A stretch of 37,146 nucleotides of DNA from Acidobacteriota bacterium (lineage in GTDB: Bacteria > Acidobacteriota > Vicinamibacteria > Vicinamibacterales > UBA2999). Location: NCBI GenBank assembly GCA_016210845.1, contig JACQTK010000275.1, positions 1 to 37,146 of the forward strand, written 5' to 3'. Shown here one piece after another: positions 1 through 37,146 of the stretch; within the stretch, counting starts at the first letter, position 1; every line of letters begins with the position of its first letter. The notes below the pieces were generated by a model, which was not told where the DNA came from, did not search any database, and saw only the letters and a program-made list of their open reading frames with translations. A program made the position numbers and the translations under genes.

Positions 1-96
1 ACGCTTTTCGAGAAAATGCCCATTTCTACGGCTGTTTTTGATGTCGCCTCCCAATTCGATGCAATCGAAGACGCTAACCAGTTGCCCCTGTTCGAC

Positions 97-756
97 TTAT
101 GACCGGACACCAGTGATCGAGCATAGACGGCGGAAATGTCGCGGGCTCCTTCCAACTGAGATTGCTGCGCTTCTCGACAGTGGTCGCCAGAATGTACGTG
201 AACAGGTCGGATACCGCCATTCCCACTGCGGCGAGTGGATCAGTGGGTCGAATGCGCTTGGTGTAAAGAAGTCAAGAGCAGGGCGGCTTGGGTGAACGAG
301 AAGGAACACCGTATTGGCAACCAGGGCGCGGATCTCCGGAGTCGGTTCAACGTCCTCCAGTCGGCGCCCTACTTCGAGAGCTCGCTCGAGCGAATTTGCT
401 GTTGCTGCGACGTGGAGTTCCCATCGAAGCAGCGCGGGATCAGCCAAATCCTTTACGGCGACGGATGCCACAAGGCGTTGGAGCGCCGACGCCAGGGTAT
501 CGTAGCCGTCCCCCGAGGGATTGTCGCTTATCAATGAATGCAGCGTGGCCGCGACGACAGCGCGCGTCGCATAGTTCTCCGGCCGGTGCATTCGGAGTAG
601 GCCGTCAATTGGCCCATCTCCCTCGAGCGGGAACCAGGAGAGAATCTCGCGGGCCTTCAGCCGAGGATCATCCAAGGCTGGCAGGAAGCCCGTCTGCTCC
701 TGGATCGAGCCCGCCTCGACGGCAGCGCGCTCGAACGCGGACTCGTCAACCCACAT
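97..756 (-). CDS. hypothetical protein; C-terminal part possibly frameshifted
   Basis: ORF with plausible N-terminal composition (WVDESAFERAAVEAGS...); the last ~50 aa are S/R-rich and look out of frame. Confidence 0.45.
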   Translation of the reverse strand: MWVDESAFERAAVEAGSIQEQTGFLPALDDPRLKAREILSWFPLEGDGPIDGLLRMHRPENYATRAVVAATLHSLISDNPSGDGYDTLASALQRLVASVAVKDLADPALLRWELHVAATANSLERALEVGRRLEDVEPTPEIRALVANTVFLLVHPSRPALDFFTPSAFDPLIHSPQWEWRYPTCSRTFWRPLSRSAAISVGRSPRHFRRLCSITGVRS

Positions 757-908
757 AACGAGAATCCATTCGCGGGACTCTGATTCGACTTTTGTCGGAC
801 GAACCGCAGGCCGATACTTTATCGGGAAACGCGGCGTTCGGCGTTAACGTTTTCGAATGCGCTAAGATGCAACGCTGTGCAGCCTTCCGCTCGGTCACGA
901 CGTTCATA

Positions 909-942
909 GTGATGATGATGATGGTGATGACGACGGCGATGA
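909..942. repeat. trinucleotide (GAT/GAC)-rich tract
   Basis: gtgatgatgatgatggtgatgacgacggcgatgac read directly. Confidence 0.7.
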
Positions 943-974
943 CCCTCCCGCCGAAACCTCGCCCGCAGCAGGTC

Positions 975-1790
975 CTACACACCGCCCTTCCAGGGATCGC
1001 CCGGCAGCCGTTCAATCAGCCGCGAAGAGACAATCGGCGCCTCCGCCTCAGGGTCCCATTTGTAATCGGTCGAGAGTAGCGGGCTGATGTCCGCCAGGAA
1101 TGCAGGGTCTTGCATTTTCAGCGCGAAGTTCTCCTCGAACAGCGCGCGTGTGATTTTGTGGCCCTCGTGTTCCATGTACCGGAGGAACGCACTCACAATT
1201 CGTTCAGGGTCCGCCTTGCCATCGGTGAGAGCGATCGCCAGATCGAACAGGTCTCGCCCGGCCTTCCGCTGGTACAACGCGCGCAGCTTGGTGCTGAGCA
1301 GTTCATCCAGCTCGTAGCTGTGAATCTCGCACGCGCCCCCAAACCAGCGCGACGAAACCTGGAACGGGACCTTCTTCAACCCGTAAACAGAGAAATGCTC
1401 TCGCGTGTTCGTCTCGACCTTCAGCTTGAGCCCGATCGGCGGCACATCCTCGGAATCGAACCGGTAGACGAACGTGACGCGGCCCTCGTTCTGTTTCCAT
1501 TTCGGCTTGCCGAGCCATGGGTCGAGAACGCGGCGGAGCGCGTCCATCATCGGACCTGCCGGTTCCGCTTTCGTCTGAACGAGGTCAATGTCTTCGGAAT
1601 ACCGGGCGGGAGGTTTCAGGTGAAGCTTGTACAGCGCCGTTCCGCCGCGGAAGGCGAGCGCCTCATGGAGCCCGGAATGCGAGAATATCTCGACCAGCGC
1701 GCGGCTGATGACGAGGTCCTGCTCGACCTGGAAGTCCTGAATCCACGGGGCTTCCGCCCGCCATTCGGTGATGTAGTCGCGCGGGATCAC
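975..1790 (-). CDS. abiEii: AbiEii/AbiGii-type nucleotidyltransferase toxin
   Basis: Motifs FRGGTALYKLH, RYSEDIDL, STKLRALYQRKAGRDLFDL; overlaps the upstream antitoxin by 4 nt. Confidence 0.9.
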   Translation of the reverse strand: MIPRDYITEWRAEAPWIQDFQVEQDLVISRALVEIFSHSGLHEALAFRGGTALYKLHLKPPARYSEDIDLVQTKAEPAGPMMDALRRVLDPWLGKPKWKQNEGRVTFVYRFDSEDVPPIGLKLKVETNTREHFSVYGLKKVPFQVSSRWFGGACEIHSYELDELLSTKLRALYQRKAGRDLFDLAIALTDGKADPERIVSAFLRYMEHEGHKITRALFEENFALKMQDPAFLADISPLLSTDYKWDPEAEAPIVSSRLIERLPGDPWKGGV

Positions 1791-2608
1791 AGATCAGGCA
1801 CCACTTCCGCATTGATGAAGAGCTTCCAGTCGTCATTGCGCTGCACCTTCTGACGCCGCGCGCCGCTTTGTTTCGGCGCGTTCGGCAGAAGCGGCGCCGA
1901 TTCGTGCGCGCGCGCGCGCACGTATTTCTTCAAGGGCGCGACCTTTTCGCCGGCGCCCACGCGCTCGAGCAGGTAACCCAGACGCTGGGCCCAGGGAACA
2001 GCGGCGGTGGCGGCGGCGGCGGCGAGCTTCTCCGGATCGATTCTCTCGGCAAGTTCGGAAAGCACCGTCGCAACCTGATCGAGCCCGCCCGCCTGATGCT
2101 GGTAACCGACGAGGTCAATCGCCGTCGCTTCTGGGGTCGAGACAAGCAGAGTGCCGCGCGGCGTGGTGAGGCTTTGAACGGGAACTTCGGGCAGTCGCTT
2201 GCGGATCATGAACGCAACACGCACCTTCCCGCAGGCGATCGGAAGGCGTCTCTTCTCTAGGAAGACCTGAAATTCCTGCGGGCGCTGATGGGCCGCACCG
2301 TGGTACTGCGCGGCAGTGAGAAGGCCCGCATAGTAGGAGAGGCTGAGGCTTTTCATCAATGCCGGGATAAACTGATCGGCTGGAAGACAGCCGAGCGATC
2401 GATACTCTGGGGGAACGATTACGTAGAAGCCGCGAGCGGGAGAGGCAATCGCGCCTTGTTTGGCCAGCCGGTTCAGCGCAACCTTTGCTGCCGCAGCGGA
2501 AATGCCGAGTGCCGCCTGAGCTTCGTGCGAGCTGAAATGGTAGCGGCCCGCTGCGGCCAAGTTCTCGACGTATTGACGGGCTTTTGGAGGCCGTTCTCCA
2601 GGTTTCAT
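1787..2608 (-). CDS. abiEi: AbiEi-like antitoxin / transcriptional regulator
   Basis: N-terminal wHTH-like region (HFSSHEAQAALGISAAAAKVALNRLAKQGAI) and antitoxin body (TPRGTLLVSTPEATAIDLVGY); 4-nt overlap with the toxin gene. Confidence 0.88.
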   Translation of the reverse strand: MKPGERPPKARQYVENLAAAGRYHFSSHEAQAALGISAAAAKVALNRLAKQGAIASPARGFYVIVPPEYRSLGCLPADQFIPALMKSLSLSYYAGLLTAAQYHGAAHQRPQEFQVFLEKRRLPIACGKVRVAFMIRKRLPEVPVQSLTTPRGTLLVSTPEATAIDLVGYQHQAGGLDQVATVLSELAERIDPEKLAAAAATAAVPWAQRLGYLLERVGAGEKVAPLKKYVRARAHESAPLLPNAPKQSGARRQKVQRNDDWKLFINAEVVPDL

Positions 2609-2614
2609 GCTCGC

Positions 2615-2637
2615 AAAGTAACACTTTTCGTTACTTT
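2615..2637 (-). promoter_or_regulatory. candidate AbiEi operator (8-bp perfect inverted repeat)
   Basis: AAAGTAAC-ACTTTTC-GTTACTTT, 6 nt upstream of the abiEi start codon. Confidence 0.6.
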
Positions 2638-2744
2638 ACGCCATCGAATCCGGAGTACGTGACGGTCTTGAATGGCCGACGAAACTTCAGAAATCTGTTG
2701 CCGATATGATCCGACATTCCTCCTGAACACTGTCCTGATCGCCA

Positions 2745-3218
2745 ATGTTGTTCGCCGAGTTGCATGGCAAGCTTGACCCGAATGCGCCAGATTTGGAGCG
2801 GCGTGAAGATGTCTTGACGTCCACCACCTTCGGCACGTTGATCGTGGCCAACGCGACCGACGTGCTTGTGGAGTGGCTCAATTGCGCGCGGCGGTTCGGT
2901 GCGCGGGGTCGTTTGGATCGCGAGCCCCTCGGTGTTGTGGATGAAAGGCCGGTCAAATACTGGTTCTGGCCATCGCTCGCCGGTGGCACGCAGCCTGACG
3001 TCGTACTTCGAATTGGTCACCGACTGCTGGTTATCGAGGCCAAGTACGGGTCTGTCGGAGCTACCGGCCGCAACGCGCAACATTGTCTTTGTGCTCGTCG
3101 TCCTGGCGGCTGGCATGGTCATTCAGGCCCTTTGGTGGGCAATGCGCCGTCGTTAGGCTTTCGGCACGTTTCGACAGCCAGCGATCACGCCGCTCTCTGG
3201 ACGCCGTCGACTCTGTGA
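2745..3218 (+). pseudogene. PD-(D/E)xK nuclease-like protein, truncated after the catalytic core
   Basis: MLFAELHGKLDPNAPDLERREDVLTSTTFGTL ... QPDVVLRIGHRLLVIEAKYGS, then composition change and premature end. Confidence 0.5.
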
Positions 3219-3282
3219 CGGAACGCGCTGATGAGGTTCCAACTGGCGAAATTTAGGGCACAACACAGGCACCGTTGTACCG

Positions 3283-3299
3283 GGCGGCGCTGCGCCGCC
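3283..3299. repeat. GC-rich perfect hairpin
   Basis: GGCGGCGC-T-GCGCCGCC. Confidence 0.6.
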
Positions 3300-3469
3300 G
3301 TTAACGCGCGCCTCAGATGACCGCGCCTTTTTCTGTTCGCATCCGAACGCCCCGATCCCGATTTCGAACATCAAAGCGAGGCGCCTGTCCGTAACTCCTT
3401 GTCGGGTCATGCGTCGCGAGGTGGCACGCTTACTGCCGTAAACGTGACCTCCGGAGGGTGGACCTGCCA

Positions 3470-5815
3470 ATGCTCATCGACCTTCGTCGCCTGTTGCGAA
3501 ATGTTCGCCGCTCACCGGCCAGCGCGGCAGCCGCGGTCTTGACGCTGTCGCTGACGCTCGGTGTCGGCGCGTCGATCTTCTCCGTTGTCGATGTTGTTCT
3601 ACTCACGCCACCACCGTTCGCCGATCCCGATGCCCCCATCACACTCGGCGAGACCCAGCCCGGTGAACCGGCTTCAGCGCGCCGCCCGGTGAGGTATTCC
3701 ACCGTCGAGGCCTGGCGTGAGCGGGCGGGATCGCTGGCGACGATTGAAGCGTCCAACGGGACACATCTCGTGCTCACGGAGCTCGGAGCGGCCGAGCGGG
3801 TGCACCTGACCGAGGTCACGCCAGGATTCCTGCCACTTCTTGGTGTCGCGCCGGCGCGTGGTCGCACGTTTGAGGCCAACGATCTCGGCCAGCCAGTTGT
3901 CATTCTGACTCACGCGTTGTGGCGCACGAAGCTCGCTGCCGATCCTGCAGCGATCGGCCGACAAATTCTTCTCGGAGGTCGCGCGCATACCATCGTCGGC
4001 GTGCTGGCGGAACAGTTTGTCTTTCCGCTCGACGAGGTGGACGTATTTCGGCCGCTACCATCACCGCCGGCTGATCCGGTGGTTGGGGTGATGGCCCGTC
4101 TCGCCGGGAATGTCTCGTCAAGGGACTTGGCAGCGGCGCTGGACGAGGTCAGTCGACAATCCTCGCCGCCGGCGCAAGTCGTCGCGAGGTCGATCGAGGA
4201 GAGAATAGCCCGAGGCTCTACGAGAACGCTCGGGCTTCTCGCGGGAGCGGCCGCGCTCGCTCTCCTCATCGTGTTCGCCAATCTTGCGGGGTTGCTGCTT
4301 CTGCGATCCATCGATCGCCGGCGGGAGCTGGCGGTCAGAACGGCTCTTGGCGCGCGGCGATCCGAGATCGCACGACAATTGGTGCTGGAGGCCGAGACGC
4401 TGGTCGTCCTCGGAATCGCGGGCGGCGTGCTGCTCGCGTTGTGGCTCACACCAGCGGTGGGCCGTTTGGCCCTGGAGCCATTCGGCGATCTGGTGAACCG
4501 CGAGGTGGCGGTGAGCTGGCGCGTGATTGGCGTCGTGGCGTTGGTCGCGGCGGCCTGCGCCGGACTCTGCGGACTGCTACCGGCCTCTTTTGCGTTCCGA
4601 AACAATGTGGTTGACGTGTTGCCTCGCGGCGTTACGTCTGCTCCGCGCGAGCTTGGCCTGCGCCGCGTGTTTGCCACCGGCGTGATTGCGCTGGCGTGCG
4701 TGCTGCTCGTCTCCCTGACACTCGTGGGCCGCAGCCTGCGGAATGTGCTCGACGTCAACCCCGGATTCGACGCGCGCGGCGTGTTGACGCTGGCGCTCTT
4801 GGTCCAGCACCGCCCTGGCCCCGAACGGGCGTCGTTTTTGTCGGCGCTTCACAGTGCGCTCGAGGCGCGTTTGGGAGCCCGCACGGTTTCAGTCATCAAC
4901 GAACTGCCAGTGACACACGACGGGGGCCGCCGGTTCATGCGCATCCGGCCGACTGAGCCCGCACGCGAAGTCGTACTGCGCGAAGCAGGGACGGCCTACT
5001 TCGATGTGATGCGGATCCCCATTGTGGCCGGCCGTCCGTTCGAGGCGCGCGACAATGCCGCAGCTCCACCCCGCGTGGTGGTGAGCAAGTCACTGGCGGA
5101 GCAATGGTTCCCCGGCGAACGACCGATCGGGCATCAAATCAGGTTGGGTCCCGGGCCGCGTGCGCCAATGGCAGAAATCATCGGCGTCGCCGGCGATGTC
5201 AAGCACCGCTCGCTCGATGCTGAGGGGTTCTGGCCAACCGTGTACGCCTCTGCCTGGCAGGACGCCTCGGGTTCGATGATTCTTGTCGTCCGAAGCCAGC
5301 GCCCGAACGCGGATGTTGTGGCCGTCGTCCGTGAAGAAGTGGCGCGGCTCGACCGTGACGTGCCCGTACACGCCGTGCGATCGATGCCGGATGTGGTCGC
5401 GGCCTCGCCAGGCGTGCCCGCCCGGCGCGTGCTGACCGCGACGTTCATGGGATTCGCGCTGCTGGCGATCGTGCTCAGCGGAATCGGGTTGTTTGGTGTC
5501 GTGGCGCATGACGTCGCATCCGGGCGTGCGGAGCTTGCTCTGCGCGTCGCACTGGGGGCCGATCCGATGCGCATCCTCATACGCACCCTCGGGCAGGGCG
5601 CGTCGATGGTGGGAGCGGGTCTGGTGGTGGGAGGCGTTTTGTCGATCTGGGCGACGCGCGCGCTCAGCGGCTTCGTGTTTGCGACGGGTCGTTTCGATCC
5701 CCTCAACGTCGCCGTGGTGGCAGCGGTGCTGATGGCTGTTGGTGCCGTCGCTGTCCTGCCTGCGGCGCGGCGCGCGGCGCGCACCGATCCTCTGAGTGCC
5801 CTTCGGAGCGAATGA
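3470..5815 (+). CDS. ABC transporter permease, MacB/FtsX-like, ADOP family
   Basis: MLIDLRRLLRNVRRSPASAAAAVLTLSLTLGVGASIFSVVDVVLL; duplicated FtsX-like halves; GGAGG at 3453-3457 upstream of ATG 3470 (ORF track uses GTG 3458). Confidence 0.9.
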   Translation: MLIDLRRLLRNVRRSPASAAAAVLTLSLTLGVGASIFSVVDVVLLTPPPFADPDAPITLGETQPGEPASARRPVRYSTVEAWRERAGSLATIEASNGTHLVLTELGAAERVHLTEVTPGFLPLLGVAPARGRTFEANDLGQPVVILTHALWRTKLAADPAAIGRQILLGGRAHTIVGVLAEQFVFPLDEVDVFRPLPSPPADPVVGVMARLAGNVSSRDLAAALDEVSRQSSPPAQVVARSIEERIARGSTRTLGLLAGAAALALLIVFANLAGLLLLRSIDRRRELAVRTALGARRSEIARQLVLEAETLVVLGIAGGVLLALWLTPAVGRLALEPFGDLVNREVAVSWRVIGVVALVAAACAGLCGLLPASFAFRNNVVDVLPRGVTSAPRELGLRRVFATGVIALACVLLVSLTLVGRSLRNVLDVNPGFDARGVLTLALLVQHRPGPERASFLSALHSALEARLGARTVSVINELPVTHDGGRRFMRIRPTEPAREVVLREAGTAYFDVMRIPIVAGRPFEARDNAAAPPRVVVSKSLAEQWFPGERPIGHQIRLGPGPRAPMAEIIGVAGDVKHRSLDAEGFWPTVYASAWQDASGSMILVVRSQRPNADVVAVVREEVARLDRDVPVHAVRSMPDVVAASPGVPARRVLTATFMGFALLAIVLSGIGLFGVVAHDVASGRAELALRVALGADPMRILIRTLGQGASMVGAGLVVGGVLSIWATRALSGFVFATGRFDPLNVAVVAAVLMAVGAVAVLPAARRAARTDPLSALRSE

Positions 5816-6324
5816 CATGCGCTGATGCCGATCAGGACCATCACCTTGAGCCCAGCGTCCGGGCCCAGAACCAGATTGATATCCACGACGTCGGCCGCCG
5901 TCGTATTCGTCGTGTTGGCCACGAGGTTGGCAAACAGCGAGAGCTGGAATCGCCAGCCCTGGACGTGCTCGTTGCGCGCCTCGACGTCCGCGAACTCGTG
6001 CGTGAGCTGCAGCAGCGTGCCCTGCGGGTGGCGATCGAGCCGAATCGTCACGCGCGAGCTGCCTGGAGGGCTGGCCTTTCCACCGGCCATGCCGTACGTG
6101 AAGACGAGTCGATCGGGAGCACGCACCTCGACGACGTTGCCCGAGGCTTCGACGCCGTTCGGATGCCGAATCAGCACGGCTCCACCGGGATGAGGATCGA
6201 TGGAGGAGCCCGCGCCCCACCAGGCTGCCCAGTGGGGCGTCTCCGTGAGAAACGCGAACACAGTGTCGGGCCTGGCCCGGATCAGCAGGGTTCGATCGAG
6301 CCGATGCGTCAGCATCAGGGTCAT
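5816..6324 (-). pseudogene. SRPBCC/AHSA1-like protein with damaged 3' end
   Basis: MTLMLTHRLDRTLLIRARPDTVFAFLTETPHWAAWWG...; the reading frame has no stop before entering the permease gene antisense. ATGA overlap with the upstream ArsR gene. The 3' boundary given is arbitrary. Confidence 0.6.
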
Positions 6325-6680
6325 CGCGCGTCTCTCCTGCGCCTGCTTCGGCGCGTTCGTGGCCGCGGTCCGCGGCGGCTTTCCTCGAGCTCGGCCTTCA
6401 GCTTCAGTCGCCAGAGCGCGTCGCTCCACATCGCCTCGAGCATCGCGGCCACCGGTCCAAGAACCTCGCGCCTGACGCGGTACCGGCGGAACTGCCGGTC
6501 CGCGCGTGACTCGACCAACCCGGCCTCCAGGAGCACCTTGAGCTGCAGCGACACCGCACCGAAAGTGACGTCGGGCATGGCCCGATGGATGGCGCCTGCC
6601 GTCAGCTCCCGGTCCCAGAGGAGGCGCAGGATCTCGCGGCGGCGGGGGGACGCGATGGCGGCGAAGAGCGCGGGCTCCAC
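6321..6680 (-). CDS. ArsR-family transcriptional regulator
   Basis: VEPALFAAIASPRRREILRLLWDRELTAGAIHRAMPDVTFGAVSLQLKVLLEAGLV; start moved to GTG 6680 because the upstream ORF extension is translated heptamer repeat. Confidence 0.85.
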   Translation of the reverse strand: MEPALFAAIASPRRREILRLLWDRELTAGAIHRAMPDVTFGAVSLQLKVLLEAGLVESRADRQFRRYRVRREVLGPVAAMLEAMWSDALWRLKLKAELEESRRGPRPRTRRSRRRRDAR

Positions 6681-6717
6681 GGGCCATGACTTTGGGAACA
6701 CAGAACGGAGAGCCCGC

Positions 6718-6775
6718 GAACCCTGAACTCCGAACCGGAACGCGGAACAGGAACTCGGAACGCGGAACCCAGAAC
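6718..6775. repeat. degenerate heptameric repeat, GAACNCG-like
   Basis: GAAC words start at 6718, 6725, 6732, 6738, 6745, 6751, 6758, 6765, 6772 (period 6-7). Confidence 0.85.
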
Positions 6776-6795
6776 GCAAAACGGCAGGGGGTCTT

Positions 6796-7038
6796 TCAAA
6801 TGCGGAGCCGGACGTGCGGGGTATCCGCCGGCGGCTCCCGGAGCCGTTTGATCCCGACGATGATGGCGCCCACCAGGAGCCCGCCCAGGGCGGCCAGCAC
6901 GATGGCCACGCCCGCCAGCGCGAACATCCCGAGGACCGCGTCGACGCTGACGTCGCGCGTCGCCTCGGGCTGGCGGATCATCTCGACGACGATGGGTTGA
7001 AGGAACAACAACACGTAGAACCCCGAACGCCCGAACAC
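6796..7038 (-). CDS. small membrane protein
   Basis: Two hydrophobic stretches; start uncertain because the 5' end runs into repeat sequence. Confidence 0.5.
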   Translation of the reverse strand: MFGRSGFYVLLFLQPIVVEMIRQPEATRDVSVDAVLGMFALAGVAIVLAALGGLLVGAIIVGIKRLREPPADTPHVRLRI

Positions 7039-7070
7039 GAACGCGGAACCCGGAACGCAGAAGCGAGAAC
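7018..7070. repeat. degenerate heptameric repeat, GAACNCG-like, second block
   Basis: GAAC words at 7018, 7025, 7033, 7039, 7046, 7053 and 7067 (period about 7). Confidence 0.85.
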
Positions 7071-7076
7071 GGCTAG

Positions 7077-8591
7077 TTACAGCTTACCCCACGAGTCGCC
7101 GTCCAGCGCCAGCTCGGCGAGCGTCCGCACGGCCACGCCCGTCGGTCCCTTCGGCTGGTACGGCTTGGCGTCCTCCGCCCACGCGGTACCCGCGATATCC
7201 ATGTGCGTCCAGGGCAGGTCGCCCGTGAACTCCTTGATGAACAGCGCCCCCGTGATCGCGCCCCCCGCCCGACCACCCGTGTTGGTGAAGTCGGCGATCT
7301 CGCTCTTCAGCAGCTCCTTGTAGTCATCGAACACCGGCATCGGCCACGACCGGTCGCCCGCCCGATCGCTCGCGCGGCGCACCTGCTCGACCCAGCTGTC
7401 CGGCCTGCCAAACAGCCCTGTGGTGGTCTTGCCAAGGGCCACGACGCACGCCCCGGTCAGCGTGGCGACATCGACCAGGTGGGTCGCGCCGAGCTGCCGC
7501 GCGTACCAGACCCCGTCGCCGAGGATCAGACGGCCTTCGGCGTCGGTGTTCAACACCTCGACGGTCTTGCCCTCCGCGCTCGTCAGGATGTCTCCCGGCT
7601 TGATCGCCCTGCCCCCGGGCATGTTCTCCGTCGTGGGAATCACCGCCACGCAGCGCACGGGCGCGCGCAGGCGGGAAATGGCGGCCATCGCGCCCAGCAC
7701 GGCCGCGCCGCCCGCCATGTCGTCCTTCATCTTGTCCATGTTCTCCGCAGGCTTGATCGAGATGCCCCCGGTGTCGAACGTCACCCCTTTGCCCACGAGG
7801 CCGAGCACGGGGCCGTCGATGGCGCGATCGGGCTCGTGGCGGAGCACGATGAGCCACGGCGGCTCCTGGCTGCCGCGGGCGACGCCCAGCAGCAGCCCCA
7901 TGCGCAGCTCGGCGATGCGCGTCTCGTCGAGGACCTCCACCTTCAGACCCGCTGCCGTGGCCATCGCGCGGGCGCGATCGGCGAACACGCGTGGCGTCAG
8001 GCTGTTGCCCGGCTCGTTGCACAGCTCGCGCGCGAGGTTGCTGCACTCCCCCAGCACTCGGCCTCGATCGACCGCCCGGGCGAGCGCGGGAGACTCCCCG
8101 TCGACGCGCAGCGCGACCTCCTCCAGCCACACCACCGGTGGCTCCGTCGTCTTGTACGGCGCCGCGTCGAAGTTCGCCAGCACGACACCCTCGGCCATCG
8201 CCTGGGCCGCACGCTCGGAGGGCAGCCCCGTTCCGGACCGCTGGACGATCGCCACACGCGTCATCCGGCGCTGGCGCGCGGCAAGGCCGCCCGCGATGGC
8301 CGCACGGCGGAGCTGATCCAGCGCGAACTCGCCGCGGGGGCCCATGCCAATGAGCGCCACGCGCGTGGCCTTCCAGCCGCGCACCGGGGTGACGAGCACG
8401 TCGAACGCCTTGCCCCGAAATTCGCCGCGAGCCCGCGCGCGGCCGATGTCGCCTCCCGATGCTTCATCCAGGCCGGCCAGGTCGCCGAGGTCGTCGTCTT
8501 CGAAGACGGGGATCACGAGGAGGTCGCTATCGACGTCAGGAGACGGACGCGAGGTCAGGCCGATCGAAGGGGTGCTGTGAACGGTGTGCAT
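7077..8591 (-). CDS. pepA: leucyl aminopeptidase (M17 family)
   Basis: NTDAEGRLILGD signature, GLVGKGVTFDTGGISIKPAENMDKMKDDMAG. Confidence 0.95.
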   Translation of the reverse strand: MHTVHSTPSIGLTSRPSPDVDSDLLVIPVFEDDDLGDLAGLDEASGGDIGRARARGEFRGKAFDVLVTPVRGWKATRVALIGMGPRGEFALDQLRRAAIAGGLAARQRRMTRVAIVQRSGTGLPSERAAQAMAEGVVLANFDAAPYKTTEPPVVWLEEVALRVDGESPALARAVDRGRVLGECSNLARELCNEPGNSLTPRVFADRARAMATAAGLKVEVLDETRIAELRMGLLLGVARGSQEPPWLIVLRHEPDRAIDGPVLGLVGKGVTFDTGGISIKPAENMDKMKDDMAGGAAVLGAMAAISRLRAPVRCVAVIPTTENMPGGRAIKPGDILTSAEGKTVEVLNTDAEGRLILGDGVWYARQLGATHLVDVATLTGACVVALGKTTTGLFGRPDSWVEQVRRASDRAGDRSWPMPVFDDYKELLKSEIADFTNTGGRAGGAITGALFIKEFTGDLPWTHMDIAGTAWAEDAKPYQPKGPTGVAVRTLAELALDGDSWGKL

Positions 8592-8629
8592 CGACGCGAA
8601 CCGATCTCCGCTGGGTGCTGTCTAATTGC

Positions 8630-8659
8630 TTGTCCGTCAGAAGGATAGGAGCTTAGAAT
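8630..8659 (+). promoter_or_regulatory. possible sigma70-like promoter
   Basis: TTGTCC-N18-TAGAAT upstream of ATG 8680. Confidence 0.35.
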
Positions 8660-8679
8660 CGATCCAGGCAGGGAATAGC

Positions 8680-9123
8680 ATGGCCTATCTCTACGTCCCC
8701 GTTTGCACAGTCGTTGTGCTGCTGGCGTCGCTCTGGCTCCCCGGGCACGCGTTGGGTGCCCAACGGGATGACGACCAAAAGCCCAGTCTATCACTCAGGG
8801 CCACGCCCCCGGTTGGCTTCAGTCCGCTGCGCGTCCGTGCGGCCACCGACATTCGGGGCGGTTCGGACGATTATCAGGAGTTCTACTGCGCCACTGTCGA
8901 GTGGGATTGGGGGGATGGCACCACGTCGGAGAACTCCACCGACTGCGAGCCGTACGAAGCGGGCAAGAGCACCATTCGCCGGCGGTTCACGGCTGAGCAC
9001 GTCTACCGCCAGCAGGGGAACTACCGGATCACGTTCAGGCTCAAGCAGAAGACGCGGGTGGTCGGCGCGACCACCGCCACGGTGCAGGTGCGGGGCGGCG
9101 CGGGGGAAGGCCTCGAGCGGTGA
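8680..9123 (+). CDS. secreted PKD-like domain protein
   Basis: Signal peptide MAYLYVPVCTVVVLLASLWLPGHALGAQ; VEWDWGDGTTSE ... HVYRQQGNYRITFRL. Confidence 0.7.
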   Translation: MAYLYVPVCTVVVLLASLWLPGHALGAQRDDDQKPSLSLRATPPVGFSPLRVRAATDIRGGSDDYQEFYCATVEWDWGDGTTSENSTDCEPYEAGKSTIRRRFTAEHVYRQQGNYRITFRLKQKTRVVGATTATVQVRGGAGEGLER

Positions 9124-9608
9124 CGGCAGCGCCCGACGGAGTCTCGGTCGACGCAGTCAACGCGGAGCTCCGCGGCCGCGTCCGCGAGCGCCTGCGCCGA
9201 CGGCTCCTCGACAGCGGAGGGCCGCGCGCCTTCGAGGATCCGGCCCTGTTCGCCGACGTCGAGGCGCTGCTCCGCGTCGCGGCGGATGCCAGTGAGACCA
9301 CCACGCTGATGCTGCCCGAGCTGCTGGGCGACCCGGCGGCCTGGCGGCTCACCACCGCGATGCGCTATCCGTCGCACCGGGGGCCCCGAGCCGCATCGAT
9401 CGTCATCTTCTTCAAGCGCAGGATCCTCATGCCGCTGTTCCGATGGCTGTTCGAGTACAGCCGCGACAACTTCGAGCGCCAGCGACGGCTCAACTACGTG
9501 CTCTTCGCGTGCGTGCAGGAGCTGGCGGTCGAGACGGTGCGCCTGCGGCGAGAGGTGCATCGCCTCGCGCAGGATCCCGACCGCCAGCGCCGCCCCCACG
9601 ACGCGTGA
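9120..9608 (+). CDS. hypothetical protein, glycosyltransferase-associated
   Basis: GTGA overlaps with both neighbours; FKRRILMPLFRWLFEYSRDNFERQRRLNYVLFACVQELAVE. Confidence 0.7.
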   Translation: MTAAPDGVSVDAVNAELRGRVRERLRRRLLDSGGPRAFEDPALFADVEALLRVAADASETTTLMLPELLGDPAAWRLTTAMRYPSHRGPRAASIVIFFKRRILMPLFRWLFEYSRDNFERQRRLNYVLFACVQELAVETVRLRREVHRLAQDPDRQRRPHDA

Positions 9609-10777
9609 AGCTCGCGTTCGTCGTCCAGCGATACGGGGCCGCCATCGCGGGCGGGTCCGAAGGACATTGCCGGCAGCTCGCCGAGCGCCTGGCGCCGCGG
9701 CACGACATCACGGTCCTGACCACGTGCGCCCGCGATTATGTGACGTGGGCGAACGTCTACGGGGCCGGCCGCTCGCTCGAGAACGGCGTCCGGATCGTCC
9801 GCTATCCCGTCGACCACCCGCGGCGGCTCAAGGCGTTCGCCGACCTCAGCGACGAGGTGTTCGACGGCGGCGCGCCGCGCGAGCGGCAGGAGGAATGGTT
9901 TCGCGAGAACGGGCCGTTCACGCCCGCGCTGTTGGATCATCTGCGCTGGCACGGCAGCGACTACGACCTCGTGGTCTTCTGGGCCTACCGCTACTTCCCC
10001 TCGTACTTCGGCGTGCCGCTGGTCGCGCCGCGGGCCGTGCTGGTCCCGACCGCCGAAGAAGACCCCGCCATCACGCTCGACGTGCTGCGTGACTACTTCC
10101 AGACGCCCGTCGGCTACCTCTTCCTGACGCCCGAGGAAGAGGCGCTCGTCACCAGCCGTGCGGGACGGCCGCTGCATCCGTCGGCAGTGGTCGGCATCGG
10201 TCTGGATTCCATCGACGGACCCGCGTCCCGCCGCGTGCTCGACCGTCTCGACGTTCCGCCCGCGTACGTCCTCTACCTCGGTCGCGTGGATCGCAACAAG
10301 GGATGCGACACCCTGCTCGAGTACTTCCAGGCGTTCGCGGCTCACAACGACGTCGCCCTCGTGCTGGCGGGTCCCGCCACGATGCAGATTCCGAGCCGTC
10401 CTCAGATCCGCGCGCTGGGGTTCGTGTCCGACGAGGTGCGAGCCGCCCTGCTGGATCATGCACAAGTCGTCGTCGTGCCCTCCCCCTACGAGAGCCTCAG
10501 CATCGTGCTGCTGGAAGGGTGGAACCACGGTGTGCCTGCGCTCGTGAACGGCCGCTGCACGGCGCTGGCGGGGCAGGTGGCCCGCGCAAACGGCGGTCTC
10601 CCCTATCGATCGCCGGCCGAGTTCGAGGAGGCCCTGGGCTACCTGCTGTCGCACGCGCGCGAACGCGAGATGCTCGGGCGCCAAGGGCTGGCGTATGTCG
10701 AGCGCGAGTACCGATGGCCCACGGTCCTCGCGCGCGTGGAGTCGCTGCTGGAGGACGTCACATCGCGCCAGCTTTGA
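9605..10777 (+). CDS. glycosyltransferase family 4 (GT-B fold)
   Basis: MKLAFVVQRYGAAIAGGSEGHCRQLAERL... LYLGRVDRNKGCDTLLEYF... VVPSPYESLSIVLLEGWNHGVPALVN. Confidence 0.9.
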   Translation: MKLAFVVQRYGAAIAGGSEGHCRQLAERLAPRHDITVLTTCARDYVTWANVYGAGRSLENGVRIVRYPVDHPRRLKAFADLSDEVFDGGAPRERQEEWFRENGPFTPALLDHLRWHGSDYDLVVFWAYRYFPSYFGVPLVAPRAVLVPTAEEDPAITLDVLRDYFQTPVGYLFLTPEEEALVTSRAGRPLHPSAVVGIGLDSIDGPASRRVLDRLDVPPAYVLYLGRVDRNKGCDTLLEYFQAFAAHNDVALVLAGPATMQIPSRPQIRALGFVSDEVRAALLDHAQVVVVPSPYESLSIVLLEGWNHGVPALVNGRCTALAGQVARANGGLPYRSPAEFEEALGYLLSHAREREMLGRQGLAYVEREYRWPTVLARVESLLEDVTSRQL

Positions 10778-11393
10778 TCTGCTGACCCGTGTAGCGGCCC
10801 GTCGTCAGCTCCGCGTTCGCGCTCTCGAGATACTTTCCGATCCGCAGCAGCGTCCTGAACACGAAGCGTCCGAGGCTCGCCAGCCCCGCCTCGTCCCGCC
10901 CGTCTCCGAAGATGGCAGCGCCCATCTGGTCGATGTCGCTGTCGGCGACGGTGGCAGCCGTCACCTGGGCGCGCAGGTAGTACGAGCGATCGTCGAGGAT
11001 GGACGAGGCCGGGCCGAGGTCGACCCGCACGGGCACTGGCAGCCGAACGTCGGTGTGCGTGGCGCCATTCCCGTACTGATCGGTGATGACGACGCCTGCC
11101 TCGACGTTGCCGACGACGCGGTAGGTCAGCACGGGAGTGGTCAAGGTCAGACGGTCCGCGATTCGCCGATCCTCCCAGAGCTCCGCCTGCACCTGCAGGA
11201 AGATCGACCGGCCCTCTCGAATCAGCTCGAGGAACTTGTCGCGCAGCAGGTCGCGCAGCTCCATGGTCACGGCTACTCGCGACGCGGAGGCGCGGAACTG
11301 CGCCACGCGCAGCTCCAGCGCTGACGCGGGCGGCGCCGACAGGAGAACAGCGCCCCCCACGAGGATGGCGCGCAGCAGGCCTCGGCGCGTCAT
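10758..11393 (-). CDS. DUF4390-like exported protein
   Basis: Signal peptide; VTMELRDLLRDKFLELIREGRSIFLQVQAELWEDRRIADRLTLTTPVLTYRV. Confidence 0.6.
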   Translation of the reverse strand: MTRRGLLRAILVGGAVLLSAPPASALELRVAQFRASASRVAVTMELRDLLRDKFLELIREGRSIFLQVQAELWEDRRIADRLTLTTPVLTYRVVGNVEAGVVITDQYGNGATHTDVRLPVPVRVDLGPASSILDDRSYYLRAQVTAATVADSDIDQMGAAIFGDGRDEAGLASLGRFVFRTLLRIGKYLESANAELTTGRYTGQQIKAGAM

Positions 11394-11397
11394 GATC

Positions 11398-11417
11398 GTA
11401 GAGGCGGACCTTCAGGC
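11398..11417. repeat. REP-like element, truncated half
   Basis: GTAGAGGCGGACCTTCAGG between two minus-strand genes. Confidence 0.6.
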
Positions 11418-11425
11418 ATGTCGTA

Positions 11426-13108
11426 TTAGAACGTCGGCCTCAAACGGAACAGCACCTGCAGCGAGCGCGGGATGTCGTCCAGGCGCCACCCCAGCTCGAT
11501 GCGCGGACCGCCGCCGAACTCCAGCCCCACGCCGACGCCTCGCATCCACGCCTCGGTGCCGACCCGAGGCCCGTAGATCCTTCCCGCGTCGACGAACAAG
11601 AGCCCCGCCACGCCGTCGCCATGGCCGAAGAACCGCTGTCGGATCTCGCCGTTGAGCAGCAGCATCCGATCGCCAGCGGCCTCCTTGAACCCGTAGCCGT
11701 GGACCGTGCCGATTCCTCCCAGCGCGAACACGCGCTGGGGCGGGATCTCGCCCGTCGACGTCCCCACGACCACGCGGCCGCTGATCGTCCGCCGCGGCGA
11801 GGGCTGCCACCAGCCCCGCACGTTGGCGATGTGGCGGCTGAAGTCGAAGTCGTGATCGAGAGACGCTGGCGCCAGCTCCGACCGCCAGTCGGCCCTGACG
11901 CCCTCTGCGCGGTCCGTCGAGTCGCCGAAGAAGTCGTCGAGCAGGTGGCGGCGGTATCGCTCGGACGCGGGCTGGCGGCCGAAACCGCGCGAGTCGAAGG
12001 TGTAGCCCACGAGCACCGCGCGCAGGTCGCCCGCGTCGGCTGGCGCGTTGCCCCGGAAGGGATGTGCGTCGCGGAAGAACCCGTAGCTGGTCGTATTGCG
12101 CAGCGCAAGATGCTCGTCGTCTCGCCACGCCACGAGCAGCTCGTGCTCGTCCAGCGGGCGCAGCGCGGCCTGGATCTGGTATCCCTTCCGACGGTAGTAG
12201 TCCCTGAAGGTGTTCCGGAAGGTCAGCGCCACCAGGCTTTGCTCGGTGTCGCCGAGCCGCCAGCGATCGTCGGATGCCGTCAGGTCGTGAATGCTGGCGC
12301 CCACCTGCAGCACGCCGTTGCCGAAGAACGGACGCTCGAACCCGACGCTGTAGCCCGCGCGGTCCGGGCCGAACTTGTACGTCACGTAGCCGGCCCAGTA
12401 GGCGTGATTGAATCGCGTCTGGTCGAAGATGGTGCCGTGGAACCCGAGGCCGAAGTTGAGGGCATCGACCGGCGAGTACCAGTCCTCGCGGCCTCGCGTG
12501 CCGGCGAACGCGCCGTGCTCGTGATCGCGCGTGCGCAGCGCGATCCGGAGCACCCGACGGCCCGCATCGGAGGCGAGCGTAAAGGTGGGCTCCGCCCGCT
12601 GGATGGCGCCCTGCGCGAACGCCAGGGCTTCGTCGAGCGCCCTGTTGGCCTGAGATGCGTTGAAGATCTCGCCAGGCTGGAGCGCGATGTCTTCCAGAAG
12701 CCGCTCGCGCGCCGCGTCACGCACGCCTGAGACGTCGATCGCGTCGAACCGCCCTTCGTCGATGTCGATCGCCAGCGTGCCCGTGGGCTGGTCGAAGGCG
12801 GCCGTGACGGTTGCCAGCGTATATCCGTCGTCACGATAGCGGTTGCGGATGTCGCGCGCGATCGCCTCCGGATCGCGTGTGAGCGGGGCGCCCAAGGCCA
12901 GGCGGTGGCGGGTGGCAATCTCGGCCGTCGTGTAGACGGACGCGCCCTCGATCCGCAGCGCCTGAAGCAGCGGTCGCTCCGGCTGCGGGGCAGGGGCGTC
13001 CTGCGCGGAGGCGGCAGACCACGGCAGCAGCAGCGCCAGGACCAGCCAAGGGCTCGCCCTTGATATCCCGTGGTATGCGGAGTTTCGCCCTTGGCTGGTC
13101 GGCAGCAT
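11426..13108 (-). CDS. outer-membrane beta-barrel protein with POTRA domain (ShlB/BamA-like)
   Basis: Signal peptide ending SAASAQ; POTRA-like segment; C-terminal barrel with terminal F (RSLQVLFRLRPTF). Confidence 0.82.
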   Translation of the reverse strand: MLPTSQGRNSAYHGISRASPWLVLALLLPWSAASAQDAPAPQPERPLLQALRIEGASVYTTAEIATRHRLALGAPLTRDPEAIARDIRNRYRDDGYTLATVTAAFDQPTGTLAIDIDEGRFDAIDVSGVRDAARERLLEDIALQPGEIFNASQANRALDEALAFAQGAIQRAEPTFTLASDAGRRVLRIALRTRDHEHGAFAGTRGREDWYSPVDALNFGLGFHGTIFDQTRFNHAYWAGYVTYKFGPDRAGYSVGFERPFFGNGVLQVGASIHDLTASDDRWRLGDTEQSLVALTFRNTFRDYYRRKGYQIQAALRPLDEHELLVAWRDDEHLALRNTTSYGFFRDAHPFRGNAPADAGDLRAVLVGYTFDSRGFGRQPASERYRRHLLDDFFGDSTDRAEGVRADWRSELAPASLDHDFDFSRHIANVRGWWQPSPRRTISGRVVVGTSTGEIPPQRVFALGGIGTVHGYGFKEAAGDRMLLLNGEIRQRFFGHGDGVAGLLFVDAGRIYGPRVGTEAWMRGVGVGLEFGGGPRIELGWRLDDIPRSLQVLFRLRPTF

Positions 13109-13130
13109 CTGCTTGGCGCGCTCCGCGCGC
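13041..13130. repeat. composite palindromic element, copy 1
   Basis: ACCAGCCAAGGG (13041-13052) / CCCTTGGCTGGT (13088-13099) with CTTGATATCCC inside, followed by hairpin GCGCGCTCCGCGCGC (13116-13130). Confidence 0.85.
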
Positions 13131-13152
13131 CGAGGGAGCCGCGCGCGACAGA

Positions 13153-13587
13153 TCACCGGTCGCCCTCCTGGGCCTCTGGGACGAGTAGAACCGGCTGAAG
13201 GTTCCCGCCGACGAGACGATACGCCCGGATCGCCCACGGATCGCCGCCTGCCACCGGTCCGCCGATGAGAAACAGGAAGTTCTCGAACGCCTCCTGGCGA
13301 TCGGTGGGCGACGGCTCTGGCGCGGTGCGAGGATGCGAGTGGTACGCACCGATGACGGCCACCGCGGGGCCGCCGTCCGCGGCCGTCGCCCGACACCTTC
13401 GGATCTGCTCGAGGAAGTCCGCGGGAGCAATCTCATATCGCCTCGCGGGATCTGCTGCGACGTTCGGGGTGGGAACAGCCTCGGTGATGCGGACGTCGTC
13501 TCCGATCAGCAGCCCGCAACATTCGCGCGGATTCTCCCGCCGGGCGTGTGCGGCGATGGCGTCCAGCACCTCCCGTGACACCCGCAT
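13153..13587 (-). CDS. JAB1/MPN (M67) metallopeptidase-like protein
   Basis: JAMM motif: YHSHPRTAPEPSPTDRQEA with upstream ECCGLLIG. Confidence 0.88.
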   Translation of the reverse strand: MRVSREVLDAIAAHARRENPRECCGLLIGDDVRITEAVPTPNVAADPARRYEIAPADFLEQIRRCRATAADGGPAVAVIGAYHSHPRTAPEPSPTDRQEAFENFLFLIGGPVAGGDPWAIRAYRLVGGNLQPVLLVPEAQEGDR

Positions 13588-13598
13588 AGAATCTCATT

Positions 13599-15566
13599 AT
13601 GCCTGGCGAGGGATTCGAGTTCGGCGGCGAGGTGGCCTGGCGGCCCTCACCCCAGTACACGGAGGCGAGCCGGTTGAAGACGTTCATGGACCGCCACCGC
13701 CTCGGCAGCTACGACGAGCTGCTCCGCCGCTCGACCACGGATCTGGCGTGGTTCTGGACCGCAGTGCTCGACGATCTCCACATCGAGTTCTACGAGCCCT
13801 ACACAGAAGTCGTCGATACGTCGCCCGGTATCGCCTGGACGCGCTGGTGCGTCGGCGGGAAGCTGAACATCGTCCACAACTGCGTGGACAAATGGATCGG
13901 GACGCCTGTCGAGCAGAAGGTGGCCGTCCGTTGGGAGGGAGAGGAAGGCGCCACCCGCACGCTGACGTACGGGGAGCTCTACCGTCAGGTCAATCGCTGC
14001 GCCAACGGACTGCGGGAGCTCGGGCTCGACCGCGGCGATCGCCTGGCCCTGTTCATGCCCATGTGCCCCGAGCTCATCACGGCGTTCTTCGCGTCCATCA
14101 AGATTGGCGGCATCATCCTGCCGCTGTTCTCGGGCTACGGCGCGGAGGCCATTGCCACGCGACTTCACGACGCAGGCGCCAAGGCGATCGTCACGGCGGA
14201 TGGCTTCTGGCGGCGCGGGCAGCTGGTGGCCATGAAGCCAATCGCCGATGCGGCCATGACCGCCGCGCCCTCGGTCGAGCACGCGATCGTCGTGTCGCGG
14301 GTGAACGTCGATGTCCCCTGGGACCAACGCCGCGATCGCCGCTGGACGGATCTGCTCGGCCGTCAGCCCGACGAGTGCGAGACGGTACGCACGGGGGCGG
14401 ACGATCCCCTGATGATCATCTACACGTCGGGCACCACCGGCCGGCCGAAGGGCGCGCTGCATACGCACTGCGGATTCCCCATCAAATCAGCCCAGGACAT
14501 CGTCCACTGCTTCGATGTCCGGGACACGGACACCATGTTCTGGGTCACGGACATGGGCTGGATGATGGGGCCGTGGGAAGTGTTCGGCATGACGCTGGTC
14601 GGCGGGTCGATGGTGATCTACGACGGGGCCCTCGATCATCCGGCCCCCGATCGTCTCTGGGCACTGGTCGAGCGCCATCGCGCCACGGTCCTGGGCGTCT
14701 CACCAACGCTCGTGCGTGCGCTCATGAAATATGGGGAGGAGCCCGTGCGGCGGCACGATCTGTCGTCGCTGCGCATCCTCGGCTCCACGGGTGAGCCCTG
14801 GAATCCCGAATCGTGGCGCTGGCTCTTCGAGCAGGCGGGCGGCGCACGCCTGCCGATCATCAACTATTCCGGCGGCACCGAGGTGTCCGGTGGGCTCGTC
14901 GCGGGCAACGTCCTCACGCCGATCAAGCCCTGCTCCTTTGCGGGCCCGCCGCCTGGCATTGCCGCCGACGTGGTGGACGATCGCGGCCGGCCGGTGCGCA
15001 ACCAGGTCGGTGAGCTCGTGGTGCGGGCACCCTGGATCGGCATGACCCGCGGCTTCTGGAACGACCGACTGCGCTACGAGGAGACGTACTGGTCGCGCTT
15101 TCCTGGCGTCTGGGTGCACGGCGACTGGGCGGCCATCGATGAGGACGGGCTCTGGTACATCGTGGGGCGTTCGGACGACACCATCAAGGTTGCCGGCAAG
15201 CGGCTCGGGCCGGCAGAAGTGGAGTCGGTGCTGGTCGAGCACCCCGCGGTCGTCGAGGCCGCGGCCATCGGCATTCCCGACGAGGCCAAGGGCCAGGCGC
15301 TCGTCTGCTTCTGCGTGCTGGCGCCGGCCCGCGACCCGACCGCCACGCTCGCCGAAGAGCTGAAAGCGATGGTCGCCACCCGCCTCGGCAAGCCCCTGCG
15401 GCCCCAGGCCGTCGAGTTCGTACCGGACTTGCCGAAAACGCGCAACGCCAAGGTGATGCGCCGCGTGATCCGGGCCACCTATCTCGGCGAGCCGCCCGGC
15501 GATCTCTCGTCGCTGGAGAACCCGCAGGCGGTCGACGCCATCGCGCGCGTCCGCCAGCGGGGGTAA
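13599..15566 (+). CDS. AMP-dependent synthetase/ligase (acetyl/acyl-CoA synthetase-like)
   Basis: IYTSGTTGRPKGALHTHCG, GRSDDTIKVAGKRLGPAEVESVL, KTRNAKVMRR. Confidence 0.93.
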   Translation: MPGEGFEFGGEVAWRPSPQYTEASRLKTFMDRHRLGSYDELLRRSTTDLAWFWTAVLDDLHIEFYEPYTEVVDTSPGIAWTRWCVGGKLNIVHNCVDKWIGTPVEQKVAVRWEGEEGATRTLTYGELYRQVNRCANGLRELGLDRGDRLALFMPMCPELITAFFASIKIGGIILPLFSGYGAEAIATRLHDAGAKAIVTADGFWRRGQLVAMKPIADAAMTAAPSVEHAIVVSRVNVDVPWDQRRDRRWTDLLGRQPDECETVRTGADDPLMIIYTSGTTGRPKGALHTHCGFPIKSAQDIVHCFDVRDTDTMFWVTDMGWMMGPWEVFGMTLVGGSMVIYDGALDHPAPDRLWALVERHRATVLGVSPTLVRALMKYGEEPVRRHDLSSLRILGSTGEPWNPESWRWLFEQAGGARLPIINYSGGTEVSGGLVAGNVLTPIKPCSFAGPPPGIAADVVDDRGRPVRNQVGELVVRAPWIGMTRGFWNDRLRYEETYWSRFPGVWVHGDWAAIDEDGLWYIVGRSDDTIKVAGKRLGPAEVESVLVEHPAVVEAAAIGIPDEAKGQALVCFCVLAPARDPTATLAEELKAMVATRLGKPLRPQAVEFVPDLPKTRNAKVMRRVIRATYLGEPPGDLSSLENPQAVDAIARVRQRG

Positions 15567-15568
15567 CG

Positions 15569-16840
15569 ATGCGCGTTCATCTGGACTACGGGAGCACAGG
15601 CCTGGACGTCGAGCTGCCCGACGAGGGCGTCTGCGTCATCGAGCCGCGCTTCAGAGCGCCACTTCCCGACGCTCATGCGGCCCTCACGGCGGCGCTGCGG
15701 TCTCCACTGGGGAGTGCGCCACTGCGATCCTGCGTGCGTGCGGGCCAGCGCGTGGCCATCTCGGTCTGTGACGTCACGCGGCCGCAGCCTCGACGTGAGG
15801 TGCTGAAGGCGATCCTCGACGAGTTGGACCATCTCCCGGGCGAGAACATCACGATCCTGGTGGCCACCGGGACCCACCGCGCCAACACGCCTGCGGAGCT
15901 CGAGTCCATGGTCGGGGTGGACATCCTTCGCCGATGCCGTGTGCTCAATCACGACTGCCGCGACGGCTCCTCGCTGACGTACGTCGGCCGCACGAGCACA
16001 GGGGTGCCTGTTCATCTGAATCGCGCGTGGCTCGCCTCCGACGTGCGCATCACCACGGGGGTCGTCGAACCGCACTTCTTCGCGGGCTTCAGCGGTGGAC
16101 CGAAGATGGTGGCGCCCGGCCTGGCCGGACTCGACACCGTGCTCGCCCTTCACAACGCGGACCGCATCGGCCACCCAGGCGCCACCTGGGGCGTCACCGA
16201 GGGCAATCCCGTTCACGACGCCGTGCGTGAAATCGCGCGGCTGACCGGCGTCACCTTCGCGCTCGACGTGACCGTGAACCGCGACAAGCGCATCACGGGG
16301 ATCTTTGCGGGCGACCTGTTCGAGGCGCACCGCGAGGCGTGCGCCGCGGCCGCGCGGGACGCGATGTGCTCTGTGCAGGGACCATTCGACGTGGTGCTGA
16401 CGACGAACTCGGGCTATCCCCTCGACCAGAACCTCTATCAGGCGGTCAAGGGGCTCTCCGCGGCCGCGCGCGTGGTGCGACAAGGCGGCACCATCGTCTG
16501 TGCCGCCGAGTGCCGCGACGGCGTTCCGGACAAAGGCGCGTACGGACAGCTGCTCGCGTCGGCCGCGACGCCGAAGCAGCTGCTGGCGCGAATCCTCTCT
16601 CCTGGCTATTCACAGCCGGATCAATGGCAGGCCCAGATCCAGGCGCAGATACAGATGAAGGCGGCCGTCCTGATGAAGGCTGGCGGCCTCACGGCCGACC
16701 GTCTTCGGGCGGCGCATCTCGAGCCGGTCGACGACGTCGGCGAGGCGGTGGCTCGAGGTCTGCGGCGAGCGGGGCCCTCATCGACCCTGTGCGTCCTCCC
16801 GCAAGGACCCCGCACGATTCCATATCTCGCCGGGCCGTAA
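15569..16840 (+). CDS. LarA-like (nickel-dependent lactate racemase family) protein
   Basis: VATGTHRANTPAEL, NHDCRD, VEPHFFAGFSGGPKMVAPGLAG. Confidence 0.88.
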   Translation: MRVHLDYGSTGLDVELPDEGVCVIEPRFRAPLPDAHAALTAALRSPLGSAPLRSCVRAGQRVAISVCDVTRPQPRREVLKAILDELDHLPGENITILVATGTHRANTPAELESMVGVDILRRCRVLNHDCRDGSSLTYVGRTSTGVPVHLNRAWLASDVRITTGVVEPHFFAGFSGGPKMVAPGLAGLDTVLALHNADRIGHPGATWGVTEGNPVHDAVREIARLTGVTFALDVTVNRDKRITGIFAGDLFEAHREACAAAARDAMCSVQGPFDVVLTTNSGYPLDQNLYQAVKGLSAAARVVRQGGTIVCAAECRDGVPDKGAYGQLLASAATPKQLLARILSPGYSQPDQWQAQIQAQIQMKAAVLMKAGGLTADRLRAAHLEPVDDVGEAVARGLRRAGPSSTLCVLPQGPRTIPYLAGP

Positions 16841-18130
16841 GGCGCGAATGGAGGCGTCGACCAGCTCAATGGGGTGGAGCATCGGTCGCGTGAATCCGCG
16901 GCGCGCGCACGCCGCCGCCAGATGCAGGCGACAGCCAGGATTGGCCGTGCTGATGACATCGGGCTGAAGCGCGGCGATGTGCGCCGCCTTCCGGTCGCCG
17001 AGCGCGAAGGCCGGCTCGGGCTCGACGAGGTTGTAGATCCCGGCGCTGCCACAACACATGTCCGGCTCGGCGATCTCCAGGATCTCGAGGCCCGGGATCG
17101 TCGCCAACAGCTGCCGCGGCTGTGAGTGGACACGCTGTGCGTGCGAAAGGTGACACGCGTCCTGGTAGGCAACCCTCATCCGGAGGGGATGCCTTGGTGC
17201 CCGAGGCTCCCCGAGATCCACGAGCAGCTCCGACACGTCGCGCACGCGGGTGCTGAACTCGCGCGCGCGTGTCGCCCACCGCTCATCGTCGGCCAGAAGG
17301 TCGCCGTACTGCTTCATGGCCGATCCACATCCCGCGGAATTGACGGCGACGCACTCCACACCGGCTCGTTCGAAGGCCTCGATCGTGCGGCGGGCAAATC
17401 CGCGAGCCTCTTCGGTTCGCCCCGCGTGAAGCGACAATGCCCCACAGCAGCTCTGTGCCGATGGGACGATCACCTCGCATCCCTCGGTTGACAGGACGTT
17501 GACGGTGGCCTGATTGACCTGCGGACACACGAACCGCTGCACACAGCCGGTCAACACGCCGACGCTGGCGCGCCGCGATGTCCGCGCAGCCGTGTGCACC
17601 GGCACGTTCGCGACCTGCGCCATTCGGCGTGGCGCCAGGGCGACGAGCGCGCGCATCCTGGTGTCGGGGCGCGCCTGCCGTGGGGGCGGCGCCTGCGTCG
17701 TCCCTACAACGGCGTCGATCAGCGGTCGCACGAGCGCCGACAGCGCGAAGGCGACACGCAGCCGCACAGGGTATGGCAGCACGCGAAACAACAGGTCGCG
17801 GTAGAGACGGTCCGACAGCGAGCGCCTGTAGCCCCGCTCGATCTGCGCTCTGGTTCTTTCGATCAGCACGTCGTACCGGACACCCGACGGGCACGCGGGC
17901 ACGCACGCCAGGCATCCGAGGCAGGCGTCGATATGGCGAACGAACGTCGCCGACACGGCGGCGCGCTCCTCCAGGGCGGCCTTCATGAGGTAGATGCGAC
18001 CGCGTGGTGAATCCATCTCCTCACCCCAGAGCGCGTACGTCGGGCATGCGGGAAGGCAGAACCCGCAGTGCACGCACGCGTCGACGAGTTGCGATGTCTC
18101 CTTCACGCTAGAAAGGCCCTCGACCCGCAT
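16778..18130 (-). CDS. glcF: glycolate oxidase iron-sulfur subunit
   Basis: CVHCGFCLPACPTY and CLGCLACVPACPSGV Fe-S motifs; paired CCG motifs (SCCGAL, MCCGSAG). Start could also be GTG 18106. Confidence 0.9.
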   Translation of the reverse strand: MRVEGLSSVKETSQLVDACVHCGFCLPACPTYALWGEEMDSPRGRIYLMKAALEERAAVSATFVRHIDACLGCLACVPACPSGVRYDVLIERTRAQIERGYRRSLSDRLYRDLLFRVLPYPVRLRVAFALSALVRPLIDAVVGTTQAPPPRQARPDTRMRALVALAPRRMAQVANVPVHTAARTSRRASVGVLTGCVQRFVCPQVNQATVNVLSTEGCEVIVPSAQSCCGALSLHAGRTEEARGFARRTIEAFERAGVECVAVNSAGCGSAMKQYGDLLADDERWATRAREFSTRVRDVSELLVDLGEPRAPRHPLRMRVAYQDACHLSHAQRVHSQPRQLLATIPGLEILEIAEPDMCCGSAGIYNLVEPEPAFALGDRKAAHIAALQPDVISTANPGCRLHLAAACARRGFTRPMLHPIELVDASIRALRPGEIWNRAGSLREDAQGR

Positions 18131-19298
18131 TGAGGATACCCGCCGGATCCAGCGCGTGCTTGAGGGCGCGCAGGAGTCCCGCGGTGTCCCCGGGCTCACC
18201 CCAGACATCGACCAGGGCTTTCACGCCGCGATCGGCCCGGAGGAGGACCACGTGCTGGAGGAGGTCGCGCCGCTCGCGAAGACGACGCACGGCCGCGGCC
18301 TGACCGGCGGCGTCGGCCTCGATGCGAATCAATCCCGTCCCGACGCCCGCACGCGCGGCGAGCTCGGTGCTCGCCGCGCCGATCCGGCGAAGATTGGCGA
18401 CCAGCGACATCACGTCGCCGAGAGCCGCGGGCAGCCAGCTCGTCTTCACGATCGCCCCAGGCGCCCGCCAGATCCCCTCGATCTGATCGCGCCAGCGCGC
18501 GTCTTCACCGGCTCCCGACACGCGCACGATCCGGTCGGGCGCGCACGTTCGGACCAGGCGCTCGGCCTCCGCCACTTGCGCGTCCACGGCAGCGGCCGTC
18601 GACGCGAACCGCACGAGCAGCTCGGTCGCCTCGGATGCGTGAACGTCGAGCGCGAGCGGCTCGAGCTGGCTGCCCGCCAGCGTTGCGGCCGCGCGTGCAG
18701 CCGCCGGTGGAGTGGAAAACGCCGCGCACAGCGTGCCGGACACGGGGGGCAGCGGAGCCAGCTTGAAGCTTGCGGTGACGATGGCCGCCAGGCCGCCGAA
18801 CGAGCCGCACATCAACCGGCCCAGGTCGTAGCCCGCGACGTTCTTGACGACATTGCCACCAGCCTTCACCACGCGGCCGTCGGTCGTCGCAAGACCGATT
18901 CCAATCAGCAGATCGCGAGGCGTCCCGTGACGATGTCTCGAGGGACCGCTGTCGTTGGCGGCGATCGTACCGCCAATCGTGGAGGCGTCGGATACGGCGT
19001 CGAGCGGCAGCCACTGTCCGTGCTGCGCCAACTCTCGATTGACTTCCGCAATCGTCGCGCCTGCCCTGACGGCCAGTGTCAAATCACCCCGTTCGTGCCT
19101 GACGATGCCCTTCAGGCGCCTCGTGCTCACGAGCACGTCGACGCGCTCTACAGGCCGCCCCCAGTCGATCTTCGTGCCTCCACCCCGCAGCAGAACCGCC
19201 CTGTGGCCGCGAGAGCATTCTGCGAGCGCCTCCGCGAGGGCTTCCGCCGTATCGGGCTCGACACCTTCCGCCGGCCTCAGGCCTTCAGTGTCGTCCAT
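18108..19298 (-). CDS. glcE: glycolate oxidase FAD-binding subunit
   Basis: STIGGTIAANDSGPSRHRHGTPRDLLIGIGLATTDGRVVKAGGNVVKNVAGYDL; TGATG overlap with glcD. Confidence 0.9.
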   Translation of the reverse strand: MDDTEGLRPAEGVEPDTAEALAEALAECSRGHRAVLLRGGGTKIDWGRPVERVDVLVSTRRLKGIVRHERGDLTLAVRAGATIAEVNRELAQHGQWLPLDAVSDASTIGGTIAANDSGPSRHRHGTPRDLLIGIGLATTDGRVVKAGGNVVKNVAGYDLGRLMCGSFGGLAAIVTASFKLAPLPPVSGTLCAAFSTPPAAARAAATLAGSQLEPLALDVHASEATELLVRFASTAAAVDAQVAEAERLVRTCAPDRIVRVSGAGEDARWRDQIEGIWRAPGAIVKTSWLPAALGDVMSLVANLRRIGAASTELAARAGVGTGLIRIEADAAGQAAAVRRLRERRDLLQHVVLLRADRGVKALVDVWGEPGDTAGLLRALKHALDPAGILNAGRGPF

Positions 19299-20764
19299 CA
19301 GAACCGATCGGCCAACCCCGCGTGCTCGACCGGGTGCTGACGATACGGTCCGGGCACCTCGCCGCAGAGACGAGGCGTCGGAAAGATCTTTCCCGGATTG
19401 CACAGGTGCTGGGGATCGAACCCGTCGCGCACGCGGCGCATCGCATCGAGATCGTCTTCGCTGAACATGGCGGGCATCGCGTCGCGCTTGTCGGCGCCGA
19501 CGCCGTGCTCTCCCGTGATGGAGCCGCCCGCGTCCACGCAATACGCCAGGATCTCGTGGGCCACGTCGGCAGCCTGTTCGGCCTGGCCCGGTATCCGGTC
19601 GTCGTAGCAGATGAGCGGGTGCAGGTTGCCGTCGCCTGCATGGAACACGTTGCCGATCCGCAGGCCCGACCGCGCTTCCAGCGCGCGGATGCGGCGAAGC
19701 ACCTCGGGCAGACGCGTGCGCGGGACGACCCCATCCTGCACGTAGTAGCTCGGCGACACGCGGCCCATCGCCGCAAAGGCGGCCCGTCGTCCCTTCCAGA
19801 TGCGGGCGCGGTGCGACCCGTCGCTCGCGATTTCGATCGCGGTGGCGTGCGCGCCACGACACACCGCCTCTACCACCGCGAACTGCGACTCGACCTCGGC
19901 TGCCGGACCGTCCAGCTCGACGATCACGATCGTGTCGGCGGGCGGGAACCCGGGCTGGACCGCGGCCTCCACCGCCTGAATGGCCAGCGCGTCCATCATC
20001 TCGACGGCCGCGGGCACGATGCCCGCCGCGATGACGCCCGACACGGCGGCTCCCGCCTCGTCTATGCTCGCGAAGGCGGCCAGCAGCGTCCGCACCCGCT
20101 CTGGGACGCGCAGAACTCTGACGACCGCGCGGGTGACCACGCCGAGCGTGCCTTCGGAGCCGACGATCAGACCCACCAGGTCGGGACCAGGCGCGTCGGC
20201 GGCAGGACTGCCCACATGGACCAGCTCGCCGTCGGGCATGACGAGGTCGAGCGCCAGCACGTGATGTGTGGTGAAGCCGTACTTCAGACAGTGCGCCCCA
20301 CCCGAGTTCTCCGCGATGTTGCCGCCAATCGAGCACACCTGCTGGCTCGAGGGATCGGGAGCGTAGTAGCAGCCGTAGGAAGCCACCTGCCGCGTGATCT
20401 CCAGGTTCGTCACGCCTGGCTCCACGGTGACGCGCCGGTTCGGAATGTCTACGTCGAGCACGCGGTTCAGGCGCGCGAGCCCGATGACGACGCCACCGGG
20501 CACAGGCATGGCGCCGCCCGAGAGGCCGGTGCCGTGGCCCCTGGCGACGAACGGCACCCCCTCGCGGCCGCACACCCGCACGATGGCCTGCACCTGCGAC
20601 CCGTCCGACGGGAGCACCACGACGGCGGGTTCGGCGCGGAGGTGGACGAGCCCGTCACACTCGTACGTGAGCAGCTGCACGGGATCCGACAGCACCGCGT
20701 CCGCGCCGCAGATCCGCTGGAGGCCCTCGAGGAGACGCCGAGTCGCGGCGGTCGCCTGGCTCAT
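19298..20764 (-). CDS. glcD: FAD-linked oxidase, glycolate oxidase subunit GlcD
   Basis: [51 protein letters not shown]. Confidence 0.94.
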
Positions 20765-21803
20765 CGAATCACCATCGACGCGAAGGGGTCGACGTAGGCC
20801 TGAAGGAAGACGAGCAGGCCCACCAGGAGCGCCAGCGCCACGCTGTGGACGAAGACGTATCGCAGGATCTCACCTTCGTGGCCGTACCACCGCGTGGCGG
20901 TGCTGGCCACCACGATGGACTGCGCGTCGATCATCTTGCCCATCACGCCGCCAGAGCTGTTGGCTGCGGCCATCAGCGTGGGGCTCAGATCGAGCTGCTC
21001 GGCGGTGATGCGCTGGAGGCTCCCGAACAGCACGTTCGACGAGGTGTCGGAACCCGTCAGCGCCACCCCCAGCCACCCCAGCATCGTCCCGAAGAGCGGA
21101 TAGAGGACGCCCGTAGCCGCGAACGCCAGGCCCAGCGTCGCATCGACGCCCGAGTAGCGCGTCGTGTAGCCAATCGCCATCATCGCGGCGATCGTCACCA
21201 GCGACAGGCTGACCAGCCGCAGCGTGCGCGCATAGGCCGCGAGCAGATCGCGCAGGCGATACCCCATCACGAGACCCGCGATGATGGCCGAGCGCGCCGT
21301 AGGCGACCGGAGCGGTGTTCGCAATCAGCGACAGGCCCGAGGCCGCCAGCGGGCTGAAGCCGAGGCCGATGAGAATGGCCGCCGTCACGGCCACCGGGGT
21401 CCCGAAGCCTGCGGCGCCCTCGAAGAAGGCGCCAAAGCAGAACGCCACCAGCAGCAGCTGCAGCCGACGATCGCGCGTCACCGCGGTGATGCTCGTGCGC
21501 AGCACCGCGAAGAGCCCCCGCTCGTTCGTCAACTGGTAGAGAAATGATGACGTTGAGGACGATCCACCCGATGGGAAACAGGCCATAGGCGGCGCCGAAC
21601 GCTGCGGCGCCGACGGCCATGCGCGACGGCATGCCGAACACGAGGATGGCCACGAGGAGCGAGGTGGCCAGTCCGAGCAGCGCGGCATTGTGCGCCTTGA
21701 CGCGCAGCACGCCAAGCGTCCCGAGCAGGACGAGGACGGGCAAGGCGGCGCAGAGGGTCGACAGCGTCGGGTTCCCAAGCGGATCGTAGACCTGGGACCA
21801 CAT
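20761..21803 (-). pseudogene. L-lactate/glycolate permease (LctP family), frameshifted and internally deleted
   Basis: Family segments in three frames: [24 protein letters not shown]...GWIVLNVI / [19 protein letters not shown]...[11 protein letters not shown] / [15 protein letters not shown]...[17 protein letters not shown]...[14 protein letters not shown]. Confidence 0.88.
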
Positions 21804-21807
21804 GACA

Positions 21808-22980
21808 TCAGTTCCGAACCGCCTCTGCGAGCGCCGCCCCGGCCGCCGCCACGGCGCCCCCCTGCGCGGCGCGGTGACCGAGATCGCGAAGAATCTGCTC
21901 GAGCGCGCCGAGGAACAGGACGAGCACCGATGGGGTCGAGCTGGCCCCCATCAGCCCGACCCGCCAGATCTTGCCGGCCAGCGGCCCCAGGCCTGCGCCG
22001 ACCTCGATGTTGAATTCCTGTAGCAGTCGCCTCCGCACGGCGGCCTCGTCTATGCCCGCGGGCACGCTAACGGCGTTCAGCGTCCACAGGCGCTCGGACG
22101 GAGGAGGCAGCAGGTCGAGACCCATGGCCGCAAGCCCGCGCGCGAGCGCCGCATGGTGGCGTTCGTGACGCGCCCACCGCACCTCGAGCCCTTCCTCGTC
22201 GATGGCCAGCAGCGCCTCGCGCAGCGCGTAGATCAGCGTCGACGACAGGGTGTGGTGGTACTTGCGGCGGAGCCAGTAGTCCTCGAGCAGGGCGACGTCG
22301 AGGTAGAAGCTGCGGCAGTCGACCCGTCGCGCCCGCGCCGCGGGCGTCCAGGCGATGGGCGACAGCCCCGACGGCGCGCCGATGCACTTCTGCGTGCAGC
22401 TGTAGACGGCGTCGAGCTGCCAACCCGACACGTCGAGCGGGTGGCCGCCGAGCGAAGTGACCGCGTCGACCAGGACGAGCGCGTCGTGATCGTGCGCAAG
22501 GGCCGCGATCTCGCGGACGGGGTTCAGGACGCCAGTCGACGTCTCGGCGTGTACGCAGGCGACCACGTCAACGGGACCAGCGGCCAGCGCCGCACGCACC
22601 GCTTCCGGATCCACCGCTCTGCCCCACTCGACTTCCAGCCGCCGCACCTCCCCGCCGTAACGACGGCAGATCTCGGCCAGCCGTTCGCCGAAGTAGCCCG
22701 ACACGATCACGAGCACCCGCGTCCCTTGGGTCACGAGGTTCGCGACCAGGGCCTCCATACCGGAGGTGCCCGTACCGGACACCGCGATCGTGAGGGAACC
22801 CTCGGGCGCCTTGAACACCCGCGCCAGGCGGGCGCGGACCTCGTCCAGGAGCACGACCAGATCGGGATCGAGATGACTGAGCACCGGGGCGGCCATCGCA
22901 CGCATCACGCGCGGCGGGATCGTGCTCGGCCCGGGACCGAGCAGGATCCGCTCCGTGGAGGGCAGAGTGGGTGGAGCCAT
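21808..22980 (-). CDS. class V aminotransferase (alanine-glyoxylate / serine-pyruvate type)
   Basis: [68 protein letters not shown]. Confidence 0.92.
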
Positions 22981-23322
22981 TGGAAAGGTGGCGAGTATAC
23001 GTCAGGAGGCTCTCGAGGGTGCCCTGGGGGTTCCATACATTTCTGTGTCCAAACGCTTCCGATCCGACATGACTGTCGATCGGTCCTCCTCGGGGTGCCT
23101 CGTCGCGCCCGTCTGCGCCGAACGGGAGGGATGGGCACTGTCCCTTGCAAGGACGACATTTCTGTGTGATGGCCAGCATCGACCTGCATGACCGTTGTTT
23201 TCCTTGGGCGCAGGGCTGGGACCCGCGGACGCCCGAACAGCAATTCGCTCCAGAACACGCGCGGTGCCACGCGCGCTCCACCCGCGCGTGTCTGGTATAC
23301 GCCTTGCTCCGAAGGCGTGAGC

Positions 23323-23781
23323 ATGAAACCGTCTTCGATGATCGCAGCCATCGCTCTCGCCATCACCCTGGCGTCGTGCGCGGGCGCGACCCCTCGCCTC
23401 CAACACGCACCCGATCAGCCCTGGGCCGCACGTGCGGCATCGCCCGACGCACGCGCCGTCGAACCGCTGACGATGACGCTCTCGGCACACGTGGTGCCGG
23501 AGCCCGCGCAGGTGGTGGCCCGCGTGCGCGTCGAGCCCGATCCCCGCAGCCGGGAGCTCTGGATCGAGTGGTGGACGCCGGACGGCGTGGGCGGCTCGCA
23601 CCTGATCACGCTGGAGGGCGATCGGGCCGCCACGCGACACGACTATCCGATCAAGCGCCTGGAATCGGGAGAGTACGTGGTGCGGGCGCTGCTCGCGCGT
23701 GATGACGGGTCGCGCGTGAAGCGCGAGGCACGGCTAATCGTGGTCGGCAAGGGCAGCCCGCCGGTTTTCGCGGGCTTCTAG
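23323..23781 (+). CDS. putative lipoprotein
   Basis: MKPSSMIAAIALAITLASCAGATP (lipobox LASC). Confidence 0.7.
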   Translation: MKPSSMIAAIALAITLASCAGATPRLQHAPDQPWAARAASPDARAVEPLTMTLSAHVVPEPAQVVARVRVEPDPRSRELWIEWWTPDGVGGSHLITLEGDRAATRHDYPIKRLESGEYVVRALLARDDGSRVKREARLIVVGKGSPPVFAGF

Positions 23782-23791
23782 CGGCGAGGTC

Positions 23792-24169
23792 TCACCCGTC
23801 GCGGACGCCGCCCGCGATGATCAACGGCAGCGGCTTGAGGTTGCGACGCAGAGGATCGAGCGACAGCCCCAGAGCCTCGAGGGTCAGCGCCCCCAACAGG
23901 ACAGCATCGTCGGGCTCACCGAAGACGACATCCGCCCCGCCGATTCGATCGCCGTACTTGAACAGGGCGATGCCTTTCCCACGCCGAATCGTTGAGCCGT
24001 CGGCGAGGCGGAAGGTCTCTTCCGTGAGCGGGCGAATATCGAGACGGGCAAGCACGGGAGCCGGGACAACCGAGTAAACCGCACCCGAGTCGATCAAGAA
24101 CTCGACACGCTCTGTCACGTCTGGCCTGGCCGGATTCCCCACCTCGAGCTCCAGAACTGTCAGCCCCAT
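23792..24169 (-). CDS. retropepsin-like aspartyl protease domain protein
   Basis: VEFLIDSGAVYSVVPAPVLARL (DSGA motif), VLLGALTLEALGL. Confidence 0.75.
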   Translation of the reverse strand: MGLTVLELEVGNPARPDVTERVEFLIDSGAVYSVVPAPVLARLDIRPLTEETFRLADGSTIRRGKGIALFKYGDRIGGADVVFGEPDDAVLLGALTLEALGLSLDPLRRNLKPLPLIIAGGVRDG

Positions 24170-24221
24170 CGATCGCCTCTACCTGCCGACGACGATGTCA
24201 TCGTCTCGCGACGCTGTCAAA

Positions 24222-24596
24222 TCAGCCGTCGTGGCGACCGGAACCGACGAGTGCGACGCCTCTCACACCGCCTGCGGTAAGCGCTGCCAGCATTCGCGGC
24301 ACGCGCACGTGAATGAGAATGGCCCCGCCAGCGAGGACGAGCACAGTCGAAGCGATGGCCGCCGAGCCAAAACCGACTCCGGGAATCCGAACGGCAACCT
24401 CTGCCACAAACGCCGCCACCAGACCCACATACGACCAACACCTGAACGTCGCATGCAGCTGCAACCAGGCACCCGACGGCCGCCTGAGATACACGGGAAC
24501 GAACCCGGCACCCACTGTGGCCAGACTGATTACGGAGGCTACGTGAAACGGTCCAAAGCGTCCGTAGAGGTCATAGATCATCAATTGTCGCGACAA
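24222..24596 (-). CDS. small multi-TM protein, DUF2306-like
   Basis: Hydrophobic segments; FGPFHVASVISLATVGAGFVPVYLRRPSGAWLQLHATFRCWSYVGLVAAFVAEV. Confidence 0.5.
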   Translation of the reverse strand: MSRQLMIYDLYGRFGPFHVASVISLATVGAGFVPVYLRRPSGAWLQLHATFRCWSYVGLVAAFVAEVAVRIPGVGFGSAAIASTVLVLAGGAILIHVRVPRMLAALTAGGVRGVALVGSGRHDG

Positions 24597-24779
24597 ACGC
24601 CTCGACGTCCCCCAACTCGTTCTACGCCATGTCGTAGCCAGGCCGACGGAGACCTTCGCGCGCGATCACGTGGTGGCCGTAGGCGAGTCTCCACGTCGGA
24701 GGGAACCGGCTTGCCGAATTCGATCATCGCCGGCGAGTGTACCACCCACGTGTCACGACGCCTGGGGAGGCGTTGCCCA

Positions 24780-25697
24780 CTACTCCCGCCCCTTCATCAA
24801 CTCCGCCCGCCAGCGGCCCGCCTCGTCGAAGAGCGTTTCGATCGCCTCCTCGCGCCGCAGGTGCTGGCGGATCTCCGTCAGCCGCGCGATGAGGCGATCG
24901 AGCGCGGCCTCGATCGCATCCGGATTGGTGGCGCAGATGTCCTTCCACACGCTGGCCGGGCTCGAGGCGAGACGCGTCGTGTCGAGGAGGCCCTGGCCCG
25001 CGAGCGACAAGCCGTTGGCGGCGGCGACGCTCCCGATCACCTCCATCAGGGCGCTGGCCGTGAGCTGCGGCAGATGGCTCACGAAGGCCATGAGGCGATC
25101 GTGATCGGCCGCGGTCATCGTCGTGGGCCTGGCCCCAAGGCCCGTCACGAACCGCGACAGCCGGTCCAGCGCATCCGAGGTCGCGTCGCTCTCGGGCGTG
25201 AAGATCCACGGCCTGGCCACGAAGAGATCCGGCCGCGCAAACGCGAAGCCGCCCCGCTCCGCCCCAGCGAGGGGATGCCCCCCGACGAAGGACATCGGCG
25301 GCGGCAGCGCCCGCGCGGCGGCGACGATCTCCTGCTTCGTGCCGCCGACGTCGGTGACGACGCACGCGCGGCGAGACGTCTGTGCGATGTCCTGGCGGGC
25401 CGTCAAGGCCCGCCCTACACCCTGAAAGGTCCGCCCGACGTCTTGGAGGAGCTGGATGTTCTGGCGCACGGGCGCGGCCAGCACGATCAGATCGACGCCG
25501 GAGAGCGAGGCCACGTCCTCGCACACGCGGTCGACCGCCCCGCTGCCGATCGCGTGCGCCAGCACGGCGGCGCGATCGACGGCGGTGACGCGGGAGGCGG
25601 GCCAGCGCTCGCGCACGCCCAGGGCAATCGACCCGCCGATCAGCCCCAGGCCGATAATGGCGACGGACGAAAACGGAGGCTCAGAAGGAGCCGACAT
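24780..25697 (-). CDS. tyrA: prephenate dehydrogenase
   Basis: SSVAIIGLGLIGGSIALGVRERWP, VVTDVGGTKQEI, SFVGGHPLAGAERGG. Confidence 0.93.
   Translation of the reverse strand: MSAPSEPPFSSVAIIGLGLIGGSIALGVRERWPASRVTAVDRAAVLAHAIGSGAVDRVCEDVASLSGVDLIVLAAPVRQNIQLLQDVGRTFQGVGRALTARQDIAQTSRRACVVTDVGGTKQEIVAAARALPPPMSFVGGHPLAGAERGGFAFARPDLFVARPWIFTPESDATSDALDRLSRFVTGLGARPTTMTAADHDRLMAFVSHLPQLTASALMEVIGSVAAANGLSLAGQGLLDTTRLASSPASVWKDICATNPDAIEAALDRLIARLTEIRQHLRREEAIETLFDEAGRWRAELMKGRE
25394..25418 (-). repeat. REP-like palindrome inside tyrA
   Basis: GGCGGGCC-GTCAA-GGCCCGCC-CTAC; minus strand GTAG-GGCGGGCC-TTGAC-GGCCCGCC. Confidence 0.85.
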
Positions 25698-25703
25698 CCC
25701 TCA

Positions 25704-25784
25704 ACCAGCCAAGGGGCCCCGCCTCTTGATACCCCCGCGGACCCCCTTGGCTGGTTCCAGTCTCTTCTGCCGCGCTCCGCGCGG
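25704..25784. repeat. composite palindromic element, copy 2
   Basis: ACCAGCCAAGGGG (25704-25716) / CCCCTTGGCTGGT (25743-25755) with CTTGATACCCCC inside, followed by hairpin CCGCGCTCCGCGCGG (25770-25784). Confidence 0.88.
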
Positions 25785-25862
25785 CTAGGACCGCTATGCA
25801 GTCGGTGCAACGAGTACGACATTCGCGTTCCGGGCCGCATAGCGGTCCAACGCTCAACCCCG

Positions 25863-25916
25863 CAACTCCCAACGGGCTGGGATCCTTGGGAGTTGGGAAT
25901 TGGAGATTGGGAGTTG
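25863..25916. repeat. heptameric TTGGGAG tandem array with inverted flank
   Basis: CAACTCCCAA (25863-25872) ... TTGGGAG TTGGGAA TTGGAGA TTGGGAG TTG (25886-25916). Confidence 0.85.
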
Positions 25917-26963
25917 TCATCTCGCCCATCCGCGCCGCGCCACCGGCTCGAGGCAGATGCTGCGCCCGATCGCGGGCGCGATGATCCGCAGCTCCGCCAT
26001 CAGCCGATCGAACTGCGACGGGAACATGGACTGCGCGCCGTCGCTGAGCGCGTGATCGGGATCGTGGTGCACCTCGATCAGCAGGCCGTCCGCGCCCACG
26101 GCGACGGCGGCGCGCGCGAGCTGCGCCACCATGTCGCGTCGGCCGGCCCCATGGCTCGGGTCCGCGATGATCGGCAGATGGCTCAGCTTCTTCACCACCG
26201 GGACGGCCGAGATGTCGAACGTGTTGCGCGTGGCCGTCTCGAACGTCCGGATGCCGCGCTCGCAGAGGATGACCTCGTTGTTCCCCCCCGACAGGATGTA
26301 CTCCGCCGAGAGCAGCCACTCCTCGATCGTCGCCGAGATCCCGCGCTTGAGCAGCACGGGCTTGCGCGCGTGCCCCAGCTCGCGCAGCAGCGTGAAGTTC
26401 TGCATGTTGCGCGCGCCCACCTGGAAGATGTCGCAGTACTGGTCGATGAGCGGAATCTGGCTGACGTCCATCACCTCGGAGATCAGCTTGAGGTTGTGGG
26501 CGTCGGCCGCCCGCCGCAGCATCTGCAGCCCGTGCTCCCCGAGCCCCTGGAAGCTGTACGGCGAGCTGCGCGGCTTGAAGGCGCCGCCCCGCAGCACCTT
26601 GGCGCCCGCGCGCTTGACGGCGGCGGCCGAGGCCTGGCACTGCTCCTCGGTCTCCGCCGAGCACGGCCCGGCCATGACGATCACCTCGTCGCCGCCTATC
26701 CGCACGTCGTCGATCGTGACGACCGTGTCCTCGGGGCGGTAGCTGCGGCTGGCCCGCTTGTAGGGCGCGGAGATGCGCAGCACCTCGTGGACGCCGTCGA
26801 GCAGCTCGATCATCTCCTTGTCCACCTTGCCGTCGCCCACGACACCAAGGACCGTGCGGGTGGCGCCCGACGATCGATGCACGTCCATGCCCAGCTCGAT
26901 GAGGCGCGCGATCACCGCATCGATCTGCGCCTCGGTGGCCCGTTCTTTCATCACAACGACCAT
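25917..26963 (-). CDS. aroF: 3-deoxy-7-phosphoheptulonate synthase (DAHP synthase)
   Basis: [49 protein letters not shown]. Confidence 0.95.
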
Positions 26964-26981
26964 GACGTTCTTCTCCGTTCA

Positions 26982-27041
26982 GGCGGACCTAAAGGTCCGC
27001 CTCTACGACCCGTTGGCGGAAAGGTCCGCCTCTACGACCCG
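26982..27041. repeat. REP-like palindrome plus partial tandem copy
   Basis: GGCGGACCT-AA-AGGTCCGCC-TCTAC at 26982-27005; AAAGGTCCGCCTCTACGACCCG repeated at 27020-27041 (29-bp period). Confidence 0.88.
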
Positions 27042-27355
27042 GCGACCGATGGACCGAGTCCACCTCCACGCACACTGGCGGCGCGCTCGGCGCGCCGCGC
27101 TTCGTCGATGATCCGCTCGAAGATCCGCACCACGGCTTCGGCGTTCAGCGGTCCCGCCAGCTCGGTGGCCGCCTTCCGCACGCCCGCCAGCACCGCGGCT
27201 TCCCGCTCCGGCTGATAGATCGGCAGGCCCGCTTCGTGCTTCAGCCGACCCACCTCCACTGCACACGCCACGCGCACGTTGAGGAGACGCACGAGCTGCT
27301 CGTCGATGATGTCGATCCGGCTGCGCAGCTCTTCGATGGTCAGGACTTCAGCCAC
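27032..27355 (-). CDS. chorismate mutase (AroQ class)
   Basis: IEELRSRIDIIDEQLVRLLNVRVACAVEVGRLKHEAGLPIYQPEREAAVLAGV; GTG start inferred. Confidence 0.9.
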   Translation of the reverse strand: MAEVLTIEELRSRIDIIDEQLVRLLNVRVACAVEVGRLKHEAGLPIYQPEREAAVLAGVRKAATELAGPLNAEAVVRIFERIIDEARRAERAASVRGGGLGPSVAGS

Positions 27356-28170
27356 CGCACATACTCCTCCACCCGTGTCGTGAGATCGTGTGACGAACCG
27401 GCTTCGGCGATCACGCCGACGAGCGCACTGCCGACGACGGCGGCGTCGGCCCACCGCCCTACCTCGCGCACGTGCTCCGGCTTCGAGATGCCAAACCCGA
27501 GGGCGACGGGCAATGAGCTGACGGCGCGGATCCTCCGGACCATCTCCTGGGCGCCATCAGCGATCCGATCGCGGGCGCCCGTGACTCCAAGCCGCGAAAT
27601 CGCGTAGAGAAAGCCGCTCCCCAGGGAGGCCGCCTTGCGGAGCCGCTCGTCGGTCGTCGTCGGACTGAGCAGCAGAATTGTATCAATCCCCCGTGACGCC
27701 AGCAGCGTCCGGAACTCCCCTGCTTCCTCGATCGGAAGATCCAGCACCAGGACGCCGTCCACCCCCGCGTCCCGCGCTCGATCGGCGAACCGCTCTGCTC
27801 CGAGACGCAGGATCGGGTTGGCGTAGCTGAAGACGACGACCGGCGGGAGACCCGCACGCAGATCGGCTACGAGGTCGAGCACGGCAGCCAGCGTGGTGCC
27901 GGATGCCAGCGCGCGCTCGGTGGCTCGCTGGATGACCGGGCCATCCGCGAGCGGATCCGAGAAAGGCACGCCCACTTCCAGCACGTCCGCGCCGCCGCGG
28001 CCGAGCGCCTGCAGGATGCCCCCGGTCCGGTCGAGGTCCGGATCGCCCGCCGTGACGTACGTCACGAGGCCAGGACGACCATCCTTGCGCAGTCGCGCAA
28101 ACGTCTCCGCGAGGCGGCCCTCGGTGCGGAGACGGGCTTGGGCGCCGGAGCCTTGGCGAAGGCGGCTCAT
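27340..28170 (-). CDS. trpA: tryptophan synthase alpha subunit
   Basis: [41 protein letters not shown] overlap with trpB. Confidence 0.95.
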
Positions 28171-29420
28171 CGAAGAGCCTCCATCACGCTCTGCACGTCC
28201 TTGTCGCCGCGACCGGACAGATTGATCAGGATGATGGTGCCCTCGTCGACGTCGCGTGCCAGCTGCATCGTGTACGCGACCGCATGTGCGGACTCGAGCG
28301 CGGGAAGGATGCCTTCGAGCCGCGCCAGCGCTTGGAAGCCCCCGAGCGCTTCGGCGTCCGAGACGTGGGCGTACTCCGTGCGGCCGAGGTCGCGCAGCCA
28401 CGCGTGCTCCGGACCGACGGCGGCGTAGTCGAGCCCCGCCGAGATCGAGTGCGTGAGCTCGATGTTGCCAGCCTCGTCCTGGAGCACGAACGTTCGAGTC
28501 CCCTGCAGCACGCCCGTGCTGCCTCCGGCAAATCGCGCGGCGTGGCGGCCCGGAGCAATCCGCTCGCCCCCGGCCTCCACGCCGACGAGCCGCACGCCCG
28601 CGTCGTCCATGAACCCGTCGAAGATGCCCATGGCGTTGCTGCCGCCGCCGACGCACGCGACGACGACGTCCGGCAGGCGGCTCACCTGATCGAGCATCTG
28701 GCGCCGCGCCTCGCGGCCGATCACCGACTGGAACTCGCGGACCATCAGCGGGTAGGGATGCGGACCGAGCGCGGAGCCGAGCAGGTAGTACGTATCGGTG
28801 ACGTTGGCCACCCAGTCGCGCATCGCCTCGTTGATCGCGTCCTTGAGCGTGCGGCTGCCCGCATCCACGCGCCGCACCGTTGCCCCGAGCAGCTCCATTC
28901 GGACGACGTTGAGCGCCTGGCGGCGCATGTCTTCGGCGCCCATGTAGACGTGGCACTCGAGGCCGAGCAGCGCGCAGGCGGTGGCGGTGGCAACGCCGTG
29001 CTGGCCGGCGCCGGTCTCCGCCACCACGCGGCGCTTGCCCATCCGCCTGGCGAGCAGGGCCTGGCCGAGCGCGTTGTTGATCTTGTGCGCGCCAGTGTGC
29101 GTGAGGTCTTCCCGCTTCAGAAGGATTCGCACCCCCTTCGCCTTACCCGCCTCCTCCGCCAGCCGTCTCGCCTCATAGAGCGGCGTTGGCCTGCCGACGT
29201 AGTGGGTCAGGAGCCGTTCGAGCTCGTCGCGAAACGCGGCATCCGCGCGTGCCGCGAAATAGCCGGCCGCCAGCTCCTCGATCGGGGCCACGAGCGTCTC
29301 GGGCACGAAGCGCCCGCCGTATGGGCCGAAATAGCCCCGCGCGTCCGGGTCACGGCGTCCAAACAGCGGACGCTCAGGCTCCGTTGGGTTCACGACATCC
29401 ACTCGCTTCACGTCCGTCAC
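28167..29420 (-). CDS. trpB: tryptophan synthase beta subunit
   Basis: [53 protein letters not shown] overlap with trpF. Confidence 0.97.
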
Positions 29421-30031
29421 AGCTCCAATGCCTCGCGCGCCGCGGTCAGAAAGCGCGCTACCTTGTCGGGATCCTTTACGCCCGGCGTCTCCTCGACGCC
29501 TGAGGATACGTCCACGCCAAAGGGCCGCACCGCGGCCACGGCGTCGGCCACGTTGGCCGCCGTGAGCCCTCCTGCCAGCACCACGCGCCAGCCGCGCGCC
29601 ACCTCGGCCGCGCGCGGCCAATCCCCCGTCAGTCCCGTCCCTCCGCGTCGAACCGGGTCGGGGGTGTCCAGGAGGAACGTCGTCGCGGCCGGCCATGCCG
29701 CGCACGTTCGCTCCGCCTGGTCCACGCTCACTGCGCGCAGCACCGGACACGCCAGCGCCGCCGCGTAGGAAGGCGGCTCGTCGCCGTGGAGCTGTACGGA
29801 TCCGATGCCGCTTCGTCCCATCACGGCGCAAATCCCTTCGAGTGACTCGTTCACGAACACCCCGACCGCCTGCACGTGCGATGGCAGCGCGGAGACGATG
29901 CCTGCTGCACGTTCCGGCGCGACGTATCTGGGGCTCCGCGGCCAGAAGACGAACCCCAGCGCCGTGGCGCCGTGCTCGACCGCCCACAACGCGTCGCCCA
30001 GCCGCGTGATGCCGCAGACTTTGATGAACAT
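29417..30031 (-). CDS. trpF: phosphoribosylanthranilate isomerase
   Basis: [37 protein letters not shown]. Confidence 0.95.
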
Positions 30032-30038
30032 GCGCTCT

Positions 30039-30098
30039 CCCGTGGGGCGAGCCTTGTCAGGCTCGCCATCGCGGACCTGACAAGGTCCGCGCCACGGG
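30039..30098. repeat. nested three-stem palindrome (paired REP-like hairpins in a closing stem)
   Basis: CCCGTGG [GGCGAGCCT TGTC AGGCTCGCC] ATC [GCGGACCT GACA AGGTCCGC] G CCACGGG. Confidence 0.9.
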
Positions 30099-30890
30099 CC
30101 CCTCAATCAACTCGGCGATCGCACGCGCCGGGTCCGGATCGGTCATGAACCGTTCTCCGATCAGGAACGCCCGGTACCCCGCTGCGGCGAGCCGCTCGAG
30201 ATCCGCGCGCGTCTGCAGCCCGCTCTCGCTGACGGAGATGATGCCGCGGGGGATCTTCGGCGCCAGGCGATACGACCCCTCCACGTCCACCTGCAGCGTC
30301 CTGAGGTTCCGGTTGTTCACGCCCACCACGCGCGCGCCGCAATCCACGGCCCGCGCCAGCTCGCCTTCGTCGTGGACCTCGACCAGCGCCGCGAGCCCGA
30401 GATCCCATGCCCGTGCCTGCAGCCGCGACAGCTCGGCCTGCTCCAGCGCGGCCACGATCAGCAGCACCGCATCGGCCCCCGCCGCGCGCGCCTCCAGCAG
30501 CTGATAGTCGTCGACGATGAAGTCCTTGCGGAGCAGCGGAAGCGCCACCTGCCGCCGGACGGCGGCCAGATGCTCCGGCGCGCCATCGAAGAACGTCGGC
30601 TCGGTCAGCACGGAGATCGCCGCCGCCCCACCAGCCTCGTACCGCCGCGCGATGGCTGCGGGGTCGTACTCAGCCGTCAGGACCCCTCTGGACGGCGAGC
30701 GGCGCTTGCACTCCGCGATGACGTTCGCGCGCCCCGCCGCGCCGAGCGCCGCCTCGAATCGGGGTCCGTCCGGCGCCATGGCCAGCGCGCGCCGCTCCAA
30801 TGCCGCCATCGGCTCGCGCTCCCGCCGTACGTCGGTGATGCGCCGCGTGGCGGCGACAATCGTTCGCAGCAGGTCGGGCGCCGCCCTCAC
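30057..30890 (-). CDS. trpC: indole-3-glycerol-phosphate synthase
   Basis: VIAECKRRSPSRG, LLRKDFIVDDYQL, VGVNNRNLRTLQVD, SVSESGLQ; GTGA overlap with trpD. Confidence 0.96.
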   Translation of the reverse strand: MRAAPDLLRTIVAATRRITDVRREREPMAALERRALAMAPDGPRFEAALGAAGRANVIAECKRRSPSRGVLTAEYDPAAIARRYEAGGAAAISVLTEPTFFDGAPEHLAAVRRQVALPLLRKDFIVDDYQLLEARAAGADAVLLIVAALEQAELSRLQARAWDLGLAALVEVHDEGELARAVDCGARVVGVNNRNLRTLQVDVEGSYRLAPKIPRGIISVSESGLQTRADLERLAAAGYRAFLIGERFMTDPDPARAIAELIEGPVARTLSGPRWRA

Positions 30891-31929
30891 ACCCCCTCCC
30901 TGCCCTGAGCTGCGTCGAAGGGCGCGTGTGAGGCGCGCGCCATGGTATCGAGCGTCGTGCGCGCCGCGCCGGAGTCGATGGCCAGCGCCGCGCGATCGAT
31001 GCCCTCGCGGACCGTCGCGGCCGCTCCGGCCGCGAACAGCGCGGCACCCGCGTTCAGCAGCACGACATCACGCTGCGGGCCGCGTGCTCCACCGAGCACC
31101 TCCCGAACGATCGCCGCGTTGGCCGGCGCGTCGCCGCCCTTCAAATCGGCGGCCGACGCCTTTGCAATGCCGAAGTCCGCGGGGTGCACGTAGAACGTGT
31201 TGACGGCTCCACCCCGACACTCCGAGACCTTCGTGTGGCCGGTCGTCGAGATCTCGTCGATGCCGTCCGCGCCGTGCACGACCCACGCGCGATCGGAGCC
31301 GAGCATGAGAAGCGCGCGGGCGAGCAGCTCGGTGAGCTCCGGCCGCGGTACACCCACGATCTGCCGCCGTGCGCCGGCCGGATTCGTCAACGGTCCGAGC
31401 AGGTTGAACGCCGTCCGGATGCCGAGCTCGCGGCGCGTCTGCGCGGCGTGCTTCATCGAGGGATGGAACGTCGGCGCGAAGAAGAACGCGATGTCGGCGG
31501 CGCGCAGCGTCCGCTCGACCGCCTCTGGCGCGGCGGCCACGTTGACGCCGAGCTGCTCGAAGACGTCCGCGCTGCCGCACCGGCTCGACACGGACCGGTT
31601 GCCGTGTTTGGCCACCCTGACGCCACAGGCCGCCACCACGACCGCCGCCGCCGACGAGATGTTGAACGTCCCTGACCGATCGCCGCCGGTGCCACACGTA
31701 TCGAACACGTCGCCGGCCGGCGCGGACAGCGTCACCGCCTGCTCGCGCATCGTTCGCGCGAAGCCCACGATTTCCGCAGGCCGCTCCCCTTTCATGACGA
31801 GCGCCGCCAGCAGCGCAGCCAGCGACGCCGCGGGCGCGCGTCCCGCCATGACCTCGCGCATCGCGGCCGCGGCCTCGCTCTCGGTGAGGTCCTCGCGCCG
31901 AACCAGCTTCTCGAGCAGCTCGGTGAACA

Positions 31930-31930
<1 letters not shown>
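30887..31930 (-). CDS. trpD: anthranilate phosphoribosyltransferase
   Basis: DTCGTGGDRSGTFNISSA, KHGNRSVSSRCGSADVFEQLG; TGATG overlap with trpG. Confidence 0.96.
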
Positions 31931-32496
<566 letters not shown>

Positions 32497-32509
32497 TCGT
32501 GTTCCCGCA

Positions 32510-32531
32510 GGGCCGGCCTTCAGGCCGGCCC
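32510..32531. repeat. REP-like palindrome
   Basis: GGGCCGGCCT-TC-AGGCCGGCCC between trpE and trpG. Confidence 0.85.
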
Positions 32532-32532
32532 G

Positions 32533-33999
32533 TCACAACCCTCGTTGCGCCAGTTCCAGCGCCTGAATCACGCCGCGGGCCTTGTCGCGCGTCTCCTCGT
32601 ACTCCGCTGCGGGATTGGAATCGGCCACGATGCCCGCACCCGCCTGCACGTACGCGCGCCCGTTCTCGATGAGCACCGTGCGAATGGTGATGCAGAAATC
32701 CAGATTGCCCGCGAAGTCCAGGTACCCGACGGCGCCCGCGTAGACGCCCCGGCGGCGGTTCTCGAGCTCGGCGATGAGCTCCATGGCCCGCACCTTCGGC
32801 GCCCCCGACACGGTGCCCGCCGGAAAACACGCCACCAGCGCGTCGAGGCGGTCGTGCTCGTCCGACAGCCGGCCCTCGACGATCGACACGAGGTGCATGA
32901 CGTGCGAGTAGCGCTCGAGCGTCATGTACGTGGGCACCTTGACCGTTCCATATGCCGACACGCGTCCCAGATCGTTGCGCCCGAGATCGACGAGCATCAC
33001 GTGCTCGGCCCGCTCCTTCTCGTTGCGCTTCAGCTCCTCGGCCAGCCGCTGATCCTCCTCTTCGGTGCCGCCGCGCGGCCGCGTGCCCGCAATCGGATGG
33101 GTTTGGATGCGGTGGCCCTCCACCCGCACGAGCATCTCCGGCGACGATCCGACGATCGAGCGCCCGCCCATGCGGATGAAGTACATGTAGGGCGACGGGT
33201 TCACGTGCCGCAGCGCGCGGTAGGCGGTGAAGGGCTCGGCGGCAAACGGCGCCTCGAACCGCTGCGACAGCACTACCTGATAGACGTCTCCGGCGGCGAT
33301 GTACTCCTTGGCCGCCCGGACCATCCGCTCGAACTCTTCACGCGTGACGTTCGACGTGATGTCGATCGGCTGGCCGTCGACGGGCACTGCCTTCGAGAGC
33401 GCACGCTCGAGCTCCCGCTCGACGAACTCGATCTTGGCCCGCGCGAACTGATACAGCGATTCGAGATCCTCGTCCCCCGAGATCCTCGCGTTGGCGACGA
33501 TGAGGATGCGGTGGCGCACGTGGTCGAAGGCGAGCACGGTGTCGAACAGCATGAATCCCGCCTCGTCCTCGTCGGTGTGGGCTGGCTGCAGCGTCACCGG
33601 CTCGAACCACGCGGCGGCGTCGTACCCCAGGTATCCCACGGCTCCTCCGGTGAATCGGGGCAGCCCGGGCACGAACGGCGAATGAAATCCGGCCATCAGC
33701 TCTCGCAGCGTGGCGATGAACGGCCTGTCGGAGGTCGAGGTCTCGCCCGCCCGTTCGACGATCGTCCTGCCGCCGCGCGAGCGCAGGATGAGAAACGGAT
33801 CCTTGCCGAGGAACGAGTAGCGTCCCACCTGCTCGCCGCCCTCCACCGACTCGAGCAGGAACGCGTAGTCCGAGTGCTCGGCGATCTTCAGGAAGGCCGA
33901 CACGGGCGTCAGCAGGTCCGCGACGATCTCCTTGTAGACCGGCACGAACGTCCCGCGCTGGGCCAGCTCCCGAAACTGCTCGAACGTCGTGATATGCAT
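32533..33999 (-). CDS. trpE: anthranilate synthase component I
   Basis: VGRYSFLGKDPF, SPSPYMYFIRMGGRSIVGSSPEMLVRVEG, PIAGTRPRGGTEEED, FPAGTVSGAPKVRAMELI. Confidence 0.96.
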   Translation of the reverse strand: MHITTFEQFRELAQRGTFVPVYKEIVADLLTPVSAFLKIAEHSDYAFLLESVEGGEQVGRYSFLGKDPFLILRSRGGRTIVERAGETSTSDRPFIATLRELMAGFHSPFVPGLPRFTGGAVGYLGYDAAAWFEPVTLQPAHTDEDEAGFMLFDTVLAFDHVRHRILIVANARISGDEDLESLYQFARAKIEFVERELERALSKAVPVDGQPIDITSNVTREEFERMVRAAKEYIAAGDVYQVVLSQRFEAPFAAEPFTAYRALRHVNPSPYMYFIRMGGRSIVGSSPEMLVRVEGHRIQTHPIAGTRPRGGTEEEDQRLAEELKRNEKERAEHVMLVDLGRNDLGRVSAYGTVKVPTYMTLERYSHVMHLVSIVEGRLSDEHDRLDALVACFPAGTVSGAPKVRAMELIAELENRRRGVYAGAVGYLDFAGNLDFCITIRTVLIENGRAYVQAGAGIVADSNPAAEYEETRDKARGVIQALELAQRGL

Positions 34000-34023
34000 T
34001 GATCTTCGGTCGGCGCACGTGAC

Positions 34024-34098
34024 GCGCACGCTGAAGCGTGCGCTCTACCTCGCGCCGTGGTCCCCCATGTTCTGTAGAGCGGGGGCTTCAGCCCCCGC
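34024..34098. repeat. pair of inverted REP-like palindromes (BIME-like)
   Basis: GCGCACGCT-GA-AGCGTGCGC-TCTAC (34024-34048) and GTAGA-GCGGGGGCT-TC-AGCCCCCGC (34074-34098). Confidence 0.9.
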
Positions 34099-35607
34099 GG
34101 CCCCCGTCTCAGCGGTCTCCGCGAGGGCCCGCTGCGCCGCCTCGCGCATCACACCCGACGGCGCACGCTGTCCCGTCCACCACGCAAACTGCCGCTCTGC
34201 CTGCGCGACGAGCATCGGCAGCCCATCGAGCGTCGCGCATCCCGCCTCGCCCGCCTCGCGGAGAAGCCGCGACCTGCCGATGCCATAGGTCAGGTCGTAC
34301 ACGAGCCGACCGTCGAACCGCCCCCCCGGCAGCGGCGACTCGTCCCGCGCCGCGGCGCCTCCAAGCGGCGTGCAGTTCACGAGCAGATCCCATGAGCCTG
34401 CGGCCGGGGGCCAGGCTGCGGCCCGAACGGTCTGTCCGTTCCGGCTCAAGTCGGACGCCATCACGCGCGCCTGGTGCTCGCGCCTGGCATGGACGGTGAC
34501 CGTGGCGCCGCGCGACGCGAGCGCCGCGACGACCGCCCGTGCCGCGCCGCCCGCGCCGAGGACCGCCGCGCGCAGGCCGGAATGGAGGGACAGGACCTCG
34601 TCGAGCGGCTCGAGAAACCCGTCGACGTCGGTGTTCGTCGCTTCCCAGTTGGGGCCCGGCAGCGCCGTGTCCGTACGAGCCACGCGCCTGAGGGTATTGG
34701 CGGCTCCCACCGCGCGTGCCAGCTCGTCGGCCGCCACCGCCGCCTTCAGGGCGTCGAGCTTGTAGGGAATCGTCACGCTGGCGCCCACGATCCCCAACGC
34801 ATCCGCGAACGCGAGGAAGTCCCCAAAGTCCGCGGCGCGCAGCGGGACATAGACGGCGTCGACGCCAGAGGCGGCGAACGCCGCGTTGTGCATCGCCGGC
34901 GAGATCGAATGCGTCGCGGTGGCGCCCACGACGCCGTAGACGGCCGTCCTCGGACCGGTGTGTCGAAAACGAAACTGCTCCAGCATGCACCGCGCGGACA
35001 GTTGGCCGGGCGCCACCCCGTTGCCTGCATAGGTCCAGGGCGACCCGAACCGCGACGCGAGCACGCGGCTGGCGACGCCAGCTTCCCCCATCCCAATCAC
35101 CACGGCATTCCCACCACGAGCGACCTCGAGCAGCGGCAGCATGTCGGTCAGACGCGAGGCGGTGACCGCGACTTTGATCACGGGAGCGCCCGTGCCGCGC
35201 ATGGCGCGCACGCGGTCCGGCAGATCTGCCGGCACTCCAGAGAAGTCGTGCGACGAGACGAGGATCCGCCCTCGGTGCTGCCGGATCAGGCTGTGGAACG
35301 CGGAGCCTTCTGGAATCTGCCGGAGGGTCTGCCACTCGACGTCCACGTGCTCGGCTCCGAGCTCGAGCGCCCGGGCGAGGATGGCGTGCCGCTCCTCTTC
35401 GCTGCCTTCGAACCGTCCGCCCTCCCAGGCCGGACGGCACGTCACGATCACCGGCCGGCGCCGCCCCGCCAGCGCGCGATCGACATCGAGATCGAGCACG
35501 CCATCGAGGCGCAGCTCGACCATATCGCCCATCGCCGCGTCGCGTGCCGCGACGAGCTCGGCCATCGTCGCGCCGGTCACCGTCTCGCACAGGAGCGAAG
35601 CTGCCAT
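34045..35607 (-). CDS. aroDE: bifunctional type I 3-dehydroquinate dehydratase / shikimate dehydrogenase
   Basis: MVELRLDGV, VIVTCRPAWEGG, VKVAVTASRLTDMLPLL region, then YGVVGATATHSISPAMHNAAF and AVLGAGGAARAVVAAL; ATG 35607 chosen over TTG 35628. Confidence 0.93.
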   Translation of the reverse strand: MAASLLCETVTGATMAELVAARDAAMGDMVELRLDGVLDLDVDRALAGRRRPVIVTCRPAWEGGRFEGSEEERHAILARALELGAEHVDVEWQTLRQIPEGSAFHSLIRQHRGRILVSSHDFSGVPADLPDRVRAMRGTGAPVIKVAVTASRLTDMLPLLEVARGGNAVVIGMGEAGVASRVLASRFGSPWTYAGNGVAPGQLSARCMLEQFRFRHTGPRTAVYGVVGATATHSISPAMHNAAFAASGVDAVYVPLRAADFGDFLAFADALGIVGASVTIPYKLDALKAAVAADELARAVGAANTLRRVARTDTALPGPNWEATNTDVDGFLEPLDEVLSLHSGLRAAVLGAGGAARAVVAALASRGATVTVHARREHQARVMASDLSRNGQTVRAAAWPPAAGSWDLLVNCTPLGGAAARDESPLPGGRFDGRLVYDLTYGIGRSRLLREAGEAGCATLDGLPMLVAQAERQFAWWTGQRAPSGVMREAAQRALAETAETGAAGAEAPALQNMGDHGAR

Positions 35608-35648
35608 AAAAGAAAAACGCCTCTTCAACCGGGTTGGCTGAAGAGGCG
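35608..35648 (-). terminator. intrinsic terminator (attenuator 3:4 hairpin)
   Basis: Minus strand CGCCTCTTCA-GCCAACCCGGT-TGAAGAGGCG followed by TTTTTCTTTT. Confidence 0.93.
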
Positions 35649-35702
35649 CGATGTCGGCTGAACTCGTTCTCGTGACGTCTTAGACGCTGGCCGCCCCTTC
35701 AG
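35638..35702 (-). promoter_or_regulatory. antiterminator (2:3) pairing region of the trp attenuator
   Basis: CTGAAGGGGCG (35702-35692) pairs with CGCCTCTTCAG (35648-35638): 11 bp with one G-U, mutually exclusive with the terminator. Confidence 0.85.
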
Positions 35703-35772
35703 TCGCAGTCCGATACCACCACCAGTAGCTGGCGTAGCTCGGCGCAACGGAGAAGGTAAAGGCGTGAGCCAT
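35680..35772 (-). CDS. trpL: trp operon leader peptide MAHAFTFSVAPSYASYWWWYRTATEGAASV
   Basis: Short ORF with tandem TGGTGGTGG (35716-35724) followed by TAT, between a promoter and the terminator, upstream of aroDE-trp genes. Confidence 0.93.
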   Translation of the reverse strand: MAHAFTFSVAPSYASYWWWYRTATEGAASV

Positions 35773-35794
35773 CAGCGAAAGAGACGAATGTCGC

Positions 35795-35824
35795 AGCGTA
35801 TCGCAGTCTCCGTGGGGCTGTCAA
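35795..35824 (-). promoter_or_regulatory. sigma70-like promoter for the leader
   Basis: TTGACA (35824-35819) - N18 - TACGCT (35800-35795), about 20 nt upstream of the leader ATG. Confidence 0.6.
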
Positions 35825-35880
35825 CCTTTTGAGGGCGCAGGGCCTTGCAGTTTCAAGGGTTTGCCCGTATCTTCAACCCA

Positions 35881-35900
35881 GGCGGACCTGAAGGTCCGCC
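35881..35900. repeat. REP-like palindrome
   Basis: GGCGGACCT-GA-AGGTCCGCC followed by TCTCAC. Confidence 0.85.
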
Positions 35901-35932
35901 TCTCACGTCTGACCGCGTACGGCCGCTCAACT

Positions 35933-37146
35933 ATGTCTATTCGCAGCGTTGCCCCGGTGCTCGCCCTTCTGTTGTTCGTCGCGGCGGGTCTTCCGGCCCA
36001 GAGCCGGACGTTTCCCGTGGACGAGATTCGGGCGGGCATGGTCGGGGTCGGCCGGACGGTCTTCCAGGGCGACCGCCTGGAGGACTTCACGGTCCACATC
36101 CTGGGCGTGCTGCGCAACGTCATCGGCACGAGGCGAAACCTGATCCTTGCGCGTCTCGAGGGCGGCCCGCTGGCGGAGACCGGGGTCATCGCGGGGATGA
36201 GCGGCAGCCCCGTCTACATCGACGGCCGGCTGGTCGGTGCGGTGTCGTACTCCCTCGGCCAGTTCTCCAAGGAACCCATCGCGGGGATCACGCCCATCGG
36301 CGAGATGATCGAGGCGGCGACCTTCGCCGCGCCTCGTCGCCGGGCCGCACGCGTGGAGCTGCAGATGCCGCTCACGCCCGAGGGCTTTCGCCTGTCGCTG
36401 CGCCAGGCGTTCGATTGGATGCGCCCGTTCGCCGACAGTCCGGCCGACGTTCAGGTCTTTGGGGCCGCAGGGCTCGGCGCGGGCATCGGGACGATGCTGC
36501 GGCCGATTGCCACGCCCTTGACGCTCGGCGGCTTCGACGCCACGTTCATCGATCCGATCGCCGCGGTGCTGCGCGACCAGGGGTTCGTGCCCGTGCTGGC
36601 CGGCAGCTCGGCCCAGGACACGCCGCAGGCCTCGCTGCCGCTGCGGCCGGGCGATCCCATTGGCGTCGCGCTCATGAGCGGCGACCTCGAGCTCGGCGCC
36701 ACGGGCACCGTCACGGAGGTGGACGGCACCCGCGTATACGCGTTCGGTCACCCCTTCTACGGCTTGGGGCCGACGCAGTTCCCGATGACGCGCGCCTACG
36801 TCCACGCCGTGCTGCCCAGCCTCGTGAGCTCGATGAAGATCGCCAGCACCGGCGAGGTGATCGGCACCATCCAGCAGGACCGCTTCACCACGATCGCGGG
36901 GACGCTCGGCCCGGGACCCTCGCTCATCCCGATCACCCTCAACCTCACGTCCGAGCGCGGCACGCGCAAGACCTTCACGATGCGCATGGTGAACGACCAG
37001 CTCTTCACGCCGCTGCTCGCCTACCTGTCGATCATGAACACGCTGAGCGCCTACGAGCGCCAGAATGGCGCGGCCAGCTACGTCGTCCGCGGCAGCGCGT
37101 CGGTCAAGCGGCACGGCGACGTGGCGTTCGAAGACCTGTTCAGCGG
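35933..37146 (+). CDS. SpoIVB peptidase S55-domain protein (partial, runs off the window)
   Basis: MSIRSVAPVLALLLFVAAGLPAQSRTFPVDEIRAGMVGVGRTVFQGDRLEDFTVHILGVL ... GVIAGMSGSPVYIDGRLVGAVSYS ... YAFGHPFYGLG; absent from the ORF track because there is no stop in the window. Confidence 0.88.
   Translation, partial: MSIRSVAPVLALLLFVAAGLPAQSRTFPVDEIRAGMVGVGRTVFQGDRLEDFTVHILGVLRNVIGTRRNLILARLEGGPLAETGVIAGMSGSPVYIDGRLVGAVSYSLGQFSKEPIAGITPIGEMIEAATFAAPRRRAARVELQMPLTPEGFRLSLRQAFDWMRPFADSPADVQVFGAAGLGAGIGTMLRPIATPLTLGGFDATFIDPIAAVLRDQGFVPVLAGSSAQDTPQASLPLRPGDPIGVALMSGDLELGATGTVTEVDGTRVYAFGHPFYGLGPTQFPMTRAYVHAVLPSLVSSMKIASTGEVIGTIQQDRFTTIAGTLGPGPSLIPITLNLTSERGTRKTFTMRMVNDQLFTPLLAYLSIMNTLSAYERQNGAASYVVRGSASVKRHGDVAFEDLFS

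Follow-up and report, generated by a model that had tools for sequence, protein, structure and literature searches.

How is transcription of the genes headed by aroDE controlled in this acidobacterium, and does the short Trp-rich reading frame ahead of aroDE take part in that control? In E. coli, the trpL leader combines tandem Trp codons, alternative 2:3 and 3:4 helices and a U-tract terminator to control the trp operon in cis. We analyzed a 37,146-nucleotide stretch (the window), which is contig 253 in the 4.18-Mb draft genome of an uncultured member of Acidobacteriota (order Vicinamibacterales), together with the corresponding regions of related genomes. Comparative and folding analyses indicate that the element upstream of aroDE is very probably a classical ribosome-mediated transcription attenuator responsive to Trp, a reading to which we assign a probability of about 0.93.

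Leader and operon anatomy in the window

An earlier note on this DNA described a TTGACA-N18-TACGCT promoter, a 30-codon leader with a WWW motif, a terminator with a U-tract and an alternative 11-bp antiterminator with one G-U pair. All of these elements were recovered (Table 1). The promoter agrees base for base on the minus strand, and the leader can be read directly at 35772-35680. The terminator is a 14-bp 3:4 helix followed by TTTTTCTTTT, and the 2:3 helix that pairs CTGAAGGGGCG with CGCCTCTTCAG indeed has 11 bp including one G-U. The same note had segment 2 starting 13 nt past the final Trp codon, just before the leader stop, and the aroDE ATG straight after the U-tract. Segment 2 lies 13 nt past the last Trp codon and 9 nt ahead of the stop, and the ATG occupies 35607-35605, immediately 3' of the U-tract. 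The window leader RNA folds 4.3 SD below dinucleotide shuffles.

Table 1. Leader elements and operon genes located in the window.
Feature	Position	Strand	Remarks
-35 box TTGACA of the leader promoter	35819..35824	-	read directly from the sequence
-10 box TACGCT	35795..35800	-	18-nt spacer from the -35 box
Leader peptide ORF MAHAFTFSVAPSYASYWWWYRTATEGAASV, then stop	35680..35772	-	ATG..TAA, 30 codons; begins 22 nt past the -10 box, with no Shine-Dalgarno
Sensing codons, three TGG (Trp), then TAT (Tyr)	35713..35724	-	Trp codons at 35724-35716
Segment 2 CTGAAGGGGCG, 5' half of the antiterminator	35692..35702	-	within the end of the leader ORF
Segment 3 CGCCTCTTCAG, common to antiterminator and terminator	35638..35648	-	changes jointly with segments 2 and 4
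Intrinsic terminator hairpin 3:4, GCGCCTCTTCAGCC-AACCC-GGTTGAAGAGGCGT	35617..35649	-	14 bp; arms 35649-35636 and 35630-35617
U-tract TTTTTCTTTT	35608..35617	-	adjoins the aroDE start codon
aroDE, a fusion of type I 3-dehydroquinase and shikimate dehydrogenase; heads the operon	34045..35607	-	Pfam: DHquinase_I 1e-40, Shikimate_dh_N 1.4e-19
trpE, anthranilate synthase component I	32533..34029	-	Pfam
trpG, glutamine amidotransferase	31930..32496	-	Pfam
trpD, anthranilate phosphoribosyltransferase	30887..31936	-	Pfam
trpC, indole-3-glycerol phosphate synthase	30057..30890	-	Pfam
trpF, phosphoribosylanthranilate isomerase	29417..30061	-	Pfam; approximate start
trpB	28167..29375	-	Pfam; approximate start
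trpA	27340..28176	-	Pfam; approximate start
Chorismate mutase type II	27035..27355	-	Pfam: CM_2 1.6e-23
DAHP synthase (aroF)	25920..26963	-	Pfam
tyrA, prephenate dehydrogenase	24783..25697	-	Pfam

The genes aroDE, trpE, trpG, trpD, trpC, trpF, trpB and trpA follow the leader in close-packed order. The operon probably runs on into chorismate mutase and DAHP synthase (aroF), and tyrA is a possible operon end, with a 220-nt gap preceding its reading frame. Many relatives also carry a chorismate mutase domain approximately 8 kb downstream of aroDE. The extension towards tyrA was absent from the earlier note, as were the Tyr codons of the sensing zone, the near-leaderless start and the spread of such leaders across the phylum.

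Conservation and covariation in Vicinamibacterales

An alignment search with aroDE returned 153 relatives, of which the best 80 were kept, and a single-protein search of contigs found nothing. In a set of 149 relatives, aroDE was found in 137. Within Vicinamibacterales, 128 aroDE upstream regions were usable, the window's own among them. At least two Trp codons stand near the leader end in 124 of these loci and a single one in the remaining four, and the Trp cluster consists of 2-4 W in all 119 loci analyzed. The GCCTCTTCAG-type terminator is kept in 127 of the 128 loci, with locus L115 having lost the 5' arm. The four single-Trp leaders and the defective terminator of L115 count against an attenuator, as do the unconserved 1:2 protector and the missing Shine-Dalgarno discussed below.

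We used a strict detector that calls an ORF, a Trp pair and then a terminator; it was designed after viewing the loci and was left unchanged for the controls. Leader plus terminator were called at 103 of the 128 loci, whereas shuffled sequences gave a single call in 1280 and reverse complements none in 128. The leader and terminator anatomy in the window is far beyond chance. A covariance model of the element, run on 396 Acidobacteriota genomes, gave scores between 1e-11 and 1e-26 in nearly all of the Vicinamibacterales genomes listed and weak ones outside the order. The earlier note had proposed a covariance-model search and a comparison of relatives for a retained W-rich ORF and for compensatory changes in both helices. 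The counts and scores above bear out the first two expectations, and the third held as well, since both helices are retained with paired changes (see below). Given conservation in essentially the whole order, Vicinamibacterales very probably use a ribosome-stalling switch of the E. coli type.

Covariation was assessed on an alignment of 81 leaders. The 3:4 helix is 96% paired, with changes on both sides in 8 of 13 pairs and 71 both-side-changed cells, compared to 22.6 in shuffles and 6-14 in slid versions of the helix. The 2:3 helix is 87% paired, with both-side changes in six pairs and 48 such cells, compared to 19.1 in shuffles and 3-27 in slid versions. Two other measures of the 2:3 helix, the number of pairs (81/500) and of types (42/500), fell within the shuffle range, in part owing to the ability of a T in segment 3 to pair with both A and G. 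Every locus with a C in segment 3 at alignment column 142 carries G in both segment 2 and segment 4 (15/15), and the same holds for a C at column 144 (7/7) or column 145 (3/3). Judged from locus labels, these joint changes are spread over at least five families of the order. On the aligned sequences, this joint covariation of segment 3 with both partners is the telling covariation result. It brings out a mutually exclusive antiterminator that makes use of the terminator 5' arm.

A strong hairpin with a U-tract is common between genes, and the terminator might in principle act constitutively on an upstream transcript while the small ORF is unrelated. The covariation of segment 3 with a segment lying within the ORF argues against this, as do the fixed position of the Trp cluster relative to segment 2 and the conserved promoter that separates leader and terminator from the upstream genes. 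The probability of such a constitutive terminator is very small.

The segment 2 core sits in a different leader reading frame in 11 of the 103 loci that have the core. Its retention across reading frames implies conservation as RNA rather than as peptide. This bears on a further explanation, in which the peptide, or the attenuator RNA once released, works in trans. A precedent among trp leaders is the trans action reported for peTrpL of Sinorhizobium meliloti (PMC7298713). In Vicinamibacterales, leader N-termini vary freely between families, and conservation is confined to the Trp cluster and to segment 2, the latter as RNA, making a trans-acting product very improbable as the explanation of the element. 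Trans action could nevertheless coexist with attenuation.

The earlier note left the 1:2 protector hairpin unresolved. Such a hairpin does fold in the window, but across the 119 loci it is no better than in shuffles (mean z -0.16). As the protector is not conserved, the untranslated state may read through.

Modeled switching, initiation and putative sensing codons

Leader folding under a ribosome was modeled with a generic footprint, in which RNA becomes free to pair 13 nt downstream of the A-site codon's first base. For a ribosome whose A site holds the first Trp codon, segment 3 pairs for the most part with upstream RNA (2:3) in all 119 modeled loci; for one at the last Trp codon, this is the case in 105 of 119. 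With the ribosome at the stop, 2:3 pairing occurs in none of the 119, segment 2 being masked by construction. The modeled folding hence agrees with the earlier proposal that a ribosome stalled on Trp codons would free segment 2 and one at the stop would cover it. In the full-length RNA, 3:4 is more stable than the alternative fold. Antitermination must therefore be kinetic, as in E. coli.

We infer the transcription start, the coupling to a ribosome and the response of the leader to Trp-tRNA. RNA polymerase would initiate just upstream of the leader ORF, with a ribosome coming behind. If charged tRNA-Trp is scarce, the ribosome would stall at the Trp cluster and segment 2 would stay free. Segments 2 and 3 could then pair ahead of the synthesis of segment 4, preventing the terminator, and aroDE-trpEGDCFBA would be transcribed, probably along with chorismate mutase-aroF-tyrA. 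If Trp is plentiful, the ribosome would reach the stop codon and cover segment 2, so that 3:4 forms and transcription would stop in the U-tract just before the aroDE ATG.

The promoter ahead of the leader is itself conserved. A TTGACN and TAnnnT pair at 17-18 nt spacing scores 10 or more in 104 of the 119 loci, compared to 6% of shuffles. The leader starts mostly 8-16 nt past the -10 box in the relatives and 22 nt past it in the window. If transcription begins approximately 7 nt downstream of the -10 box, the start codons of many leaders would sit almost at the 5' end of the RNA, a nearly leaderless arrangement. Shine-Dalgarno matches ahead of the leader start averaged 2.65, against 3.12 in shuffles, and a Shine-Dalgarno at this place was therefore rejected. 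These spacings suggest near-leaderless leader mRNAs in Vicinamibacterales. As the leader starts have no Shine-Dalgarno, translation of the leader would depend on near-leaderless initiation.

The only Shine-Dalgarno-like site near aroDE, GAAGAGG, lies within a terminator arm (window 35605-35630). With the ATG adjoining the U-tract, read-through and aroDE translation may be coupled. The arrangement also raises the question of translational control, with the hairpin hiding the aroDE ribosome site and leader translation opening the hairpin or feeding reinitiation. GAAGAGG is the sole purine-rich site upstream in the window, located in the 3' arm 12 nt ahead of the ATG, and a comparably short distance between U-tract and ATG is found in many relatives. 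However, the U-tract is always kept while the distance from terminator to aroDE varies from -1 to 103 nt, and the covariation fits a terminator/antiterminator pair. Translational control is thus an unlikely explanation by a wide measure, and transcription attenuation remains our preferred reading.

Tyr codons accompany the Trp cluster. Of the residues in or adjoining the cluster, 37% are Tyr, compared to 2% in the remainder of the leader, and a Tyr codon is in or beside the cluster in 100 of 119 loci. The cluster-zone Tyr codons are TAT rather than TAC at 65:27, compared to 26:109 in aroDE of 19 loci (Fisher p = 6e-15, with a lower true significance because the loci are related). The attenuator might answer Tyr as well as Trp, which would extend the Trp-responsive reading without excluding it. 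The enrichment and TAT bias are consistent with such a composite aromatic sensor, YYWW-type leaders recur ahead of trpE in other classes, and chorismate mutase, aroF and tyrA lie downstream in the same orientation. Since the operon carries Tyr-branch and shared genes, sensing of both amino acids is plausible. Yet the sequences are related rather than independent, RNA constraints could favor TAT, and the AroR leader of Corynebacterium (Phe-Tyr-Phe) answers Phe and not Tyr (PMC11802643). We regard sensing of Tyr as a tentative proposal with somewhat less than even odds.

Related leaders in the phylum and known systems

Genomes of the sister order, G210 and G448 among them, have aroDE at the head of the gene order aroDE-thiF-hisZ-hisG-hisD-hisC-hisH-hisA-hisF-trpE-trpGD, as assembled from two genomes. 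The terminator retains the CCTCTTCAGG core, and the leaders end in RWRPVFRHHRYHP, ERWRPTFHHHRHYD, VWRGSVHHHRHHS and similar, each directly before the stop; HHHRHY also occurs. His-rich leaders with Trp, often with Tyr or Phe, were seen at L262-L264, L267, L269, L270, L272-L274, L381 (G210:C6:12500-25400) and L382. Judging from these sequences, the sister-order leader is a possible dual His/Trp attenuator. The leader codons become His and Trp where his genes are co-operonic, as a sensing role predicts. Taken together, a near-leaderless WWWY/WWYW leader might sense Trp and Tyr and set an aroDE-trp-chorismate mutase-DAHP synthase-tyrA supraoperon, with the same cis element re-coded in the sister order to a His/Trp sensor where his genes are co-operonic. 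This wider picture is slightly more doubtful than Tyr sensing by itself.

Other parts of the phylum contain leaders of several kinds. Of 60 regions scanned there with the strict detector, 18 have a leader and a terminator ahead of trpE, compared to 0 of 600 shuffles, and weak covariance-model matches elsewhere in the phylum include leaders for other amino acids. Matches at L165, L167, L171, L173 and L178-L181 reflected likeness of the terminator hairpin only and were set aside. In other lineages of Acidobacteriota, WWW leaders with terminators precede a TrpB-like gene that has a long N-terminus and is probably TrpB2 (L162, L163, L164), and a WWWW leader precedes trpE at L174. Trp-rich leaders, many of them YYWW or YWWY, precede trpE with terminators in many other acidobacterial families (L312, L319, L323-L325, L329, L330, L333-L337, L339-L341, L343-L347), and the terminator sequences at these L312-L347 loci are unlike the window's. 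The Trp-rich ORFs AYYWWCPRPLLHA and TYSWWRASRPALRS stand before trpE with no evident U-tract terminator (L309, L310, L313), possibly representing another control mode. At L166 and L351-L354, in members of the family to which the window belongs, pheA (chorismate mutase-prephenate dehydratase) is preceded by Phe-rich leaders with GC-rich terminators. A ILLLLVLVLVLV leader precedes an ilvE-like aminotransferase (L169, L170, L172), an HHHHH leader hisG (L176) and an HHH leader a hisZ-like gene (L177).

An attenuator is documented across essentially the whole order, and several further acidobacterial lineages have versions for Trp, Phe, His or branched-chain amino acids. The pair formed by Vicinamibacterales and the sister order, with WWW versus His/Trp leaders on the same terminator core, represents a natural experiment in which leader codons track operon content. 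For these abundant soil bacteria, which are hard to grow, the element also puts a name to a regulatory input into aromatic amino-acid synthesis, one that can be tested.

Like E. coli trpL (RF00513 Trp_leader), the acidobacterial element has a short leader ORF with tandem Trp codons, 2:3 and 3:4 helices and a U-tract terminator. Unlike trpL, its leader has Tyr beside Trp, no Shine-Dalgarno and no conserved 1:2 hairpin, and its operon begins with aroDE, whose start codon abuts the U-tract. No Rfam family, including T-box and RF00513, matched the window at gathering score; RF00513 had no match at E up to 1 in the Vicinamibacterales loci L002, L004, L014, L025 and L116, and nine loci other than the window gave sub-threshold Rfam matches only. 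Control of the TRAP type, which would involve a run of spaced G/UAG triplets, is not needed to explain an element that has a Trp leader ORF. The HHHHH leader before hisG resembles Rfam His_leader RF00514 below threshold (29.1 bits, cut-off 49), a likeness that is not significant and concerns another acidobacterial genome and another amino acid.

PMC4833913 was rejected as a prior acidobacterial description because Acidobacteria appear there only for leader-gene distances, and PMC8528874 was rejected as a precedent because it concerns a TAT leader peptide. We found no description of an acidobacterial leader-peptide attenuator in the open-licence papers searched, nor in Rfam, in answer to the literature check that the earlier note had called for. 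Actinobacteria (Corynebacterium, Streptomyces) have predicted and studied trp attenuators, likewise with a double or triple UGG leader, a GC-rich terminator and an antiterminator (PMC1262725). Those belong to another phylum and apparently have another conserved RNA core (here GCCTCTTCAG in segment 3). The C. glutamicum AroR leader before aroF likewise uses aromatic codons to attenuate a DAHP synthase gene but, unlike the acidobacterial leader, has no Trp codons and senses Phe rather than Tyr (PMC11802643). The mechanism seems to be the same as in the known systems and seems new in Acidobacteriota as far as the search reached, and its Tyr codons could make the acidobacterial trp attenuator a variant.
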